Part shown: piece by piece, positions 1-64,000 of the stretch
How positions within the stretch are numbered: the stretch's first letter is position 1
How the letters are laid out: each line of letters starts with the position of its first letter
Translations under genes and position numbers: made by a program
Notes under the pieces: model-generated
The model's input: only the letters and a program-made list of their open reading frames with translations
Told to the model about the DNA's origin: nothing
The model's database searches: none
Assembly (NCBI RefSeq): GCF_003568665.1
Contig: NZ_QXMH01000001.1
Span: 1,178,001 to 1,242,000 of the forward strand
Direction: 5' to 3'
DNA from: Chitinophaga alhagiae
GTDB lineage: Bacteria > Bacteroidota > Bacteroidia > Chitinophagales > Chitinophagaceae
Length of the DNA stretch: 64,000 nt

Positions 1-1227
1 CGCGTCTGAAGACGTATCGTTAAAATAGCGGCGTACCATGTTCACCACCCCTTCATATTCCGTAGCGTACATTTCCCCGCCATTCTCGTCAAAGCCCATG
101 TCTACTTCCAGCTTACCGTTCTCGTCACCGAAGAGCAGCACGTTCATGGCCTTTTCCGGTATTTTTTCGATGGGGGCGGACAGCGAGAACTTGTATTTTC
201 TGGCGAGCTGCTGTATCTGTTTGAAGGTAAACGTATCCCTGGCTTCACCGAGGGGCACCAGCCCGCCTTCGTTGATGGATTTGCTGCGGTCAGGCAGCAC
301 CTCGTCCATATTGATCTGGTAAATGGTGCCCAGCCCTTTGCAACGGGGGCAGGCGCCGTAGGGAGAGTTGAAAGAAAACGTGTTGGGAGACGGTTCTTCG
401 TAAGAAATGCCCGTATCCTCACACATCAGCTGGCGGCTGTACTGGGATACCTTTCCCGTATCATGGTCCATCACGAACATCAGCCCCTTGCCCATCTGCA
501 AGGCTTTCTGCAGGCTCTGGCTGATGCGGGTGCGGGCGTCTTCCTGCACCTGCACGCGGTCTATCACCAACTCAATGTCATGGATCTTGTACCGGTCTAC
601 CTGCATGCGCTCCTTAAGGTCCAGCACCTCTCCGTCTACCCTTACTTTGAGGTAACCCTGTTTTCTCACCTGCTCAAACAGCTCCCGGTAATGCCCTTTG
701 CGGCCGCGCACCAGGGGCGCCAGTATCACCAGTTTCTTTTTCGGGTAGTGGGAATACAGGTGCGCCAGTATTTCCTCTTCGGAAAAACGCGTCATGCGTT
801 TGCCGGTATTGTAGGAAAAGGCTTCTCCCACGCGGGCGTAAAGCAGGCGCAGGAAGTCATATATCTCGGTAATGGTGCCTACGGTAGACCGCGGGTTTTT
901 ATTAGTGGTTTTCTGTTCTATGGAGATCACGGGAGAAAGGCCCATGATCTTGTCCACATCCGGCCGTTCCATATCCCCGATAAACTGGCGCGCATAGGCG
1001 GAAAAACTTTCCATATACCGGCGCTGCCCTTCGGCATAGATGGTATCAAAGGCCAGTGAAGACTTGCCGCTGCCGCTGATACCGGTAATTACCACCAGGC
1101 TGTTCTTGGGGATGCGGATGTCTAGATTTTTAAGATTATGCTCCCGGGCGCCGTATACCTCTATCATTTCTTCCTGAGCGGCCACTGGAGCGGGTTTTCC
1201 TGTTGTTTGTTGCTTTTGCTTTGCCAT
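1..1227 (-). CDS. uvrA: UvrA excinuclease ABC subunit A, N-terminal part (runs off the left edge)
   Basis: Nucleotide-excision-repair ATPase that finds damaged DNA and loads UvrB. The first 409 residues are present: ATG at 1227, no stop before the window edge. Seen: Walker A GISGSGKSS near residue 48, the UvrA-specific stretch YAEGQRRYMESFSAYARQF, PRSTVGTITEIYDFLRLLYAR, the UvrB-binding insertion, and FSFNSPYGACPRCKGLG of the first zinc module. The upstream half of that module reads CEDTG where the classical form is CPxCG, so one zinc cysteine is replaced. A second complete UvrA lies at 19174-21978, so the genome has at least two paralogues. The remainder of the protein, including the second ATPase, is outside the window. 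Confidence 0.95.
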   Translation of the reverse strand, partial: MAKQKQQTTGKPAPVAAQEEMIEVYGAREHNLKNLDIRIPKNSLVVITGISGSGKSSLAFDTIYAEGQRRYMESFSAYARQFIGDMERPDVDKIMGLSPVISIEQKTTNKNPRSTVGTITEIYDFLRLLYARVGEAFSYNTGKRMTRFSEEEILAHLYSHYPKKKLVILAPLVRGRKGHYRELFEQVRKQGYLKVRVDGEVLDLKERMQVDRYKIHDIELVIDRVQVQEDARTRISQSLQKALQMGKGLMFVMDHDTGKVSQYSRQLMCEDTGISYEEPSPNTFSFNSPYGACPRCKGLGTIYQINMDEVLPDRSKSINEGGLVPLGEARDTFTFKQIQQLARKYKFSLSAPIEKIPEKAMNVLLFGDENGKLEVDMGFDENGGEMYATEYEGVVNMVRRYFNDTSSDA

Positions 1228-1407
1228 ATAGTTCCCGAACACGAAATTCAAGATACTAAACTACGCTTTTGTGGGTTGAATGAAAAATAAAAACGGGCCG
1301 GAAACGCCGGAACAGCAGAATGGCAGCAGGTTGGCAGCAGTGAAGGCCCGCGGGATATTATTTTTTGACATACGTATGCGGCTGGGGCTTGCGGAACGGC
1401 CAGCAGC

Positions 1408-2214
1408 CTATTTGGCGCCGGCGTTATTGCAATCCCACCCGATCACATATTTGCCCACACCGCCATCTGTTTCATAGCTATGCACCCTGCCGCCGTTAAA
1501 CGTGTAGTTGCTAAAATTGATGGTTTGCATGTGATAGGTGCCTGACCAGCTTTCCGAGGTTGTACGCAGGTTACGGGGCTTCAGGTCAATATGCCCCAGC
1601 CACTCCAGCAGTGACAGCGGCTCCGTGGCCCATCCTCTCATTTCCATGGCGTACATGATCCCTTTTGAAACAGGTTGGGTGTAATCATAGGTATACTTAT
1701 ACTCCAGGCCGGCTGACTCACCGGTGATGCTCAGCACGTTACCGCGGTGATCGTACGCGAGGGTGTGCGTTCCTCCCGGCCAGCCTGCCCATACATATTT
1801 GGTCAAACGCCCCTGGATGTTGTAATAATACCGTGTATGCAGCGGTTCAAAGCCCGGCTGCTCAATGTAGACGGATGAAACAGGGCGGCCGCATTCGTCC
1901 AGTTTGGCACTCAGCAGGGTATCCGTAGTGCCCGTTTCGATCAGGTACAGGTTCCGGCCCACGTACCTGACATCCAGTGTGTGGGGCACGGTATGTGTCA
2001 GGTTGGTGCGGCAATTGAGCGTTACTGGTACGTTGCCCGGGCCTGTTACTACAGAGTAGATCTCAACAGGTTCCAGCACGTTCGTTAACGATACGGCGCG
2101 GCAGTCCGGCACCGGCGGGCAGCCGATACAAACGGGGTCGTGTTTTCTGCAGGACGCAAGGGTGAGCACTACTGCGGGCAGCAGCAAGCGTTTGATGGGA
2201 TTAATCCATTTCAT
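1408..2214 (-). CDS. putative lipoprotein with YD/RHS-like beta repeats
   Basis: Unrecognised 268-residue protein. I start it at the ATG at 2214 because this gives a lipoprotein signal (KRLLLPAVVLTLASC) directly; the reading frame is open another 57 codons upstream but that part looks like translated non-coding DNA. The mature part has aromatic-rich strand-turn units (YYYNIQGRLTKYVW, LAYDHRGNVLSI) resembling the YD/RHS-like folds of the DUF4595-type proteins of Bacteroidota. Probably anchored in the outer membrane or periplasm. It lies alone between the uvrA start and the fabF terminator. Function unknown. Confidence 0.7.
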   Translation of the reverse strand: MKWINPIKRLLLPAVVLTLASCRKHDPVCIGCPPVPDCRAVSLTNVLEPVEIYSVVTGPGNVPVTLNCRTNLTHTVPHTLDVRYVGRNLYLIETGTTDTLLSAKLDECGRPVSSVYIEQPGFEPLHTRYYYNIQGRLTKYVWAGWPGGTHTLAYDHRGNVLSITGESAGLEYKYTYDYTQPVSKGIMYAMEMRGWATEPLSLLEWLGHIDLKPRNLRTTSESWSGTYHMQTINFSNYTFNGGRVHSYETDGGVGKYVIGWDCNNAGAK

Positions 2215-2352
2215 AAAGGGTAGGTTTAATGGTGAACAAATTAAAGACCGGATGTAAACTTTTGGGTTATCCGTGAAAAAGTGGGGTGTATGAGTTAACA
2301 GCAATCGAAGGTAATACATCCGGCCAACAAAGCAATCACACGAAAGGAGCAT

Positions 2353-2382
2353 AAAAAAACGGAGGCGCTGCGGCCTCCGTTT
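2353..2382 (-). terminator. rho-independent terminator of fabF
   Basis: Nine-base stem (2357-2365 pairing with 2374-2382) with an 8-nt loop. On the minus strand it is followed by a run of seven T. It lies 24 bases past the fabF stop. Confidence 0.85.
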
Positions 2383-2405
2383 CACGATATCTGTGAGGAT
2401 AAAAA

Positions 2406-3668
2406 CTATCCCTTGAACTTTGCAAAAGCGGCAATGGCATTGTGCCCGCCAAAGCCGAAGGTATTGCTCAGCGCTACATTGATCACCCGTTGCTGTGCCT
2501 TGCCAATGGTCAGGTTCAGCCCGGCGGGGATGTCTTCTCCCAGCTCGGCGGTGTTGATGGTGGGAGGCACCACATCGTCCTGTATAGCTTTGATGCAGGC
2601 AATGGCCTCAATAGCGCCGGCGGCACCCAGCAGGTGGCCGGTCATGGATTTGGTGGCGCTGATGTTCAGTTTGGAAGCGTGCTCGCCAAAGAGGGCATTG
2701 ATGGCTTTCAGCTCGCTCACATCACCCAGGGGCGTGGAAGTGGCGTGCGCGTTGATGTAGTCTACGTCTTCCAGTTGCAGGCCGGCATCAGCCAGGGCTT
2801 CTTTCATGCCCAGCTGCGCGCCCAGGCCTTCAGGGTGGGTGGCGGTGAGGTGGTACGCATCGCAGCTCATGGCGCCGCCTACCATTTCTCCATAGATGGT
2901 GGCGCCGCGGGCAATGGCGTGATCGTAGTCTTCCAGTATAATGGCGCCGGCGCCTTCTCCCATCACAAAACCGTCCCGGTCTTTGTCAAACGGGCGGGAA
3001 GCATGCACGGCATCGTCGTTACGGGTAGAGAGGGCCTTGAGGGCATTGAACCCGGCAATGCCTGCGCGGGTAATGGGGCCTTCGGAGCCGCCGGCCATGA
3101 TCATGTTGGCCTTGCCCAGGCGGATATAGTTGAACGCATCTACCAGCGCGCTGTTGGAAGAAGCGCAGGCGGATACGGTGCAATAGTTGATGCCCATCAG
3201 GCCATATTTAATAGCGATCTGGCCGGCAGCAATATCTGAAATAAGGCGGGGAATGAAGAAAGGGCTGAATTTGGGCACAAAGTTGGCCTGCGTAAACTCC
3301 ACGATCTGGTCTTCGAAGGTTTGCATGCCGCCGTTACCGGATGCCCAGATCACGCCAAAACGGCTGCGGTCTATCTTCTCCAGGTCTACCCCGCTGTTCT
3401 GGATGGCTTCCTGGGCCACCACCATGGCGTACTGCGTGAAGGTGTCCATTTTGCGGGCCTCCTTCTTTTCTATGAACGCATCTATATCAAGCCCCTTCAG
3501 TTCACAGGCAAATTTCGTCTTAAATTCCGTTGTATCGAATTTGGTAATAGGGCCCGCGCCGCTCATCCCGGCTTTCATGTTATTCCAGAACGTGTTTACA
3601 TCATTACCAATCGGTGTGATTGCTCCCATTCCGGTGATCACTACTCTCCTCAGTGTAACAGTACGCAT
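2406..3668 (-). CDS. fabF: 3-oxoacyl-[acyl-carrier-protein] synthase II (FabF)
   Basis: Condensing enzyme of type II fatty-acid synthesis; it elongates acyl-ACP with malonyl-ACP in the cytoplasm. The 420-residue length is normal. Seen: N-terminal RRVVITGMGAITPIGN, nucleophile cysteine in TVSACASSNSA, the two active-site histidines in NAHATSTPLGD and KSMTGHLLGAAG, and C-terminal NTFGFGGHNA. I start at ATG 3668; an in-frame TTG at 3689 exists, but a TAACTTTG -7 element at 3701-3708 puts the transcript start just before it, which favours 3668. It stands alone, without acpP or other fab genes beside it, and ends in a good terminator. Confidence 0.95.
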   Translation of the reverse strand: MRTVTLRRVVITGMGAITPIGNDVNTFWNNMKAGMSGAGPITKFDTTEFKTKFACELKGLDIDAFIEKKEARKMDTFTQYAMVVAQEAIQNSGVDLEKIDRSRFGVIWASGNGGMQTFEDQIVEFTQANFVPKFSPFFIPRLISDIAAGQIAIKYGLMGINYCTVSACASSNSALVDAFNYIRLGKANMIMAGGSEGPITRAGIAGFNALKALSTRNDDAVHASRPFDKDRDGFVMGEGAGAIILEDYDHAIARGATIYGEMVGGAMSCDAYHLTATHPEGLGAQLGMKEALADAGLQLEDVDYINAHATSTPLGDVSELKAINALFGEHASKLNISATKSMTGHLLGAAGAIEAIACIKAIQDDVVPPTINTAELGEDIPAGLNLTIGKAQQRVINVALSNTFGFGGHNAIAAFAKFKG

Positions 3669-3700
3669 AAGTTTTACTTTGAATGACAAAAGTTAGGACG

Positions 3701-3708
3701 CAAAGTTA
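3701..3708 (-). promoter_or_regulatory. -7 element of fabF promoter (TAACTTTG)
   Basis: Matches the Bacteroidota -7 consensus TAnnTTTG about 32 bases before the fabF ATG. I do not see a clear TTG -33 element at the right spacing. Confidence 0.45.
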
Positions 3709-3780
3709 GTCACTTATTATCAGTAAAATGCATACACATGTAATTATTTTAGCATGCACTTTGGATTTATACAGGCCGTT

Positions 3781-5259
3781 TTAAAATTGCAGGTAGATGG
3801 GCAGCATCGGTTCCTGGGTCTTTACTTCGTTGAGGAACCATACAAAGAGGGTCAATACCGCTATACTGCCCCACAGCGGCAGCTTTACAAGGCCTGTTTC
3901 CACCTGCCGCTCCGCTTTTTCAGGTATAAAATGAAGCAGGTAACCGAGGCCCATCACCACAAACACCTTTGGATATGCCTGCAGCAACTGCAGCCCCAGG
4001 CCTCCCTGGAAGTTGAAGGCCACCTGGTGCAGCAGGTCCCGGGCGCCGCCAAAGGTCTCGCACTTAAAGAACACCCAGCAGAAACATACCAGGTGGAAAG
4101 TGAAGAGCACGCCGCCAATTTTCCAGAGCCGGGCCTTGAGGCCGCCGGCATTTTTGAGCAGGCCCAGCTTCTTCCACTGCTTGTCAAGCCCCAGCGCCGC
4201 GCCATGCACGCCGCCCCAGAAAATGAAGTTCCAGCTGGCCCCATGCCAGAAGCCGCCGATGAGCATGGTGAGCATCAGGTTCAGATGCTGCCGCCATTTG
4301 CCCTTGCGGCTGCCGCCCAGGGGGATGTACACATAATCCCGCAGCCAGGAAGAGAGGGAGATATGCCAGCGGCGCCAAAATTCTGTGATGGAGCTGCTTT
4401 TGTACGGTTTGTCAAAGTTGGGCGGGATCACAAAGCCCATCCACCGGGCAATGCCGATGGCCATATCCGAATACCCTGAAAAATCGCAGTAGATCACCAG
4501 GGCGTAGCCGTACACGCCAAAGAGGCATTCAATGCCGGTGTAGCGGGTGGGGTCATCAAAAATATATTGTACAAAGTTCTGGTAAATGAAATCGGAGATC
4601 ACCACTTTTTTGAACAGGCCGCCCATGATGAGCAACAGCCCTTTGCCTACATCTTCCCGCGTGAGCACGTAAGGTTTGTATATCTGCGGAATGAAGTCTG
4701 CCGCCCGTACAATGGGGCCCATCATCAGTTTCGGAAAAAAAGACAGGAAAAAGAGGTAGTCCAGGAAACGCTCTACCGGCTTTATTTCCCGGCGGTACAC
4801 GTCTATGGTGTAGCTGAGGTTCTCGAAAGTATAGAACGAAATACCGATGGGCAACAGGATGTTGACGGGACTGATGTGGCCGCTGCTGATGCCGTTGATG
4901 ATGTCTATAAAGAAGTTGGTGTACTTGAAATAGAACAGCATGCCCAGGTTGATCACAATGCTGAACCAGAGCAGGCCCCGCCGGGTACGCTCGTTCTCCT
5001 CCCGGTAAATGCGGTTGCTGAGATAAAAATCCACAATGGCGCTGAGCACCACCAGGCCTACAAATGCACCGCAGGCCTTGTAAAAGAAATACAGGGAAAA
5101 CAGGGTGAACACCCACACGCGGCCGCGCTCATGGTTGCGCACCAGCTGGTAGCACAGCAGGAAGGCCGCGAAAAAGTACAGGAAGAACGCACTGTTGAAG
5201 AGGATGGGCTCTTCCGGGTTGTACAGCAGTTGTTGGGCCAGGTTCTCTACAAAAGACAT
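3781..5259 (-). CDS. MBOAT family O-acyltransferase (AlgI-like)
   Basis: Polytopic membrane acyltransferase of the AlgI/DltB (MBOAT) family, which passes acyl groups, usually acetyl, across the inner membrane to extracytoplasmic glycans. 492 residues with about ten hydrophobic segments. The family histidines are present: His339 in GGFWHGASW, and the cytoplasmic-loop motif EFWRRWHISLSSWLRDY with His299. It is the last gene of a three-gene operon: its start lies 3 bases after the stop of the SGNH gene at 5263, which itself overlaps the SGNH gene at 6458. In alginate acetylation AlgI works with the SGNH proteins AlgJ/AlgX, so the pairing suggests O-acylation of a surface or wall polysaccharide. 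The substrate cannot be told. Confidence 0.9.
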   Translation of the reverse strand: MSFVENLAQQLLYNPEEPILFNSAFFLYFFAAFLLCYQLVRNHERGRVWVFTLFSLYFFYKACGAFVGLVVLSAIVDFYLSNRIYREENERTRRGLLWFSIVINLGMLFYFKYTNFFIDIINGISSGHISPVNILLPIGISFYTFENLSYTIDVYRREIKPVERFLDYLFFLSFFPKLMMGPIVRAADFIPQIYKPYVLTREDVGKGLLLIMGGLFKKVVISDFIYQNFVQYIFDDPTRYTGIECLFGVYGYALVIYCDFSGYSDMAIGIARWMGFVIPPNFDKPYKSSSITEFWRRWHISLSSWLRDYVYIPLGGSRKGKWRQHLNLMLTMLIGGFWHGASWNFIFWGGVHGAALGLDKQWKKLGLLKNAGGLKARLWKIGGVLFTFHLVCFCWVFFKCETFGGARDLLHQVAFNFQGGLGLQLLQAYPKVFVVMGLGYLLHFIPEKAERQVETGLVKLPLWGSIAVLTLFVWFLNEVKTQEPMLPIYLQF

Positions 5260-5262
5260 CTG

Positions 5263-6477
5263 TTAATGGTTAAAAGCTGAATAGCCTGCTTCCAGCGCTT
5301 CGTACAGCAGCGTGCCCTGCAGGGTATATCCATAGGCGTTGAAATGTACACGGTCCCCGCTCCAGGCGCAGGCAAACCTTTTATCTTGCGGCATGGCCTG
5401 GTACAGGTCCCACCAGGCAAAGCCATTTTCTTTACAGTATTGCACCATGGCCTCCCGGATAACGGCCACCTGCGGGTTACGGGCGTACGTGGTGCGGTAG
5501 TACACCCTGCGGGAACCCTTTTTCCGGTAAGGCACCTGCCGCTTTTTCATCATGCCGGAAGGCGGCGTGGTGAACAGGAGGCAGGCTTCCGGGGCGTTTT
5601 GCCGTATGGCCGCCACGGTAGTTTCCATTTCCTGCCGCAGCTGCGCGGCGCTCACACCGCCAAAAGCCTCGTTAGTACCTAAAGACAAGATGACCAGTTG
5701 CGGCGCCAGTGCTTTCATTTGCGCCGCCACTGCGTTGCCCGGTTTATTGTAGTGCGCAAACTGCGCCCCGTTCACGCCAATGCCATGGTATAAAATGCCC
5801 GGCTCTCCGTTGGCCAGCACCGCCCCGTAAAACATTACCGCCCCCGGCCAGCGGAGGGTGAAGGTGGTGATGGCGGTATCCCATTCTATGCGGGCCTGGT
5901 TTTCCGTGAAGGGGCCGCTTGTTTCGCCAACCGTTGCGCCGGCCATTTTTTCTACGGCCGCAGCATCTTCTCCCGCTATTATCCCCGCGCCGTTCACCTC
6001 TACCGCAGGCCCCTTGTAAAAACAGGTGGCGCTGCGCAGGGGCATGGCGGGCTTGCTGCTGAAGGTCAGCACGGGCGCGCTGTGGCTGGTGCGGATGAGC
6101 ATACCGGCAGGGCTTTCCATAAAACTGTTCCCTCTTTCCACCACCCGCTCCGCCTCCCAGCGTATGTTGCTGCTCCACCGGTAACCGTCAGGCCCGTTGG
6201 TGCCCGCCAGGTTGTAGGGGAACACCCAGCCGGGGCCCGCGTTCCCGAACTGCGCTTTCAGCGGCGTTGCCACGGCGGCCGGTAAAAAACCGGCCTGCAC
6301 GTGGGAGTCTCCCAGGTGGAGAATGCTCACCACCTGGCTGTCTGCCTGCCGCAGCAACGCGTAAAAGCGGTGCAGCGCCGTATCGTTATACAGGAATTTG
6401 CGCTGCGCCTGCGCGCCGCCGCAAACCGCGGTGAACAATAATACCAGAACGGCCGCCTTATAACTGCCCTTCCTCAT
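5263..6477 (-). CDS. SGNH/GDSL hydrolase-like protein, exported (operon with MBOAT)
   Basis: About 404 residues with a signal peptide ending near AQA. SGNH blocks seen: GDSH (block I serine near residue 60), GTNEA (block III asparagine), and the C-terminal D-x-x-H in GDRVHF. So the catalytic serine, Asn and Asp-His pair all look present, as in an O-acetyl-transferase or esterase of the AlgJ/X or PatB type. The frame also opens with an ATG at 6483; I take 6477 (MRKGSYK). It overlaps the end of the preceding SGNH gene by 20 bases and sits 3 bases before the MBOAT gene, indicating translational coupling. Likely the periplasmic partner of the MBOAT protein. Confidence 0.85.
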   Translation of the reverse strand: MRKGSYKAAVLVLLFTAVCGGAQAQRKFLYNDTALHRFYALLRQADSQVVSILHLGDSHVQAGFLPAAVATPLKAQFGNAGPGWVFPYNLAGTNGPDGYRWSSNIRWEAERVVERGNSFMESPAGMLIRTSHSAPVLTFSSKPAMPLRSATCFYKGPAVEVNGAGIIAGEDAAAVEKMAGATVGETSGPFTENQARIEWDTAITTFTLRWPGAVMFYGAVLANGEPGILYHGIGVNGAQFAHYNKPGNAVAAQMKALAPQLVILSLGTNEAFGGVSAAQLRQEMETTVAAIRQNAPEACLLFTTPPSGMMKKRQVPYRKKGSRRVYYRTTYARNPQVAVIREAMVQYCKENGFAWWDLYQAMPQDKRFACAWSGDRVHFNAYGYTLQGTLLYEALEAGYSAFNH

Positions 6478-7816
6478 ATTCATCCATAATAGCTTTGTAC
6501 AGCAACGCCCCTATCCTTGACGCGCCCCTGAAGTTGAAATGCGTATAGTCCCGGTTGGCCAGCGCCGTGTCTCCCTCTACCCAGCGCGCCATGGCCCCTT
6601 CCCCGCCCATGGCGGAAAACAGGTTCCAGTAGGCCATGCCTCTTGATTCTGCAAAGTTGTGCTGTATTTTCATGAGCGCTTTTACGCCGGGCGCCGTGAT
6701 GTACTTCCCTTTTTTCTTGTATGCCTTGTCTGCCGTACCTACAATGAGAATGGACGTTTCCGGGAACAGGCGGCGCAGCGAGTCTACCACTTTCACCATG
6801 GGTTTTTCGTACCAGTCAAAGCGGGTGTTTTCCGGCAGGAACAGCACGTTGGCGCCGTAATGCAGCACTATCAGGTCATACGGGCGCACGGCCTGCATGT
6901 CTTTCCACATGCGGCGGCTCAGTTTGCCCAGCTCTATGCCGCTGATACCGCGAAAAGAATAGTTGTCCAGGAACACGCCGTTGCTGCTTTCAAAGCAGGC
7001 CCCGTAAAACGGCGCCGCTACCTCGCTGTTGAAACGCAGGGTGACGGCCCTTTCCGTGCTGTCTGTCACAAAGGTATAGGCGTTGATGCGCGCCTGCCCC
7101 TGCAGTTTGATGTGGCGGGCGTTGATGCTCACATCCCCGCGGCCGCGGCCGTACAGGAGGCTTACCTCGTTAAACTCGTTGAGCCGTTTGCGCCTCACCG
7201 GCTGGTAACGCACCCAGCTTTGGGGGGCAGGTACAAACACATGGCCGGAAATGCCCAGCTCTGTGCCCGCGGGCGGTGTGTTCTTGAAATGATAATCCAT
7301 CCAGTCACCGGAAAAACTGTGGGCAATGGTAGTGCGGAATCCCGATACCACGGAGGTGGCGGGCACATATCCCACCCCCTTGCCGCCGAAGTTGGCCTGC
7401 AGGCTGTCACGAAGGTCTTGCGTAATGAGGTCTCCCTCTATCATGGAATCCCCGAAATAGGCAATGCGTACTTTTTTGCGATGCCCCGCCCGGAGGGCCC
7501 TGAGCGCATCTATGAAACCTTTCATGCCGGTGCCCTGCCGCCCGGTGTTATAACCATAATCCAGGATGCCGGTATAGCTGGTATAATCCACCGGCCGCTC
7601 CAGGGGGCTAACGGCAGAATCGGGCACTGCCGCCACCGCTACGCTGTCTGCCGGCGCTGCCGCCTCCACGGGCCGCAGGTCCGCCAATACATCCAGCGGG
7701 CGCAGGGTATGGCCCGCTATTGAAAAGGAATTATTGAAAAACGACAACAGCCCCAGGCAGCCCAGAGTGCCAAGGGTAATCAGGAACGGGTAGGGATGTT
7801 TGTTTCCGGAGGGCAT
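6458..7816 (-). CDS. SGNH/GDSL hydrolase-like membrane protein, first gene of MBOAT operon
   Basis: 452 residues with one N-terminal hydrophobic anchor (residues 10-28), an Ala/Pro-rich linker (about 50-75), then an SGNH domain. Seen: FGDSMIEGD with the block I serine at about 124, HYGAN in the block III position, and DYTHFN with the Asp-His pair at about 423/426. It is paralogous in architecture to its neighbour at 5263. The order SGNH-SGNH-MBOAT resembles alginate-type acetylation modules in logic, but the proteins are only recognised at family level. Transcription probably begins at the -7 element at 7865-7872, leaving a leader that holds a perfect inverted repeat. Confidence 0.85.
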   Translation of the reverse strand: MPSGNKHPYPFLITLGTLGCLGLLSFFNNSFSIAGHTLRPLDVLADLRPVEAAAPADSVAVAAVPDSAVSPLERPVDYTSYTGILDYGYNTGRQGTGMKGFIDALRALRAGHRKKVRIAYFGDSMIEGDLITQDLRDSLQANFGGKGVGYVPATSVVSGFRTTIAHSFSGDWMDYHFKNTPPAGTELGISGHVFVPAPQSWVRYQPVRRKRLNEFNEVSLLYGRGRGDVSINARHIKLQGQARINAYTFVTDSTERAVTLRFNSEVAAPFYGACFESSNGVFLDNYSFRGISGIELGKLSRRMWKDMQAVRPYDLIVLHYGANVLFLPENTRFDWYEKPMVKVVDSLRRLFPETSILIVGTADKAYKKKGKYITAPGVKALMKIQHNFAESRGMAYWNLFSAMGGEGAMARWVEGDTALANRDYTHFNFRGASRIGALLYKAIMDEYEEGQL

Positions 7817-7834
7817 AAGTAGGCATATTGCTGC

Positions 7835-7856
7835 CTGTTACGTGTAACCGTAACAG
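7835..7856 (-). promoter_or_regulatory. perfect 8-bp inverted repeat in the leader of the SGNH-MBOAT operon
   Basis: CTGTTACG at 7835-7842 is mirrored by CGTAACAG at 7849-7856 around a 6-base spacer. It lies 18 bases before the first ATG of the operon and downstream of the predicted promoter, so it could be an operator or an RNA hairpin near the ribosome site. There is no T-run, so it is not a terminator. Confidence 0.4.
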
Positions 7857-7864
7857 TTAAGCTG

Positions 7865-7872
7865 CAAAGCTA
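7865..7872 (-). promoter_or_regulatory. -7 element of SGNH-MBOAT operon (TAGCTTTG)
   Basis: Matches TAnnTTTG on the minus strand about 49 bases before the ATG at 7816, and overlaps the stop codon of the glucosaminidase gene. No clear -33 element was seen. Confidence 0.35.
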
Positions 7873-8382
7873 TTGTTTTGCCAGCTTTAATTCATCATCC
7901 AGTTCATATAATTTGTACCGCCTGATCATGGCAGACACCCGGTTGATCCATACCTGCCCGGCTGAAGAGTAGCCGGACTGGATCAGTTTGGCGAGCCAGA
8001 CCATATAATCCTCGTTCCCCTTCATGCCAGGGTACCATTTACGTTTCATGACCAGTTTCACGAACTGCCGGTAAGAAGCCGTGTCTGACGCAAACTCACG
8101 GTATACAGAGCGGTAGGTGCCGCCCGTTTTTGCCAGGCTGTTTTTGCCTACTATCCCAAAATGGTTACGCAGCAGGCGGGCGTTTTTGCTGGTGCCCATG
8201 CCTGATTCAAGCATGGCCACTCCCAGTATCACACTGGCCGGAACACCGGTTTCTTTCATGAGGTTAACTGCAATGGGCTCATATTGCGCTAAATACTTTT
8301 GGGGTGTTTTCTGTGCCGGGGCGGCCAGGCTGGATACCAGCAAACCGCTCAGCAACAGGTTTCTTCTTTTAACTAAAAACAT
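7870..8382 (-). CDS. exported glucosaminidase-domain protein (peptidoglycan hydrolase)
   Basis: 170-residue protein with a signal peptide (LLLSGLLVSSLAAPAQ) and a single glucosaminidase domain of the FlgJ/mannosyl-glycoprotein endo-beta-N-acetylglucosaminidase type. Seen: SVILGVAMLESGMGTSKNARLLRNHFGI, which carries the conserved catalytic glutamate (LESG) and the NHFG motif, then YREFASDTASYRQFV and a C-terminal YSSAGQVWINRVSAMIRRY. It would cleave GlcNAc-MurNAc bonds in the periplasm. No wall-binding domain is attached. It lies upstream of the SGNH-MBOAT operon on the same strand, 53 bases away, and downstream of the long gene-free stretch. Confidence 0.85.
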   Translation of the reverse strand: MFLVKRRNLLLSGLLVSSLAAPAQKTPQKYLAQYEPIAVNLMKETGVPASVILGVAMLESGMGTSKNARLLRNHFGIVGKNSLAKTGGTYRSVYREFASDTASYRQFVKLVMKRKWYPGMKGNEDYMVWLAKLIQSGYSSAGQVWINRVSAMIRRYKLYELDDELKLAKQ

Positions 8383-8817
8383 GCTGTTCTTTTAAATCTA
8401 CCTATCTGCACCGGTACGGATTCACGGGGCAATATTAAGACAAAATGGATACATGGATTGTAATTGATATGTTAATAACTTATCATTTATTGAAATAACG
8501 ATACTATTTTATCATGAAAATGATGATATTCCGTTACAAGTCATTATAAAGTGGAAAAGTTATATTGTGGATAACCGGTACAGTCCTGTTTCCGGTACCG
8601 GAGTGCGTTAAAATAAGGGTCATTTTGCGAAAAAATGGGCCTAATCAATTGATAATGTGATAGTTGACTATTTCCCTTTTTTGCGTTTATGCTTAAAACA
8701 TGCACTTCCCATGCACTATGGTGGGAGTATCCTGGAAGTAAGGTGGGGGTTACTACGGAGGAGACTGGAAGGGACCACGGGGCAGCGTGGGGCCTGGATA
8801 AGGCACAATGGGGGTAA
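8383..8817. other. gene-free stretch upstream of the glucosaminidase gene
   Basis: No credible gene. The left half (8440-8700) is AT-rich and probably holds the promoter of the 7870 gene, though I see no strong consensus. The right part (about 8720-8820) is purine-rich on the + strand with several runs of three to five G, and leads into the 11-bp repeat array. Confidence 0.5.
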
Positions 8818-9008
8818 ACCTATTTCAGGACTAGACCCTGACCGATGTACACAGACCTATATCCTACCTATATCCTACCTATATCAGACCTATATTAGAC
8901 CTATATCACACCTATATTAGACCTAGTTCCTACCTAGTTCCTACCTAGTTCCTACCTAGTTCACACCTAGTTCAGAACTAGTTCCTACCCAGATTAAACC
9001 TGGTTAAG
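8818..9008. repeat. 11-bp tandem repeat array (14 clear units plus degenerate ones)
   Basis: From 8855 to 9008 there are 14 consecutive 11-base units with consensus ACCTAKWTCNN. The first six are of the ACCTATATCNN type and the next five of the ACCTAGTTCNN type; the last three are degenerate. Two more degenerate units (8818-8828 and 8829-8839) precede them, out of phase by four bases. The array sits directly after the aspS terminator. Function unknown; the period is close to one DNA helical turn. Confidence 0.9.
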
Positions 9009-9011
9009 ACT

Positions 9012-9050
9012 AAAAAAACCGGCCCGAAGCTATTTGTTGCTCCGGGCCGG
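9012..9050 (-). terminator. rho-independent terminator of aspS
   Basis: Twelve-base arms (9019-9030 and 9039-9050) with one mismatch, an 8-nt loop, and on the minus strand a run of seven T. It begins 23 bases past the aspS stop. Confidence 0.9.
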
Positions 9051-9073
9051 CCCTTTATAGTATTCTTTCCCGC

Positions 9074-10822
9074 CTATTTCAGCAGGGACAATTTCAGTTC
9101 ATCCAGCTGTACCTGGTCAATTTCGCTCGGCGCGTCCAGCATTACGTCTCTGCCGGAGTTATTTTTGGGGAAGGCAATGAAATCCCGGATGGTTTCGCTG
9201 CCGCCCAGCAGGGAGCAGAAGCGGTCAAAACCGAAGGCAATGCCGCCGTGAGGCGGAGCGCCGTACTCGAAAGCGCCCAGCAGGAAGCCGAACTTGTGCT
9301 GCGCTTCTTCCTTGCTCATGCCCAGCGCCCCGAACATTTTCTCCTGGAGGTCTTTCTGGAAAATACGGATGGAGCCGCCGCCTATTTCCGTACCGTTCAG
9401 CACAATGTCATAGGCATTGGCCTTGATCTGCCCGAATTTGGCAGGCTCGTCCATGAGGTGGAGCTGTTCTGGTTTGGGCGCGGTGAAGGGGTGGTGGCGG
9501 GCTACCCAGCGGTTTTCTTCTTCCGCGTACTCAAACAGCGGGAAGTCGATCACCCACAGGGGCTTGTATTCGTTGTTATTGCGGAGGCCCAGGCGTTCGC
9601 CCATTTCGAGGCGCAGTTCGCTCATGGCCTTGCGGGTACGTTCTTCCTTGCCGGCCAGGATCAGTATCAGGTCTCCGGGGTTGGCGTTGCACTGTTCGGC
9701 GAACAGCTGCAGGCCGCGCTCGTTGAAGAACTTGTCTACCGAGCTTTTCAGGGAACCGTCTGTATTATACTTCACATAAATGAGGCCGCTCATACCGATC
9801 TGCGGGCGTTTTACCCACTCCGTCAGCTCATCCAGCTGTTTGCGGGTGTATTCCGCACAGCCGGCGGCATTGATGCCTACTACCAGCTCGGCCTCGTCAA
9901 ATATTTTGAAACCGTTGCCGCGGGCGGCCTCGCCCAGGTCTGTCAGCTTCATTTCAAAACGGATGTCCGGCTTGTCGTTACCGTAAAACTTCATGGCATC
10001 GTCCCAGGTCATGCGGGGGAAGGGCTCGTTGAACTCGATCCCCTTGATCTCGCGGAACACGTGTTTGGTCATTTCCTCAAAGGTGTTGAGGATGTCTTCC
10101 TGCTCCACGAAGCTCATTTCACAGTCTATCTGGGTGAACTCCGGCTGGCGGTCTGCCCGCAGGTCTTCGTCCCGGAAGCACTTCACGATCTGGTAATACC
10201 GGTCATACCCGCTCACCATCAGCAGTTGCTTGAAGGTTTGGGGAGACTGGGGCAGGGCGTAGAACTGGTTAGGGTTCATACGGCTGGGCACTACAAAGTC
10301 CCGCGCCCCTTCCGGTGTGGATTTGATGAGGTAAGGCGTTTCTATGTCCATAAACCCGCGGCTGTCCAGGAAGTTCCGCACGGAGCGGTTCACGCGGTAG
10401 CGCAGGGTGAGGTTCTGTTTCACGAGGTTGCGGCGCAGATCGAGATAGCGGTATTTCATGCGCAGTTCGTCCCCGCCGTCCGTATCGTCCTGGATGGTGA
10501 AGGGGGGTGTTTTGGAGCCGTTCAGCACGGTAAATTCCGATACGGTGATCTCCACATCGCCGGTGGGGATGTTGGGGTTTTTATTGGTACGCTCGGTCAC
10601 CGTACCTTTCACCTGCAGCACAAATTCCCGGCCCAGGGGCTGCTGGTCCAGCAGTGCGTTCAGCGACTCGCCGAGCAGCAGTTGCGTAATACCGTAGCGG
10701 TCACGCAGGTCTATAAACGTAATGCTTCCAAACTTGCGGACGGTTTGCACCCAACCCGCCAGCGTCACGGGCTGGCCTGCATGTTCCATGCGCAATTCAC
10801 CACATGTGTGCGATCTGTACAT
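9074..10822 (-). CDS. aspS: aspartate--tRNA ligase
   Basis: Class II aminoacyl-tRNA synthetase charging tRNA-Asp; 582 residues, bacterial length. Seen: N-terminal OB-fold ([19 protein letters not shown]), motif 2 region [24 protein letters not shown], the bacterial GAD insertion (about residues 280-420), and motif 3 [27 protein letters not shown]. Start ATG at 10822. A TATCTTTG -7 element lies at 10851-10858, between it and the oxidoreductase gene upstream. Single-gene unit with its own terminator. Confidence 0.97.
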
Positions 10823-10850
10823 TTGTTCTGATTCTTTTAATAAAGGAGGT

Positions 10851-10858
10851 CAAAGATA
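10851..10858 (-). promoter_or_regulatory. -7 element of aspS promoter (TATCTTTG)
   Basis: Matches TAnnTTTG on the minus strand 28 bases before the aspS ATG. No well-spaced TTG -33 box was found, since that region lies inside the end of the upstream gene. Confidence 0.4.
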
Positions 10859-10878
10859 AGATATGAATGCCTGAAATT

Positions 10879-12051
10879 CTACCTCAAAGCATTAAAATAC
10901 CGCTTAATATCTATTTCGGGCCGCAGGGGCTGGCCTTGCAGCAGGTGCCTGCAGAACTGCCCCGCGGCCCAGGGAGCCAGTGAACAGCCTTTGGAGCCCA
11001 TGCCGTTGAAGATACCCAATTGCGGGTACCTGGGGTGCATGCCCACAAAGGGGCGCCGGTCCATGCCGGAGGGGCGTACGGCCGCTATATGGTCTTTGAC
11101 GGTGTAGGGGATGCGCAACAACTGTTGCAGGCCGCTTTCCAGGGAGGCGCGGGCGTCTGCGCCGGGCAGGGCGTTTGCATACTCCCAGGAGAACGTAGCG
11201 CCGGCCCAATAAGTACCCGCCTCCTGCGGTACCAGGGTAATGCTTTTTTTGATGATGTCTGCGGTGACCAGCCCGGGCACTTCCACCAGCAAGGCCTCTC
11301 CCTTGTTGGGTAAAAACCTTAGCCCGGCAAAGTAAGGGTTGGCGGGGCTTTCCACGCCTTCGCAGCAAATTGCCGCCCGGGCGGTAACGTCTTTATACTG
11401 CACACCTTCTTCCTGCATGGCCAGCGCTGTGATGTCAAACTGTTCTTCGCGCAGCATGTCCCGGTGCAGCAGCCAGGTACGCCAGGCTGGCAGCAGGCGG
11501 TGGAGGTGTACGTTGGCGCCTTTGATGATGCCCGCGCCATGGGGCTGGTGCAGCAGGCCTTCGTACCGGGAGGCGGCGGGTTTGAACATATAGGATGCAG
11601 ATCGTGGTGTATCACCGCCGGTGGGCGGCACAGCGCCAGCAGAGGGGATGACGGGCTGCGGGTCAGCGCCTGCCGCTGCCTCATCAAAGTGCGGAGCTTC
11701 AGCGCCGCCCCGGTTGCTCTCAAACTCCTTCACCGCCCGCTCAAAAGCGTCCCGCATCTGTGCAGACGGCCACACGTTCCAGATATCCCGCTCATGAAAG
11801 CAGCTTATGCCCAGTTCGTTTTCCATGGCCCGGTAACAGCGCACCGCTTCGGGGTAAATAATATCATACAGCCAGGCCAGTTCAAAGCGCCGGCCCGATA
11901 CGGGGTTGATGATGCCTGCGGCCGTGCGGGAGGCGGTACCGGGGCGCCCGTTGTCATATACCAGCACCCGCTGCCCGGCCTGCACCAGGCGCCAGCTGAG
12001 CACCGTGCCGGCAATGCCCTGCCCTATGATGATATAGTCGTATTGATGCAT
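10879..12051 (-). CDS. FAD-dependent oxidoreductase of the DadA/glycine oxidase (DAO) family
   Basis: 390-residue flavoprotein. The N-terminus carries the dinucleotide-binding motif YIIIGQGIAGTVLSWRL, then ASRTAAGIINPVSGRR; the C-terminal part has RPSGMDRRPFVGMHP and NGMGSKGCSLAPW, as in D-amino-acid/glycine oxidase-like enzymes that bind FAD and oxidise C-N bonds. The substrate is unknown. The start at 12051 is supported by a complete promoter at 12064-12093; the frame is open 34 codons further up but that is the promoter region. Odd: an Ala/Pro/Gly-rich stretch of about 40 residues (about 115-155) interrupts the fold. Confidence 0.85.
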   Translation of the reverse strand: MHQYDYIIIGQGIAGTVLSWRLVQAGQRVLVYDNGRPGTASRTAAGIINPVSGRRFELAWLYDIIYPEAVRCYRAMENELGISCFHERDIWNVWPSAQMRDAFERAVKEFESNRGGAEAPHFDEAAAGADPQPVIPSAGAVPPTGGDTPRSASYMFKPAASRYEGLLHQPHGAGIIKGANVHLHRLLPAWRTWLLHRDMLREEQFDITALAMQEEGVQYKDVTARAAICCEGVESPANPYFAGLRFLPNKGEALLVEVPGLVTADIIKKSITLVPQEAGTYWAGATFSWEYANALPGADARASLESGLQQLLRIPYTVKDHIAAVRPSGMDRRPFVGMHPRYPQLGIFNGMGSKGCSLAPWAAGQFCRHLLQGQPLRPEIDIKRYFNALR

Positions 12052-12063
12052 TGTTTGAAGGCT

Positions 12064-12093
12064 CAAAAGTAGCATTCTGCTGTTAAACAGCAA
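12064..12093 (-). promoter_or_regulatory. promoter of the DAO-family gene (TTG-N19-TACTTTTG)
   Basis: On the minus strand TTG at 12091-12093, a 19-base spacer, then TACTTTTG at 12064-12071. This is a full match to the Bacteroidota housekeeping consensus. The predicted transcript starts about 8 bases before the ATG at 12051. Confidence 0.7.
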
Positions 12094-12140
12094 CCACGGC
12101 AGCTGACAGCACCGGCGGGCATGTTCCCTCCCCGGCCGCT

Positions 12141-12268
12141 GCGCGCAAAACAAAACGTCCCCGCTGACTTGCGGCGGCGGGGTGGATGGGGCAAGGGGAT
12201 AACCGCAGCGCCGTGAGGCTGTTCAAAACACCGGCCGGAGGCGCTGCCATGGCGCGCAAAACAAAACG
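12141..12268 (-). repeat. 17-bp direct repeat carried by two terminator-like hairpins
   Basis: The same 17 bases (GCGCGCAAAACAAAACG) occur at 12141-12157 and 12252-12268. On the minus strand each follows a GC-rich hairpin, so each looks like the T-rich tail of a terminator: the sucD terminator and a second, weaker one (stem 12159-12164/12177-12182). Confidence 0.6.
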
Positions 12269-12297
12269 GGGCTGACCATTGCTTTTGGTCAGCCCCG
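12258..12297 (-). terminator. rho-independent terminator of sucD
   Basis: Perfect 12-bp stem (12267-12278 with 12286-12297), 7-nt loop, then TTTTGTTTT on the minus strand. It starts 21 bases past the sucD stop. Confidence 0.9.
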
Positions 12298-12318
12298 CTC
12301 TTTTTCAGCAATATGTTA

Positions 12319-13206
12319 TCAGGCGGGCACAGCCTTGCCTTTCAGTACTTCTGCCATTTTTTTGCCAATGTCCGCGGGGCTGTCTACCACGTGAACACCG
12401 CATTCGCGCATGATCTTCATTTTAGCGGCGGCGGTATCGTCCGCACCGCCAATGATGGCGCCGGCGTGGCCCATACGGCGGCCCGGAGGCGCTGTTTGGC
12501 CGGCAATGAAGCCTACCACGGGTTTGGTACCGTTTTCCTTGATCCACAGGGCGGCTTCAGCTTCCATGCTCCCGCCGATCTCGCCGATCATGATGATGGC
12601 ATCGGTCTCGGGATCGTTCATCAGCAGTTCTACGGCATCGCGGGTGGGGGTGCCAATGATGGGGTCTCCACCTATACCGATGGCGGTAGATACGCCCAGG
12701 CCGGCTTTCACCACCTGGTCTGCCGCTTCGTAAGTGAGGGTACCGGATTTGGAAACGATGCCCACGCTGCCTTTCTTGAAGATAAAGCCGGGCATGATGC
12801 CTACTTTGGCCTCTTCCGCGGTGATCACACCGGGACAGTTAGGCCCTACCAGGCGGGTGTTGTATGCTTTGAGGTAGTTTTTAGCTTTCACCATGTCCTG
12901 TACAGGAATGCCTTCCGTAATACAAACTACCAGCGCGATGCCCGCGTCTGCGGCTTCCATAATGGCGTCCGCAGCAAATGCCGGGGGCACAAAAATGATG
13001 GACACATCCGCACCGGTGGCCTTTACGGCATCTGCCACGGTATTGAATACCGGGCGGTCCAGGTGGGAGCCGCCGCCTTTACCGGGCGTTACGCCACCTA
13101 CCACGTTGGTGCCGTACTCGATCATTTGGGTGGCATGGAAAGTACCTTCGGTACCGGTAAATCCCTGCACAATCACTTTACTATGCTTATTTACTAAAAC
13201 ACTCAT
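12319..13206 (-). CDS. sucD: succinate--CoA ligase, alpha subunit
   Basis: TCA-cycle enzyme making succinate and ATP/GTP from succinyl-CoA, together with the beta subunit SucC. 295 residues, normal length. Seen: CoA-binding Rossmann start ([17 protein letters not shown]), [18 protein letters not shown], and the phospho-histidine loop [13 protein letters not shown]. sucC is not beside it, so the two subunits are encoded apart. Transcription probably starts at a TATTTTTG -7 element at 13242-13249, and a strong terminator follows. Confidence 0.96.
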
Positions 13207-13241
13207 CGCGCTTGATTTAATTAATTTACGTTAAGGTGGGG

Positions 13242-13249
13242 CAAAAATA
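13242..13249 (-). promoter_or_regulatory. -7 element of sucD promoter (TATTTTTG)
   Basis: Match to TAnnTTTG on the minus strand, 35 bases before the sucD ATG. The -33 region is A-rich without a clear TTG. Confidence 0.4.
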
Positions 13250-13297
13250 ACAGATAATGGCTAAAAAGAAAAGGATAGCCCTAATAGTTGAAGAATA

Positions 13298-14113
13298 TTA
13301 ACTATTTGATGAAGGCGTGCCGCCTTTTTTCCGCCAGGCCTTGTCCCGGAATACCTCCATTTTCCGCATTTCCTTGATGTCCTGGAAAAACTCGGAGGCA
13401 AAAATGAAGTCGTTCAGCAGCTTGTCTTCCGAAAAGATGATGTCTTCATTGCTCCCTTCCCACTGTTTTTTGCCCTGGTGCATGTAGATGATATGATCGC
13501 CGCTTTCCATGACGGTGTTCATATCGTGGGTGTTCACCACGGTGGTGATGTTGAAATCTACCGTAATGTCTTTGATGAGCTTGTCTATCACCAGGGACGT
13601 TTGCGGGTCCAGGCCGGAGTTGGGCTCGTCAACAAACAGGTACTTGGGGTTGAGCACTATGGCGCGGGCAATGCCCACGCGTTTTTTCATCCCGCCGCTG
13701 ATCTCCGCGGGGAACTTGTTGTTGGCATCTTTCAGCTGTACGCGGTCCAGCACTTCCTGCACGCGCTTTTTGCGTTCCTTGTAGCTTTTGTTGGAAAACA
13801 TGTCCAGCGGGAACATCACGTTCTGCTCCACCGTCATGCTGTCAAAGAGGGCGGAGCCCTGGAACAGCATGCCTATTTCCTGGCGGATGGGTTTCTTTTC
13901 CTTGTCCGTCATGGCGGTGAAGTCTTCATTGTTGTAGATCACCTGCCCGCTGTCTACGTTCATCAGCCCTACCATGCACTTCATCAGCACCGTTTTACCG
14001 CTGCCGCTGGCGCCTATGATGAGATTCGTTTTCCCTGCTTCCATCTTTAAAGACACGTCCTTCAGTATCTCCTTTTCTCCAAAGCTTTTCCGGATATTTT
14101 TCAATTCTATCAT
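13298..14113 (-). CDS. mlaF: ABC transporter ATP-binding protein, MlaF-like
   Basis: 271-residue ATPase of the Mla/Ttg2-type phospholipid transporter of the inner membrane. Seen: Walker A GASGSGKT near residue 34, the Q-loop region MLFQGSALFDSMTVEQNV, signature ISGGMKKR, Walker B YLFVDEPNSGLD, and H-loop VVNTHDMNTV. The wording MLFQGSALFDSMTV and ISGGMKKRV is diagnostic of the MlaF branch. Start ATG at 14113, 22 bases after the stop of mlaE. The partner MCE protein (MlaD) would be expected downstream, but the next gene is sucD. Confidence 0.9.
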   Translation of the reverse strand: MIELKNIRKSFGEKEILKDVSLKMEAGKTNLIIGASGSGKTVLMKCMVGLMNVDSGQVIYNNEDFTAMTDKEKKPIRQEIGMLFQGSALFDSMTVEQNVMFPLDMFSNKSYKERKKRVQEVLDRVQLKDANNKFPAEISGGMKKRVGIARAIVLNPKYLFVDEPNSGLDPQTSLVIDKLIKDITVDFNITTVVNTHDMNTVMESGDHIIYMHQGKKQWEGSNEDIIFSEDKLLNDFIFASEFFQDIKEMRKMEVFRDKAWRKKGGTPSSNS

Positions 14114-14135
14114 AACTCGGTCTGAAAATTTGGTA

Positions 14136-14879
14136 TTAGAGCAAAATGGCCGCCAGCACGTAGTCTGCAAAGAGGATAAGCACGCAGCTCACCACTACGG
14201 CGGTGGTGCTGGCCCGTCCTATTTCCAGTGCGCCGCCGGTTACGTTATAGCCGTAATAGGCCGGTATGCTGGATATGATGAAAGAATACGTATAGGCTTT
14301 GCTGAGGGCGAAAAATACATTGTACCCGTCAAAAGAGGCCCGCAGGCCTTCCATGAACTGATCATGAGAGATGATGCCGCTCAGCTTGCCCGCTTCCAGG
14401 CCGCCGAAGATGCCCAGGAAAGCGGCAATCACCACCAGGCAGGGAATGGTGACCATGGCGGCCAGTATTTTGGGAAGAATGAGATAGGCCTTGGTGTTGA
14501 TGCCCATGATCTCCTGCGCGTCTATCTGTTCGGATATGCGCATGTTGCCCAGCTCGGAGGCTATTTTGGAGCCCACTACGCCGCCCAGCACGATACATAC
14601 CATGGTGGGGGCCAGTTCTATTATGATGGTATCGCGCACTACCTGCGCTATCACTGATTTGGGGATGAAGCCGCTTACCAGCTGGTAAGCTGTTTGCACG
14701 GTGGTTACCGCGCCCAGGAAGAGGGAGATGATCACCACAATGCCGAGGGAACCGATGCCGATCTCCACGCATTGATGCATAAATTCTTTCCAGTACATCC
14801 TGAAGTTCTCCGGGCGGGAGAACATCCCTTTCAGCATCAGCAGGTACCTGCCGAAATGGTAAAACAATTTGAACTCCAT
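14136..14879 (-). CDS. mlaE: ABC transporter permease, MlaE family
   Basis: 247-residue permease with five to six hydrophobic segments. Seen: the family signature AQVVRDTIIIELAPTMVCIVLGGVVGSKIASELGNMRISEQIDA, shown here in pieces (ELAPTMVCIVL, GSKIASELGNMRISEQIDA), then EIMGINTKAYLILPKI. It partners MlaF for lipid transport between inner and outer membrane. It lies between the kinase-like gene (26 bases upstream) and mlaF (22 bases downstream), so the three are probably one transcript. Confidence 0.92.
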   Translation of the reverse strand: MEFKLFYHFGRYLLMLKGMFSRPENFRMYWKEFMHQCVEIGIGSLGIVVIISLFLGAVTTVQTAYQLVSGFIPKSVIAQVVRDTIIIELAPTMVCIVLGGVVGSKIASELGNMRISEQIDAQEIMGINTKAYLILPKILAAMVTIPCLVVIAAFLGIFGGLEAGKLSGIISHDQFMEGLRASFDGYNVFFALSKAYTYSFIISSIPAYYGYNVTGGALEIGRASTTAVVVSCVLILFADYVLAAILL

Positions 14880-14905
14880 AACCTGTCAAAGATAGTTATT
14901 TATAT

Positions 14906-15937
14906 TTATCGCAAGCTGCTTACCAGGAGGCGTTTCAGGCTTCTTTCTATGATCTCTCCCATGGTGCTGCACCGGGCAAAAACGGGATCATGATAATGTT
15001 GCGCCAGTTCCTCCCCCAGCTGGGCGATCTTTTCGGGGAAGGATACACGGTCTGTCATGATCACGTCCCGCAGGTCTTTGATGCGGTGCCGCTGCGCCTT
15101 GATGCGCCGGGCAATGAGGGAACGCTCCTCCTGCTGGTACTGTTTCACCACCTCCGCGTTCAGGTGTTTCATGGCCAGCTCCACGAACACGCGGTTCTCC
15201 TTGAAGAACTGCGGCATGTACAGCGTTTTTTTGCCTTCGTAGAACTGCTGGTCAAAGTCTATGGCCCTGATGCGGAACTGCACATCGTCAAAGTCCGGGG
15301 TGATGTCGAAAATGAAGTTATAGGAGCGCATGTCTCCCAGCAGGCGCACAAAGCAGCGCTCGTTGAACTTGACGAACTCTTTGGCAATGCGCCGCGGGTT
15401 GAACTCCGGCCGGTTGAGGTAGTCTTTGGCAAACTGGTCTCCCGGCACGCCGGCAATATGCTCCTCCACCAGGGTGTTGCCGTCTACCAGAAAGTTCATC
15501 CAGTAGGGAGACAGGATGTGTTCCAGTTCCAGCCCGTAAATGCGGGAGGCATCGGCTATCTTGATGTAGAAATAGTCGTATACCTCGTTGTAGTTATTGA
15601 CGATCTTGATCCGGAACGGGTGGGAGTTGCCGAAGGTGCAGTAGTCTATGCGCTCAATGTGCAGGTGCTCTTCCGCCGCCTGGTCTCCCCCGGCCTTCAT
15701 GATGGAATAGATCCGTTTGAGGCCGGCATGGAGGGAGGGCGTCATGCTTTGCGGGTAGAGCACGGATTCCCAGAGGGTATCTTTGCCGGCTTTATCGTAC
15801 AGCGGGATGCCGTAATCGTAATACTTCAGCTCCTCGTAAGAAACGGGCAGCTTCACCTCGCGCTCGTAGAGCTTCAGGTATTTTCTGAAAGCCGGGTTGA
15901 GCGGGAAAAATATTTTCTTTCGGGAGATGGACTGCAT
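14906..15937 (-). CDS. protein-kinase-like fold protein of unknown function, first gene of mlaE-mlaF operon
   Basis: 343 residues, no signal peptide or membrane segment. I read it as a divergent kinase/aminoglycoside-phosphotransferase-like fold: YIKIADA with Lys126 (beta-3 lysine), GLELEH with Glu137 or Glu139 (helix C), TLVEEHIAGVPG (hinge), LLGDMRSYNF with Asp202 and Asn207 spaced as in the catalytic loop, and AIDFDQ with Asp227 as the metal-binding aspartate. The C-terminal 100 residues are helical and Arg/Lys/Glu-rich. No family name comes to mind. Placed 26 bases before mlaE, it may act on or regulate lipid transport; this is inference from position only. Confidence 0.6.
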   Translation of the reverse strand: MQSISRKKIFFPLNPAFRKYLKLYEREVKLPVSYEELKYYDYGIPLYDKAGKDTLWESVLYPQSMTPSLHAGLKRIYSIMKAGGDQAAEEHLHIERIDYCTFGNSHPFRIKIVNNYNEVYDYFYIKIADASRIYGLELEHILSPYWMNFLVDGNTLVEEHIAGVPGDQFAKDYLNRPEFNPRRIAKEFVKFNERCFVRLLGDMRSYNFIFDITPDFDDVQFRIRAIDFDQQFYEGKKTLYMPQFFKENRVFVELAMKHLNAEVVKQYQQEERSLIARRIKAQRHRIKDLRDVIMTDRVSFPEKIAQLGEELAQHYHDPVFARCSTMGEIIERSLKRLLVSSLR

Positions 15938-16002
15938 GGCGGATCTTATCTGACCAGGCTAAATTAATGAAGAATCGTTAAACTGCCTTGTTTGTCAAAA
16001 TC

Positions 16003-16035
16003 GTGAAATTTGAAAGTTGAAGTTTCAAATTTCAC
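16003..16035. repeat. perfect 13-bp AT-rich inverted repeat upstream of the kinase-like gene
   Basis: GTGAAATTTGAAA at 16003-16015 is mirrored exactly at 16023-16035 with a 7-base loop. It lies 66 bases upstream of the ATG at 15937 and 36 bases past the maeB terminator hairpin, with no T-run right after it. It could be an operator for the 15937 operon or a second, weak terminator. Confidence 0.6.
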
Positions 16036-16071
16036 AAAACAAGACTGGCGGCAGTGTCGGGATCATGATGT

Positions 16072-16100
16072 AAAAAAAAGCGGCGCCTCCTCAGCGCCGC
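16072..16100 (-). terminator. rho-independent terminator of maeB
   Basis: Seven-base GC stem (16080-16086 with 16094-16100), a 7-nt loop and eight T on the minus strand, beginning 9 bases past the maeB stop. Confidence 0.88.
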
Positions 16101-16108
16101 CCGCTCAG

Positions 16109-18415
16109 TTATTTCTTCTTCCCGTTCTTCGCTTCCTCCTCGCGGCAGCACTTGGTTTGCGCGTCTACCACGGCAATGAGCACCACGTTCACGATCTGCC
16201 TTACGGTAGAGCCCAGCTGCAGGATGTGTACCGGTTTTTTCATGCCCAGCAGAATGGGGCCTATGGAGTCAAAGCCCGCCACTTCCTGCAGCAGGTTATA
16301 AGCTACGTTGCCTGCGGCGAGGTTGGGGAAGATGAGGGTGTTCACATCCTCATCTATCAGCTCGGAGAAGGGGTAGTTGTCTTTCAGTATTTCCTTGTTG
16401 AAGGCCATGGCCGCCTGTATTTCCCCGTCTACCGTCAGCGTGGGGTCCATGCGCTTTACAATTTCACGGGCGCGGCTGACCAGTTGTGCCTCGGGCGTTT
16501 GGCTGGAGCCGAAGTTGGAGTAAGATACCATGGCAATGCGCGGCGTGATGTTGAACTGGCGTACTTCCTTGGCTACCAGCATGGTGATGTCTGCCAGTTC
16601 TTCGGCCGTGGGGTTGAAGTTCACGGTAGTGTCTGCCAAAAAGAGGGGGCCGCGTTTGGTATTGATGATGTACATGCCGGCCACGCGTTTGGCGCCTTCT
16701 TCCATGCCTATCACCTGCAGCGCGGGGCGGATGGTGTCCGGATACTTGCGGGTGAGGCCGGAGATAAGGGCGTCCGCTTCGCCTGTTTCCACCATCATGC
16801 AGCCAAAATAGTTGCGCTCGCGCATGATCTTTTTGGCTTCGTACAGGTTGAAACCTTTGCGCTGGCGTTTATGAAAAAACAGTTCGCCAAAGCGGTGGCG
16901 GGTGGCAGACATTTCATCGCTCTTCGGGTCTACGATCTGCGCGTTGTCTATTTCGATACCGTTTTCTGCCATGAGGCTGCGGATGCGTTTTTCGTTGCCC
17001 AGCAGAATGGGGATGGCAATACCTTCTTCCTCCACTACCTGCGCGGCCTTCAAAATCTTCAGGTTGTCTGCTTCCGCAAACACTACGCGGCGCGGGTCTT
17101 TGCGGGCTTTGGAGCCTATTACGCGGAACAGCTGGTTATCCAGGCCCAGGCGGTTGTTCAGCTCTTCGCGGTAGGCGTCCCAATCAGTGATGGGGGCCAG
17201 CGCCACGCCGCTGTCCATGGCCGCTTTGGCCACGGCGGGCGCCACTGTGCTGAGCAGGCGCGGGTCCAGCGGTTTGGGTATGATGTAATGTGGGCCAAAT
17301 ACAAGGTTGCGTTCGTTGTAGGCCAGGTTCACAATGTCCGGCACGGGAGATTTGGTGAGGTCTGCCAGGGCATGCACGGCCGCCAGTTTCATGGCCTCAT
17401 TGATCTGGGTGGCGCGTACGTCCAGCGCGCCGCGGAATATATACGGGAAGCCCAGTACGTTGTTGACCTGGTTGGGATAGTCCGAGCGGCCGGTGGCCAT
17501 GATCACATCTTTCCTGGCTTCCACGGCGGTTTCCCAGGTTATCTCGGGGTCAGGGTTGGCCATGGCGAACACCACGGGATTTTTGGCCATGCTTTTCACC
17601 ATTTCCGCCGTTACCACGTTGCCTACAGACAGGCCCACAAATACGTCCGCTCCTTTAAGGGCTTCGGCCAGGGTGGTCACTTTGGAAGATGTGGCAAACT
17701 GCTGCTTCATGGCGTCCAGGTCTGCCCGCTGCTTGTTCAGCACTCCGTCTTTATCAAACATGATGAAGTTCTCCGGCCTGGCGCCCAGCGATGCATACAG
17801 CCTCACGCAGGCCATGGCGGCGGCGCCTGCGCCGTTCACCACAAATTTCACCTTGTCTATTTTTTTCTTTACCAGGTACAGGGCGTTCAACAGGGCCGCG
17901 CTGGAAATGATGGCGGTACCATGCTGGTCATCGTGCATAACCGGGATCTTCAGCTCCTTGCGGAGGCGCTCCTCAATGGCAAAACATTCGGGGCTTTTGA
18001 TATCTTCCAGGTTGATGCCGCCAAAGGTAGGTTCCATGGCTTTCACCACCTGTACAAACTCGTCTACGTTTTTGGTGTTCAGCTCAATGTCGAACACATC
18101 TATATCCGCAAATATCTTGAACAGCACGCCCTTTCCTTCCATCACGGGTTTGCCGGCCTCGGGGCCAATGTCTCCCAGCCCCAGCACCGCGGTACCATTG
18201 CTGATCACGGCCACCAGGTTGCCCTTGGCGGTATACTTGTAAACATTCTCCACATCGCGTTCTATCTCCTTGCAGGGCTCCGCCACACCGGGGGAGTAGG
18301 CCAGGGAAAGGTCCCATTGGGTTTTGGTGTCTTTGGTGGGCACCACCTCTATTTTACCGGGCCTGCCCATGGCATGATAGTCCAGCGCATCCTGTTTATT
18401 GATTTTTCTGGCCAT
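16109..18415 (-). CDS. maeB: NADP-dependent malic enzyme with C-terminal phosphotransacetylase-like domain (MaeB)
   Basis: Decarboxylates malate to pyruvate with NADP reduction. 768 residues, the length of the MaeB type. Residues 1-430 form the malic-enzyme part ([41 protein letters not shown] with the nucleotide-binding glycines, [10 protein letters not shown]). Residues about 440-768 resemble phosphate acetyltransferase ([54 protein letters not shown]); in MaeB this part is regulatory rather than catalytic. Transcribed alone, divergently from the DUF4293 gene. Confidence 0.95.
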
Positions 18416-18530
18416 ATAAGATCGTTATTGGGCGTGCAATATACGAAGTAATGGAGGAACGGGGCCTAATACGTTCGTGCAGGTTCGCAATAATTATTTA
18501 CTTTTATGGCGTTAAACATTTACAAATATC

Positions 18531-18980
18531 ATGATACAACGTATCCAAAGCCTCTTTTTATTGCTCGCGGCCATTGCGGGAGGCGCCATGGGCAGCTTTA
18601 ACCTCTGGAAAGCAAAGCTGACCAAAGGGAACGTGGCCACTGAAGACTATTTCAACGCCACCTCCAGCTATCTGATATTTATTGTATTGATGGTGAGCAC
18701 CATACTGGCTTTTGTGTGCATTTTCCTGTACAAAAAACGCAAGCTCCAGTTCCGTTTAACGGTGCTGAACATACTCCTGGCCGTTGCCGTGCTGGCGCTC
18801 ATCTATTTCAAGGTGCAGGACAAGGCCAATGCCCTCCAGAACGAAGGGGCCACCATTATTTCCGCCACCTACCTGCTGCCCGCCTTCCTGCCTATTGTGA
18901 TGATCGTATGCCTGTTCCTGGCGGCGCGGGGTATTTATAAAGACGAGAAACTGATCAAGTCGCTGGACCGGTTGCGGTAA
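18531..18980 (+). CDS. DUF4293 family small membrane protein
   Basis: 149-residue integral membrane protein with four hydrophobic segments (about 5-22, 46-68, 76-94, 112-133). The N-terminus MIQRIQSLFLLLAAIAGG is the hallmark of DUF4293 proteins, which are widespread in Bacteroidota and have no known function. The short charged C-terminus would face the cytoplasm. Divergent from maeB, 115 bases apart, and followed by a strong hairpin terminator. Confidence 0.85.
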   Translation: MIQRIQSLFLLLAAIAGGAMGSFNLWKAKLTKGNVATEDYFNATSSYLIFIVLMVSTILAFVCIFLYKKRKLQFRLTVLNILLAVAVLALIYFKVQDKANALQNEGATIISATYLLPAFLPIVMIVCLFLAARGIYKDEKLIKSLDRLR

Positions 18981-18997
18981 CAGCGGCAATAAACGAT

Positions 18998-19042
18998 AAC
19001 AAAAGCGGATGCTCCGGAAAGGAACATCCGCTTTTGTTTATG
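18998..19042 (+). terminator. terminator of the DUF4293 gene
   Basis: Long stem (18998-19015 with 19021-19038, one mismatch) with a 5-nt loop and a T-rich 3' arm. A-rich on the left side too, so it could also work for the convergent uvrA. Confidence 0.8.
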
Positions 19043-19079
19043 CAGCATTGTCTACCCGTACCATTTGTCTATTGCAAGA

Positions 19080-19161
19080 GGTCTTTCAGGCAACTGGCCT
19101 GCAAGACCGGACGCACTATCTGTAGCAGTCTGGTACCAATTGTAAAAACAATTGCTGCTAC
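19080..19161. repeat. two further hairpins downstream of uvrA
   Basis: Hairpin one: GGTCTT/AAGACC plus CAGGC/GCCTG around a 5-base loop (19080-19108, one mismatch). Hairpin two: GTAGCAG...CAATTG against CAATTGCTGCTAC (19122-19161), with an 8-base bulge. Neither has a T-run on either strand. They lie between the uvrA stop (19174) and the DUF4293 terminator. Confidence 0.55.
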
Positions 19162-19173
19162 TGAGCCAGCACC

Positions 19174-21978
19174 TTACAAAAATTTGCCGGTATAACTCTC
19201 CTTCACCTTCTTCAACCCTTCCGGCACGCCCGCGTACAGCAGGCTGCCGCCGCCTTCTCCGCCTTCCGGGCCCAGGTCTATGGCCCAGTCCGCGGAGCGG
19301 ATCACGTCAAGGTTATGCTCTATCACCAGTACGCTGTGGCCCTGGTCTATCAATGCGTTGAAAGAGGCCAGCAGTTTTTTGATATCATGGAAATGCAGGC
19401 CGGTGGTAGGTTCGTCAAAAATAAAGAGGATGTGGCCCTGTGCCTTGCCTTTGCCCAGGAAGGAAGCCAGCTTCACGCGCTGGGCTTCGCCGCCGCTCAG
19501 GGTGTCTGAAGACTGACCGAGCTTCACATACCCCAGCCCTACATCGCTCAGCGGGCGGATCTTGCTCACTACATCCTTTTCATCCTTAAAGAACTCGATG
19601 GCCTCATCCACGCCCATTTCCAGTATCTCGTAGATGCTCTTCCCCTTGTAGGTCACTTCCAGCACTTCATCTTTAAACCGTTTGCCGCCGCAGGTCTCGC
19701 AGGTAAGGTGTACGTCCGCGAGGAACTGCATTTCCACTACCACTTCGCCTTCTCCCTTGCAGGTATCGCAACGGCCGCCGTCTACATTGAAAGAAAAATG
19801 TTTGGGCTGAAAGCCGCGCATCTTGCTGAGGGGCTGTTTGGAAAATAGGTCGCGTATCTCGTCGTACGCCTTGATGTAGGTAACCGGGTTGGAGCGGGAA
19901 GATTTGCCGATGGGGTTCTGGTCTATCATCTCTATTTGCGTAACGTACTCCAGGTCTCCGCGCATCAGGCGGTGGTGGCCCACCCTGTCTGTAAACTCCC
20001 CTTTCAGCTTCATCAGCGCGGGGTACAATATCTGTTTGATGAGCGTGGTTTTGCCGGAGCCGCTCACGCCGCTTACCACGGTGAGGATGCCCAGGGGAAA
20101 TTCCACGTCTATGTTCTTCAGGTTGTTCTGCCGGCAGCCTTCCAGCACAATGGAGCGTTTCCACTTGCGCAGGTGGGCGGGCGGCTCAATGCGCAGGTGG
20201 CCGCTGAGGTATTTGCCGGTAAGGCTTTTCCCGTCTTTCAGTATCTCGGGATAGGAGCCGGAGAAGATCACTTCACCGCCGAGGTGGCTGGCCAGCGGGC
20301 CCATGTCTATGATGTGGTCTGCCTTTTCCATCATCTGCTCATCGTGCTCTACCACCACTACCGTGTTACCCAGGTCCCGCAGCTCGTGCAGCACGTGTAT
20401 GAGGCGGTGGGTATCCCGCGCGTGCAGGCCTATGCTGGGCTCGTCAAGGATGTAGAGGGAGTTGGTGAGGTTGCTGCCCAGGGTGCGGGTGAGCTGTATG
20501 CGCTGGCTTTCGCCGCCGCTCAGGGTATTGGCCACGCGGTTGAGGGTAAGATAGCTCAAACCCACATCCAGCAGGGTTTTTATACGATGATTGATCTCTA
20601 TCATGATCCTTTTCGATACCTGCTGCTGGTATTCGTTCAGCTCCAGGTCATCGAACCAGGTTTTCAGCTTTTCTACCGGCATGTTCACGAGGTCTGCAAT
20701 GCCGGCGCCGCCTACTTTGACGTATAGCGCCTCTTTGCGGAGCCGGGCGCCGTTGCAGGTGGGGCAGGTGGTGCGGCCGCGGTAGCGGGCCTGCATCACG
20801 CGGTATTGCACCTTGTAGAGGTTCTGCTCCACCATTTTGAAGAACTCGTTCAGGCCGTAGAAGTGCTCGTTGCCCGTCCACAGCAGCTGCAGCTGCTCGT
20901 CTGTAAGGTCTGCCACGGGTTTATGTACAGGAAAGTTGAACTTGCGGGCGCTTTTGATGAGCGCTTCCTTGTACTCTCCCATTTTTTCCCCGCGCCAGGG
21001 CGCAATGGCCCCTTCAAAAACACTGAGGCGGCGGTCTGGTATCACCAGGTCCGCGTCTATGCCCAGCACCTGGCCAAAACCTTCGCAGGTGGGGCAGGCG
21101 CCGTAGGGGTTGTTGAAAGAGAAGAGGTTGGGCACCGGTTCTTCAAACTGGATGCCGTCCAGCTCAAAACGGTTGGAGAAATGCTGCGAGATCTCGCCGT
21201 CTACTTCCAGGAAGCAGTCTCCTTCACTTTCGTAAAAGGCGGTTTGCACGGAATCCGCAATGCGGTGCCTGTCATCTTCCTCAAAGTCTTTCACCACAAT
21301 ACGGTCTACCAGCACGTAGGCGCCGGCGGGTATTTTAGGGCTTTTTTCTTCCAGCAGTTCCTCAATACGCACCAGGGCGCCTTTTACGTACAGGCGGGAA
21401 AAACCTTTCTGCATGAGGATGCCCAGCTCTTCCCCGCTTTTGCGGTTGGGGTGCTGGCGGAAGGGCACCAGTATCTGCACCTTGCTGCCTTTGGGCAGGT
21501 TGGCAATAGCGTCTACCACATCGCTCACCTCATGTTTTTTGACCAGCTGGCCGGAAACAGGGGAAAAGGTTTGGCCGGCCCGGGCAAACAGCAGGCGGAA
21601 ATAGTCGTACAGCTCCGTCATAGACCCTACGGTGGAGCGGGGGGTACGCGTAACTACCTTCTGCTCAATGGCAATGGCCGGGCAAATGCCCTTGATGTAG
21701 TCCACATCCGGCTTGTTCATCCGCATGAGGAACTGGCGGGCGTAGGCGCTGAGGCTTTCCGCGTAGCGGCGCTGGCCTTCGGCGTACAGGGTGTCCATGG
21801 TGAGGCTGCTCTTGCCCGAGCCGCTTACCCCGGTAACTACCACCAGCTTATTTCTGGGTATGGAAACGCTGACGTTCTTGAGATTATGCACCCGGGCCCC
21901 TTTGATAAAGATCTGGTCCGGAGCGCTAACTGGTTCAGGTTCAACGGTTACTTTCCTGGTTCTTTCTTTTGCGCACAT
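19174..21978 (-). CDS. uvrA: UvrA excinuclease ABC subunit A (complete paralogue)
   Basis: 934-residue damage-recognition ATPase of nucleotide excision repair. Two ABC modules are complete: Walker A TGVSGSGKSS (near 49) and SGVSGSGKTT (near 640), signatures LSGGESQRI and LSGGEAQRV, Walker B ILDEPSIGLH and IFDEPTTGLH. The UvrB-binding insertion is present, so this is not the short UvrA2 type that lacks it. The C-terminal zinc module is intact (CDTCKGEG and CETCGGKRF). The N-terminal one keeps only CPTCEG; the upstream cysteine pair is replaced (RFELDG). A -7 element TAAATTTG lies at 21986-21993, only 7 bases before the ATG. Paralogue of the protein at 1-1227. Confidence 0.96.
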   Translation of the reverse strand: MCAKERTRKVTVEPEPVSAPDQIFIKGARVHNLKNVSVSIPRNKLVVVTGVSGSGKSSLTMDTLYAEGQRRYAESLSAYARQFLMRMNKPDVDYIKGICPAIAIEQKVVTRTPRSTVGSMTELYDYFRLLFARAGQTFSPVSGQLVKKHEVSDVVDAIANLPKGSKVQILVPFRQHPNRKSGEELGILMQKGFSRLYVKGALVRIEELLEEKSPKIPAGAYVLVDRIVVKDFEEDDRHRIADSVQTAFYESEGDCFLEVDGEISQHFSNRFELDGIQFEEPVPNLFSFNNPYGACPTCEGFGQVLGIDADLVIPDRRLSVFEGAIAPWRGEKMGEYKEALIKSARKFNFPVHKPVADLTDEQLQLLWTGNEHFYGLNEFFKMVEQNLYKVQYRVMQARYRGRTTCPTCNGARLRKEALYVKVGGAGIADLVNMPVEKLKTWFDDLELNEYQQQVSKRIMIEINHRIKTLLDVGLSYLTLNRVANTLSGGESQRIQLTRTLGSNLTNSLYILDEPSIGLHARDTHRLIHVLHELRDLGNTVVVVEHDEQMMEKADHIIDMGPLASHLGGEVIFSGSYPEILKDGKSLTGKYLSGHLRIEPPAHLRKWKRSIVLEGCRQNNLKNIDVEFPLGILTVVSGVSGSGKTTLIKQILYPALMKLKGEFTDRVGHHRLMRGDLEYVTQIEMIDQNPIGKSSRSNPVTYIKAYDEIRDLFSKQPLSKMRGFQPKHFSFNVDGGRCDTCKGEGEVVVEMQFLADVHLTCETCGGKRFKDEVLEVTYKGKSIYEILEMGVDEAIEFFKDEKDVVSKIRPLSDVGLGYVKLGQSSDTLSGGEAQRVKLASFLGKGKAQGHILFIFDEPTTGLHFHDIKKLLASFNALIDQGHSVLVIEHNLDVIRSADWAIDLGPEGGEGGGSLLYAGVPEGLKKVKESYTGKFL

Positions 21979-21985
21979 AGGAACA

Positions 21986-21993
21986 CAAATTTA
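21986..21993 (-). promoter_or_regulatory. possible -7 element of uvrA (TAAATTTG)
   Basis: Matches TAnnTTTG 7 bases before the ATG, which would leave only a few bases of leader. No -33 element at the right spacing. Confidence 0.35.
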
Positions 21994-22087
21994 AGGGTTT
22001 GGGCGCTTTCTGAAGGGGTATAAGTTTCCCCAAACCCCGGAATGCGGGCGGGCCCTGCGTCTTTCCAGCCAAATTTCCGGCGGGGTG

Positions 22088-22117
22088 TTGTTTTATTGAA
22101 GTATTCCTTTATATTTG
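22088..22117 (+). promoter_or_regulatory. promoter of the ECF sigma factor gene (TTG-N19-TATATTTG)
   Basis: TTG at 22088-22090, a 19-base spacer and TATATTTG at 22110-22117: a full match to the Bacteroidota consensus. The start would be near 22122, leaving a leader of about 140 bases before the sigma-factor ATG. Confidence 0.65.
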
Positions 22118-22260
22118 CAATAACCGCCATCTTATACCTGGAACCGCGGTTAACATTCTGAACTTAAAAATTGTACATTATAGTCTAAACTTTACGCTAT
22201 CACACAACCTACTGACTGTTGAAGTCCGTATTATTTACTAACCGCTATTGGTAGTCGTAT

Positions 22261-22842
22261 ATGCAAGTAATGTACAAACTGAATGACGAACAACTGATCA
22301 CGCTGTTCAAGAAGGGGCACTCTTCCGCCCTGGAGGAGCTGGTTTACCGCCATAAGGATAAACTCTATACTTCCATCGTATTGCTCGTTAAAGACGCCTT
22401 TCTCGCCGAAGATATCTTCCAGGATACATTCATCAAGATCATTGATACCATCCGTGCGGAACGGTATACCGAGAAGGGAAAGTTCCTCCCCTGGGCCATG
22501 CGCATAGCGCACAACCTTTGTGTTGACCACTTCCGCAAGATCAAACGTACGCCGGTGATCAAAACCAGCGATGATAAAGATATTTTCAATGTGCTGGGTT
22601 TCAGCGAACCGAGCGCGGAGGAAAAAATGATCACCCGGCAAAGCCACAACAGTGTGCGCAAGATGCTGGACCTGCTGCCCGAAGAGCAGCGGGAGGTGAT
22701 CATTCTCCGGCATTACGCTGAACTGAGCTTCAAGGAAATTGCCGACCTCACAAATGTGAGCATCAATACTGCATTGGGCCGTATGCGCTATGGCCTGATC
22801 AATCTCCGGAAAATGATGACGGAGAAGCAGATTTGTTTGTGA
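22261..22842 (+). CDS. RNA polymerase ECF-type sigma-70 factor
   Basis: 193 residues. Region 2: SALEELVYRHKDKLYTSIVLLVKDAFLAEDIFQDTFIKI (given here as the span about residues 20-60), with FLPWAMRIAHNLCVDHFRKIKR following. Region 4: LLPEEQREVIILRHYAELSFKEIADLTNVSINTALGRMRYGLINLRK (about 139-185), containing the helix-turn-helix. It lacks an extra C-terminal domain. Two close starts are possible, 22261 and 22270 (MYKLNDEQ). No anti-sigma (FecR or zinc-binding type) or SusC/D gene is adjacent, so the regulon and control cannot be inferred from context. A housekeeping-type promoter and a terminator enclose it as a single-gene unit. Confidence 0.92.
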   Translation: MQVMYKLNDEQLITLFKKGHSSALEELVYRHKDKLYTSIVLLVKDAFLAEDIFQDTFIKIIDTIRAERYTEKGKFLPWAMRIAHNLCVDHFRKIKRTPVIKTSDDKDIFNVLGFSEPSAEEKMITRQSHNSVRKMLDLLPEEQREVIILRHYAELSFKEIADLTNVSINTALGRMRYGLINLRKMMTEKQICL

Positions 22843-22865
22843 GTACCCTTTTTTGCTTGCCATGA

Positions 22866-22904
22866 ACGGGCGGTGGGATGTAATGTCTACCGCTCGTTTT
22901 TTTT
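22866..22904 (+). terminator. terminator of the ECF sigma gene
   Basis: Nine-base stem with one G-T pair (22866-22874 with 22889-22897), followed by a run of T on the + strand. Confidence 0.8.
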
Positions 22905-22948
22905 ATGCCCGCGGGGGGCTGGTATGCTGAGCGGGCCTGCCATGAATT

Positions 22949-23881
22949 TTACCGCTCCTGCAGCGGCTTTGGGGCCTGCTGCTTCCCCTTTTTCCCGATC
23001 ATCAGGATACCCGCCAGCACCAGCGCCGTGCCCAGCAGCTGCGGCCAGGTAATAGGCTCCCCCAGGAAAATGTAAGCCTGCACAATAGTAGCCACCGGCC
23101 CCACACTGGTAATGATGGCCGTATTGCCGGAGCCTATTTTGCGGATGCCTTCGCTGGTCAGGAAGGTGGGGACCACGGTAGATATAATGGCCATCTGGAA
23201 ACACAGCCAGTAGGTATGCCCGGAAAACTGCTGCGGCTGCACCCCGTGTTTGACAAGGTACTGGGTGAACACCCCCAGGGAGGAAAAACCCAGGGCATAG
23301 GCGGTAAATTTCATAGAGCCCACTTTGGGGATCACCTCCCCGCCGCCCACAATGTAAAAGGCGTAGGTAACCGCGCAACCAAGCACCAGCAAGCTGCCGG
23401 TGAGCACGGTAGCATCCCACCGCTCCTGCACGTCTCCGAGGAAAGCGATCACCATGCCCACATAGGCGATCAGCAGGGCCAGCCACTGGGTGCGGGTGAT
23501 CTTCTTTTTAAAGGCCAGGGCGCCAATAAGGAGGGCAAAAGTGGGGTACAGGAAGAGGATAAGCCGCTCCAGCCCGGCGGAAATGTAGGCCAGGCCCATA
23601 AAGTCCAGCAGGCTGCTCATATAATACCCCAGCAGGCCCAATATGGCAATGGCGCCCCACTGGCGGGGCGTGAGTTTCACATTGTCCGACCGCCGGGCCA
23701 GCAGCCAGGCGGTGACCAGGTAAAAAGGGAGGGAAAACAGCATTCTCAGCGCCAGCATGGAAATGGCATCAATAGCAGGTTCCGACCGGTATACCAATTT
23801 TACGTAAATAGCCTTGGCGGAAAACATCATGGCCCCCACCAGGGCCATGGTAAACCCAAGGGCAAAGCTGGATCTTTTCAT
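22949..23881 (-). CDS. DMT-superfamily transporter with two EamA domains
   Basis: 310-residue inner-membrane protein with about ten transmembrane segments arranged as two EamA repeats. Seen: first repeat about residues 8-138 ending FLGDVQ, second about 148-295 with TSEGIRKIGSGNTAIITSVGPVATIVQAYIFLGEP as its conserved end (shown in part: GPVATIVQAYIFLGEP). Start at ATG 23881 (MKRSSFALGF); the frame is open further upstream but the added residues are not membrane-like. Substrate unknown; relatives export amino acids or other metabolites. No linked gene points to a substrate. Confidence 0.88.
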   Translation of the reverse strand: MKRSSFALGFTMALVGAMMFSAKAIYVKLVYRSEPAIDAISMLALRMLFSLPFYLVTAWLLARRSDNVKLTPRQWGAIAILGLLGYYMSSLLDFMGLAYISAGLERLILFLYPTFALLIGALAFKKKITRTQWLALLIAYVGMVIAFLGDVQERWDATVLTGSLLVLGCAVTYAFYIVGGGEVIPKVGSMKFTAYALGFSSLGVFTQYLVKHGVQPQQFSGHTYWLCFQMAIISTVVPTFLTSEGIRKIGSGNTAIITSVGPVATIVQAYIFLGEPITWPQLLGTALVLAGILMIGKKGKQQAPKPLQER

Positions 23882-24033
23882 GGCATGATGCCGCAAAGAT
23901 CGGGCATCTGGCGGCAATTTCAGCAACGGAATGATGAATAACATTGCGGGAGGACGTGTATTGCATAGCAGTGGCGCGGCAAAACCACCTTTTATGCGGC
24001 CGCCTTGCGCACATGCCCGGCAAACTGCCGCTG

Positions 24034-25233
24034 CTACATCTTCTCGAACACGATGGCCGCCCCCTGCCCCACTCCCACGCACATGGTGGCCAGCCCGTAC
24101 CGGGTACCGGCCCGCCGCTTCATTTCATGCATCAGGGTAGTGGTAATACGGGCGCCGCTGCAGCCCAGCGGGTGGCCAATGGCAATGGAGCCGCCGTTAA
24201 AATTGACTTTCTGCGGGTCAAGCCCCAGCTCGCGGATGCAGGCCAGCGACTGGGAAGCAAAGGCTTCGTTCAGCTCTATCACGTCCAGGTCTGCCACCCG
24301 GAGGCCGGCGCGTTGCAGGGCTTTGGCGGTGGCGGGCACCGGGCCAATGCCCATGATGGCGGGGTCTACCCCGGCCACGGCCATGGCGCAAATGCGGGCT
24401 ATGGGCCGCAGGTTGAACTGTTTGAGCGCGCTTTCGGATACCACCAGCACGGCGGAAGCCCCGTCGTTAATGCCGGAGGAGTTGCCGGCCGTTACGGTGC
24501 CGTTCTTGACGAAAGCGGGCTTGAGGCCGGCCAGCTTTTCGAGGCTGGTCTCCCGGGGCGGCTCATCTTTCGAGAACACCACCTGCTCTTCTTTATTGGG
24601 CGTAATTTCTACGGGTATGATCTCGTCTGCCCAGACACCGGCGGCCTGGGCCTGTTTGTATTTCAGCTGGCTGTCAAAGGCAAACCGGTCCTGGTCTTCC
24701 CGGCTAATCTTCCACTCCCGGGCCACGTTCTCCGCTGTTTCACCCATGGAAAAGGGGTGGTACAGGGCGGCCAGCTTTTCGTTGGTGAAGCGCCAGCCTA
24801 TGGTAGAGTCGTAAATTTCGGTTTTGCGGCTGAAGGCCCCGTCTGCCTTGGGCATCACGAGCGGGGCCCGGGTCATGCTTTCCACCCCGCCGGCCATGTA
24901 CACATCGCCCTCGCCGCACATCACAGCGCGGGCGGCGTCCATAATGGCCTGCAGGCCGGAGGCGCAAAGGCGGTTTACGGTGTTGCCCGCTACGGAAACG
25001 GGCAGCCCTGCCAGCAGCACGGCCATGCGGGCCACGTCCCGGTTGTCTTCCCCGGCCTGGTTGGTAGCCCCGGCAATTACGTCCTCAATGGCGGCGGGGT
25101 CCAGCGCAGGATTGCGTTTCAACAGCGAGCGGAGCATGAGGGCCAGCAGATCGTCTGGCCGCACCGTTCTTAAAGCACCGCCGTAGCGGCCTATGGGGCT
25201 CCTGACGGCATCTGTGATGTAAGCTGCTTGCAT
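24034..25233 (-). CDS. thiolase, acetyl-CoA/3-oxoadipyl-CoA acyltransferase type
   Basis: 399-residue type II thiolase that joins or cleaves acyl-CoA at the beta-keto position. Catalytic residues are present: Cys90 in NRLCASGLQ, His in GHPLGCSG, and Cys in CVGVGQG near the C-terminus. The block GATNQAGEDNRDVARMA is characteristic of 3-oxoadipyl-CoA thiolases (PcaF/PaaJ) rather than of plain acetoacetyl-CoA thiolase, so a role in phenylacetate or beta-ketoadipate degradation is possible, but none of those pathway genes is nearby. Transcribed alone, divergent from rlmN. Confidence 0.9.
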   Translation of the reverse strand: MQAAYITDAVRSPIGRYGGALRTVRPDDLLALMLRSLLKRNPALDPAAIEDVIAGATNQAGEDNRDVARMAVLLAGLPVSVAGNTVNRLCASGLQAIMDAARAVMCGEGDVYMAGGVESMTRAPLVMPKADGAFSRKTEIYDSTIGWRFTNEKLAALYHPFSMGETAENVAREWKISREDQDRFAFDSQLKYKQAQAAGVWADEIIPVEITPNKEEQVVFSKDEPPRETSLEKLAGLKPAFVKNGTVTAGNSSGINDGASAVLVVSESALKQFNLRPIARICAMAVAGVDPAIMGIGPVPATAKALQRAGLRVADLDVIELNEAFASQSLACIRELGLDPQKVNFNGGSIAIGHPLGCSGARITTTLMHEMKRRAGTRYGLATMCVGVGQGAAIVFEKM

Positions 25234-25318
25234 GTGGGTGTTTTGTTAAAGTTGCGAATTTATTGCAAGTATTCGGCATTACCCGCGGCCCCGCAATTCC
25301 AAATCCGAAATATGCACG

Positions 25319-25326
25319 TACCTTTG
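25319..25326 (+). promoter_or_regulatory. possible -7 element of rlmN (TACCTTTG)
   Basis: Matches TAnnTTTG and ends 4 bases before the rlmN ATG at 25331, so the transcript would start at or next to the start codon. No clear -33 element. Confidence 0.4.
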
Positions 25327-25330
25327 CGGG

Positions 25331-26371
25331 ATGATGCAGAAGCAGAACATACGGCATTTGAGCCTTCCGGAGATACAGGACGTATTTGCGGAGATGGGTG
25401 AAAAGCCGTTCCGGGCCAAACAGGTGTATGAGTGGCTGTGGGCAAAGCAGGCCCCGGAATTTGAGGCCATGACCAACCTGAGCAAACCTCTGCGGGCCGC
25501 CCTGGAAGAGCGGTTCTCCCTGCCATCCATTAAAGTGGACGCCACCCAGCATAGCACGGACGGCACCATTAAAAGCCGCTTCCGGCTGCACGACGGCCAC
25601 CTGGTGGAAGGGGTGCTGATCCCCACCGCCACCCGGCAGACGGCCTGCGTTTCCTCCCAGGTAGGCTGCAGCCTGAGCTGCAAGTTCTGCGCCACAGGGT
25701 ACATGGACCGCAAGCGGAACCTGGAATTTGACGAGATCTTTGACGAAGTGGCCCTCATTAACAAACAAGCCCTGGAGCAGTCCGGTAAAAAACTGACCAA
25801 CATCGTATACATGGGCATGGGCGAACCCCTGCTGAATTATAAGAACGTGCTCCGGTCCATAGAGCGCATTACCTCCCCGGAAGGCCTGGGCATGAGCCCC
25901 AAACGCATTACCGTATCTACCGCCGGGGTGGCCAAAATGATCAAACAGCTGGGAGACGATGAGGTGCGCTTCAACCTGGCGCTGAGCCTTCATGCGGCCA
26001 ATGACAGGAAGCGGAGCGAAATTATGCCCATCAATGAAACCAATAACCTGAAGGTATTGGTGGAAGCGCTGAACTATTTTTACAAGGCTACGCAGAACGA
26101 AATATCTTTCGAATACATTCTTTTCAAGGATTTTAATGACGCCGTGCAGGATGCTGACGAGCTGATCAAAATATACCGGCAGGTACCGGTAGACCTGGTG
26201 AACATTATCGAATACAACCCTATTGACAACGCGCGGTTCCAGAAACCTTCCCCGGAGGCGGCAGACGAGTTTATGGCGTACCTTGGCAAACACAAGGTGA
26301 ACGCGCGTTTGCGGCGCAGCCGGGGAAAGGACATAGACGCCGCCTGCGGGCAACTGGCCAACAAAGCATAA
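25331..26371 (+). CDS. rlmN: dual-specificity rRNA/tRNA (adenine-C2)-methyltransferase RlmN
   Basis: Radical-SAM enzyme that methylates C2 of A2503 in 23S rRNA and A37 in some tRNAs. 346 residues, normal length. Seen: the [4Fe-4S] motif CSLSCKFC with Cys113, Cys117 and Cys120, the GMGEPLLNYKNVL loop, RITVSTAGV, and LALSLHAANDRKRSEIMPIN. A catalytic-type cysteine is near the end in DAACGQLAN. Two ATGs in a row open the frame (25331 and 25334). It leads a run of three RNA-modification genes on the + strand; the next starts 41 bases downstream. Confidence 0.95.
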   Translation: MMQKQNIRHLSLPEIQDVFAEMGEKPFRAKQVYEWLWAKQAPEFEAMTNLSKPLRAALEERFSLPSIKVDATQHSTDGTIKSRFRLHDGHLVEGVLIPTATRQTACVSSQVGCSLSCKFCATGYMDRKRNLEFDEIFDEVALINKQALEQSGKKLTNIVYMGMGEPLLNYKNVLRSIERITSPEGLGMSPKRITVSTAGVAKMIKQLGDDEVRFNLALSLHAANDRKRSEIMPINETNNLKVLVEALNYFYKATQNEISFEYILFKDFNDAVQDADELIKIYRQVPVDLVNIIEYNPIDNARFQKPSPEAADEFMAYLGKHKVNARLRRSRGKDIDAACGQLANKA

Positions 26372-26412
26372 AGCATATTACTGCAGGAATGCAGCAACTT
26401 TAAATAAACAGC

Positions 26413-27846
26413 ATGAAAAAAAGCAAGCCCGCCAAAAAGGGGTTTACACCTTTCAAAGAAAATAAATCCAGCAACAAACCGGCATTTCAACGTGGCCCGA
26501 AAAGTGGTTTCGGAGATGGGGAAGACCGGCCTAAAAAGCGCTTTGGTGGTGACGATGACAAACCGAAGAGAACTTTCCGTGACAGTGAAGACCGGCCCAA
26601 AAAGCGCTTTGCGAAAGACGATGACCGGCCGAAGAGAAGTTTCGGTGACGGGGAAGACCGCCCCAAAAAACGCTTTGCGAAAGACGATGACCGGCCGAAG
26701 AGAAGTTTCGGTGACGGGGAAGACCGCCCAAAAAAACGCTTTGCGAAAGATACTGACCGGCCGAAGAGAAGTTTCCGTGACAGTGAAGACCGCCCCAAAA
26801 AACGCTTTGCGAAAGACGATGACCGGCCGAAGAGAAGTTTCGGTGACAGTGAAGACCGGCCCAAAAAGCGCTTTGCGAAAGATGATGACCGGCCGAAGAG
26901 AAGTTTCGGTGACGGTGAAGACCGCCCTAAAAAGCGCTTTGCGAAAGACGATGACCGGCCGAAGAAAAGTTTCGGTGACGGTGAAGACCGCCCTAAAAAG
27001 CGCTTTGCAAAAGATAATGACAGGCCGAAGAAAAAGAGCGAACGCAAAGCCGCTGTACACGGCACCAAGTCCAACAAACCGAAAAGCACCCGCAAACGCA
27101 TAGCCATTGAGGCCCCTGCGGAAGCAGACACCGCGGAAATGCCGCTGAACAAGTTCATTGCCCATTGCGGCATCTGCAGCCGGCGCAAGGCGGTAGACTA
27201 TATCAAGGAAGGGCGTGTAACCGTTAACGGTGAAAAAATAATAGAGCCCGCGTTCAAGGTAACCGGCAAAGACGCCGTGAAGCTGGACGATAAACGCATC
27301 CTCCTGCAAAAGAACCTGGTATACGTATTGCTCAACAAACCGAAAGGCTACATCACCACCACAGACGATCCCGAAGGCCGGCAAACCGTTATGGAACTGG
27401 TGGAAGATGCGGCGGAAGAAAGGCTCTACCCCGTAGGCCGCCTTGACCGCAATACCTCCGGCCTGCTGCTGCTCACCAACGATGGGGAGCTGGCGCAGAA
27501 ACTGGCACACCCCAAACACAACATCAAAAAGATATACCACGTAGAGCTTGACAAGCCCCTTACCAAGGCAGACTTCGAAAAGATACTGGGCGGCGTTACC
27601 CTGGAAGACGGGGCCGCCTTTGTAGACGCGCTGGGGTACGTGGACAGTAAGGATAAAAAACAGATCGGCATCGAGATCCACAGCGGTAAAAACCGCATTG
27701 TGCGCCGCATCTTCGAACACCTGCAATATTCAGTGGAGAAGCTGGACAGGGTGATGTACGCCGGCCTTACCAAAAAGAACCTGAACCGCGGCAAATGGCG
27801 CTTCCTGACAGACAAGGAAGTGATCCTGCTCAAACATTTCAAATAA
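26413..27846 (+). CDS. RsuA/RluB-family pseudouridine synthase with a 22-residue tandem-repeat N-terminal domain
   Basis: 477 residues. The enzymatic half is ordinary: S4 RNA-binding domain from about 243 (PLNKFIAHCGICSRRKAVDY, KEGRVTVNG), then the synthase domain with VLLNKPKGYITTTDD and catalytic Asp345 in GRLDRNTSG. It converts uridine to pseudouridine, most likely in 23S rRNA. Odd: residues 37-212 are eight copies of a 22-residue unit, consensus EDRPKKRFAKDDDRPKRSFG plus two more residues, dense in Lys, Arg and Asp and almost certainly disordered. Residues 213-242 form a basic linker. Typical RluB proteins have only short tails. It ends in a clear terminator. Confidence 0.93.
   Translation: MKKSKPAKKGFTPFKENKSSNKPAFQRGPKSGFGDGEDRPKKRFGGDDDKPKRTFRDSEDRPKKRFAKDDDRPKRSFGDGEDRPKKRFAKDDDRPKRSFGDGEDRPKKRFAKDTDRPKRSFRDSEDRPKKRFAKDDDRPKRSFGDSEDRPKKRFAKDDDRPKRSFGDGEDRPKKRFAKDDDRPKKSFGDGEDRPKKRFAKDNDRPKKKSERKAAVHGTKSNKPKSTRKRIAIEAPAEADTAEMPLNKFIAHCGICSRRKAVDYIKEGRVTVNGEKIIEPAFKVTGKDAVKLDDKRILLQKNLVYVLLNKPKGYITTTDDPEGRQTVMELVEDAAEERLYPVGRLDRNTSGLLLLTNDGELAQKLAHPKHNIKKIYHVELDKPLTKADFEKILGGVTLEDGAAFVDALGYVDSKDKKQIGIEIHSGKNRIVRRIFEHLQYSVEKLDRVMYAGLTKKNLNRGKWRFLTDKEVILLKHFK
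26521..27048 (+). repeat. eight 66-bp tandem repeats within the pseudouridine synthase gene
   Basis: In-frame repeats of 66 bp (22 codons), from residue 37 to 212. The central copies are almost identical at the DNA level; the first and last are the most diverged. They encode an alternating Lys/Arg and Asp/Glu sequence. Confidence 0.95.
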
Positions 27847-27856
27847 TTTCCTTCAC

Positions 27857-27885
27857 CGGGCCGTATCTGTGGTACGGCCCGTTTT
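27857..27885 (+). terminator. terminator after the pseudouridine synthase gene
   Basis: Perfect 9-bp stem (27857-27865 with 27873-27881) followed by TTTT, directly before the next gene's ATG at 27892. Confidence 0.75.
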
Positions 27886-27891
27886 CAGCAT

Positions 27892-28617
27892 ATGCGCACA
27901 GAACAGCTCATCATATTCGAGAACAACGATTTTGTAGCGGTGAACAAACCTTCCGGTTTGCTGACCATCCCGGACCGGCACGACAATGCGCTGGACGCTC
28001 TCTCCACCCGGTTGAAAAGACACTACGGCGAAATATTCACCGTACACCGGCTTGACAGGGATACCAGTGGCACCGTGCTCTTTGCCAAACACGAAGCGGC
28101 GCATAAATATCTCTCGCAGTTATTTGAGTCCCGCGAGGTGGAGAAATACTACCTCGGTATTGTGAACGGAGAATTGCCTGCCCCTGCGGGCAGTATCAAT
28201 GCGCCCATCATGGAGCACCCGGTGCAGCGCGGCAAAATGGTGACCAATGCCAAGGGCCGCCCTTCGCTGACAGACTATGAAGTGCAGGAAGCCTTCGGTA
28301 TTTTCAGCCTTGTAAAACTCCGCATCCACACCGGCCGCACCCACCAGATACGCGTTCACATGAAACACCTGGGCCACCCTATTGCGGTAGACGAGCTGTA
28401 CGGCAGCAAGGAACCGGTGAAGCTGTCTGCCATCAAAAAGAAATTCAGGCTGGGCAAATTCACGGAAGAGGAAACGCCGCTGCTGGCCCGGCTGGCGCTG
28501 CATGCCTGGCAACTGAAGTTTACAGACAGCCATGGCGTGCGTCATGAGCTGGAAGCGCCCCTGCCCAAGGATATGACAGCCGTATTGCAACAACTGAGAA
28601 AACACAAGAAAGCATAA
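27892..28617 (+). CDS. RluA-family pseudouridine synthase
   Basis: 241 residues, without an S4 domain. Seen: NKPSGLLTIP, catalytic VHRLDRDTSGTVLFAK, LRIHTGRTHQIRVHMKHLGHPIAVDELYG and LALHAWQLKF near the end, all standard for the RluA/RluC/RluD group that modifies uridines in rRNA or tRNA. The target site cannot be assigned. It has its own start after a terminator, so it may be only partly co-transcribed with the two RNA-modification genes before it. Confidence 0.92.
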   Translation: MRTEQLIIFENNDFVAVNKPSGLLTIPDRHDNALDALSTRLKRHYGEIFTVHRLDRDTSGTVLFAKHEAAHKYLSQLFESREVEKYYLGIVNGELPAPAGSINAPIMEHPVQRGKMVTNAKGRPSLTDYEVQEAFGIFSLVKLRIHTGRTHQIRVHMKHLGHPIAVDELYGSKEPVKLSAIKKKFRLGKFTEEETPLLARLALHAWQLKFTDSHGVRHELEAPLPKDMTAVLQQLRKHKKA

Positions 28618-28620
28618 ACG

Positions 28621-28646
28621 AAAGAGGCCCCGGGGCCTCTTTTTTA
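28621..28646 (+). terminator. terminator of the RluA-family gene
   Basis: Palindromic 18-base stem (28623-28640) followed by a T-run. Confidence 0.85.
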
Positions 28647-28799
28647 TTTGACGGGAAGGGCAACTAACCGGCGCTTTCACCGTTTATATCAGACAGGCGG
28701 CAAAAAAGCCCGTTCACCGTGAAATTTGGGTTACTGGCCGGTTAGGGCCGCAAAATCTGATCGAATTATAGTAAATTTCATCGTAAATCATCCCCTTGT

Positions 28800-30347
28800 A
28801 TGAGAAGAACACGGATTGCCATATTCAGCTTACTGATAGTGGCCGCTGCACCTGCCTGTAAAAAAGGCTCCAAACAAGACCCGGGGCCTGACGGGCCTCC
28901 CGCCACCGGCACCCGCACCCAGCTAAGTCTTGATTCCCTTTACCTCTATGCCAAAGAAACCTATCTCTGGTACGATGCATTGCCAGACTATAACACCTTC
29001 AACCCCCGCTCCTTTGAAGGAAGTGACGAATATGCCAGCCTGCAAAGCGAACTGTTCAAGATCTCACAGTACAAGATCAACACCGCCACAGGCAAACCTT
29101 ACGAATATACCGGCGGCAGTTCCCCCAAATATTCTTTTGTGGAAAAGGGCAATGCCGCCCGGGGCATACAAGGCACGGTAGACCTGGAAGGAAAGGGCAA
29201 TGACCTGGGCATCGGCACCTTTTTGGTAAGCCAGACCGCAGGCGGGCCTGCCAAATGGCTGTACGTGCGGCTGGTGGAAAGAGGTTCCCCGGCTGACAAT
29301 GCCGGCATTACCCGGGGCTGCGAGATCACTGAAATTAATGACGCTCCCGTAGTGCTGAACCAGAGCGCGGTAACCGCGGCGCTGAACAGCAGTACCTTAA
29401 AACTGAAATTCAGGAAACCGGGCGCCACGGACTTTACAACAGTTACCATCTCCAAGGCCGCTTACACCAACGACCCCGTGTATACCTGGAAGGTATTTAC
29501 CAGCGGCAGCAAAGTAACCGGGTACATTAACCTGGGCCGGTTCAGCCGTCTTTCCGTAGCCAAAACCAGCCTGCAGAACGCATTCAACGAGTTTGCCAAT
29601 AAAGGCGTGAACAACCTGGTGATAGACCTCCGCTATAACGGCGGCGGGTACGTGGAAACCTTCCAGTACCTGGCCAACCTGATAGCCCCGGCCAGCCTCA
29701 CCGGCCAGGTGATGTACAAGGAAATTTTTAACAAGCTGTTACAGGAAGGCAACGCCCCCATCCTCAAAGCCATTCCCCTGCTGGACGAGAACCTGCAGCA
29801 GAAAAAAGACGGCAACGGCAACCCGCTTACCTACGCCAATGTAGACTTTACCCCCACCCGCAACACCTTCAAATTCAAGAAAGAAGGGGCGCTGGGCGCT
29901 ATCACCAACGTGGTGTTCATTGTAACGGGCTCTTCCGCCTCTGCCAGCGAGCTGACCATTAACAGCCTGAAACCGCATATGAACGTGAAGATCATGGGAG
30001 ATACTACCTATGGCAAGCCCGTAGGTTTCTTCGGCATCGGCATAGACAAATACACGGTGTACATGAGCCAGTTCTCCAGCGTGAACGCGCAAGACAAAGG
30101 GGACTATTTTGCCGGTTTCCCGCCTGACTACCTCACTTTTGATGATTTTACGCGTGACTTTGGCGACCCGGAAGAAACCTCCCTCTCCAAGGCGCTCTCC
30201 TACATCAATACCGGCGTGGTAACCGGCCGTGACCAGTTACTGCTGTCTAACGCCCGCACCGCAGCCCCGGTGGAGGCCCTGCAAATGCAGGCCGCCGGCG
30301 CGGAAGGGTTTACCGGTATGGTAGAAGACCGGCGGGTGCTGAAGTAA
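28800..30347 (+). CDS. S41 family C-terminal-processing-type peptidase, lipoprotein with PDZ domain
   Basis: 515 residues. Lipoprotein signal LLIVAAAPAC, then a Gly/Pro linker, an N-terminal helical part, a PDZ-like domain (VERGSPADNAGITRGCEITEINDAPV, given here as about residues 160-195) and the S41 catalytic domain. LVIDLRYNGGGYVETFQYLA is the family's substrate-binding strand; VTGSSASASELTINSL holds the nucleophile serine and TYGKPVGF the lysine of the Ser-Lys dyad. It would act in the periplasm or on the cell surface. Similar proteins are common in Bacteroidota; substrates are generally unknown. Single gene with its own terminator. Confidence 0.9.
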   Translation: MRRTRIAIFSLLIVAAAPACKKGSKQDPGPDGPPATGTRTQLSLDSLYLYAKETYLWYDALPDYNTFNPRSFEGSDEYASLQSELFKISQYKINTATGKPYEYTGGSSPKYSFVEKGNAARGIQGTVDLEGKGNDLGIGTFLVSQTAGGPAKWLYVRLVERGSPADNAGITRGCEITEINDAPVVLNQSAVTAALNSSTLKLKFRKPGATDFTTVTISKAAYTNDPVYTWKVFTSGSKVTGYINLGRFSRLSVAKTSLQNAFNEFANKGVNNLVIDLRYNGGGYVETFQYLANLIAPASLTGQVMYKEIFNKLLQEGNAPILKAIPLLDENLQQKKDGNGNPLTYANVDFTPTRNTFKFKKEGALGAITNVVFIVTGSSASASELTINSLKPHMNVKIMGDTTYGKPVGFFGIGIDKYTVYMSQFSSVNAQDKGDYFAGFPPDYLTFDDFTRDFGDPEETSLSKALSYINTGVVTGRDQLLLSNARTAAPVEALQMQAAGAEGFTGMVEDRRVLK

Positions 30348-30427
30348 GCCGCGCCTATAAAATAACCGCAAAGCAAACCTGTCTGGCGGGCGGGCAATAT
30401 TGCAGTAAGCCTTTCCCTAAAATAATC

Positions 30428-30462
30428 AAGCCGCAGACTCAAATGAGCTTGCGGCTTTTTTT
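30428..30462 (+). terminator. terminator of the S41 peptidase gene
   Basis: Eight-base outer stem (30428-30435 with 30450-30457), an inner 3-bp stem, and a run of T. Confidence 0.8.
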
Positions 30463-30621
30463 GTCCGGCAAAAGCATGTCATTACCAGCTGATAACCAAC
30501 CCATTACCAGGGCTTCTCCATAGCTGCCCATGACCTTGGCTATGAAGGGTCCATGGCTGCGCTATAGTAGCCTAGTGATTCGGCAACCCGGAAAACTGGC
30601 CAGATATGCCATAAAGGGCAT
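30463..30621. other. gene-free spacer between two terminators
   Basis: Between the S41 gene terminator and that of the convergent peroxiredoxin. It holds short imperfect repeats (ATTACCAG twice; CATAGC/GCTATG in inverted order) and no credible gene or promoter. Confidence 0.5.
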
Positions 30622-30647
30622 AAAAAAACGGGGAAAAATCCCCGTTT
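30622..30647 (-). terminator. terminator of the 1-Cys peroxiredoxin gene
   Basis: Eight-base stem (30626-30633 with 30640-30647) with a T-run on the minus strand. It is 77 bases past the stop. Confidence 0.8.
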
Positions 30648-30723
30648 CGTAAAATCAAAAACCAACCATTAAAAAAATCGGTGAGGAGGGCGTGCCTCCT
30701 GTAATATGTTCACCCTTGCGGGA

Positions 30724-31359
30724 TTATTTGTTCGGCTGCGGCGTAGTTCTCAGGTAAGGCTTGATGATCTTGTGCCCTTTGGGGAACTTGGCCGGAATAT
30801 CTTCCGTTTTAACGGCGCCCGTTACAATTACGTCTTCACCGTCTTTCCAGTCTGCCGGCGTAGCCACGCTGTAGTTGGCCGTTAACTGGAGGGAATCGAT
30901 CACCCGCAGCACTTCAAAGAAGTTTCTGCCGGTAGACGCGGGGTACGTAATAGTGAGCTTCACCTTCTTGTCAGGCCCGATCACGAACAGGGAACGCACC
31001 GTAAAGGTTTCAGACGCGTTCGGGTGGATCATGCCGTAAAGGTTAGCCACGGTTTTATCTTCGTCAGCAATGATGGGGAAGTCCACATTACACTGCTGGG
31101 TTTCATTAATATCGTTGATCCAGCTCTTATGTTTATCAAGCGGGTCTACGCTGAGCGCCAGTACTTTTACGTTACGTTTGGCAAATTCGCCGTTCAACAG
31201 GGCTGTTTTACCCAGTTCTGTTGTACAAACGGGCGTGAAATCTGCCGGGTGGGAGAATAATACGCCCCAGCCATCGCCAAGGTATTCGTAAAAATCAATT
31301 TCGCCAGCGGTTGTTTTCGCCTGGAAGTTGGGAGCCGTATCGCCTAATCTTAAACTCAT
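30724..31359 (-). CDS. peroxiredoxin, Prx6 (1-Cys) type
   Basis: 211-residue thiol peroxidase reducing hydrogen peroxide and organic peroxides in the cytoplasm. Seen: N-terminal LRLGDTAPNFQA, the peroxidatic cysteine in HPADFTPVCTTELG, the Prx6-type block LSVDPLDKHKSWINDI, and the long C-terminal extension of the Prx6 group (after TYPASTGRNFFEVLRVIDSLQL, here about residues 138-160). No catalase or regulator is next to it. A TATTTTTG -7 element lies 22 bases before the start. Confidence 0.93.
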   Translation of the reverse strand: MSLRLGDTAPNFQAKTTAGEIDFYEYLGDGWGVLFSHPADFTPVCTTELGKTALLNGEFAKRNVKVLALSVDPLDKHKSWINDINETQQCNVDFPIIADEDKTVANLYGMIHPNASETFTVRSLFVIGPDKKVKLTITYPASTGRNFFEVLRVIDSLQLTANYSVATPADWKDGEDVIVTGAVKTEDIPAKFPKGHKIIKPYLRTTPQPNK

Positions 31360-31380
31360 ATTTCACCAGTTTATTGGAAT

Positions 31381-31388
31381 CAAAAATA
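31381..31388 (-). promoter_or_regulatory. -7 element of the peroxiredoxin gene (TATTTTTG)
   Basis: Matches TAnnTTTG on the minus strand, 21 bases before the ATG at 31359. No clear -33 element at 17-23 bases. Confidence 0.4.
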
Positions 31389-31664
31389 CTAATTTCCTAC
31401 AAATTTTATAGACTTAAAGGATTTTTTTTCCGGTTTGTTGGAGGATGAGGCGGAAAGCGGGGGGCAATGGCCCTGGACGGGCGTTCCGGGGTGGCGGCCG
31501 CCGGGGGGACCCGGATACGGGGAAGCACAGGTTGCGGCAATATTTCCGGACGGTTTCTGCCAGTAGGAGGAATCAAGGGGCGGAAAGCGGGGGCAATGGC
31601 CTTTTGGGGTCTTGTTGAGCGGCGCCACTGCCCCCTATGGGAAACTTTGGGGTCAATTTCGGGG
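31389..31664. other. GC-rich gene-free spacer with an imperfect 24-bp direct repeat
   Basis: No gene that I can support. A G-rich 24-base segment at 31449-31472 recurs at 31579-31601 with one G missing. Short open frames cross the area on both strands but have no ribosome site, promoter or recognisable sequence. Confidence 0.5.
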
Positions 31665-32252
31665 TTAACGGCCGTTAGCCTGTTTCCAGGCGTAATAGGC
31701 CAGGGTATATTTCATGTCATCGTCCAGGTTGGCGGCGGCACGGGCCTCGTTCTCCTCAAATTCCAGTTCCAGGTAGCCCAGGTACAGCTCGTAATTTTTG
31801 TGTAGCGTCAGCATACACTGGTCTATGCGGCCGGCATACAGTTCCGCGGAGCTGCAGTATTCCGCCTTGCGGATGTAATAACAGCTGTCTCCGGTATACT
31901 CCAAGTAGTCACTCCCGGGCTGGAACTGCGGGCGGGACAAGTAGAAACGGAGATTGTCAAAAGTCACCGCTTTACCCAGTTGCGCCTCAAAATCAATCAT
32001 TTCCGGGATCTGCTCCATATTCTCCAGTTTCTGCACAATAGCCATCTGCACCGCTTCGCTCTTGTCTTCAATAGCACGCAGCATGGTGTTGAGCACTTCG
32101 TAATTCGTTACAAAATCACACTTGCGCCAGCCGGTCTCTGTTTGCAGGTAACCCCAGCAGGTCAGGTAATGGGAATCATCCAGTATGATCTGGCCTACTT
32201 TGATGGCTGTTGCTTCCTCTGTCTGTGCAATGTTTACGGATACCTTTTTCAT
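31665..32252 (-). CDS. conserved-looking hypothetical protein, acidic, 195 residues
   Basis: Not recognised. Soluble, acidic protein without signal peptide or membrane segment; start at ATG 32252 (MKKVSVNIAQTEEATAIKVG). It contains several cysteines (TCWGYLQ, RKCDF, DSCYYI, EYCSS, QCMLT), and the C-terminal third is helical (LYLGYLELEFEENEARAAANLDDD). Codon use matches its neighbours. It is divergent from the WYL regulator gene, with 99 bases between the starts, so the regulator might control it; that is only positional. A TATTTTTG -7 element lies at 32275-32282. Confidence 0.65.
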   Translation of the reverse strand: MKKVSVNIAQTEEATAIKVGQIILDDSHYLTCWGYLQTETGWRKCDFVTNYEVLNTMLRAIEDKSEAVQMAIVQKLENMEQIPEMIDFEAQLGKAVTFDNLRFYLSRPQFQPGSDYLEYTGDSCYYIRKAEYCSSAELYAGRIDQCMLTLHKNYELYLGYLELEFEENEARAAANLDDDMKYTLAYYAWKQANGR

Positions 32253-32274
32253 AGTAGCTGATTTAATAACGATA

Positions 32275-32282
32275 CAAAAATA
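32275..32282 (-). promoter_or_regulatory. -7 element of the 195-residue hypothetical gene (TATTTTTG)
   Basis: Matches TAnnTTTG, 22 bases before the ATG at 32252. No -33 element recognised. Confidence 0.4.
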
Positions 32283-32351
32283 TCCATGCACTGCGCAGGG
32301 GAACTGCGTAGTAAAATTGTTTTACTTTTACCCCGGAAAAAAACTGGTTAC

Positions 32352-33356
32352 ATGCCCAAAAATAAAGATGCCCTCTCCCGGTATCGGTGGATAGACGAAA
32401 GATTACGCAACAAACGCCTGCCCAAGCCTACGCTGGACGCGCTCGTGGAGTTCGTATCTGGCAAGCTGGACAAATCCATTGCGGTGCGCACCATCCAGAA
32501 AGACCTGGAAGACATGCGCAACGATCCTGAACTGAACTATTTTGCGCCCATCAAATACAACCGCAGCTCAAAGGCCTATCATTACGAAGACGACACGTAT
32601 TCCATCAGCAACAGCCCCATAGACGAGGCGGACCTGCAAGGCCTCGAAGTGGCCATCGGCATACTGGAACAGTTCCGCAGCCTGCCGGTGATACAACGTT
32701 TTGAAGACGCCATCCTGAAAATTGCGGCCAGCCTGAAAATGAACCGCCAGCAACTGGAAAACCAGGGCCTCATCAAATTCAGCAGGGCCAGCCAGTATAA
32801 AGGCGCAGAGCTGATACCGGAAATTGTGGACGCCATCAAAGAACGGGAAGTGATCCGCATTGCGTACCAGAGCTTTGACCGCAAAGAGCCCAAAGAACAC
32901 TGGGTAGAGCCGTACCACCTGCGGGAATACAACCACCGCTTCTACCTCATCGGCAAAAGCCAGAAAGCCAAAGGCGGCACCGTGCTTACTTTTGCGCTGG
33001 ACCGCATAGTGAATACCTGGCCCACCAACAAACATTTTGACGAAAAGAATTTCGATGACGCCAGCTATTTCCAGCACGCCATCGGCATCACCGTATCTTC
33101 CGAAACACCGGAAGACATCATTCTTTCCTATACCCCGCTGCAGGGTAAATACGTGAAAACACAACCCCTGCATCATTCCCAGACCATTCTGAAAGATGAT
33201 GACGAAGAGTGCCGCATCGGGCTAAAGATCGTGGTCAATCATGAACTGATCATGCTGCTGCTGAGCGCGGGCGGGCGCGTGAAGGTGATACAGCCGCAGC
33301 ACCTGGCAGATAGGATTGCGGAAGAAGCCAGGGAGATCACAAAAAGATATGCATAA
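32352..33356 (+). CDS. WYL-domain transcriptional regulator
   Basis: 334 residues. The N-terminus has a winged-helix-like DNA-binding part (SRYRWIDERLRNK, LDALVEFVSGKLDKSIAVRTIQKDLEDMR). The middle part (about 145-215) is the WYL domain with IPEIVDAIKEREVIRIAYQSF and VEPYHLREYNHRFYLIGK, and a C-terminal WCX-like segment follows. Such regulators sense ligands such as nucleic acids or nucleotides through the WYL fold. Start at ATG 32352. The neighbouring genes give no hint of a defence or repair role. The stop codon overlaps the terminator stem. Confidence 0.88.
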   Translation: MPKNKDALSRYRWIDERLRNKRLPKPTLDALVEFVSGKLDKSIAVRTIQKDLEDMRNDPELNYFAPIKYNRSSKAYHYEDDTYSISNSPIDEADLQGLEVAIGILEQFRSLPVIQRFEDAILKIAASLKMNRQQLENQGLIKFSRASQYKGAELIPEIVDAIKEREVIRIAYQSFDRKEPKEHWVEPYHLREYNHRFYLIGKSQKAKGGTVLTFALDRIVNTWPTNKHFDEKNFDDASYFQHAIGITVSSETPEDIILSYTPLQGKYVKTQPLHHSQTILKDDDEECRIGLKIVVNHELIMLLLSAGGRVKVIQPQHLADRIAEEAREITKRYA

Positions 33357-33384
33357 AAAAACCGGGCCGTTCGCCCGGTTTTTT
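33356..33384. terminator. bidirectional terminator between the WYL regulator and LolA-like genes
   Basis: Twelve-base stem (33356-33367 with 33373-33384) with A-run and T-run on opposite sides, so it can end both convergent transcripts. Confidence 0.88.
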
Positions 33385-33392
33385 AAGAAAAA

Positions 33393-34115
33393 TTATGGCT
33401 GTGCGGGTTTCTCGAATATCTTGTCGTCTACCGCGGGGTTGCTCTGCACTTTACTGAAGCTCATCTTCATGCCCATTGGCTGCTGCTCCGAAGTTTCCGC
33501 ATACACATACCCTTCCGGCGTTTTCTTATAGTTGGTGAATGTTTCCACCACCTCTATCTCCTGGCCCTGCACCGCTTTTTTGGTGACCCTTTTCGAGATG
33601 TAGTAAGTATTGGCATCCAGGTAATAATCACTACTGGAGCCGTCTGCACGGGTCAGTTTCAGCTTGTACAGCTCTTCGCCGTTCAGCGTTTCCTTGCCGT
33701 TCATTTCCAATTTAAAGCCCTTGTTCTTGTAGTCGAACAGTTCGCCGGTGAGGTCCAGATCAATAGCGCCTTCTTTCACGGCAGCCTCATCCGCATCTAC
33801 CGGTGCGGTCTGTTGCTGTATGGGCATAAACATCCACCCGGAGGTAGGTGTCATGACCGTAACGTTGTTGGTACCCATTATTTCAAATTCCACTCTTACG
33901 CCTTTTTTGTGCTTGGTAGACACTTTCAGCGGTATATCCATGCCCTGTATGCTCATGGTGCCTTCCATGATCTGTGTCTGCAGTGATGTCACCTTGTCTG
34001 CGCCGCCAAGCGCGGCTACGTGTTTGCTCACCACTTCGTCAGCGGTCTGTGCCTGGCTGCTGACCACGGCGCCGGCAAGGGCGAGGGTTAGGGTTAACGC
34101 GCGTAATGTTCTCAT
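33393..34115 (-). CDS. exported LolA-like (outer-membrane lipoprotein-sorting-like) protein
   Basis: 240 residues with a signal peptide cut after SQA. The mature part starts TADEVVSKHVAALGGADKVTSLQT, a pattern typical of periplasmic LolA/LolB-like or zinc-protease-associated beta-sandwich proteins in Bacteroidota; then strands such as MEGTMSIQGMDIPLKV, KLKLTRADGSSSDYYLD and EVVETFTNYKKTPEGYVYA. Function unknown. It is transcribed from a well-formed promoter at 34151-34180. Confidence 0.75.
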   Translation of the reverse strand: MRTLRALTLTLALAGAVVSSQAQTADEVVSKHVAALGGADKVTSLQTQIMEGTMSIQGMDIPLKVSTKHKKGVRVEFEIMGTNNVTVMTPTSGWMFMPIQQQTAPVDADEAAVKEGAIDLDLTGELFDYKNKGFKLEMNGKETLNGEELYKLKLTRADGSSSDYYLDANTYYISKRVTKKAVQGQEIEVVETFTNYKKTPEGYVYAETSEQQPMGMKMSFSKVQSNPAVDDKIFEKPAQP

Positions 34116-34150
34116 AAAAAAGTTTTTAGTGATCGTGTCAAATTATGCTA

Positions 34151-34180
34151 CAAATGTATCCTTTTAATGAAAATGGCAAA
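34151..34180 (-). promoter_or_regulatory. promoter of the LolA-like gene (TTTG-N18-TACATTTG)
   Basis: On the minus strand TTTG at 34177-34180, an 18-base spacer and TACATTTG at 34151-34158. Full match to the Bacteroidota consensus; leader about 31 bases. Confidence 0.7.
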
Positions 34181-34200
34181 ATCCATTTAGATTTACAGCC

Positions 34201-35844
34201 ATGAATCAGTTTGAGGTAGCCGGCCACCTGGTGGACATTCCCGGCAAACGCACCTACCCCGCCGTGGTAACCGTTGCCGGCGGCCGCATTGCCGGCATCA
34301 GGCCGGCCACCGCACCGGAAGTGCCGCAGCAATATATACTGCCCGGTTTTATAGACGCCCACGTACATATTGAAAGCGCCATGCTGGTGCCTTCGGAATT
34401 TGCGCGGCTGGCCGTGGTGCACGGTACGGTAGGCACCATTTCAGACCCGCATGAAATAGCCAATGTGCTGGGCACGGCCGGGGTGGAGTATATGCTGCGG
34501 AATGCGGCGCAGGTGCCCTTCAAATGCTGTTTCGGCGCGCCCTCCTGCGTACCGGCTACCGTGTTCGAAACGGCCGGGGCCGCTATTGACGCGGCACAGG
34601 TGGCGGCACTGCTGCAACGGCCGGATATCTATTACCTGTCAGAAATGATGAATTATCCCGGCGTGCTGCATAAAGACGCGGAGGTGATGGCCAAAATAGC
34701 CGCCGCCCGGCAGGCGGGGAAACCGGTAGACGGCCATGCCCCCGGCCTCCGCGGCGCTGATGCGGCCGCGTATATTGCCGCCGGCATCAGCACAGACCAT
34801 GAGTGTTTTACGCTGGAAGAAGCGCTGGACAAGCTGCAGCACGGCATGCGCATCCTTGTCAGGGAAGGCAGCGCCGCCCGCAACTTTGAAGCGCTGGCGC
34901 CCCTGCTGCAAAGCCACCCGCAGATGGTGATGTTCTGCAGTGACGATAAACATCCGGACAACCTGGTGGAAGGCCATATTGACCAGCTGGTGAAACGGGC
35001 GCTGGCCAAAGGCTACGATCTTTACAACATACTGCAGGCCGCCTGCATCAACCCCGTACAACATTACAACATGCCCGTGGGCCTGCTGCAACCAGGCCAC
35101 CCCGCAGACTTCATAATAGTGAACAACCTGCAGGCGTTCAGCGTGCTGGCCACCTACGTGAACGGCCAGTTGGTGGCGGAGTCAGGAAAAACGCTGATAA
35201 CACCTGTTCCGGTAACAGCGGTGAACCGGTTCAGCTGCGAGCTGAAAAAACCCGGGGACTTCCGGGTGCCCGCCGGCGGCACATCCGCTACTGTGCGGGT
35301 GATCGAAGCACTGGAAGGGCAGCTCATTACCAACAGCAGTACCGCCGTGCTGCCGGTGCAAAACGGGCAGCTGGCGGCAGACCCCGCGCAGGACGTGCTG
35401 AAAATAGTAGTGGTGAACCGGTACCGCAACGAAGCGCCCGCCACCGGGTTCATCAGGCATTTCGGCTTGAAACAGGGCGCCATTGCCTCTACCGTGGCGC
35501 ATGACAGTCACAATATTATTGCAGTGGGCATAAACGATGAGCGTATATGCGAAGCCGTTAATGAGCTGATACGCTGCCAGGGCGGCATTTGCGTAACGGG
35601 GCAGCGGGGCAGCGAGGTACTGCCGCTGCCGGTAGCGGGCCTGATGAGCGCGGAAGACGGTTATGCCACCGCGCGCCGCTACAGTGAGCTGGACAAAGCG
35701 GCCAAGGCGCTGGGCAGCACCCTGGACGCTCCTTTTATGACACTATCTTTTATGGCGCTGCTGGTAATCCCTCACCTCAAGCTCAGCGACAAGGGATTGT
35801 TTAACGGCGATACGTTTACGTTCGAAAACCTAACTCTCTCCTAA
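34201..35844 (+). CDS. ade: adenine deaminase
   Basis: Hydrolyses adenine to hypoxanthine and ammonia in purine salvage. 547 residues, the normal length of the AdeC type (amidohydrolase fold). Seen: metal-binding PGFIDAHVHIESAMLVPSEF (here the span about residues 49-68), HGTVGTISDPHEIANVLG, GHAPGLRG, FCSDDKHPDNL, and the C-terminal VAHDSHNIIAVG. The upp gene lies 1.2 kb downstream, which also serves nucleobase salvage. Its 3' end overlaps anmK, on the opposite strand, by 15 bases. Confidence 0.95.
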   Translation: MNQFEVAGHLVDIPGKRTYPAVVTVAGGRIAGIRPATAPEVPQQYILPGFIDAHVHIESAMLVPSEFARLAVVHGTVGTISDPHEIANVLGTAGVEYMLRNAAQVPFKCCFGAPSCVPATVFETAGAAIDAAQVAALLQRPDIYYLSEMMNYPGVLHKDAEVMAKIAAARQAGKPVDGHAPGLRGADAAAYIAAGISTDHECFTLEEALDKLQHGMRILVREGSAARNFEALAPLLQSHPQMVMFCSDDKHPDNLVEGHIDQLVKRALAKGYDLYNILQAACINPVQHYNMPVGLLQPGHPADFIIVNNLQAFSVLATYVNGQLVAESGKTLITPVPVTAVNRFSCELKKPGDFRVPAGGTSATVRVIEALEGQLITNSSTAVLPVQNGQLAADPAQDVLKIVVVNRYRNEAPATGFIRHFGLKQGAIASTVAHDSHNIIAVGINDERICEAVNELIRCQGGICVTGQRGSEVLPLPVAGLMSAEDGYATARRYSELDKAAKALGSTLDAPFMTLSFMALLVIPHLKLSDKGLFNGDTFTFENLTLS

Positions 35845-36921
35845 CCACAGCGTACCGTTCACACTATCCCGGGAGGCGCCGGTTACGGAAGCCAGCACGT
35901 TCACCTGCTGGCGCCAGCGGAGGGCGCCTATCAATGCCATGATCAACGCTTCCTTATAGGCCGCGGTCTGCGCATCGGGCACCAGTACCGTAATGCCCAG
36001 CGGGGCCAGCTGCTCGCTGATGCACTGCACCATAAACGCGTTGAACGCCCCGCCGCCCGTTACCAGCAGCTTCTTTTCTCCTTCTTTGGATACGCTCAGG
36101 GCCTGCGCGGCAGCGGCTACCTGGGTGGCAATATGGGTAACGTAGGTGCGGAGCTTGCCTTGTACAGACAGGCTGTAGCGGCTTATCAGCGGCAGCAGTA
36201 CTTCGGTGCCGAAGTCGTTGGCGAGCGATTTGGGATAGGGCTGGGCATAATACGGCTGGCCGTTCAGCTCCTGCAGCAGCGCCGGGTCTGCTACACCGCC
36301 GGCGGCCAGGGCGCCGTTCTCATCGTAAGGTTTTCCCAGGGCGGCGGCCAGCGCGTCCAGCACCCGGTTGGCCGGGCATACGTCAAAGGCGCGGAAGGTA
36401 TCGCTCTCTTTGGCGGAGAGGTTGGCAATGCCGCCGAGGTTCAGCCAGTAGTCATACCCGCCCAGCAGCAGCTTTTCGCCAATGGGCACAATGGGCGCTC
36501 CCTGGCCGCCCAGAGCCACGTCCATGGCCCGCAGGTCACTGATCACGGGCAGGCCCGCCGCGGCCGCAATGGCCGCGCCGTCTCCCAGTTGCGCCGTCAT
36601 ATGCCGCTCCGGCATGTGGAACGTGGTATGGCCGTGGGAAGAAATGAAATGCACTTTATGTTCCAGCCCGTGCCGGGCAATAAAATCCTTTACCTCCGTG
36701 CCGATGTAGCGGCCGTAGTCCGTATGCAGCAGCTGGTACTCCCGCGCCGGGAGGTCTACAGCCCCCTTCAGCGCCTGCACCCACTCTGCGGAATAAGGGC
36801 GGCACTCCGCCTGGCGTATCACGTACGTCCACGCGCCGCCTACTTCACTCAGCTCCACAAACGCAATGTCCAGCCCGTCTAGCGAGCTGCCTGACATTAA
36901 ACCTATAACATTGTATACCAT
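35830..36921 (-). CDS. anmK: anhydro-N-acetylmuramic acid kinase
   Basis: Phosphorylates and opens 1,6-anhydro-MurNAc during cell-wall recycling, giving MurNAc-6-phosphate. 363 residues, normal. Seen: GLMSGSSLDGLDIAFVEL at the N-terminus, SSHGHTTFH, GDGAAIAAAAGLPVISDLR, LNLGGIANLS, FDVCPANRVLDALA and VTGGGAFNAF. Start ATG 36921; the next in-frame ATG lies inside the conserved motif, so the start is firm. The promoter ends only 4 bases upstream, which predicts a leaderless mRNA. The murQ-type etherase gene is not in the window. Confidence 0.95.
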   Translation of the reverse strand: MVYNVIGLMSGSSLDGLDIAFVELSEVGGAWTYVIRQAECRPYSAEWVQALKGAVDLPAREYQLLHTDYGRYIGTEVKDFIARHGLEHKVHFISSHGHTTFHMPERHMTAQLGDGAAIAAAAGLPVISDLRAMDVALGGQGAPIVPIGEKLLLGGYDYWLNLGGIANLSAKESDTFRAFDVCPANRVLDALAAALGKPYDENGALAAGGVADPALLQELNGQPYYAQPYPKSLANDFGTEVLLPLISRYSLSVQGKLRTYVTHIATQVAAAAQALSVSKEGEKKLLVTGGGAFNAFMVQCISEQLAPLGITVLVPDAQTAAYKEALIMALIGALRWRQQVNVLASVTGASRDSVNGTLWLGES

Positions 36922-36925
36922 GCAA

Positions 36926-36955
36926 CAAATATAGAATGAATTGCGGGGAAGGCAA
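36926..36955 (-). promoter_or_regulatory. promoter of anmK (TTG-N19-TATATTTG), abutting the start codon
   Basis: On the minus strand TTG at 36953-36955, a 19-base spacer, and TATATTTG at 36926-36933. The -7 box ends 4 bases before the ATG, so transcription should start at or within a base or two of the A of ATG. Confidence 0.7.
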
Positions 36956-37041
36956 CTACTGCTGTAATCAAATCGTACTGCATATTTGGGCGTTCCTAAT
37001 TGAAAAAATGCTATTTTGGCAGCAACAAACGTAACCGGGCT

Positions 37042-37695
37042 ATGATAATCAACTTAAGTGAAACCAATTCGCTGGTGGGCGACTGGATGAGCGAGATCCG
37101 CGATGCTGAAGTGCAGACAGACAGGATGCGCTTTCGCCGCAACCTCGAACGGTTGGGGGAAGTGGCGGCCTATGAGATCAGCAAAACGCTCACTTATGTT
37201 GATAACGAAGTACAAACACCGCTGGGCACCGCCAATTGCCGGGTAATCAGGCAACAGCCCATACTGGCCACCATACTGCGCGCCGGCCTGGCCCTCCACC
37301 AGGGATTGGTGAACTACTTTGACAAAGCAGACCATGCCTACATTTCCGCTTACCGTAAACACAACCGGGACGGTACTTTCGAGATCAGCCTGGAATATGT
37401 AAGCTGCCCGCCGCTTGACGAGCAGGTGCTGATCCTCTCTGATCCCATGCTGGCCACGGGCGCTTCCATGGTCAAGACCATAGACCACCTGGTGGAATTT
37501 GGCAAGCCCGCACACATCCACATTGTTACCGCTATTGCCTGCACCATCGGCATTGAATACGTACAGCGCCATGCAGACGCCAACATCAGCATCTGGGCGG
37601 GAGACATAGACGATGAGCTGACGGCCAAGGGCTACATTGTACCCGGCCTGGGAGACGCCGGGGACCTGGCCTTCGGCACCAAGGTGCAGCAGTAA
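37042..37695 (+). CDS. upp: uracil phosphoribosyltransferase
   Basis: Salvages uracil with PRPP to UMP. 217 residues. Seen: NCRVIRQQPILATILRAGLALHQG, VLILSDPMLATGASM (PRPP-binding loop), and GDAGDLAFGTK at the C-terminus, as in UPRTs. I start at ATG 37042 (MIINLSETNSLVGDW) rather than the upstream in-frame TTG at 37000. Divergent from anmK. Confidence 0.93.
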   Translation: MIINLSETNSLVGDWMSEIRDAEVQTDRMRFRRNLERLGEVAAYEISKTLTYVDNEVQTPLGTANCRVIRQQPILATILRAGLALHQGLVNYFDKADHAYISAYRKHNRDGTFEISLEYVSCPPLDEQVLILSDPMLATGASMVKTIDHLVEFGKPAHIHIVTAIACTIGIEYVQRHADANISIWAGDIDDELTAKGYIVPGLGDAGDLAFGTKVQQ

Positions 37696-37836
37696 CAAAT
37701 ACCATTTTTTTACGTTTTATAGTTATCATCAGCAAGGCGCTATTTACCACAGGCAGGAAAAACCGGGTTGCCCTTCATACTGAACCAGTTATAGTAGCGG
37801 CAATTTGTTATATAGATTTAATTTGAAATATAATAG

Positions 37837-37844
37837 TAATTTTG
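37837..37844 (+). promoter_or_regulatory. -7 element of the porP/sprF-type gene (TAATTTTG)
   Basis: Matches TAnnTTTG about 48 bases before the ATG at 37893, in a very AT-rich region. TTTG boxes upstream are at 11 and 29 bases, neither the usual spacing. Confidence 0.4.
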
Positions 37845-37892
37845 TACCTTCATATTATATAGTGTCCCTATATGCTTTAACCGTTGAAAGTG

Positions 37893-38915
37893 ATGAAAAA
37901 AAAACTACTCCTATTAACCATATTGGCATTGATGTATGCTTTTAGCCCTGTTAAAGCGCAGGACCCTCATTTTACACAGTTTTTCGCCTCACCGCTCACC
38001 CTCAATCCTGCATTTACCGGCTATTTTTCAGGCGATCTCCGCCTGGCGGGCAATTACCGTTCCCAATGGCGCAGCATTGCTTCACCCTACGTTACCGGCA
38101 CGGTATCCGCAGACTTCGGTATTCTCAAAAACGTGATCTCTTACACGGATACCTGGGGCGTAGGCATCCTGGGCTTATATGATAAAACGGGCGCGGGCGC
38201 GCTTAACTCTTCTTTTGTGGGCATCAGCACGGCGTATCACAAGGGGCTGGACGTGGAAGGCAACCACACCCTGGGCGTAGGCCTGCAGGCGGCCTTTGTG
38301 CAGAAAAGAGTAGACCCCAGCAAGCTGCAGTTCGAATCGCAGTTCAATGACAACGGGTATGACCCCGCCCTGCCCAGCGGCGAAACGCTGACCAACCTGA
38401 AAATATCTTACATGGACTATAACGTGGGGCTGCTGTACAGCGGGTTGATAGGAGAATCTTCCAACCTGTACCTGGGGGTTTCTTACTACCACTTCACGCA
38501 GCCTACGGAAACTTTCATGACGCAAGACAATAACCGCCTCAGCTACCGCTATACCATACACGGCGGCGGCTCTTTCCCGGTGAATGGCAGCAACCGCATC
38601 CACATCAGCGCGCACTACATGCGCCAGAACCAGGCGGTAGAAACCACCTTTGGCGGGGCTTACGGTTTTATGCTGAATGATATGCAGGATGCGCCCACCA
38701 TCTTTTACATCGGCTCCTGGTACCGCCTGAAAGACGCCATCAACCCCTACCTGGGGCTGGAGTTCAAGAGCTTTAAAGCCGGCCTGAGCTATGACCTGAA
38801 CGTATCTACCCTTAAACCCGCCTCCAACTACCGCGGGGGTACGGAGTTATCACTGATCTATATTATGACGAAAGGAGACAGCAGGAAGAACGGCACGCTT
38901 TGCCCCAAGTTCTGA
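37893..38915 (+). CDS. type IX secretion system outer-membrane protein, PorP/SprF family
   Basis: 340 residues with a signal peptide (LLLLTILALMYAFSPVKA) and the family's opening QDPHFTQFFASPLTLNPAFTG. The rest is a predicted beta-barrel of the PorP/SprF type, ending LSLIYIMTKGDSRKNGTLCPKF. Such proteins sit in the outer membrane and, in pairs with large T9SS cargo such as SprB, help its export or attachment. No SprB-like giant adhesin gene is next to it, so the partner is elsewhere or this is an orphan. Start at ATG 37893. Confidence 0.9.
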   Translation: MKKKLLLLTILALMYAFSPVKAQDPHFTQFFASPLTLNPAFTGYFSGDLRLAGNYRSQWRSIASPYVTGTVSADFGILKNVISYTDTWGVGILGLYDKTGAGALNSSFVGISTAYHKGLDVEGNHTLGVGLQAAFVQKRVDPSKLQFESQFNDNGYDPALPSGETLTNLKISYMDYNVGLLYSGLIGESSNLYLGVSYYHFTQPTETFMTQDNNRLSYRYTIHGGGSFPVNGSNRIHISAHYMRQNQAVETTFGGAYGFMLNDMQDAPTIFYIGSWYRLKDAINPYLGLEFKSFKAGLSYDLNVSTLKPASNYRGGTELSLIYIMTKGDSRKNGTLCPKF

Positions 38916-38942
38916 CCTGCCTCAAAACATATCTTATTGAAA

Positions 38943-38969
38943 AACGGTTGGCCGCACGGGCCGGCCGTT
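38943..38969. terminator. hairpin terminator between the porP/sprF and glycosylase genes
   Basis: Eleven-base stem with two G-T pairs (38943-38953 with 38959-38969). A short A-run on the left side and T-rich bases on the right suit both convergent transcripts. Confidence 0.65.
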
Positions 38970-38970
38970 G

Positions 38971-39585
38971 TTATTTCTGCACCAGCCCTTTCCCCTTGCT
39001 CACCCATTTACTGTCTTTGACCCAGAACCGGTATGGCCGGTATGCGTCTTCCATGGCATAGGCCACGCCCACACGCGTGCCAATGGCAATCTGCCGTGGC
39101 GGCAGCGCCGGCGCGTCTTCTATCCACACCGTGTTGCCCAGCAGGCTCTGGCCCGTAAGGCCGGTGGTGATGCCGAGCGCTTTGGTGAGGCTGCCTGGGC
39201 CGGCCGTCAGTGTATAGTCTATTTTTGTTTTACCGGTGCGGAGCAGCATCCGCTCCAGCCCCTCCAAAGGCTCCAGCGCCCGTACCAACACGGCATGCGG
39301 CACGTCCCTGCCATGCGTTACCACGTTGAAAAGGTGATGAATGCCGTAACAAAGGTATACGTACGCCACGCCGCCGGGGGCATAGATAATTTCCGTGCGG
39401 CTGGTGCGCCGGTTGTTGTACGCATGCGATGCCTTGTCCGTAGCGCCCGCATAAGCCTCGGTTTCCACAATGCGGCCGGACGTGCGCACACCATCTATTT
39501 CCGTTACCAGCAACTTACCAAGCAATGCCTTCGATACCTTCATCACATCGTTCTGTTCATAAAAAGCAAGTTCAAGTTTAGCCAT
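38971..39585 (-). CDS. DNA-3-methyladenine glycosylase, AAG/MPG family
   Basis: Base-excision-repair enzyme that removes alkylated purines (3-methyladenine, hypoxanthine and others). 204 residues, normal for bacterial Aag. Seen: LLGKLLVTEIDG, IVETEAYAG with the catalytic glutamate, DKASHAYNNRRTSRTEI, GVAYVYLCYGIHHLFNVVT, VLVRALEP and GPGSLTKALGI. Transcribed toward the porP/sprF gene. Confidence 0.93.
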   Translation of the reverse strand: MAKLELAFYEQNDVMKVSKALLGKLLVTEIDGVRTSGRIVETEAYAGATDKASHAYNNRRTSRTEIIYAPGGVAYVYLCYGIHHLFNVVTHGRDVPHAVLVRALEPLEGLERMLLRTGKTKIDYTLTAGPGSLTKALGITTGLTGQSLLGNTVWIEDAPALPPRQIAIGTRVGVAYAMEDAYRPYRFWVKDSKWVSKGKGLVQK

Positions 39586-39679
39586 GCTGCAAAATATTAT
39601 TAATTTAGTTGCGTTACATTCGTTGTTCCAGGTTTACTCCCGCATACCTTATTTCTGTCATACATAAAAAGCTAAACCT

Positions 39680-40453
39680 TTGTTTTCATTAAGAGAAGTA
39701 CTGGGAGCAGTGCAATCCTACGGCAAAGCGCATCAATTCATTTCCCGCCACCGCTTGTGGAAGTGGATCATTATTCCCGGCATTATCTATTGCATCCTGT
39801 TCGTAACGGGCATCTATTTCGTTTGGCAGTATTCCGGTGTTTTTATTGACTACGTGCTGAACCTCTTTACCCTCAAAACCTGGATAGAAGAGCTGCAGAA
39901 CGGCTGGGTGAACTTCCTCTTCCTGCTGGTGGGCTTTGCGGTGCGCATGGTGTTCCTGCTCATGTATTTTTCTTTTTTCAAATACCTGTTCCTGATCATC
40001 GGCTCCCCGCTCTTTGCCTACCTCTCGGAAAAAACGGAGGCCATTATGCAAAACAAGGATTTTCCTTTCAGTTTTTCCCAATTGCTGAAAGACGTGGTGC
40101 GCGGCGTCAGGCTCTCGTTCCGCAACCTGTTGTACCAGACGGTGTTCATGCTCATTATTGCCATCCTCGCCTTCATTCCCATACTGGGCTGGCTCACGCC
40201 GCTGATAGCCCTGCTGGTGGAATGTTATTATTTCGGGTTTTCGATGATGGACTACAGTTTTGAGCGCCGCCGGTGGACGATGGGGCAGAGCATCACCTAC
40301 ATTGGCCAGCACAAAGGCATGGCCATTGGCAACGGGGTGGTATTTTACCTGGGCATGTTCATTCCCGTGGCGGGCTGGATACTGGCCCCCTGCTACGCCG
40401 TGATTGCCGCCACTATTCACTTACAACAACAAAAGCTGCCCGATGTACGGTAA
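39680..40453 (+). CDS. EI24-domain (CysZ-like) membrane protein, TTG start
   Basis: 257-residue inner-membrane protein with four to five hydrophobic stretches. The EI24 signature includes FKYLFLIIGSPLFAYLSEKTEAI and IPVAGWILAPCYAVIAATI. Related CysZ proteins move sulfate; the role here is unknown. The start is almost surely TTG at 39680 (Met-Phe-Ser-Leu-Arg): an in-frame stop lies four codons upstream and the next ATG is far inside. Its end overlaps the RsmI-like gene by 11 bases, indicating an operon. Confidence 0.82.
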   Translation: MFSLREVLGAVQSYGKAHQFISRHRLWKWIIIPGIIYCILFVTGIYFVWQYSGVFIDYVLNLFTLKTWIEELQNGWVNFLFLLVGFAVRMVFLLMYFSFFKYLFLIIGSPLFAYLSEKTEAIMQNKDFPFSFSQLLKDVVRGVRLSFRNLLYQTVFMLIIAILAFIPILGWLTPLIALLVECYYFGFSMMDYSFERRRWTMGQSITYIGQHKGMAIGNGVVFYLGMFIPVAGWILAPCYAVIAATIHLQQQKLPDVR

Positions 40454-41144
40454 AGTATACCTGGTGCCCACAGTGCTCAGCGCGGACGCCCTGTTTTCCC
40501 TGCCCGCCTACATCACAGATACCGTGCGCACCCTGCGCATTTTTTACGTGGAAAATGAACGTACGGCCCGCAGGTTCCTCAAAGCGCTGGACAAGCGCAT
40601 TGACATAGACAGCCTGCAGCTGCTGCCCATGAACGAGCATGAGCCGCCAGACCTGGCAAAGGCCCGGCAACTGTTGCAGGAAGGGCATTCCATCGGCATC
40701 ATCAGCGAGGCGGGTTGCCCGGCCGTGGCAGACCCCGGGCAGCTGGTGGTCAAAACCGCGCATAGTATAGGCGCTACCGTTATACCCATGGTAGGCCCCA
40801 ATTCCATGCTGCTAGCCCTGATGGCATCCGGCATGAACGGGCAGCACTTCCAGTTTGCAGGTTACCTGCCTGTAAAACCTCCGGAGCGCGCCAAAGCCAT
40901 CCGCGAGCTGGAAGCGGCATCCGCCAGGAAAGGGCAAACGCAGATATTCATTGAAGCGCCTTACCGCAACAACCAGCTGCTGAAAGACATACTGGCCAAC
41001 TGCAAACCGTCCACACAGGTATGCGTGGCGGCTGACCTGACCGCCCCCACGGAGTACATCCGCACGCAAAGCGTGGCCCAGTGGGGGAAACAGGCGTTTG
41101 ACCTTCATAAAAGACCGGCAATATTCTTGCTGGCCGCGGAGTAG
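40443..41144 (+). CDS. SAM-dependent methyltransferase, tetrapyrrole-methylase fold, RsmI-like
   Basis: 233 residues. Seen: GKVYLVPTVLS, VENERTARRFLKAL, GHSIGIISEAGCPAVADPGQLVV, GATVIPMVGPNSMLLALMASG, and PAIFLLA at the end. These align with RsmI (16S rRNA C1402 2'-O-methyltransferase), but the motif reads SEAGCPAVADPG where RsmI proper has SDAGTPGISDPG, so it is a shorter paralogue and its target is uncertain. Translationally coupled to the EI24 gene. Confidence 0.85.
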   Translation: MYGKVYLVPTVLSADALFSLPAYITDTVRTLRIFYVENERTARRFLKALDKRIDIDSLQLLPMNEHEPPDLAKARQLLQEGHSIGIISEAGCPAVADPGQLVVKTAHSIGATVIPMVGPNSMLLALMASGMNGQHFQFAGYLPVKPPERAKAIRELEAASARKGQTQIFIEAPYRNNQLLKDILANCKPSTQVCVAADLTAPTEYIRTQSVAQWGKQAFDLHKRPAIFLLAAE

Positions 41145-41153
41145 CGAGGGCAT

Positions 41154-41193
41154 AAAAAAGCCGGGCTGCCGGTGCAACGCACCACCGCCCGGC
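41154..41193 (-). terminator. terminator of the 41215-41610 gene
   Basis: Seven-base outer GC stem (41160-41166 with 41187-41193) and an inner GGTGC/GCACC stem, with six T on the minus strand. Confidence 0.8.
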
Positions 41194-41214
41194 CTCCTGT
41201 TATCTTCAAACCGT

Positions 41215-41610
41215 CTAGAACGCCACCCGCTTTCCCGTAGCGGGGTCAGTAACGGAAATAATACTGTCTACTATAAAGGTGCTATACCCCCGCCACGGCA
41301 GCGCGCCGAGGTATTCCCTGTAGTGCAGCTCCAGGAACTTGCCGCTGCTGCTCATCAGCTTTTGCGCGATCCTTTCGTCCGTAACGGAAAACTGAAATTC
41401 GTTAGACTGTACGCCGCCCAGGTTCTGCGGCTTGAAACCTGTCTGTATAAGGCGTCCTTCATAGGTTTTCCAGACATACCCTTTCTGCACAAAAAAATTC
41501 AGCTCCCCGGCCTTGGCGCCGCGCCCGAACACAAAGTAGTAGCGGTAAAAGAAAAAGGCCGCAAAAATCAGGAGCAGCATGCTCACAAGGATGAATACAA
41601 ATCTTTTCAT
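41215..41610 (-). CDS. small membrane-anchored conserved hypothetical protein
   Basis: 131 residues: an N-terminal transmembrane helix (residues 4-24) and a periplasmic domain with KAGELNFFVQKGYVWKTYEGRLIQTGF (here about residues 33-60) and FQFSVTDERIAQKLMS. I recall such small proteins as common in Bacteroidota, but no function is known to me. It follows the M28 peptidase gene by 16 bases, so it is probably in one transcript with it. Confidence 0.75.
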   Translation of the reverse strand: MKRFVFILVSMLLLIFAAFFFYRYYFVFGRGAKAGELNFFVQKGYVWKTYEGRLIQTGFKPQNLGGVQSNEFQFSVTDERIAQKLMSSSGKFLELHYREYLGALPWRGYSTFIVDSIISVTDPATGKRVAF

Positions 41611-41626
41611 TTGGGTGTTGTTGGTT

Positions 41627-43000
41627 TTACAAACCGTATTTATCTACAAGATACACCAATGCGCCCATTCCTGCCGCACCCAGTTCCAGTTCTCTTTTGT
41701 TCACGGCCTCAAACACGTCTGACGCAGCGTGGTGATAATCAAAATAACGCTGGGAGTCAGGAGAAAGTTCTGCCACGGGCGTGCCCAGCTCCCGGCGGAG
41801 CGGGCCAATATCCACGCCGCCGCCCACTTCGTCAAAATCATAGAGACCATAGGGCAGGAACAGGGGTAGCCAGCTTTTCACCTTGCTGCGCTGGGCGTCC
41901 GTCATTTCCATGATGAAGCCGCGGGGTGTAAAGCCGCCGGCGTCGCTTTCCAGCGCAAAGAGGTGTTTTTCCCGGTTGGCTTTGGCCAGCTCCGCATATT
42001 TGGAGCCGCCGCGCACGCCGTTCTCTTCATTGGCAAACAGCACCACGCGCAGCGTACGTTTGGGGCGTATGCCGGCGGCTTTGAAGGCGCGGAGTATTTC
42101 TATGGACTGTACACAGCCGGCGCCATCATCATGCGCGCCTTCGCATACGTCCCACGAGTCCAGGTGGCCGCCCACGGTAATGTACTCATCCGGGAACTCG
42201 CTGCCTTTCAGCTCCCCGATAATGTTGTGGCCAACCGTGTCTGGCAGCATCTGGCAGGTAGTGCGCAAAAATACCCTGGCGCTGCGGTCTCCGGCAATTC
42301 TTTTGCTGAGGCGGTCCGCATCCTGCAAGCCAATGGCTACGGCGGCTATTTTGGGAAAGGAATCATTGTACCGGGTAGAGCCGGTATGAGGATGATTATC
42401 CGTACTGTGGCTCATGGAACGCACAATAACCGCCACCGCCCCGTATTTGGAAGCCCGGCTGGGGCCCTGTGAGCGGAAGCGCACCGCATCGCCATAAGCC
42501 TGGAAGGTTTTGACGAACCTGTTATTGAAAGGATAGTTGTAGAACACGATCTTGCCCTTCACCTGGTCTTTTTTCTGCTCCAGTTCCTCAAATGAACGCA
42601 CTTCGAGCACGGGAGCGGTAACGCCCTGGGGGCCGGTGCCCACAGCGTTGCCCAGGGCCAGCACGTTCAGCGGGGGCACAAGGTCCCGCCGGTTGCTGAT
42701 GATGCGGGCCTGTTCCTTTTCTCCGCGTACCCAGTGGGGCACCTGGCACTCCTGCGTAAACACCCTGTCTGCCCCGGCGGCTTTCAGGGCGGCCTCTCCC
42801 CATTTTTCAGCTTTCACCATCTGCGGCGAGCCGGCCAGGCGGCCGCCAATGGTTTTGGTCAGCACCCGCAGGTTATCATATGCTTTGCTGCCGGTCAGCA
42901 TCTCATCGCTGAGGCGGCGGATGGCCAGGGAGTCTTCCTGCTGCGCAAAGGCGAATTGCGCCATGCAGCAGGCGGCCAGCGCCAGAATTGGTTTTCTCAT
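41627..43000 (-). CDS. exported M28 family zinc metallopeptidase
   Basis: 457 residues with a signal peptide ending AFA. Metal and catalytic residues of M28 aminopeptidases are visible: GGHLDSWD (His and Asp), GAHDDGAGC (Asp), FANEENGVRGG (Glu pair), LESDAGG (Asp) and YFDYHHAASD (His). A protease-associated (PA)-like insertion lies at about 110-200 (KIVFYNYPF). Likely a periplasmic or secreted aminopeptidase or carboxypeptidase. It precedes the small membrane protein gene and follows, on the same strand, the LytTR two-component pair 40 bases upstream. Confidence 0.9.
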   Translation of the reverse strand: MRKPILALAACCMAQFAFAQQEDSLAIRRLSDEMLTGSKAYDNLRVLTKTIGGRLAGSPQMVKAEKWGEAALKAAGADRVFTQECQVPHWVRGEKEQARIISNRRDLVPPLNVLALGNAVGTGPQGVTAPVLEVRSFEELEQKKDQVKGKIVFYNYPFNNRFVKTFQAYGDAVRFRSQGPSRASKYGAVAVIVRSMSHSTDNHPHTGSTRYNDSFPKIAAVAIGLQDADRLSKRIAGDRSARVFLRTTCQMLPDTVGHNIIGELKGSEFPDEYITVGGHLDSWDVCEGAHDDGAGCVQSIEILRAFKAAGIRPKRTLRVVLFANEENGVRGGSKYAELAKANREKHLFALESDAGGFTPRGFIMEMTDAQRSKVKSWLPLFLPYGLYDFDEVGGGVDIGPLRRELGTPVAELSPDSQRYFDYHHAASDVFEAVNKRELELGAAGMGALVYLVDKYGL

Positions 43001-43040
43001 ATACGGATGATAGATTGTTGATGATGTAAAATTACAATTT

Positions 43041-43793
43041 TCATCTTCCTCCGGCCATCTTCTTCAAAAAAGCCTCCTTCCGCCGTACAGACACTTCCAG
43101 CTCGGAATTGTCCGCCAGCAACACATAGCCTCCTTTTCCCCGGTTATACTTTTTAACGTAGTCAAGATTGACCAGGTGAGAATAGTGTACCCGGAAAAAA
43201 TTATGCTTTTCCAGCAATTCTTCAAACTCTTTCATTGTTCTGGATACCATAAGATGCCGCCCGTCTGACAAAAAGAACTGCGTATAGTTCCCGCTGGCCT
43301 GACAGCGTACTACTTCGTTGATATTCACAAACTCCAGCCCTTCCTGCGTGGGAAGCGCTATCTTCTTTCCGCCGGCGCCTGCCTGCAGGTTATGGAACAA
43401 CGCTTCGTATTTCAGGGCCGCTTCCTGCTGGTCCAGGCTGCTGATCAGTTTGTCTACACTGTTTACCAGCTCCGAAGGCCCAACCGGTTTAAGAAGATAA
43501 TCAACCGCGCTGAACCGGAAGGCGGTAACAGCATACTGTTCATAAGCGGTGGTGAAAATAACACGAAGGCTGGGGGCGTTTATCTTCTGAAGCAGCTCAA
43601 AGCCGGTGCGGCCTTCCAGCTGAACATCAAGAAAAACCAGTTCAGGGGCAAGCTGCAGGATACGCTGTTCTGCCTGTACAATGGAACTGCAACTGTCAAG
43701 CAACCGCACTTTTTCCCCGCAATGCGTTGCAAGCAACATTTGAAGCCTTTCCACGCAGTGCGCCTCATCGTCCACAATGATAGCGTTTATCAT
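43041..43793 (-). CDS. LytTR-family response regulator
   Basis: 250 residues. Receiver domain 1-120: acidic pair Asp8-Asp9, phospho-acceptor Asp56 in LVFLDVQLEG, switch Thr in VIFTTAYEQYA, and Lys in YLLKPVGP. LytTR DNA-binding domain about 145-247 with VRCQASGNYTQFFLSDGR and FFRVHYSHLVNLDYVKKYNRGKGGYV (partly shown). It sits 2 bases after the histidine kinase gene, with which it forms a two-component system. Targets are unknown; the M28 peptidase next door on the same strand is one candidate. Confidence 0.93.
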   Translation of the reverse strand: MINAIIVDDEAHCVERLQMLLATHCGEKVRLLDSCSSIVQAEQRILQLAPELVFLDVQLEGRTGFELLQKINAPSLRVIFTTAYEQYAVTAFRFSAVDYLLKPVGPSELVNSVDKLISSLDQQEAALKYEALFHNLQAGAGGKKIALPTQEGLEFVNINEVVRCQASGNYTQFFLSDGRHLMVSRTMKEFEELLEKHNFFRVHYSHLVNLDYVKKYNRGKGGYVLLADNSELEVSVRRKEAFLKKMAGGR

Positions 43794-43795
43794 GA

Positions 43796-45826
43796 TCAGA
43801 ATTTATGTTTTAGTTGAATTGTCACCATAACCTTTGTTCCCTGTTCCAAGTCGGTAAAGATGATGTTGTCCGCTTTGCCACGGCTATTGTTCCAGATGCG
43901 CACCCGGGAGCGGGTGATGGGTATCCCCATGGACTTTCTCCCATTGGCTGCCTGCCGGCTTTGTCTTCCCCGGCCGTTGTCTTCCACCACACACACCAGG
44001 CCTCCATTTTGCAGGCTTATATCTATCAGTATCCTTCCCTGCCGGTCTATGCCTGAAAGGCCATGCCAGATGCTATTCTCCACAAAAGGCTGCAGCAGCA
44101 GGGGCGGAACCAGGGTATTGTGCGGATCAATTGTTCCATCAATACGGACAGTATAATCGAACGCCCCGTTGAGGCGCGTTCTTTCCAGTTTCATATAGTG
44201 CTCCAGCACCTGCAGATCTTCTGATAAAGTTATTTCTTTAAACTCCGAGTTTTCCAGTATTGTGCGAATGACGGCGGAAAACCTGACAAGGTAATCATCC
44301 GCCTGCAGCGGCTCGTTCCGGCTGATAAATGCGCTGATGGCATTCAGGGAATTAAAAATGAAATGCGGGTTCATTTGCGCGCGTAGGGCCTTCATCTCCG
44401 TGTCAGCCATTTTAACGCGCATTTCCGCGTCCCTTCTTTTCCGGTAAAGCGCATACCCGCCGGCAGCGGCGGCTATCAATAACAACAGGCCCGTCAGCAC
44501 GGCAATTTCAATCGCTTTCCGCCGCCGGGCTTCCGCGCGGGCCAGTGCATTGTCCCTTTCATGTGCCGCTTTTAGCAGCGCTTCCTTTTTCTCAAACTCA
44601 AACTGGATCTGCATATGCATAACAGACCTGGCCTTTGCGGAATTGAAAATACTGTCCCGCAGCGCAATGTGCCGCTTGTAGGCCTGCAGGGCCTCATTAT
44701 ACTGCCCGGACTGCTGCAGTACCTTGCTCATGGCTTCCCAGGCAAAGCTCTGGTTCTGCACGGATGAGGCCTCACTGGCCAGCTGAATGGCCTTTTGCAG
44801 TGAACTGCGTGCCCCGGCGGTATTTCCGAGGTCAATGTTTGTTTCTGCCAGCTTGATCATGGCATAAACCGTATTTTCCCTGTCATTTGTCTGTTCATAC
44901 AACCGCAGCCCTCTTTCCAGGTAATCATGCGCCATGCTGTTATCGTTCATCCCCTGATATACGGTGCCAATATTAACAAGATCACTCGCAATGCGCCGTT
45001 TGTTGCCGATAGAGGTATTCAGTGCCAGCCCTCTCTTATAATACTGCAAGGCGGTTTGCGGGTCTCCATGCTCATTGTAAAGCGTGCCCAGGTTACCGCA
45101 GGCATTGGCCTCACCCTGCCGGTTGCCGGCGCTGGCATAAAGCGAAAGCGCTTCACCGGCATATTGCAGCGCACGTGGATAATCCTTCATGTTCTTATAT
45201 ACAAGCCCGATATTCACCAGCGTATTGGCAGTAGCCGCGCTGTCTTTCCCACGCCATTGCCGTGCGACATCCAGGAAGTACTTCAACGCCTGCGGATAAT
45301 CTGACAAGGCAAGGTATACCACCCCCATGTTTGAATAGGTGTTTGCAATACCGGCATAGTGCTCAAGCCCGGTGAATAAAGACAGTGCCTCCTGATGGTA
45401 TTCAAGCGCCTTCCTGAAATCTGACATGTTGTAATAGCTGAGCGCCAGGTTGTTCAGTGCTTTTGCGGCGCCGAGCTTGTTGCCAGCCTCAAGATGGATG
45501 TTCAAAGCCCGTTCTGTGGCTCCCCTGGCAAGGGAGTCTTCTCCCATTGCCCAATGGTTGGTGCCTTTGTTATTGTATGCGGCGGCCAGCATGGCCGGAT
45601 GGCGCAGCCTGCCGGCCAATTCAATGGCCTGGCCCGCAATTGCCGCTCCCTGCGCCGGATCTACCTGGTAATATGCAAATGAAAGCTCGTTGAGCAGATG
45701 AAGACGAAGCGTGTCTTCGGCCCGGTGACGCTCCAGCGCGCCGGTGAGCGAATCTACCAGGGGCTTCTGGGCAACCGCGCTCCCGGCAAATAATATAGTC
45801 ACTATCAATAAAACGCTTCTGATCAT
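43796..45826 (-). CDS. TPR-containing sensor histidine kinase, LytS/YehU type
   Basis: 676 residues. Signal peptide (LLIVTILFAGSAVAQ), then about eight TPR units (to about residue 400) that would be periplasmic, one transmembrane segment (IAVLTGLLLLIAAAAGGYALY), a coiled coil, and a His_kinase/HATPase module: phospho-accepting His488 in QMNPHFIFNSLNAI, N-box ENSIWHGL, and VVEDNGRGR. Ligands are unknown; TPR sensors in this phylum likely read protein partners. Start at ATG 45826; an upstream ATG at 45865 would extend it by 13 residues and spoil the signal peptide. Confidence 0.92.
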   Translation of the reverse strand: MIRSVLLIVTILFAGSAVAQKPLVDSLTGALERHRAEDTLRLHLLNELSFAYYQVDPAQGAAIAGQAIELAGRLRHPAMLAAAYNNKGTNHWAMGEDSLARGATERALNIHLEAGNKLGAAKALNNLALSYYNMSDFRKALEYHQEALSLFTGLEHYAGIANTYSNMGVVYLALSDYPQALKYFLDVARQWRGKDSAATANTLVNIGLVYKNMKDYPRALQYAGEALSLYASAGNRQGEANACGNLGTLYNEHGDPQTALQYYKRGLALNTSIGNKRRIASDLVNIGTVYQGMNDNSMAHDYLERGLRLYEQTNDRENTVYAMIKLAETNIDLGNTAGARSSLQKAIQLASEASSVQNQSFAWEAMSKVLQQSGQYNEALQAYKRHIALRDSIFNSAKARSVMHMQIQFEFEKKEALLKAAHERDNALARAEARRRKAIEIAVLTGLLLLIAAAAGGYALYRKRRDAEMRVKMADTEMKALRAQMNPHFIFNSLNAISAFISRNEPLQADDYLVRFSAVIRTILENSEFKEITLSEDLQVLEHYMKLERTRLNGAFDYTVRIDGTIDPHNTLVPPLLLQPFVENSIWHGLSGIDRQGRILIDISLQNGGLVCVVEDNGRGRQSRQAANGRKSMGIPITRSRVRIWNNSRGKADNIIFTDLEQGTKVMVTIQLKHKF

Positions 45827-46005
45827 GAGGTACGGTTTGGGATAAAGAAAAGATACACTTTTCACGCAGATGCATACAGTTAATCGTCCGGGCCCGGCAG
45901 TTGGTAAATGATGCTCCGGAGCCTTAAAATAAGTTCTTTCTTTGACAGATACGAAGGCCTGCCAGGCATTTTTGAAGCAATATCACATCTGTAAACGCCA
46001 AGAAT

Positions 46006-46677
46006 ATGTTTTTTCTATTATTTCTCCTGATAGCGGCTGCCGTTGTGGCCGTCACTTCTTACAACTCCCTCCAGAAACTCGGCCAGGATGTGAGAGAAAA
46101 AGCATCTAACACCCAGGTGGCCATCAGCAAAAAACTGGCGCTGATCAACCAGCTCATAGACGTGGTAAAGAATTATCAGGAAGGGGAGCAGCTGGTGCAG
46201 CTGAAAATATCGCAAGATGCTTCGGCCGCCAACCTGGCCAGTTCTTACCAGCAAACGGGAGCGGTAATGGCGGCCGTACAGGGCATTGCAGAAAAATTCC
46301 CCAACCTGAAAGCCAATGAGCAATATCACCGCCTGGTAGATAGCATTCAGCAGTGCGAACAGAACATCCAGGATTCAAGGGAACGGTACAACCATGCCGT
46401 GAAGAAATATAATACCCGGCGGTCCAAAATCCCGACGGTGTTCTTTGCCAAAACCATGGGTTTTCCAGAGGCGCCTTATATGCAGTTTGATGTATCCGGC
46501 ATGAATGAGACCGCTTCCCTGCATCAGTTCAAAACGGATGATGGCGAGCGGCTGCAGCAACTGCTTTCAGGGGCAGGTAGTAAAATAGCGGGCCTGGCCT
46601 CCCAGGCGGGCAAGGCAGGGGCCGAATTGCTGGATAAGTTCAAGGAACTGCCCGAGCGGGATAAAACAAAGGAATGA
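46006..46677 (+). CDS. lemA: LemA family protein
   Basis: 223 residues. N-terminal transmembrane segment (FFLLFLLIAAAVVAVTSYNSLQKL) followed by the helical LemA core: KASNTQVAISKKLALINQLIDVVKNY and RYNHAVKKYNTRRSKIPTVFFAKTMGF, shown here as the spans about 30-57 and 126-152. LemA proteins are membrane-anchored coiled-coil bundles of unclear role. The start codon of the next gene overlaps its stop (ATGA), so they are co-transcribed. Divergent from the TPR kinase. Confidence 0.9.
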   Translation: MFFLLFLLIAAAVVAVTSYNSLQKLGQDVREKASNTQVAISKKLALINQLIDVVKNYQEGEQLVQLKISQDASAANLASSYQQTGAVMAAVQGIAEKFPNLKANEQYHRLVDSIQQCEQNIQDSRERYNHAVKKYNTRRSKIPTVFFAKTMGFPEAPYMQFDVSGMNETASLHQFKTDDGERLQQLLSGAGSKIAGLASQAGKAGAELLDKFKELPERDKTKE

Positions 46678-47231
46678 CTATGACCAGATATTATTTATTG
46701 CTGATTACCATTCTGCTGGCGGGCTGTTCAAAAAAAGGCGACCCTGCCGGAGCAGAACCGGCCGAATATTACCTGCGTTTCAAGGCGGAGGGGCTGCAGC
46801 AGGAGTACCGCCAGGTTACCTCGGCTCATTTATACTACGATGCGGAAAACCTCGCTTATCATTGCAACCTGACCGCCGCGCTTGACATCAGCGCTCCCAC
46901 ACGGAACATCCTCTCCCTCTTCCTGGTAAATAAGGAACAATATAAAACAGGCATCGTTTACCACTTGCGGAACGGCATACACATGCCGAAAACGAATGCC
47001 GTAATGCCGCAGGTCATGATATCACTCCTGAATGAGAACGGGAAGCCCTATACTGCACAGCTTTTGCCCGCCAGTTGGTACCAGTTTGATGATATGGCGG
47101 AAGTACGGTTCTCGGAAATAACGGACAAGCATGTCAGGGGGTACTTTTCCGGGCTTGCTTTTACCGCCATGCCGGAAAGGACCCCTATGAAGATCACTGA
47201 CGGCGAGTTTTATTTGTCTGTTATCCGGTAA
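46674..47231 (+). CDS. small putative lipoprotein, co-transcribed with lemA
   Basis: 185 residues with a lipoprotein signal (LLLITILLAGC). Not recognised; the mature part is predicted beta-rich (EYYLRFKAEGLQQEYR, GYFSGLAFTAMPERTPMKI). The ATG overlaps the lemA stop by 4 bases; a second ATG at 46680 could also serve. Function unknown. Confidence 0.75.
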   Translation: MTMTRYYLLLITILLAGCSKKGDPAGAEPAEYYLRFKAEGLQQEYRQVTSAHLYYDAENLAYHCNLTAALDISAPTRNILSLFLVNKEQYKTGIVYHLRNGIHMPKTNAVMPQVMISLLNENGKPYTAQLLPASWYQFDDMAEVRFSEITDKHVRGYFSGLAFTAMPERTPMKITDGEFYLSVIR

Positions 47232-47359
47232 TGCCGAAACGCCAGCCATATTCTTCCCGGAGGCCTGCCGCTGGCCCCAAATGAAGCTGGCATGACAGAG
47301 CCGGGAGCCCGGTGTTTTGAAATTACTTACCTTAGCACTTCATAAAATCCACTAGAAGG

Positions 47360-48499
47360 ATGCGCATAGGAATAGTTTGCTACCCTACTTACGGGGGTAG
47401 CGGTGTGTTGGCTACCGAACTGGGAAAAGCACTGGCAGATAAAGGTCATATGGTACATTTCATCACTTACCAGCAACCGGTGCGCCTGAATGCATTTCAC
47501 GCCAACATTTATTATCACGAAGTACAGGTGCCCACATACCCGCTGTTTGATTTTCCGCCTTATGAAAGCGCACTGAGCAGCACCATGGTAGATGTGATCC
47601 TGAACCAGAAACTGGACCTCCTGCATGTGCACTACGCCATCCCCCATGCCTCTACCGCATACATGGCGCAGCAAATAGTAGCCAAGCAGGGCCGTTATAT
47701 ACCGTTCATCACTACTTTGCACGGCACAGACATTACCCTGGTGGGCAAGGATAAAACCTATGCCCCGGTGGTGACCTTTTCCATCAATGAATCAGACGCC
47801 ATCACCGCCGTGTCTGAAAATCTGCGGGAAGAAACCTTCAAGTACTTCCCTATTGAAAAAGACATTTCGGTGATCTACAATTTTGTGGACACTGCCCGCT
47901 TTGCCCGCCGTGACCTGCCGCATTTCCGCAAGGCCATAGCGCCCAATAATGAAAAGGTGCTGCTGCACGTGTCTAACTTCCGCAAGGTGAAAAGGGTGCC
48001 CGACGTAGTGAAGGTGTTCAAGCAGGTACGTGACGCCATGCCGGCCAAGCTGCTGCTGGTGGGAGACGGGCCCGACCGCCCTACCATAGAATGCATGTGC
48101 CGGGACCTGGGCATTTGTGAAGACGTGCGGTTTGTGGGCAAGCAGGAGCAGTTGGAAGACGTGATGTCTATCAGCGATCTTTTTTTATTGCCATCGGAAT
48201 ACGAAAGCTTCGGCCTGGCCGCGCTGGAAGCCATGGCCTCACAGGTGCCGGTGGTTTCTTCCAATGCCGGCGGCCTGCCCGAGATCAATATAGACGGCGT
48301 AACCGGTTTCAGCAGCCCGGTGGGTGACGTTGACCAGATGGCGGCCCACGCCATCCGCGTGCTGGAAGATGAAAGCCTGCTCAGCCGCCTGCGAAGGGGC
48401 GCCCTGGAACAGGCCTCCCGCTTCCACATCGACAATATCATTCCCCGCTACGAAGCACTGTACGACGCCGTGCTGCAGCAGGCCCTGGTGAGATCGTAA
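47360..48499 (+). CDS. bshA: N-acetyl-alpha-D-glucosaminyl L-malate synthase BshA
   Basis: First enzyme of bacillithiol synthesis; joins GlcNAc from UDP-GlcNAc to L-malate. 379 residues, normal. A GT4 glycosyltransferase: N-terminal IGIVCYPTYGGSGVLATELG, DLLHVHYAIPHAS, TTLHGTDITLVG and VSNFRKVKRVPDVV are BshA-specific wording, and the E-x7-E-type site is PSEYESFGLAALEAMA. bshB/bshC are not in the window. With two peroxiredoxins nearby it fits a low-molecular-weight-thiol-based redox economy, though the genes are not linked. Confidence 0.95.
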   Translation: MRIGIVCYPTYGGSGVLATELGKALADKGHMVHFITYQQPVRLNAFHANIYYHEVQVPTYPLFDFPPYESALSSTMVDVILNQKLDLLHVHYAIPHASTAYMAQQIVAKQGRYIPFITTLHGTDITLVGKDKTYAPVVTFSINESDAITAVSENLREETFKYFPIEKDISVIYNFVDTARFARRDLPHFRKAIAPNNEKVLLHVSNFRKVKRVPDVVKVFKQVRDAMPAKLLLVGDGPDRPTIECMCRDLGICEDVRFVGKQEQLEDVMSISDLFLLPSEYESFGLAALEAMASQVPVVSSNAGGLPEINIDGVTGFSSPVGDVDQMAAHAIRVLEDESLLSRLRRGALEQASRFHIDNIIPRYEALYDAVLQQALVRS

Positions 48500-48516
48500 A
48501 CAGTTCCGCAGCGATA

Positions 48517-48572
48517 ACAATACATAAAACAGGCTGGCCAATTGCAATTGGCCAGCCTGTTTTATGTATTGT
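48517..48572. terminator. perfect 56-bp palindrome, bidirectional terminator
   Basis: 28-base arms (48517-48544 and 48545-48572) are exact reverse complements with no spacer. The core is GC-rich and the outer arms give ATAAAAC and GTTTTAT, so it can form a hairpin with a T-containing 3' arm on either strand. It lies 17 bases past bshA and 12 bases past the EnvC-like gene's stop. Confidence 0.85.
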
Positions 48573-48584
48573 CCGTTTGGCTGT

Positions 48585-49991
48585 TTATCTCAGTTTGATC
48601 CAGTTATTGGCGTTCTGCAAAGCGCCGCCTTTGTACACCTGCACTTCCACTACTCCCATAGACTCGTCTTCGTTGGAGCGGGCGGAACCTATCACCTGCC
48701 CGGTGCGTACCTTGTCTCCGGCCCGCACGCTGGGGCTTTGGATACCTACATAGTTGGTGAAATACTGCCCGTGTTTCATCATAATTACAAAACCGGCGCC
48801 GGGGATGGAGAACACGCGAGACACGGTGCCTTCAAATATCGCTCTTACTGCCCCTCCCTTCCGGGTACCGAATACAATGCCGTCATTTTCTTCGGTGATC
48901 CGCTCCATGTCCGCATTCTTCTGCCGGCCAAAGTAGCTCACGATCATGCCTGACTCTACGGGCCAGGGCAATTTGCCGCGGTTGGCCTCAAAGTTGTCTG
49001 ACAGCGCGGCTGCCTCAGGTGAGGCCTCCAGTACGTTCAGCACCCTGCTGGGTTTCTCTGCCGCCACTTCCGGCTCCCTGGCCGGCGGCGGTGGAGGGGG
49101 TGGCTGCGTAACCGCGGCCGTAGGATTGTTTTTGGCGGCCTCCGCGGCGGCGGCCAGGGCACGCTTCCGCTCTTCTTCCCTGCGCTTGCGTTCCGCTTCG
49201 GCGGCTTTCTTCTTGGCCAGCGCTTCTGCCTCCGCCTTGCGGCGGGCATCTTCTATTTCTTTACGGATGGCCAGGCGGATGGCGTCCTGTACTTTTTTCT
49301 GCGCTTTCTTCTTCTCGTTAATATCCTGCAACAGTTCCTTTTCGCGGCCTTTCAGCTTGACCACCACTTCGTCTTTCTCCTTCCTGTCTTTCTCCAGCGT
49401 AGCCCTCTGGTCCTTTTCAGATTTAAGCGCGGTGGAACGTTTCTCCCGCTGCTCCTGCAGGTTCTTCACCTTCAGTTTCAACTGCTCTTGCGTTTCAACA
49501 ATATTGTCTGCCTGCCGTTTGCGGAACTCGCGGTATTGTTTGAGGTATTGGTAGCGGCGGATGGCCTCGTTAAAACTGTCTGCCGAAAAAACAAAATTGA
49601 GCATGGCATAACTGCTCCGGTTTTTATAGGCGGCTACGATCAGTTGTGCATATTGCTGCTTGAGGGTATCCAGGTCTTTTTCCAGGGTCTTTACATCGCG
49701 GAGCGCGGTGTTGATGTCCCCATTGATGAAATTCAGTTCTTCATTGATATTGCGGATCATGCGGGCGCGCAGGTCTATCTTGTTACGGAGCGCGCGCAAT
49801 TGCCCCAGGCTCTCCTTGCTGGTTTTCTGGGTCTCCTTCAGCAGGCTTTGCGCTTCATCCATCTGTTTTTGTATGGCCCGCTTCTGCCGTTCCAGTTCTT
49901 CCCGGGACGGCTGGTTCTGCGCCTGCAGCATAGCCGGCATCAGCACCAACGCCATCAATAAAACAGGGATAAACTTCTTCAATTGCAGCAT
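48585..49991 (-). CDS. envC: EnvC-like murein hydrolase activator (coiled coil plus degenerate LytM domain)
   Basis: 468 residues. Signal peptide ending LQA, a long coiled coil (about 30-270, Lys/Glu/Arg-rich), a Pro-rich linker (eight prolines after VTQ), and a C-terminal LytM/M23 domain (about 345-465). The LytM metal ligands are missing: where active enzymes have HxGxD it reads ENDGIVF, and the HxH site reads VEVQV. This is the pattern of EnvC, a non-catalytic activator of septal N-acetylmuramyl amidases. Compare the intact M23 domain at 61353-63041. Last gene of the ispF-dut-TPR-DUF4292 operon. Confidence 0.88.
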   Translation of the reverse strand: MLQLKKFIPVLLMALVLMPAMLQAQNQPSREELERQKRAIQKQMDEAQSLLKETQKTSKESLGQLRALRNKIDLRARMIRNINEELNFINGDINTALRDVKTLEKDLDTLKQQYAQLIVAAYKNRSSYAMLNFVFSADSFNEAIRRYQYLKQYREFRKRQADNIVETQEQLKLKVKNLQEQREKRSTALKSEKDQRATLEKDRKEKDEVVVKLKGREKELLQDINEKKKAQKKVQDAIRLAIRKEIEDARRKAEAEALAKKKAAEAERKRREEERKRALAAAAEAAKNNPTAAVTQPPPPPPPAREPEVAAEKPSRVLNVLEASPEAAALSDNFEANRGKLPWPVESGMIVSYFGRQKNADMERITEENDGIVFGTRKGGAVRAIFEGTVSRVFSIPGAGFVIMMKHGQYFTNYVGIQSPSVRAGDKVRTGQVIGSARSNEDESMGVVEVQVYKGGALQNANNWIKLR

Positions 49992-50052
49992 TTTTTATGT
50001 TCAATGATGATTTATAACGTTAAATATACTACGAAATTGCCAGCCGGGCCAA

Positions 50053-50880
50053 TTACTCGCGCGTATACTTGTCAGGTACCGGGAACGGGAAAGACTGGGG
50101 TTTGTTGAACTCCATCCTCTTGAAATCCAGCGCCACTTTGACCACGCTTTTGTCTTCCACGTAAATTTTTCGTTGAAAAGCTATCTTCCGCCCGTCTACC
50201 ACCTTGTGCGCGCCATAGGTCAGCTCTACCACACGGTTATTGGCCGCCGTGCTGTCCCGGTCCGTAATGCGGCATTGCTGAATCACATAATCGTCCGCAA
50301 AAACATTAAAGAGGCTCACCAGCGTGGGCTGCATGGAAGCAAAAGAGATCACGGACTGGGTGGTCACAATATTGGAAATGGAGTCTGACAGGAACACGGC
50401 GTTCCCTACGATCAGGTCTTGCAGCGTTGTCAGGTCCATATTGAGCTTGAGCATTTCCTGGCCTTCCTGCACATTGCGGAGGGTAACGGTGCCTTCCAGG
50501 CGGTTCACGATCTTGATGCTGTCTTTCGTAACCAGTATGCGGGCGCCTTCAATATTAGCGGGGCCGGCTACCCTTATCCAGATAGCGCTGTCATATTCCA
50601 TGCGGATGTTAACGCCCAGGTTGTTCATGCGTTTGCCCCGGTCATCGTCATAGTCCATTCTCAGTTCCGCGGAAAAGGTCTTGTATTCAATACGGTTGGC
50701 GCGTACTTTTTCCAGGATGCTTTTGGCGAGGGCCGCTTCCTTTTCCCGGCTAAGCGCATCCTTGCTACTGCCGGTAGTGTCTGAAGGAAAGGTGGCGCGG
50801 GTTATTTTAGTAGCCCGGCATGAAAATAATACGAGGCTGAATAAACATGCAACAATTTGTAGTACTGCTTTTTGCTCCAT
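50053..50880 (-). CDS. DUF4292 lipoprotein
   Basis: 275 residues with lipobox LFSLVLFSC. The mature part resembles a LolA/LolB-like half-barrel (NLGVNIRMEYDSAIWIRVAG, RILVTKDSIKIVNRLEGTV, shown as spans near 85-140), which is the DUF4292 family of Bacteroidota. An outer-membrane lipoprotein role is likely but unproven. It lies between the TPR lipoprotein and the EnvC-like gene (61 bases). Confidence 0.85.
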   Translation of the reverse strand: MEQKAVLQIVACLFSLVLFSCRATKITRATFPSDTTGSSKDALSREKEAALAKSILEKVRANRIEYKTFSAELRMDYDDDRGKRMNNLGVNIRMEYDSAIWIRVAGPANIEGARILVTKDSIKIVNRLEGTVTLRNVQEGQEMLKLNMDLTTLQDLIVGNAVFLSDSISNIVTTQSVISFASMQPTLVSLFNVFADDYVIQQCRITDRDSTAANNRVVELTYGAHKVVDGRKIAFQRKIYVEDKSVVKVALDFKRMEFNKPQSFPFPVPDKYTRE

Positions 50881-50917
50881 TATACGTGTAATATTTTCGT
50901 GGCCCGCCCCCGTGTGG

Positions 50918-52657
50918 TCAGCGGTCCAGGCTTTTGATATAACGCTTCTCTGCTATTTTGCGGGCCAGCCCCTGTGAGTTGGCGCCCCTGGCCTTGGCCA
51001 GCTGCCAGTATTCTACGGCTTTATCCTTTTCATTAAGGTTGAAAAGAATATCGCCGTAATGTTCCAGCACGTCCGGGTCCTGCTGCGCCTCGGGATACTG
51101 CATCGCTTTCTCTATCCAGCTTCTGGCCTGCTGGTATTTGCCCATCCTGAAAAGTATCCAGGCGTAGGTATCCATATACGTAGGACTTTCCGGTTTCAGC
51201 TCCAGCGAGCGGCGGCTGAGCTGCTCGGCCTTCTCCAGGTTATCTCCGCGTACAGAAAGGTAATAGCTGTAGTTGTTCATCACGATATGGTCTTTGGGCC
51301 GGAGCGTCAGCACCATATCGTAACTGCTGTCACTGCGGGCATGCAGTCCGCTGGCGTGGTAGGCATCTCCCAGCAAGGCATATACATCTGCCACAAACCG
51401 TTTTTCCCCGCCAATGGCCAGCGCCGTGTTGAGAGACTGGATGGCGGTATCGTACCGTTGCCTGAAATAATTGGCCAGGCCATTGAAATAAAAGCCCATG
51501 AACTCTTTCGGGAACTGGCGGGTAACATGCGCGCTTATACGCAGCAGGGAATCCGTCTGTTCCGTACGGGAGTACACCCACATCAACTGGTACCACACGC
51601 TGAAACGGGTAGAATCCAGGGCAATGGCTTTTTTATAGTTCACCAGGGCACTGTCTGGCTGGTCTGCCTGCGAGAACATGTCTGCCCGCAGGGCGTAGGC
51701 CTTGGCTTCCCGGGGATGGGACTCCACAATGAGGCCGGTGAGCAGCAGCCCTTCCGCCCGCTTGGTAGTGTCTGTTTCCAGCATTTGCAGGTACGGGTAT
51801 ACAAAAGATATTTTCTCGTCTATGGTGTACTCCTTGTTCTGGAATGCCTTCACCAGGAATGCCCTGTATTTGGGCTCATTGCCGTTCTTCTTTTCAAAAT
51901 TGGCAATAGCGATCAGGGCGCGCGGGTGGTACGGGTCCATCTGCAGAATGGTGTCATACACGGCCTTGGCTTCGGGGATGCGTTCAGACGCTTCGTAGAT
52001 CTCCGCCAGCAGGCCCCAGTAACGCAGCTCTCCCGGTTCCTGCCGGGTGAGTTTGCGCACTTCGGCGGCGGCCTTGTCTACCATATTCAGCCGCATAAAA
52101 ATGCGCTGCTTCTGGAAAACGAGGTCTTCCACCACGCCCACGCGGCTTTCAATGGTGTCAAACACCTCCAGCGCTTCTGAAAAATGGCGGCCTTTGGACA
52201 GGGACATGCCCTTGTTGAAGAGCAGGTCATCGTCTTGCGGGTTTTGCCGGCTCAACTGGCCGTATACCACAGCGGCGCTGTCAAACATTTCGTTCATGGT
52301 ATACGCGTCTGCCAGGGCCATGCGGAACCACTTGTTGGAAGAGTCCAGCTGTACGGCCCTGCGGGCAAAACCCAGGGAGTAAGACGGGTTCCGCACTTCC
52401 ATGAAGAGGCGGCTCAGCTCATAATAAACGGTGGGATTGCTGCGGTTGAGACGGATGTAATCAGAGTACTGGGTGATGGCCGTTTTATAATCGCCTAACA
52501 TTTTGGAGCGCTGGGCGGCAAAGAACAGGCTGTCTGCCCGTTGCTCCAGCACCTGCTGCTGCACGGCAGCGGGCACGGAGGCAACTTTGCGGTTGCTTCC
52601 ACAGCCCGCGGCCGCCAGGGCAGCAGCAATTGTTATAACGATAACGGTTAAACGCAT
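50918..52657 (-). CDS. TPR-repeat lipoprotein
   Basis: 579 residues, lipobox AAALAAAGC, then at least ten TPR units from about residue 38 to 570 (for example YYELSRLFMEVRNPSYSLGFARRAVQLD, near 75-102, and ALLGDAYHASGLHARSDSSY). It begins 2 bases after the dut stop, so the two are coupled. Its partners are unknown; with DUF4292 and EnvC-like proteins downstream it may serve envelope assembly. Confidence 0.85.
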   Translation of the reverse strand: MRLTVIVITIAAALAAAGCGSNRKVASVPAAVQQQVLEQRADSLFFAAQRSKMLGDYKTAITQYSDYIRLNRSNPTVYYELSRLFMEVRNPSYSLGFARRAVQLDSSNKWFRMALADAYTMNEMFDSAAVVYGQLSRQNPQDDDLLFNKGMSLSKGRHFSEALEVFDTIESRVGVVEDLVFQKQRIFMRLNMVDKAAAEVRKLTRQEPGELRYWGLLAEIYEASERIPEAKAVYDTILQMDPYHPRALIAIANFEKKNGNEPKYRAFLVKAFQNKEYTIDEKISFVYPYLQMLETDTTKRAEGLLLTGLIVESHPREAKAYALRADMFSQADQPDSALVNYKKAIALDSTRFSVWYQLMWVYSRTEQTDSLLRISAHVTRQFPKEFMGFYFNGLANYFRQRYDTAIQSLNTALAIGGEKRFVADVYALLGDAYHASGLHARSDSSYDMVLTLRPKDHIVMNNYSYYLSVRGDNLEKAEQLSRRSLELKPESPTYMDTYAWILFRMGKYQQARSWIEKAMQYPEAQQDPDVLEHYGDILFNLNEKDKAVEYWQLAKARGANSQGLARKIAEKRYIKSLDR

Positions 52658-52659
52658 AC

Positions 52660-53103
52660 TCAGGATTTTCCTGTATGGCCAAAACCACCCGCGCCCCTTA
52701 CGGTATCTGTCAATTCCGGCACTTCCGCCAGCGTTGCCTGTACAAAGGGCGCAATCACCATCTGCGCAATGCGGTCTCCGTGCTGGATGGTTTGCGGCTC
52801 GTTAGACAAATTGATCAGAATGATCTTGATCTCTCCCCTGTAATCAGCATCTATCGTGCCGGGCGTGTTCAGCAGGGTAAGCCCCTGCTTGATAGCCAGC
52901 CCGCTGCGGGGGCGTACCTGCGCCTCAAAGCCGGAAGGCAGCTCCATAAACAGGCCGGTGGGCACCAGTGTGCGCTCCAGCGGTTGCAGGGTGAGCGGCG
53001 CGGCCAGGTTGGCGCGCAGGTCCATGCCAGCGGCGTCTGCCGTGGCGTAAGACGGTAACGGATTTTCCGAACGGTTAATGATCTTTACTTGTATATCAGC
53101 CAT
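52660..53103 (-). CDS. dut: dUTP diphosphatase
   Basis: Hydrolyses dUTP to dUMP, keeping uracil out of DNA and feeding dTMP synthesis. 147 residues. The trimeric dUTPase motifs are seen: [14 protein letters not shown] (motif 1), [11 protein letters not shown] (motif 2), [16 protein letters not shown] (motif 3), GDRIAQMVI (motif 4) and [11 protein letters not shown] (motif 5). It starts 31 bases after the ispF stop and 2 bases before the TPR gene. Confidence 0.95.
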
Positions 53104-53134
53104 TTAAACAAAGGTAAACAGTTAAAAATAAACG

Positions 53135-53617
53135 CTACTGCTTTTCCAGCAGTACGGTAGCATAGGCTACTACCCCTTCTTCCCGGCCCACAAAACCCAG
53201 TTTTTCCGTAGTGGTGGCCTTGATAGACACTTCTTCCACCGTAAGCCCCAGCAGGCGGGCAATAACCTCCTGCATTTGCGGTACGTACGGCTTTATTTTA
53301 GGCGCCTGCAGGCACAGCGATGAATCCACGTTCACCACGCTGTAGCCTTTTTCCCCGATCAGCTCACTGCAGCGGGCCAGCAGTATCTTGCTGTCTATGT
53401 TCTTGTATGCCTGGTCCGTATCCGGGAAATGTACACCAATGTCTCCCAGGCCGGCCGCGCCCAGCATGGCATCGCAAATGGCATGCAGCAATACGTCCGC
53501 GTCGCTGTGGCCCAGCGCTCCCTTGTGATGCGGCACCAGCACGCCGCCCAGCCAAAAGTCCCTGTCTGGCACCAGTTGGTGAAAATCCACCCCTAATCCG
53601 ATCCTTAACTTGCTCAT
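53135..53617 (-). CDS. ispF: 2-C-methyl-D-erythritol 2,4-cyclodiphosphate synthase
   Basis: Fifth step of the MEP isoprenoid pathway. 160 residues. Seen: metal ligands in GLGVDFHQLV (Asp, His), GALGHSDADVLLHAICDAMLGAAGLGDIG (given as about residues 34-62) with the family's SDADV loop, HFPDTD, and KATTTEKLGFVGR at the C-terminus. First gene after the porV terminator and head of the operon that continues into dut, TPR, DUF4292 and EnvC-like genes. Confidence 0.95.
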   Translation of the reverse strand: MSKLRIGLGVDFHQLVPDRDFWLGGVLVPHHKGALGHSDADVLLHAICDAMLGAAGLGDIGVHFPDTDQAYKNIDSKILLARCSELIGEKGYSVVNVDSSLCLQAPKIKPYVPQMQEVIARLLGLTVEEVSIKATTTEKLGFVGREEGVVAYATVLLEKQ

Positions 53618-53652
53618 AGTAGTCTAAAAAAAATATTACGATCTGTTAAAAT

Positions 53653-53685
53653 AATAAATCCTCCCTTGGTACCGGAGGATTTATT
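53653..53685 (-). terminator. hairpin between porV and ispF
   Basis: Perfect 12-bp stem (53653-53664 with 53674-53685) and 9-nt loop. The T-run on the minus strand is short and interrupted, so it may be a partial terminator that lets some transcription pass into ispF. Confidence 0.65.
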
Positions 53686-53721
53686 GTTGCTTGCATTTAT
53701 TATTATGGCAAAGATACTGTA

Positions 53722-54885
53722 CTATTCGTCATTTCCCGACAAGTCGAATGTAAGGGTGAACCGGAGCGTGTTAGACAGCGGGTTGCGCTGGATACCCGTT
53801 CCTGAAGGCACGAGGTAAGAAAAGTTCAGCCCGAAAATGTTGTATTTCACACCCAGGCCCGCTGTAAAATAACGGCGGTTGCCTTTCGTCTTGTGCTCGT
53901 TGTAATAACCGGCGCGCACGGCAAACTGGTCGTTATACCAGTATTCACCGCCGAGGGAATACATCAACTCATGCAGCTCTTCCTTGAAACCGCCCGGCGC
54001 ATCGCCAAAGGAGGAGAACATGCCTTCCAGCATGCTTTTGTCAGGATACGTGCTGTCCAGCCGGGGCGTAGGCACCAGCAGCTTGTTCACATCCAGTGAA
54101 AAGGTCACTTTATTGTATTCGTCTATACCAATAGTATAAGAGGTGCCGAGACCCAGGTTAGTAGGCAGAAAGTCTTTCTGGGCGGATTGCGTGTAGGAAA
54201 TACGGTTACCGATGTTGGTGATGGCAAAACCGAAGCTCCAGTTGTTTATTACGCCGTTATCCTTTTCAAAATCCTTGGTATAAAAACCGCTGACGTCTGC
54301 CGCTACGGCGCGGCCGGGGCGTATGGTCTGCTGGTCTGGCGTAACGCCGGTGGCCAGGCTGGAGTGGATGTAACGCAATGCCACACCCAGAGACCAGTTG
54401 TCACTCAGCTTGCGGGCATAACCGGCGTCTATGGCAAATTCACGGGGGCGGAAGGTGCCGTTGTCCGCACCGCCGATATCACGGAACTCAATGTCTCCCA
54501 ATGAAAAATAACGGAGAGAACCGCCAATGGCCTGCAATTCGTCCAGCTGGGTATAGCCGGCCAACTGCGCCAGGAACACATCATTCACCAGTTCTTTCAG
54601 CCAGGGAGTGTATGTAACGGCCACTGCCGATTTTTTGGGGGCAAAAGGCAATTTTGAGAGGTTCCAGTAAACGGAATTGGCATCCGGCGAAATGGCAAGG
54701 CCGGCATCGCCCATGGCACCGCTTCTAGCGTCTGGGGATATACGAAGAAAGGGTACGGCTGTATTAATGGTATTCATACGCCCATCCAGCTCATTTCTGT
54801 CTGGAGGGTCCTGCTGGGCAAAAGACTGCTGGCTGAGGAATAGGGCAGACACGCATATTGCAACCGTCGTAATCCTTGAAAACAT
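53722..54885 (-). CDS. porV: type IX secretion system protein PorV (LptO)
   Basis: 387-residue outer-membrane beta-barrel of the FadL-like fold that works as shuttle of the T9SS: it binds exported cargo and hands it to the PorU sortase. Signal peptide ends SFA; then FLRISPDARSGAMGDAGLAISPDANSVYWN is the PorV hallmark (about residues 46-75). It ends LRFTLTFDLSGNDE. Its start lies 122 bases after the porU stop, in the same operon; in Flavobacterium and Porphyromonas porU and porV are likewise adjacent. Confidence 0.95.
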   Translation of the reverse strand: MFSRITTVAICVSALFLSQQSFAQQDPPDRNELDGRMNTINTAVPFLRISPDARSGAMGDAGLAISPDANSVYWNLSKLPFAPKKSAVAVTYTPWLKELVNDVFLAQLAGYTQLDELQAIGGSLRYFSLGDIEFRDIGGADNGTFRPREFAIDAGYARKLSDNWSLGVALRYIHSSLATGVTPDQQTIRPGRAVAADVSGFYTKDFEKDNGVINNWSFGFAITNIGNRISYTQSAQKDFLPTNLGLGTSYTIGIDEYNKVTFSLDVNKLLVPTPRLDSTYPDKSMLEGMFSSFGDAPGGFKEELHELMYSLGGEYWYNDQFAVRAGYYNEHKTKGNRRYFTAGLGVKYNIFGLNFSYLVPSGTGIQRNPLSNTLRFTLTFDLSGNDE

Positions 54886-55007
54886 GCAAAATTTGTTTAA
54901 TAGCTAAATGTAAAAATAACGCCTAATTTATGAATAACAAGTGACGGGGGTACAAAAAAAACACATCATAATTACATTTCAAATCTACACAATTTTTAAT
55001 ATATAAT

Positions 55008-58000
55008 TTACAATAATATCATTTTCCCTCCAAACACTTTTTCTTTGCCTGTGCTCTTGACTACAACCTGATAAAAGTAGATGCCAGGGGTCAATCTTAC
55101 TCCCGAATCGCTCCTTCCGTTCCACGGAATGCCAGAATAACGGCCGTTTGCTTCGTTTATTGTGCTTTTGATGGTGCTTACCTGCCTGCCGGTGGCTGTA
55201 AAGATACGTATAAGCACATCAAGATCAGTGTTTTGTTGGTTATGGCTGAACATAAAACGGGTCTGGCCGCGGAAAGGATTGGGGTAATTGTATACTTTTT
55301 CCACTGCCAGCGAGGATTTGGGCACAACCGTAAACGAGATGTTAATGGTAGAAGAATTGTTATGGCTGTCCCACGCCCGGATGGTGAGCGTATGCCGGCC
55401 GGGGGCCAGGCCCGCCAGCGGGAAGGTAACCCGGCCTTCCCGGAAGTTGCCGGGGGTGGTGGTATAAAATTCGTTCATGTTGTAAAACTGCGTACTGTCA
55501 TCCAGCACGGCCACAATATCGTGCCCGATGCCGTTGCCGGTGGCGTTGATGCCGCTCTCGTCCTGCAGGTATACCAGCAGGAGGGGATCTTCCGCCGTCA
55601 GGCCGCCGTCCCGGAAAGACTCGTCATTCATCCAGGCCCTGATCAGCGGCCCCTGGTTATCTGCCGGCGCATTGGGCGCGGTGCCGGTAACGGCCAGGCC
55701 AGCGTAGGTGCCGCTGCCGTCTTCCACATCGTTGCTGGTGTAGTAGCTGATCTTGCCGGAACCGGGTGTAACGGCTATGTCTTTGGGTACCACGAATGTA
55801 AAGCGGAACCGCCCGTTCTGTACCGGCTGGCTGCCGCGGAACAAGGCCCTGTCCTGCAGCTGATAATCTGCCGGCGTACTGCCCGGATCATTACCCAATG
55901 TGCGGTAGGTAGCGGGTTTGTCAAAAACAGTGATGTGCAGCACACCGTTGTAACCGGCCTGTACATTGCCGGCGCCATCCCTCACGCTGCCGGCCACCGT
56001 ATATTGCCCCAGGGCCTGCAGTGTATCTGCTGTACCGGCGGGGCGGCCGTTAAGGGAATCGGTATACACCGTCCATTTCGGAAAAGCCAGCAGCAGCGCG
56101 GGGTCTCCCAGCAGCTGGAACTTACGGTTGTTCACAATATCCCCGAGTGACGCATAAGTTTCATTTTTCGCCATCATGGCCCCCTCTCCCAGCGTAGGCA
56201 AGCGCCCCCCTGCACCGGGCTGAAAGGCCAGCCGGAAATAATTGGCGTTCATGACCAGGTTGGAACTGGCAAACACGGCGCGGGTGGTGGTCATCAGCGC
56301 AATGGCGCCGCCCTTTTCACGGGTGAGCAACTGTTCTCCCAGGGAGTGGAACTGTGGGTTGTCAAACGGCGCAAAGTCGCACGTGGCCGTTACCAGCAAG
56401 GGCAGCCGGTGCTCATTGTTCCAGGCGTTAAGCGAGGTCTCATCCAGCACGGCCTCTTCCGCCAGCCGGGAAAAGCTGCCGTGGCCGGTATAATTCCACA
56501 CCAGCGTGCCGTTGAACATGCGGCGGTCAATAGCTTCATTTGCAGCGGGGTAGCGGCTGCCGGAGGCGCCAGATACCTGCGGGAAAGCATCCAGGTAATA
56601 TTTGGCAACGTTATAGCGGGGCTGCTCCTGCTCAATGATGCGGCTTACTTTTTCCGCATCCTCGAAATGGAGGTTGCCATCTTCATCATCCGCTACAAAT
56701 GTCATTTCATTGCGCCATGGCCCAAACCCCGCAGGAGAATGGTACTGCATGATCTTGTTCACCACCGCCGCCGCTTCCGCCGCATTGCGTACCGGCAGGC
56801 GGCCTATAGCCACATCCAGCAGGGGGTTGCCGCCAATATGGTCATTATCGTCAAGAAAACCGAAATAATCATCAGACATATGGGTATTGATGCCATGCAG
56901 CGAGGCAGCGCTTTGCCAGGTAGGCACCATGTTGGACGCGTCTTTGTACATGAAGGAGGCGCGGCCGAAGAGGAGCAGGTACCGCAGGCCGCTGCGGTCA
57001 TAGTGCATTTTCACAAAATCCCGCAGGGCGGTTGGGTCTGGCAGGCCGGAACCGAACTCGTTATAGATCTCTTCCATGATGGCCACGCCCACGTTCAGCC
57101 CGGCGCCGCGATGCCAGGCGGCCAGCTTTTCCGCTTCCGTCCGCAATTCAGCAACGGTCACTATCAGCATGCCGGATACGGCGCTGCCATGCAGGTCCTG
57201 GTTAGGCACCCGGCCCACATATTGCGGCTTGGGCAGCGCTTCCGGATTAAAGGCCACATACTCCCGCAGGCCGCTACAATTGCGGTTAAAACGCAGGGTG
57301 CTGCCGGTCAGCTGCGTGTTCAGCTGCAGTGGCCGCAACGGGTCCGTTACATCCCACACCCGGGTTTGAGAGGCGGCATTGGCGATCTCGAAGGTGGCGG
57401 GGCCGGTGCAGCGCGTATCCCTGAACGGCAGCATGCCTGCCGCGGGCATGGCCAGGGGGCTGCGGCCCAGTACCTCCATATAGTCCAGCCAGCCACGAGC
57501 CGCGGCATTGCCCTGGTACCGGAGGGTAACAGCGGCGCCGCCGGCATAGGGAAAATAACCCTCTACGGCAGTGGCATACTCGTCAAAAATATTGCCGCTC
57601 ACCGGGCGGGGTACCAGCCGCTGCTCGGCTATCTCGAACTGTGAGCCGCCAGTACTGCGGGCCACGGCCCGTATGCGGATATATGCGTCTGTCAGCCCCG
57701 CAGGCAGGGGCAAGGTGAAGTTCCTTTCCGGCAGGGTAGCGTTCAGCTCCTCTCCCAGCCAGTCTTTTCCGCTGGAGAGCATGTTATAGCGGTCATTTTC
57801 GTAAAAAGCGCGGTAATTGTAGGTAGTAACGGGAGGGCCGGGGGGAGCGGCGGCGGGGTCTTCCCCGATGCGGAAGCCGCCCGGGTTGACATGCAGGAAA
57901 TAACATACAGAATCCGCATACAAATGCCTGTTATGACGGAAACCCTCCGGGGTATAGGCCCAGGTATGCGGGCCTTCGGCGTAAAAGAGCAGGTAGTCTC

Positions 58001-58331
58001 CCCCGTTCATCACCCCGTCTCCCCCGTCTGCCACCCAAACGGCATTTTCCGGGAGGTCATCTGGGCGGGGCAGGGCGTTGTCTTCCGGCAACATGCGCCC
58101 CCCGGTGCCATACACCCGCAGGGAGCCGGCAGCCAGGTTGGTGGTGGAAATGCCCATAGCCTGCAGGAGGGGCAGGTCTACCCGGTATACCCCCGGCTCC
58201 CTGACCGCCAGTTTGTACCAGTTCCCGTCTGCCAATACGGAGCGGGGTGCGTAGGTCCGTTGCCCGAAAGCCTCGCCCAGCCCGCAAAGCAGGCATGTCA
58301 AAGCGAAAAGAACGGAGGGGGCGGTGGTCAT
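55008..58331 (-). CDS. porU: type IX secretion system sortase PorU
   Basis: 1107-residue gingipain-like (C25) cysteine protease that removes C-terminal signals of T9SS cargo at the cell surface and attaches the products to A-LPS. Seen: signal peptide (LFALTCLLCGLGEAFG), N-terminal beta region, C25 domain with catalytic His617 in WNYTGHGSF and Cys651 in LLVTATCDFAPF, then Ig-like strands. The C-terminus (YNYPNPFRGQTRFMF ... GIYFYQVVVKS) resembles a type A T9SS sorting domain, which PorU retains. First gene of porU-porV, with its own promoter, divergent from gldJ. Confidence 0.96.
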   Translation of the reverse strand: MTTAPSVLFALTCLLCGLGEAFGQRTYAPRSVLADGNWYKLAVREPGVYRVDLPLLQAMGISTTNLAAGSLRVYGTGGRMLPEDNALPRPDDLPENAVWVADGGDGVMNGGDYLLFYAEGPHTWAYTPEGFRHNRHLYADSVCYFLHVNPGGFRIGEDPAAAPPGPPVTTYNYRAFYENDRYNMLSSGKDWLGEELNATLPERNFTLPLPAGLTDAYIRIRAVARSTGGSQFEIAEQRLVPRPVSGNIFDEYATAVEGYFPYAGGAAVTLRYQGNAAARGWLDYMEVLGRSPLAMPAAGMLPFRDTRCTGPATFEIANAASQTRVWDVTDPLRPLQLNTQLTGSTLRFNRNCSGLREYVAFNPEALPKPQYVGRVPNQDLHGSAVSGMLIVTVAELRTEAEKLAAWHRGAGLNVGVAIMEEIYNEFGSGLPDPTALRDFVKMHYDRSGLRYLLLFGRASFMYKDASNMVPTWQSAASLHGINTHMSDDYFGFLDDNDHIGGNPLLDVAIGRLPVRNAAEAAAVVNKIMQYHSPAGFGPWRNEMTFVADDEDGNLHFEDAEKVSRIIEQEQPRYNVAKYYLDAFPQVSGASGSRYPAANEAIDRRMFNGTLVWNYTGHGSFSRLAEEAVLDETSLNAWNNEHRLPLLVTATCDFAPFDNPQFHSLGEQLLTREKGGAIALMTTTRAVFASSNLVMNANYFRLAFQPGAGGRLPTLGEGAMMAKNETYASLGDIVNNRKFQLLGDPALLLAFPKWTVYTDSLNGRPAGTADTLQALGQYTVAGSVRDGAGNVQAGYNGVLHITVFDKPATYRTLGNDPGSTPADYQLQDRALFRGSQPVQNGRFRFTFVVPKDIAVTPGSGKISYYTSNDVEDGSGTYAGLAVTGTAPNAPADNQGPLIRAWMNDESFRDGGLTAEDPLLLVYLQDESGINATGNGIGHDIVAVLDDSTQFYNMNEFYTTTPGNFREGRVTFPLAGLAPGRHTLTIRAWDSHNNSSTINISFTVVPKSSLAVEKVYNYPNPFRGQTRFMFSHNQQNTDLDVLIRIFTATGRQVSTIKSTINEANGRYSGIPWNGRSDSGVRLTPGIYFYQVVVKSTGKEKVFGGKMILL

Positions 58332-58359
58332 CAGGACGGCAGGATTTGTATATTTAATA

Positions 58360-58390
58360 CAAACCTAATGTATCTCAATTGATTTCGCAA
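58360..58390 (-). promoter_or_regulatory. promoter of porU-porV (TTG-N20-TAGGTTTG)
   Basis: On the minus strand TTG at 58388-58390, a 20-base spacer and TAGGTTTG at 58360-58367; the leader is about 24 bases. Part of the divergent porU/gldJ control region. Confidence 0.65.
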
Positions 58391-58433
58391 CCGGGGGAGG
58401 GCCGATGTACCACCTGCTTATAGATTAATTTTT

Positions 58434-58463
58434 TTTGCTATAAAATAAAAAAGCATACATTTG
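58434..58463 (+). promoter_or_regulatory. promoter of gldJ (TTTG-N18-TACATTTG)
   Basis: TTTG at 58434-58437, an 18-base spacer and TACATTTG at 58456-58463. The leader before the ATG at 58514 is about 46 bases. Confidence 0.7.
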
Positions 58464-58513
58464 CGTTTACCTAATTGAATACCTAAATTGTATCGATCAA
58501 AAGCTGTTATCGC

Positions 58514-60058
58514 ATGCGCAGATTAACCTCCTTATCCTTGATTGTAGGCACCGGTGTGATGTTGTCCATGTCGGCGTGTAAGAACGGGGGCCTTTTCGGG
58601 AAGAAGAAAGAATCCTCGTCCGCTACCGGGTGGACGTATAACGACCCTAAAATGGGCGGATTTTCCGTTGCCAAAAATAAAGACCAGTTTACCGGGCCGG
58701 GCCTTGTGTTTGTGCAGGGCGGCACCTTTGCCATGGGCGCCACCGAGCAAGACGTGATGTCTGACTGGAACAATATACCCCGCCGTATCACGGTATCTTC
58801 GTTCTATATAGACGAAACGGAAGTATCCAACGTGAACTACCGCGAGTACCTGTACTGGATTACCCGCATGTACGGCGAATCTTTCCCGGACGTATACCGC
58901 GACGCCCTGCCCGACTCCCTGGTATGGCGTAGCGAACTGGCTTATAACGAGCCGCTGGTAGAATATTACTTCCGCCACCCGGCCTATAACGATTACCCGG
59001 TTGTAGGCGTAACCTGGAAGCAGGCTACGGACTATGCCAAATGGCGCTCCAACCGTGTGAACGAAAAGTTGCTGATGGACGCAGGGCTGCTTTCCAAGGC
59101 AGACATCATGAACCAGGCAGACGATAATACTTTTGACAGCAAATCATACATGGCCGGCCTCTATGAAGGTACTCCCGGCAAAATGAGCAAAAGCTCAAAG
59201 AAACAATTCAGCAACCCTGACGGTTCTCCCCGCGGCGCGCAGTTTGAAGACGGCATCATGCTGCCTAACTACCGCCTGCCCACAGAAGCGGAATGGGAAT
59301 ATGCGGCGCTGGGCTACATAGGCCAGAACCCGAGCCCTTCCAAAAAAGAAGGTAAACGCGGTGAAGAGCTGATCCTCAACAAACAGATCTACTCCTGGGG
59401 CACCAACAACAGCGGCCTGCGCGATATCCGCCGTGGTAACTGGCAAGGCCAGTTCCTCGCTAACTTCAAGCGCGGCTCCGGTGACAACATGGGTATGGCC
59501 GGCGGCCTGAACGACCGTGCGTCTATCCCCGCTCCGGTACAATCCTATTTCCCGAACACTTTTGGTATCTATAACATGTCTGGCAACGTGAGCGAGTGGG
59601 TACAGGACGTATACAGGCCGCTTACCACCATTGATGGTGACGACTTCAACTACTTCCGCGGTAACAAATTCCAGACGGTTTACCAGAACGCAGAAAAAGA
59701 ATTTGAAAAAGACAGCCTGGGCGCGCTTAAAATGCGTGACGTAACAGATGAAGAATCTGCCAGCCGCCTCAACTACCAGAAAGGGGACGTAATCAACTAC
59801 CTGGACGGTGACTCTCTCTCCCTGGTGGAATACGGCTACGGCATCACCTCCCTGGTCAACGATAAATCAAGAGTGATCAAAGGCGGCAGCTGGAACGACC
59901 GTGCATACTGGCTTTCTCCCGGCAACCGCCGCTTCATGCAGGAAGACATGGCCACCAACACCGTTGGTTTCCGTTGCGCCATGGACCGCGTGGGCAGCCC
60001 CGAAGGCAACAAGTTCAAAACCGGCCAGGTGTTCAAGAAACAACGCCAGAAAAGATAG
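58514..60058 (+). CDS. gldJ: gliding motility / T9SS lipoprotein GldJ
   Basis: 514 residues. Lipoprotein signal ending SACK; an FGE-sulfatase (SUMF1) fold domain that lacks a sulfatase-activating role in this family: GLVFVQGGTFAMGATEQD, LPTEAEWEYAALGY, GIYNMSGNVSEWVQDVY, IKGGSWNDRAYWLSPGNRRF and TVGFRCAMD. GldJ is part of the gliding machinery and T9SS stability in Flavobacterium, where, as I recall, it is also next to porU and porV. The related GldK is a separate, closely similar protein; the porU neighbourhood decides for GldJ. Divergent from porU, with a long hairpin terminator. Confidence 0.9.
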   Translation: MRRLTSLSLIVGTGVMLSMSACKNGGLFGKKKESSSATGWTYNDPKMGGFSVAKNKDQFTGPGLVFVQGGTFAMGATEQDVMSDWNNIPRRITVSSFYIDETEVSNVNYREYLYWITRMYGESFPDVYRDALPDSLVWRSELAYNEPLVEYYFRHPAYNDYPVVGVTWKQATDYAKWRSNRVNEKLLMDAGLLSKADIMNQADDNTFDSKSYMAGLYEGTPGKMSKSSKKQFSNPDGSPRGAQFEDGIMLPNYRLPTEAEWEYAALGYIGQNPSPSKKEGKRGEELILNKQIYSWGTNNSGLRDIRRGNWQGQFLANFKRGSGDNMGMAGGLNDRASIPAPVQSYFPNTFGIYNMSGNVSEWVQDVYRPLTTIDGDDFNYFRGNKFQTVYQNAEKEFEKDSLGALKMRDVTDEESASRLNYQKGDVINYLDGDSLSLVEYGYGITSLVNDKSRVIKGGSWNDRAYWLSPGNRRFMQEDMATNTVGFRCAMDRVGSPEGNKFKTGQVFKKQRQKR

Positions 60059-60081
60059 CAGCATACAATTATCGGTATAAA

Positions 60082-60116
60082 AAAACGGGAAAGAAGATGG
60101 TCTTCTTTCCCGTTTT
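60082..60116. terminator. long bidirectional terminator between gldJ and the peroxiredoxin fusion
   Basis: Sixteen-base perfect stem (60082-60097 with 60101-60116) with a 3-nt loop, A-rich and T-rich on opposite sides. Confidence 0.9.
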
Positions 60117-60141
60117 GCTTTTGTGGCCTGTTAACGTATGA

Positions 60142-61347
60142 TCAGCGTTTTGACCTGGCTTTAGGCACGGCCTTGCGGGCTGCAGGCTTGGCTTTAGCTG
60201 CAACTTTCTTGGCCGCTGCTTTTTTAGGAGTGGCTTTTTTCGCTGCTGCTTTCTTTGCTACAGGTTTGGCTTTAGCCGCAACTTTCTTGGCCGCTGCTTT
60301 TTTAGGAGTGGCTTTCTTTGCTGCTGCTTTCTTTGCTACAGGTTTGGCTTTAGCCGCAACTTTCTTGGCCGCTGCTTTTTTAGGAGTGGCTTTCTTTGCT
60401 GCTGCCTTCTTCGCTACAGGTTTGGCTTTAGCCGCAACTTTCTTGGCCGCTGCTTTTTTAGGAGTGGCTTTTTTCGCTGCTGGCTTCTTGGGAGCAGCTT
60501 TCTTGGACGCGGCCTTTTTAGGCGCTGCTTTCTTTGCAGCAGGTTTTGCTTTCACAGCTGTCTTTTTTGCTGCTGCCTTCTTGGGAGCAGCTTTTGCCGC
60601 AGATCCTTTTGCTACCGGCTTCGCTTTAGCCGCTCCTTTTTTGACCACGGCCTTTCCAGGAGCAGGTTTAACCGCCGTCTTTTTCTTTGCAGCAGCCTTC
60701 TTCGATGCCGCTACCTCCGCAGCTTTTTCCTGTTCAGCCGCCTCTTCAGAAGCAGCCGTAGCAATCCCCTTCGCTTTGCTCATTACATCATGAATTTCCT
60801 CAATAGCCTCCGCATCCGGCGTGTTCACGGCTTCTGCGGGAGCTTCCTCCACCGGCGCGCTCCGGAACGGTTCCGCCGCCTCATCTCCCTCCCATAGCGC
60901 CAGTATTTGCGCGGCATGGTCTCCATTGTCAGGCTTTTCAATGATGTGGGCAATGATACCGTTCTCGTCAATGAGGAAAGTAGTACGGTGCGTACCATCG
61001 TAGGTACGGCCCATAAAGGTTTTTTCGCCCCATACGCCGTAAGCGTTCAGGATGGAGTGGCTTTCATCTACCAGTATCGGGAAAGGCAGATCATATGTTG
61101 CCGCAAACTTACGGTGGCTCTTTTCATCGTCTTCACTGACGCCTATCACGGCGTACTCTTTTTGGAGGAGACGCGCGTGGTGGTCCCGGAGGTTACAGGC
61201 CTGGGTAGTGCATCCGGGGGTCATGTCGTGCGGATAAAAATAGAGGATCACTTTCTTTCCTGAAAAATCGGCCAGCGATGTGTCTCGGCCATGCTGGTCT
61301 TTGGCTGTAAAGGCGGGAGCAACGTCCCCGGGTTTAAGATGCTTCAC
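60142..61347 (-). CDS. Bcp-type peroxiredoxin fused to a histone-H1-like Lys/Ala-rich tail
   Basis: 401 residues. Residues 1-152 are a standard Bcp/PrxQ thiol peroxidase: peroxidatic Cys46 in MTPGCTTQAC and resolving Cys51, which reduces peroxides using thioredoxin. Residues 153-215 are an acidic linker (Glu/Ala-rich). Residues 216-401 are almost entirely Lys, Ala, Pro and Val, with PKKAAAKK and KPVAKK motifs as in eukaryotic histone H1 and the HU tails of some bacteria. Four near-identical 26-residue repeats lie near the end. A single start and no frameshift argue for a true fusion. The tail should bind DNA or other polyanions; that is inferred. It follows the M23 gene by 5 bases. Confidence 0.93.
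   Translation of the reverse strand: MKHLKPGDVAPAFTAKDQHGRDTSLADFSGKKVILYFYPHDMTPGCTTQACNLRDHHARLLQKEYAVIGVSEDDEKSHRKFAATYDLPFPILVDESHSILNAYGVWGEKTFMGRTYDGTHRTTFLIDENGIIAHIIEKPDNGDHAAQILALWEGDEAAEPFRSAPVEEAPAEAVNTPDAEAIEEIHDVMSKAKGIATAASEEAAEQEKAAEVAASKKAAAKKKTAVKPAPGKAVVKKGAAKAKPVAKGSAAKAAPKKAAAKKTAVKAKPAAKKAAPKKAASKKAAPKKPAAKKATPKKAAAKKVAAKAKPVAKKAAAKKATPKKAAAKKVAAKAKPVAKKAAAKKATPKKAAAKKVAAKAKPVAKKAAAKKATPKKAAAKKVAAKAKPAARKAVPKARSKR
60191..60482 (-). repeat. 78-bp tandem repeats (about four copies) in the peroxiredoxin tail
   Basis: Copies begin at 60191, 60269, 60347 and 60425, each 78 bp (26 codons); the last is incomplete. They encode Lys/Ala-rich units such as KKATPKKAAAKKVAAKAKP. Divergence between copies is only a few bases. 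Confidence 0.93.
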
Positions 61348-61352
61348 GGTTT

Positions 61353-63041
61353 CTAGCGTTTAAACGTCAAAGTATATGTGGTTTCATTATTGGCAATATC
61401 CGTTACGGTCAGCTTCAGCGTGTGATTACCGGGGGGGCAGTGCTCGTCAAAGCTGTAGCTGAGCACATTTCCTCTCCGTGAGAACCGCAGCCATTTCCCG
61501 TCCAGCTCCGCGCGGTATGACCGGATGCCGCTGGCATCGCTCATGGAAAAAGACATCTTTCCTGCCTTTGACAGGTTGATGCCGGGTTTCAGCCCACCCA
61601 ACGGCGTTATCCTGGGCCGTACCGTGTCTGCGGTGAGATAGAAATCACCCAGGTCCCGGAAAGTGCCTTTATACCAGCCGTCTTCATACACGGCGGCGGA
61701 AATGCTTTCTCCCGCTCCTTTCCGTACAATCACCATTTTATTTTGCAGTTCCGCCGGCACCGGCCTTACAGGCTTGATGCGCAGCCCGAAGTTATAATGC
61801 ACCGGCACCAGCGCCGTATGTAACCGGTAAGTATTGGAATACGCCGTGGCGTTGGGAATTTCAACATACCGGAAACAGATTTCGTCATACAAAGATCCTT
61901 CTTCCAGGTAAAATTCCACCGCATTATTTTCAAAAATATTCCGGGATTCTGTATACATCTTGTTGGCGCAAACCGGTACGGCGGGCGGGGTGCCGGACTG
62001 CTGTAACGTGATCTTCACGTCTGACTTGTTGCCGTATGCGTCCGTTACACGCAGGGTAACCGGGTGCGGTTGTTTGTCAGAAAGGTCTATGGTGCCGTCT
62101 CCTATCATTTCCTTGTAAATGCCCAGCTGGTTGCCCGGCAGCGCAAACAACAGTTGCACATAGGGGCCGCCCCCTTTTTTCATTTTATAGTCTATATGGG
62201 CATTGAGATAACGGGTTTCGTCATAACCGATATTGTCCAGCTGGAAGCCGCAGTCTACCTCCCCGTCCTGTATCAGCATGGCCTCGTAAATGCCGTTGGG
62301 GTTGGGGGAATTGCTTTGCCTGTCAAGCGCGGAAATACCCAGCCCCACCTTGTCTGTGGGCACGCTTACCACCGGGCGGGTGGCTGCGTAGCCTGCGGCC
62401 GTTCTTTTCACCGGCACTACAACCGGCGTTTGTTCATAAAAACTGCGGTTGCGGTCATACACCACTATGCGGGATATTTCCGGGGCACGCGTGTCAGGTA
62501 TATTGAAGCCGAACAGCATGGGGTTCAGCGGCTTTTCAGATTGCGTGTTTCGTATCTCGAAATGCAGGTGCGGCCCCGCGGAGCCGCCGGTATTGCCGCT
62601 CCAGGCTACAAATTCGCCTTTTTTGACCGGGAACAGGCCTTCCGGTATGGTGAGGTCTGCCGCCCAGCTTTCCTGCTCGTACTGCTTGCGGGTCACATAT
62701 TCATCCAGCAGCGGGTAGAACCGGTTGAGGTGGGCATACACCGTCGTATAGCCATTAGGGTGAGTGATGTACAGCACGTTGCCGAAACCGAGGTGCGAAA
62801 CGCCTACCCGGCTTACATACCCTTCCGCGGCGGCATGTACCGGCAGGTTCTCCCGTTGCTGGGTCTTGAGGTCGAGCCCGGAATGGAAGTGATTGGGGCG
62901 CAATTCCCCAAAGTTGCCGGCCAGTTCAATAGGCACGTTCAGCGGGTTCCTGAAATATCCTTTTGGGTATTGTTGTTCCGGCAAAGCCTGCCCCAACACC
63001 AGCTGGGGCATCAATAGCAACCAAACGAGCTGTCTTTTCAT
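61353..63041 (-). CDS. exported M23 family endopeptidase with C-terminal beta domains
   Basis: 562 residues, signal peptide ending VLG. The M23 (LytM) domain lies at about 35-180 with intact zinc ligands: NHFHSGLDL (His, Asp), VYAHLNRFYPLLD, and AGPHLHFEI (HxH). This is a true peptidoglycan-hydrolase type, unlike the EnvC-like protein at 48585. Residues 190-562 are Ig/beta-sandwich-like domains (TLRVTDAYGNKSDVKITL and LKLTVTDIANNETTYTLTF). Start ATG at 63041 (MKRQLVWLLLMPQ). First gene of a two-gene unit with the peroxiredoxin fusion. Confidence 0.9.
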   Translation of the reverse strand: MKRQLVWLLLMPQLVLGQALPEQQYPKGYFRNPLNVPIELAGNFGELRPNHFHSGLDLKTQQRENLPVHAAAEGYVSRVGVSHLGFGNVLYITHPNGYTTVYAHLNRFYPLLDEYVTRKQYEQESWAADLTIPEGLFPVKKGEFVAWSGNTGGSAGPHLHFEIRNTQSEKPLNPMLFGFNIPDTRAPEISRIVVYDRNRSFYEQTPVVVPVKRTAAGYAATRPVVSVPTDKVGLGISALDRQSNSPNPNGIYEAMLIQDGEVDCGFQLDNIGYDETRYLNAHIDYKMKKGGGPYVQLLFALPGNQLGIYKEMIGDGTIDLSDKQPHPVTLRVTDAYGNKSDVKITLQQSGTPPAVPVCANKMYTESRNIFENNAVEFYLEEGSLYDEICFRYVEIPNATAYSNTYRLHTALVPVHYNFGLRIKPVRPVPAELQNKMVIVRKGAGESISAAVYEDGWYKGTFRDLGDFYLTADTVRPRITPLGGLKPGINLSKAGKMSFSMSDASGIRSYRAELDGKWLRFSRRGNVLSYSFDEHCPPGNHTLKLTVTDIANNETTYTLTFKR

Positions 63042-63162
63042 CCTGTAAAAGTAATTGATATGCTGTGAAGGTTTAAAATTACGATGAAACACAATCATTT
63101 AACATATTTTTCAGCTAAAGGTGAAGGAGTTTCCTTAATTTCCGATCACCAAAACAACAGTT

Positions 63163-63570
63163 ATGAGCTACCCGATTCACGAAATCCAGGGCATTGGTCC
63201 TAATTATGCCAGCAAGCTGATAGGCATCGGTATTGATACCGTGGCCAAGCTGCTGGAAGACGGCAATACACGTACCGGCAGGCAGCGCCTGGCAGAATCT
63301 ACCGGCATTCCCGAAAGCCTGCTGCTGAAGTGGGTGAACCATGCGGACCTGATGCGCATCAACGGGGTGGGAGACCAGTTTGCGGAGCTGCTGGAAGCGG
63401 CCGGTGTGGATACTGTAAAGGAATTGCGCAACCGCGTTCCGGAAAACCTGCATGCCAAGGTAACGGAGCTGAACGCCCTGAAGAACCTGAGCGGCAGGGT
63501 ACCTTCCCTTGCGGAAATTACAGGAATGATCAGCCAGGCCAAGGACCTGGAGCCGGCTATTTCCTATTAA
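63163..63570 (+). CDS. DUF4332 helix-hairpin-helix-like protein
   Basis: 135 residues, soluble. It consists of two HhH-like segments: IQGIGPNYASKLIGIGIDTVAKLLE and MRINGVGDQFAELLEAAGVDTVKELRNR (residue spans about 8-32 and 64-91), as in DUF4332 proteins, which bind DNA non-specifically or act as small adapters. The C-terminal part is helical. Function unknown. It lies between the M23 unit (divergent) and gldA, 143 bases before the latter. Confidence 0.85.
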   Translation: MSYPIHEIQGIGPNYASKLIGIGIDTVAKLLEDGNTRTGRQRLAESTGIPESLLLKWVNHADLMRINGVGDQFAELLEAAGVDTVKELRNRVPENLHAKVTELNALKNLSGRVPSLAEITGMISQAKDLEPAISY

Positions 63571-63713
63571 ATAACAAAGGCATCTTAACGCTGATATCAA
63601 CCTACAACTGTTTATTGCATTACAGAAGCCTTATGAGCGGCCTGTGCCTTCCTGGGCACGGGCCGTGTTTTTTCTGTTTTTTCGTCTTACTTTAGTCTCC
63701 GCAAAAACTATCC

Positions 63714-64000
63714 ATGTCTATCATCGTATCGCAGATCACCAAGCTGTACGGCCAGCAAAAAGCAGTGGACGGCATCTCTTTTGAGCTGCAGAAAGGCGGT
63801 ATTGCAGGCTTTTTGGGGCCTAATGGCGCCGGCAAATCTACCACCATGAAGATCATCACCGGTTACCTGCCTCCCAGCGAGGGCCAGGCCAGCGTGTGCG
63901 GGTTTGACGTGGCCAAACACCCCATGGAGGTACGGCGGCGGGTAGGGTATTTGCCGGAAGCCAACCCGCTGTACCCGGATATGTACGTGAGGGAGTTCCT
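63714..64000 (+). CDS. gldA: gliding motility ABC transporter ATP-binding protein GldA (cut by the right edge)
   Basis: The first 95 residues are present: MSIIVSQITKLYGQQKAVDG, Walker A GFLGPNGAGKSTT (about residues 33-45), and RVGYLPEANPLYPDMYVREFL in part (VGYLPEANPLYPDMYVREF), whose NPLYPDMYVREF ending is typical of GldA. In Flavobacterium it works with GldF and GldG as an ABC transporter needed for gliding. The remainder and any gldF/G partners lie outside the window. Start ATG at 63714; the reading frame is open to base 64000. Confidence 0.88.
   Translation, partial: MSIIVSQITKLYGQQKAVDGISFELQKGGIAGFLGPNGAGKSTTMKIITGYLPPSEGQASVCGFDVAKHPMEVRRRVGYLPEANPLYPDMYVREF

Follow-up and report, generated by a model that had tools for sequence, protein, structure and literature searches.

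Tails rich in lysine, alanine and proline have been described on several bacterial proteins. Chlamydial Hc2, an H1-like protein represented by Pfam HC2, has a Lys-rich, repeat-built composition, and its size varies through the number of repeats (PMC2848022). C-terminal Lys/Ala/Pro repeats are carried by HupB and HbhA of mycobacteria; nucleoid association was lost from HupB without its PAKK/KAAK tail (PMC5676037), and DNA binding was lost from HbhA without its C-terminal domain (PMC10665949). The Lys/Ala/Pro tail of AlgP and PhaF of Pseudomonas was proposed by the authors to tether granule cargo to the chromosome; AlgP, with its KPAA tail, associates with polyphosphate granules, the even spacing of which needs the tail, and according to work cited in the same paper the tail binds DNA in vitro, while AlgP seems to contact the nucleoid as a whole when polyphosphate kinases are missing (PMC9239181). 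Judged from HupB, HbhA and AlgP, DNA is thus a well-supported partner of such tails but not the sole one.

Peroxidases of the BCP class are found at chromatin or in the nucleus of eukaryotes, namely PfnPrx of Plasmodium and Dot5 of yeast, the latter with a basic N-terminal region. PfnPrx is listed as nuclear, its primary paper (cited in PMC3337327) being titled as on a genome-wide chromatin-associated protein, and it occurs in chromatin fractions (PMC3337327, PMC4053738). Dot5 is a nuclear thiol peroxidase that acts with Tsa1 to suppress gross chromosomal rearrangements (PMC2688748). Both reach DNA by entering the nucleus, and the passages on them in these papers describe no histone-like tail of the kind reported below.

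The protein considered here is encoded in a 64,000-nucleotide stretch of the Chitinophaga alhagiae genome (6.13 Mb in 15 contigs), and this whole stretch is called the window throughout. The domain, the fold and the cysteine pair are those of PrxQ/Bcp enzymes of the bacterial type, e.g. Sulfolobus Bcp1 (3drn) and Xanthomonas PrxQ (5iiz); those enzymes end near residue 155, whereas the window protein gains about 250 residues of linker and tail. The coordinates of the features are collected in Table 1. The open frame reaches only four codons further upstream of the GTG start, and the closest relative (L010) has a GTG at the same position.

Table 1. Features of the tailed peroxidase gene (prx) and its surroundings, in window coordinates.
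Feature	Position	Strand	Basis
Complete gene for the PrxQ/Bcp peroxidase with acidic linker and Lys/Ala/Pro tail (401 aa from a GTG; stop at 60142-60144)	60142..61347	-	ORF list, Pfam, NCBIfam
PrxQ/Bcp peroxiredoxin domain, residues 1-153	60889..61347	-	Pfam, NCBIfam, PDB sequence and fold comparison
Cys46 codon, expected peroxidatic cysteine (P39-x3-T43-x2-C46)	61210..61212	-	Invariant in alignment
Cys51 codon, expected resolving cysteine	61195..61197	-	Invariant in alignment
Acidic linker, residues 154-207, net charge -12	60727..60888	-	Charge count
Predicted helix within or beside the linker, residues 179-199	60751..60813	-	AlphaFold2, confidence only about 50-60
Lys/Ala/Pro tail, residues 208-401, net charge +71	60145..60726	-	Composition; Pfam HC2 over cut-off
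Four 78-bp tandem repeats (26 residues each) within the tail	60179..60489	-	Tandem Repeats Finder
M23 peptidase gene, upstream of prx, 5 bases ahead of its start	61353..63098	-	Pfam Peptidase_M23
Convergent neighbour with FGE-sulfatase-like domain	58514..60058	+	Pfam
Inverted repeat of 16 pairs in the gap separating prx from its convergent neighbour, likely shared terminator	60082..60116	.	Consensus scan, reported on + strand

The identity of the peroxidase domain was examined by profile, sequence and fold comparison. Pfam AhpC-TSA matched residues 6-134 at 1.8e-40, and the NCBIfam model PRK09437 (thioredoxin-dependent thiol peroxidase) scored 176.6 bits against a cut-off of 140, while the narrower PrxQ model NF053650 stayed below its cut-off (135.1 versus 260). 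In the PDB sequence comparison, 28 distinct sequences were matched at E <= 1e-10 (best 3.5e-26); the top Foldseek matches were Bcp/PrxQ chains with a target-normalised TM of about 0.8, and the yeast nuclear thiol peroxidase 2a4v was among the fold matches at rank 34. P39, T43, C46, C51 and R121 were invariant in the alignment (n=19), which gives the P-x3-T-x2-C motif, a conserved arginine and a second cysteine five residues past the first. We take Cys46 to be the peroxidatic and Cys51 the resolving cysteine, from general knowledge of the family and of PrxQ, respectively, and R121, the arginine conserved in the alignment, is presumably the catalytic one. Most of the peroxidase domain was confident in the AlphaFold2 model built from 19 sequences, with a confidence of about 50 in the tail. 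By sequence and predicted fold the window protein is an ordinary PrxQ/Bcp thiol peroxidase, its activity being predicted. The same genome encodes another PrxQ-like protein (L002, contig C11 at 100569), which has a signal-like start and no tail.

An earlier note on this DNA had described a complete Bcp/PrxQ enzyme with Cys46 and Cys51, followed by an acidic linker and by about 185 residues of Lys/Ala/Pro tail with 78-bp repeats, and this description was borne out: the domain was recognised by Pfam and NCBIfam with both cysteines invariant, the linker was acidic by charge count, 194 tail residues were counted and the repeats were recovered by Tandem Repeats Finder (period 78, 4.0 copies, 95% matches). 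The tail consists largely of Ala (0.40), Lys (0.36) and Pro (0.09), with one acidic residue and no large hydrophobic one. Its likeness to H1 and HupB tails, also put forward in the note, held for composition, since Pfam HC2 (histone H1-like nucleoprotein) matched residues 255-397 with 45.7 bits over a cut-off of 40, but did not extend to the NCBIfam histone H1-like model, which gave 39.2 bits against a cut-off of 80; because that cut-off was missed, the window protein is not filed as an Hc2/H1-like member. The HC2 match may reflect composition rather than descent. An open frame of 206 residues with a hydrophobic repeat runs antisense over the tail (60173-60793, + strand) and most likely just follows from the Lys/Ala codons.

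The first domain sets this protein apart from the described systems. Hc2 is a free-standing DNA-binding protein, whereas in Chitinophaga the comparable sequence is a tail on an enzyme; the first domain of HupB is HU and that of HbhA is a helical adhesin, neither of them an antioxidant enzyme; and AlgP and PhaF have a granule-binding domain, whereas a search of the window protein for a granule-binding domain, phasin-type or other, found none, Pfam at E <= 0.001 giving only peroxiredoxin-type and HC2 matches.

The distribution of the tail was determined first within the genus. The enzyme was present in 78 of 79 Chitinophaga genomes (E <= 1e-40), the sole genome lacking a match (G309) being listed as 80% complete. 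Fifteen of the 78 enzymes had intact tails (open frames of 405-510 residues), one was broken by frameshifts, and 62 frames (at most 196 residues) were too short for a tail, 23 of them read as sequence (L020-L038, L040, L041, L186, L187) and the other 39 judged by open-frame length. The broken copy (L184, genome G314, a low-quality assembly with completeness 65) was inspected by translation in three forward frames; its frame stops in the linker, and Lys/Ala/Pro stretches lie in other frames downstream. A long frame was found in 11 genomes of a first draw of 60. The possibility, raised in the earlier note, that relatives always have the enzyme without the tail is therefore excluded (16 of 78 enzyme-bearing genomes tailed, 15 intact), and an assembly or frameshift artefact is ruled out, since the 15 intact orthologues share one architecture and five of them lie in genomes listed as one contig (G024, G032, G035, G055, G305).

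In named records, tailed peroxiredoxins 79-81% identical to that of the window were found in C. barathri (L067), an uncultured Chitinophaga (L068) and a record titled C. pinensis isolate 3 (L069); of the 80 best-scoring loci in that collection of named records, three were tailed, all titled Chitinophaga. In the family scan the enzyme was matched in at least 223 of 244 genomes, and, among the matches listed, no C-terminal tail was seen outside the genus in 26 family loci (L039-L066 minus L040 and L041) and four further long family frames, nor in one further long frame of the class that was read as sequence. When 395 genomes of the class were searched with the full-length protein, 26 matched at E <= 1e-54 including that of the window, and the other 25 matches stop by query residue 157. 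In the phylum scan 121 of 158 genomes matched the enzyme (E <= 1e-38); seven of the eight frames longer than 205 residues besides that of the window were read (G357, 206 residues, left out), and all seven were lengthened upstream and had no C-terminal tail.

When 43 peroxidase domains were placed on a tree, the tailed ones (16 rows) formed one clade (support 98/87, one change of state), with the tail-less L020 (genome G039) as its sister, so a single gain of the tail is the simplest history. The gene neighbourhood was compared over 43 Chitinophaga loci, which include a few same-genome duplicates: the M23 peptidase gene, which probably shares an operon with prx, was upstream in 43 of 43, tailed or tail-less alike. 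Since the upstream neighbour is the same in both states, an existing gene was extended by the tail at its 3' end. The promoter scan found none. The convergent FGE-domain gene, presumably GldJ, was present in 38 of 43 loci. Two of the exceptions, L013 and L067 (C. barathri), have only 276 bases past the prx stop; in the other three (L011, L012, L181) the 609-684 bases past the stop carry other short reading frames, so a different neighbour adjoins prx in this sub-branch.

Capture of the tail from a neighbouring histone-like gene was considered and is not supported, the locus being the same with and without the tail; a free-standing Lys/Ala/Pro protein of the genome (L003) lies away from prx, on contig C1 at 238341. 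The likeness of the tail DNA to such genes was no higher than that of codon shuffles, of which 27 of 200 reached it for L003 and 85 of 200 for L005; the tails of three positive controls (L010, L014, L019) also stayed within their 100 shuffles, so this test of tail origin has little power.

A basic extension was also found at the opposite end of the enzyme in a second genus of the Chitinophagaceae. The family locus L208 (genome G141) has a Lys/Ala-rich N-terminal arm ahead of the peroxidase domain, and the enzyme was present in 14 of 14 genomes of this genus (L208, L210-L223). With inferred start codons, the arm was 31-45 residues long in ten of the 14, with 8-17 basic and one or two acidic residues, and four had a shorter start of 14-19 residues. 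The M23 neighbour adjoins prx in 13 of the 14 genomes, and the gene is for this reason regarded as orthologous. Because the arm and the C-terminal tail are at opposite ends of the gene, they were apparently gained separately, as judged by position rather than by a joint tree. The arm is, as far as the sequences go, the strongest hint that positive charge itself is selected.

Constraint on the tail was estimated from the 15 intact copies, in all of which the order of peroxidase, acidic linker and basic tail is kept. The tails have 194-294 residues, a net charge of +71 to +106, at most six acidic residues and at most two of FWYILMCH; their letters, length and repeat pattern differ among copies while charge and composition hold in 15 of 15. 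For linker plus tail, dN/dS was computable in six of ten pairs, with values of 0.140, 0.133, 0.093, 0.053, 0.068 and 0.110, silent sites being saturated there in the other four; the peroxidase domain gave 0.037-0.124 in ten pairs. In each of the ten pairs the tail exceeded the enzyme in silent divergence, so the tail values are rough, with repeat units possibly misaligned, and they suggest constraint on composition rather than exact rates. These data bear on the explanation that the tail is a tolerated repeat expansion without a function of its own. Its variability would agree with that, as would the four near-identical 78-bp units, which point to recent duplication, and the recurrence of Lys/Ala/Pro tracts on unrelated Chitinophaga proteins; but the length and charge limits kept by all intact copies, the low dN/dS in six of six computable pairs and the rise of a basic extension at the other end of an orthologue argue against it, and we regard it as improbable.

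The linkers of the same 15 copies have 35-112 residues with a net charge of -5 to -28, and the peroxidase domains are acidic as well (calculated pI 4.8-5.9). An acidic linker thus abuts a basic tail in every intact copy, beside an acidic enzyme, from which it could be argued that the tail acts on the enzyme itself, with charge pairing between linker and tail altering oligomerisation, solubility or activity, or driving condensates, in place of any tether. No trustworthy contact of the tail was present in the AlphaFold2 model, however, and the fold does not depend on the tail, since the 62 tail-less orthologues among the 78 are ordinary full-length peroxidases; this explanation is given very little weight. 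Short helix-like segments, e.g. DPVEKAKAVVQEL, SPVEKAVRAF and EEIHDVMSKAK, recur in some linkers (L009, L010, L011, L012, L181, L019, L185) and are perhaps a docking helix.

The reading that we prefer, by a narrow balance of probability and on the evidence of sequence, is that in one lineage of Chitinophaga, a soil bacterium, the tail permanently tethers a normal PrxQ/Bcp to the nucleoid. The polycationic tail would bind DNA regardless of sequence, in the manner of H1-, HupB- and AlgP-type tails; the tethered enzyme would stay on the nucleoid and clear hydrogen peroxide or organic peroxides near DNA; and the acidic linker would hold the tail off the acidic surface of the enzyme and tune the affinity of the tail. 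The acidity of the linker in all intact copies would also fit the suggestion, made in the earlier note beside that of a nucleoid tether, that the linker could mask the tail. Tethering is plausible, and retention throughout the clade and the arm of the second genus strengthen the case for it, but 62 of the 78 genus genomes do without the tail and no loss of the ferritin/Dps family accompanies it. A role of the tail as a substitute for a lost Dps was not supported either: PF00210, which does not separate Dps from ferritin, was matched in 79 of 79 genomes, with two matches in 16 of 16 tailed ones.

The partner of the tail was further considered from similar tails in the genus. An HC2-like match (E <= 1e-4) was found in 68 of 79 Chitinophaga genomes, prx tails included, and in the tail search of the own genome only L003 and L005 were otherwise read as proteins with such a stretch (E <= 1). 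Long Lys/Ala/Pro C-terminal tails were observed on RNase R-like proteins (L195, 503-3445, L196 and L197; genomes G054, G059 and G004, respectively), of which L195 has a confirmed RNB domain. An SLT-domain, lytic transglycosylase-like protein (L198, 599-1942, genome G040) ends in a Lys-rich tail; it has a signal-like start as judged by eye and is probably exported, so that its tail would not meet DNA. Small free-standing Lys/Ala/Pro proteins were also observed (L003 and L005 of the own genome, L201, L202), some with a short conserved start that we take to be DUF6496.

A Lys/Ala/Pro tail by itself therefore does not mean DNA, being also carried by RNase R and an SLT-domain protein, and with such tails on these and on free-standing proteins a non-DNA partner keeps real weight. 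The tail could bind another polyanion, RNA or ribosomes or polyphosphate granules, and place the peroxidase there and not on DNA. The granule-associated KPAA tail of AlgP is a precedent (PMC9239181), two polyphosphate kinase matches over the cut-off were found in the own genome, and the similar tail of RNase R in the same genus sits on an RNA enzyme. Yet the tail of AlgP has affinity for DNA as well, and the nucleoid as a whole is the apparent partner of AlgP when polyphosphate kinases are missing (PMC9239181); nothing specific to the window protein favours RNA or polyphosphate, so we consider another polyanion unlikely, though the most serious competitor of the nucleoid.

Both halves of the protein are of known kinds; their combination in a bacterium was not found in the open-licence literature searched, in which the titles and abstract openings listed gave no bacterial peroxiredoxin with such a tail. 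It is tentatively proposed, at somewhat less than an even chance, that the Chitinophagaceae have at least twice made the same housekeeping peroxidase DNA-tethered, by the C-terminal tail in one Chitinophaga clade and by the shorter Lys/Ala N-terminal arm in the second genus. If true, bacteria would have a counterpart to the eukaryotic chromatin-bound PrxQ-type peroxidases, and peroxide removal beside the chromosome would be worth a dedicated targeting device in them; to our knowledge, an intracellular address is not usually considered necessary in bacteria for small diffusible oxidants or abundant soluble antioxidants. The tailed clade and its tail-less relatives at one locus are a natural experiment, which allows DNA damage, mutation rate and peroxide survival to be compared between tethered and untethered forms of one enzyme, and the N-terminal arm of the second genus would be its replicate.

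Two further repeat arrays were observed in the window. A pseudouridine synthase gene (S4 and PseudoU_synth_2 domains; 26413-27846, + strand) has an N-terminal region made of eight 66-bp repeats and rich in charged residues, and an 11-bp tandem repeat array lies at 8852-8989.
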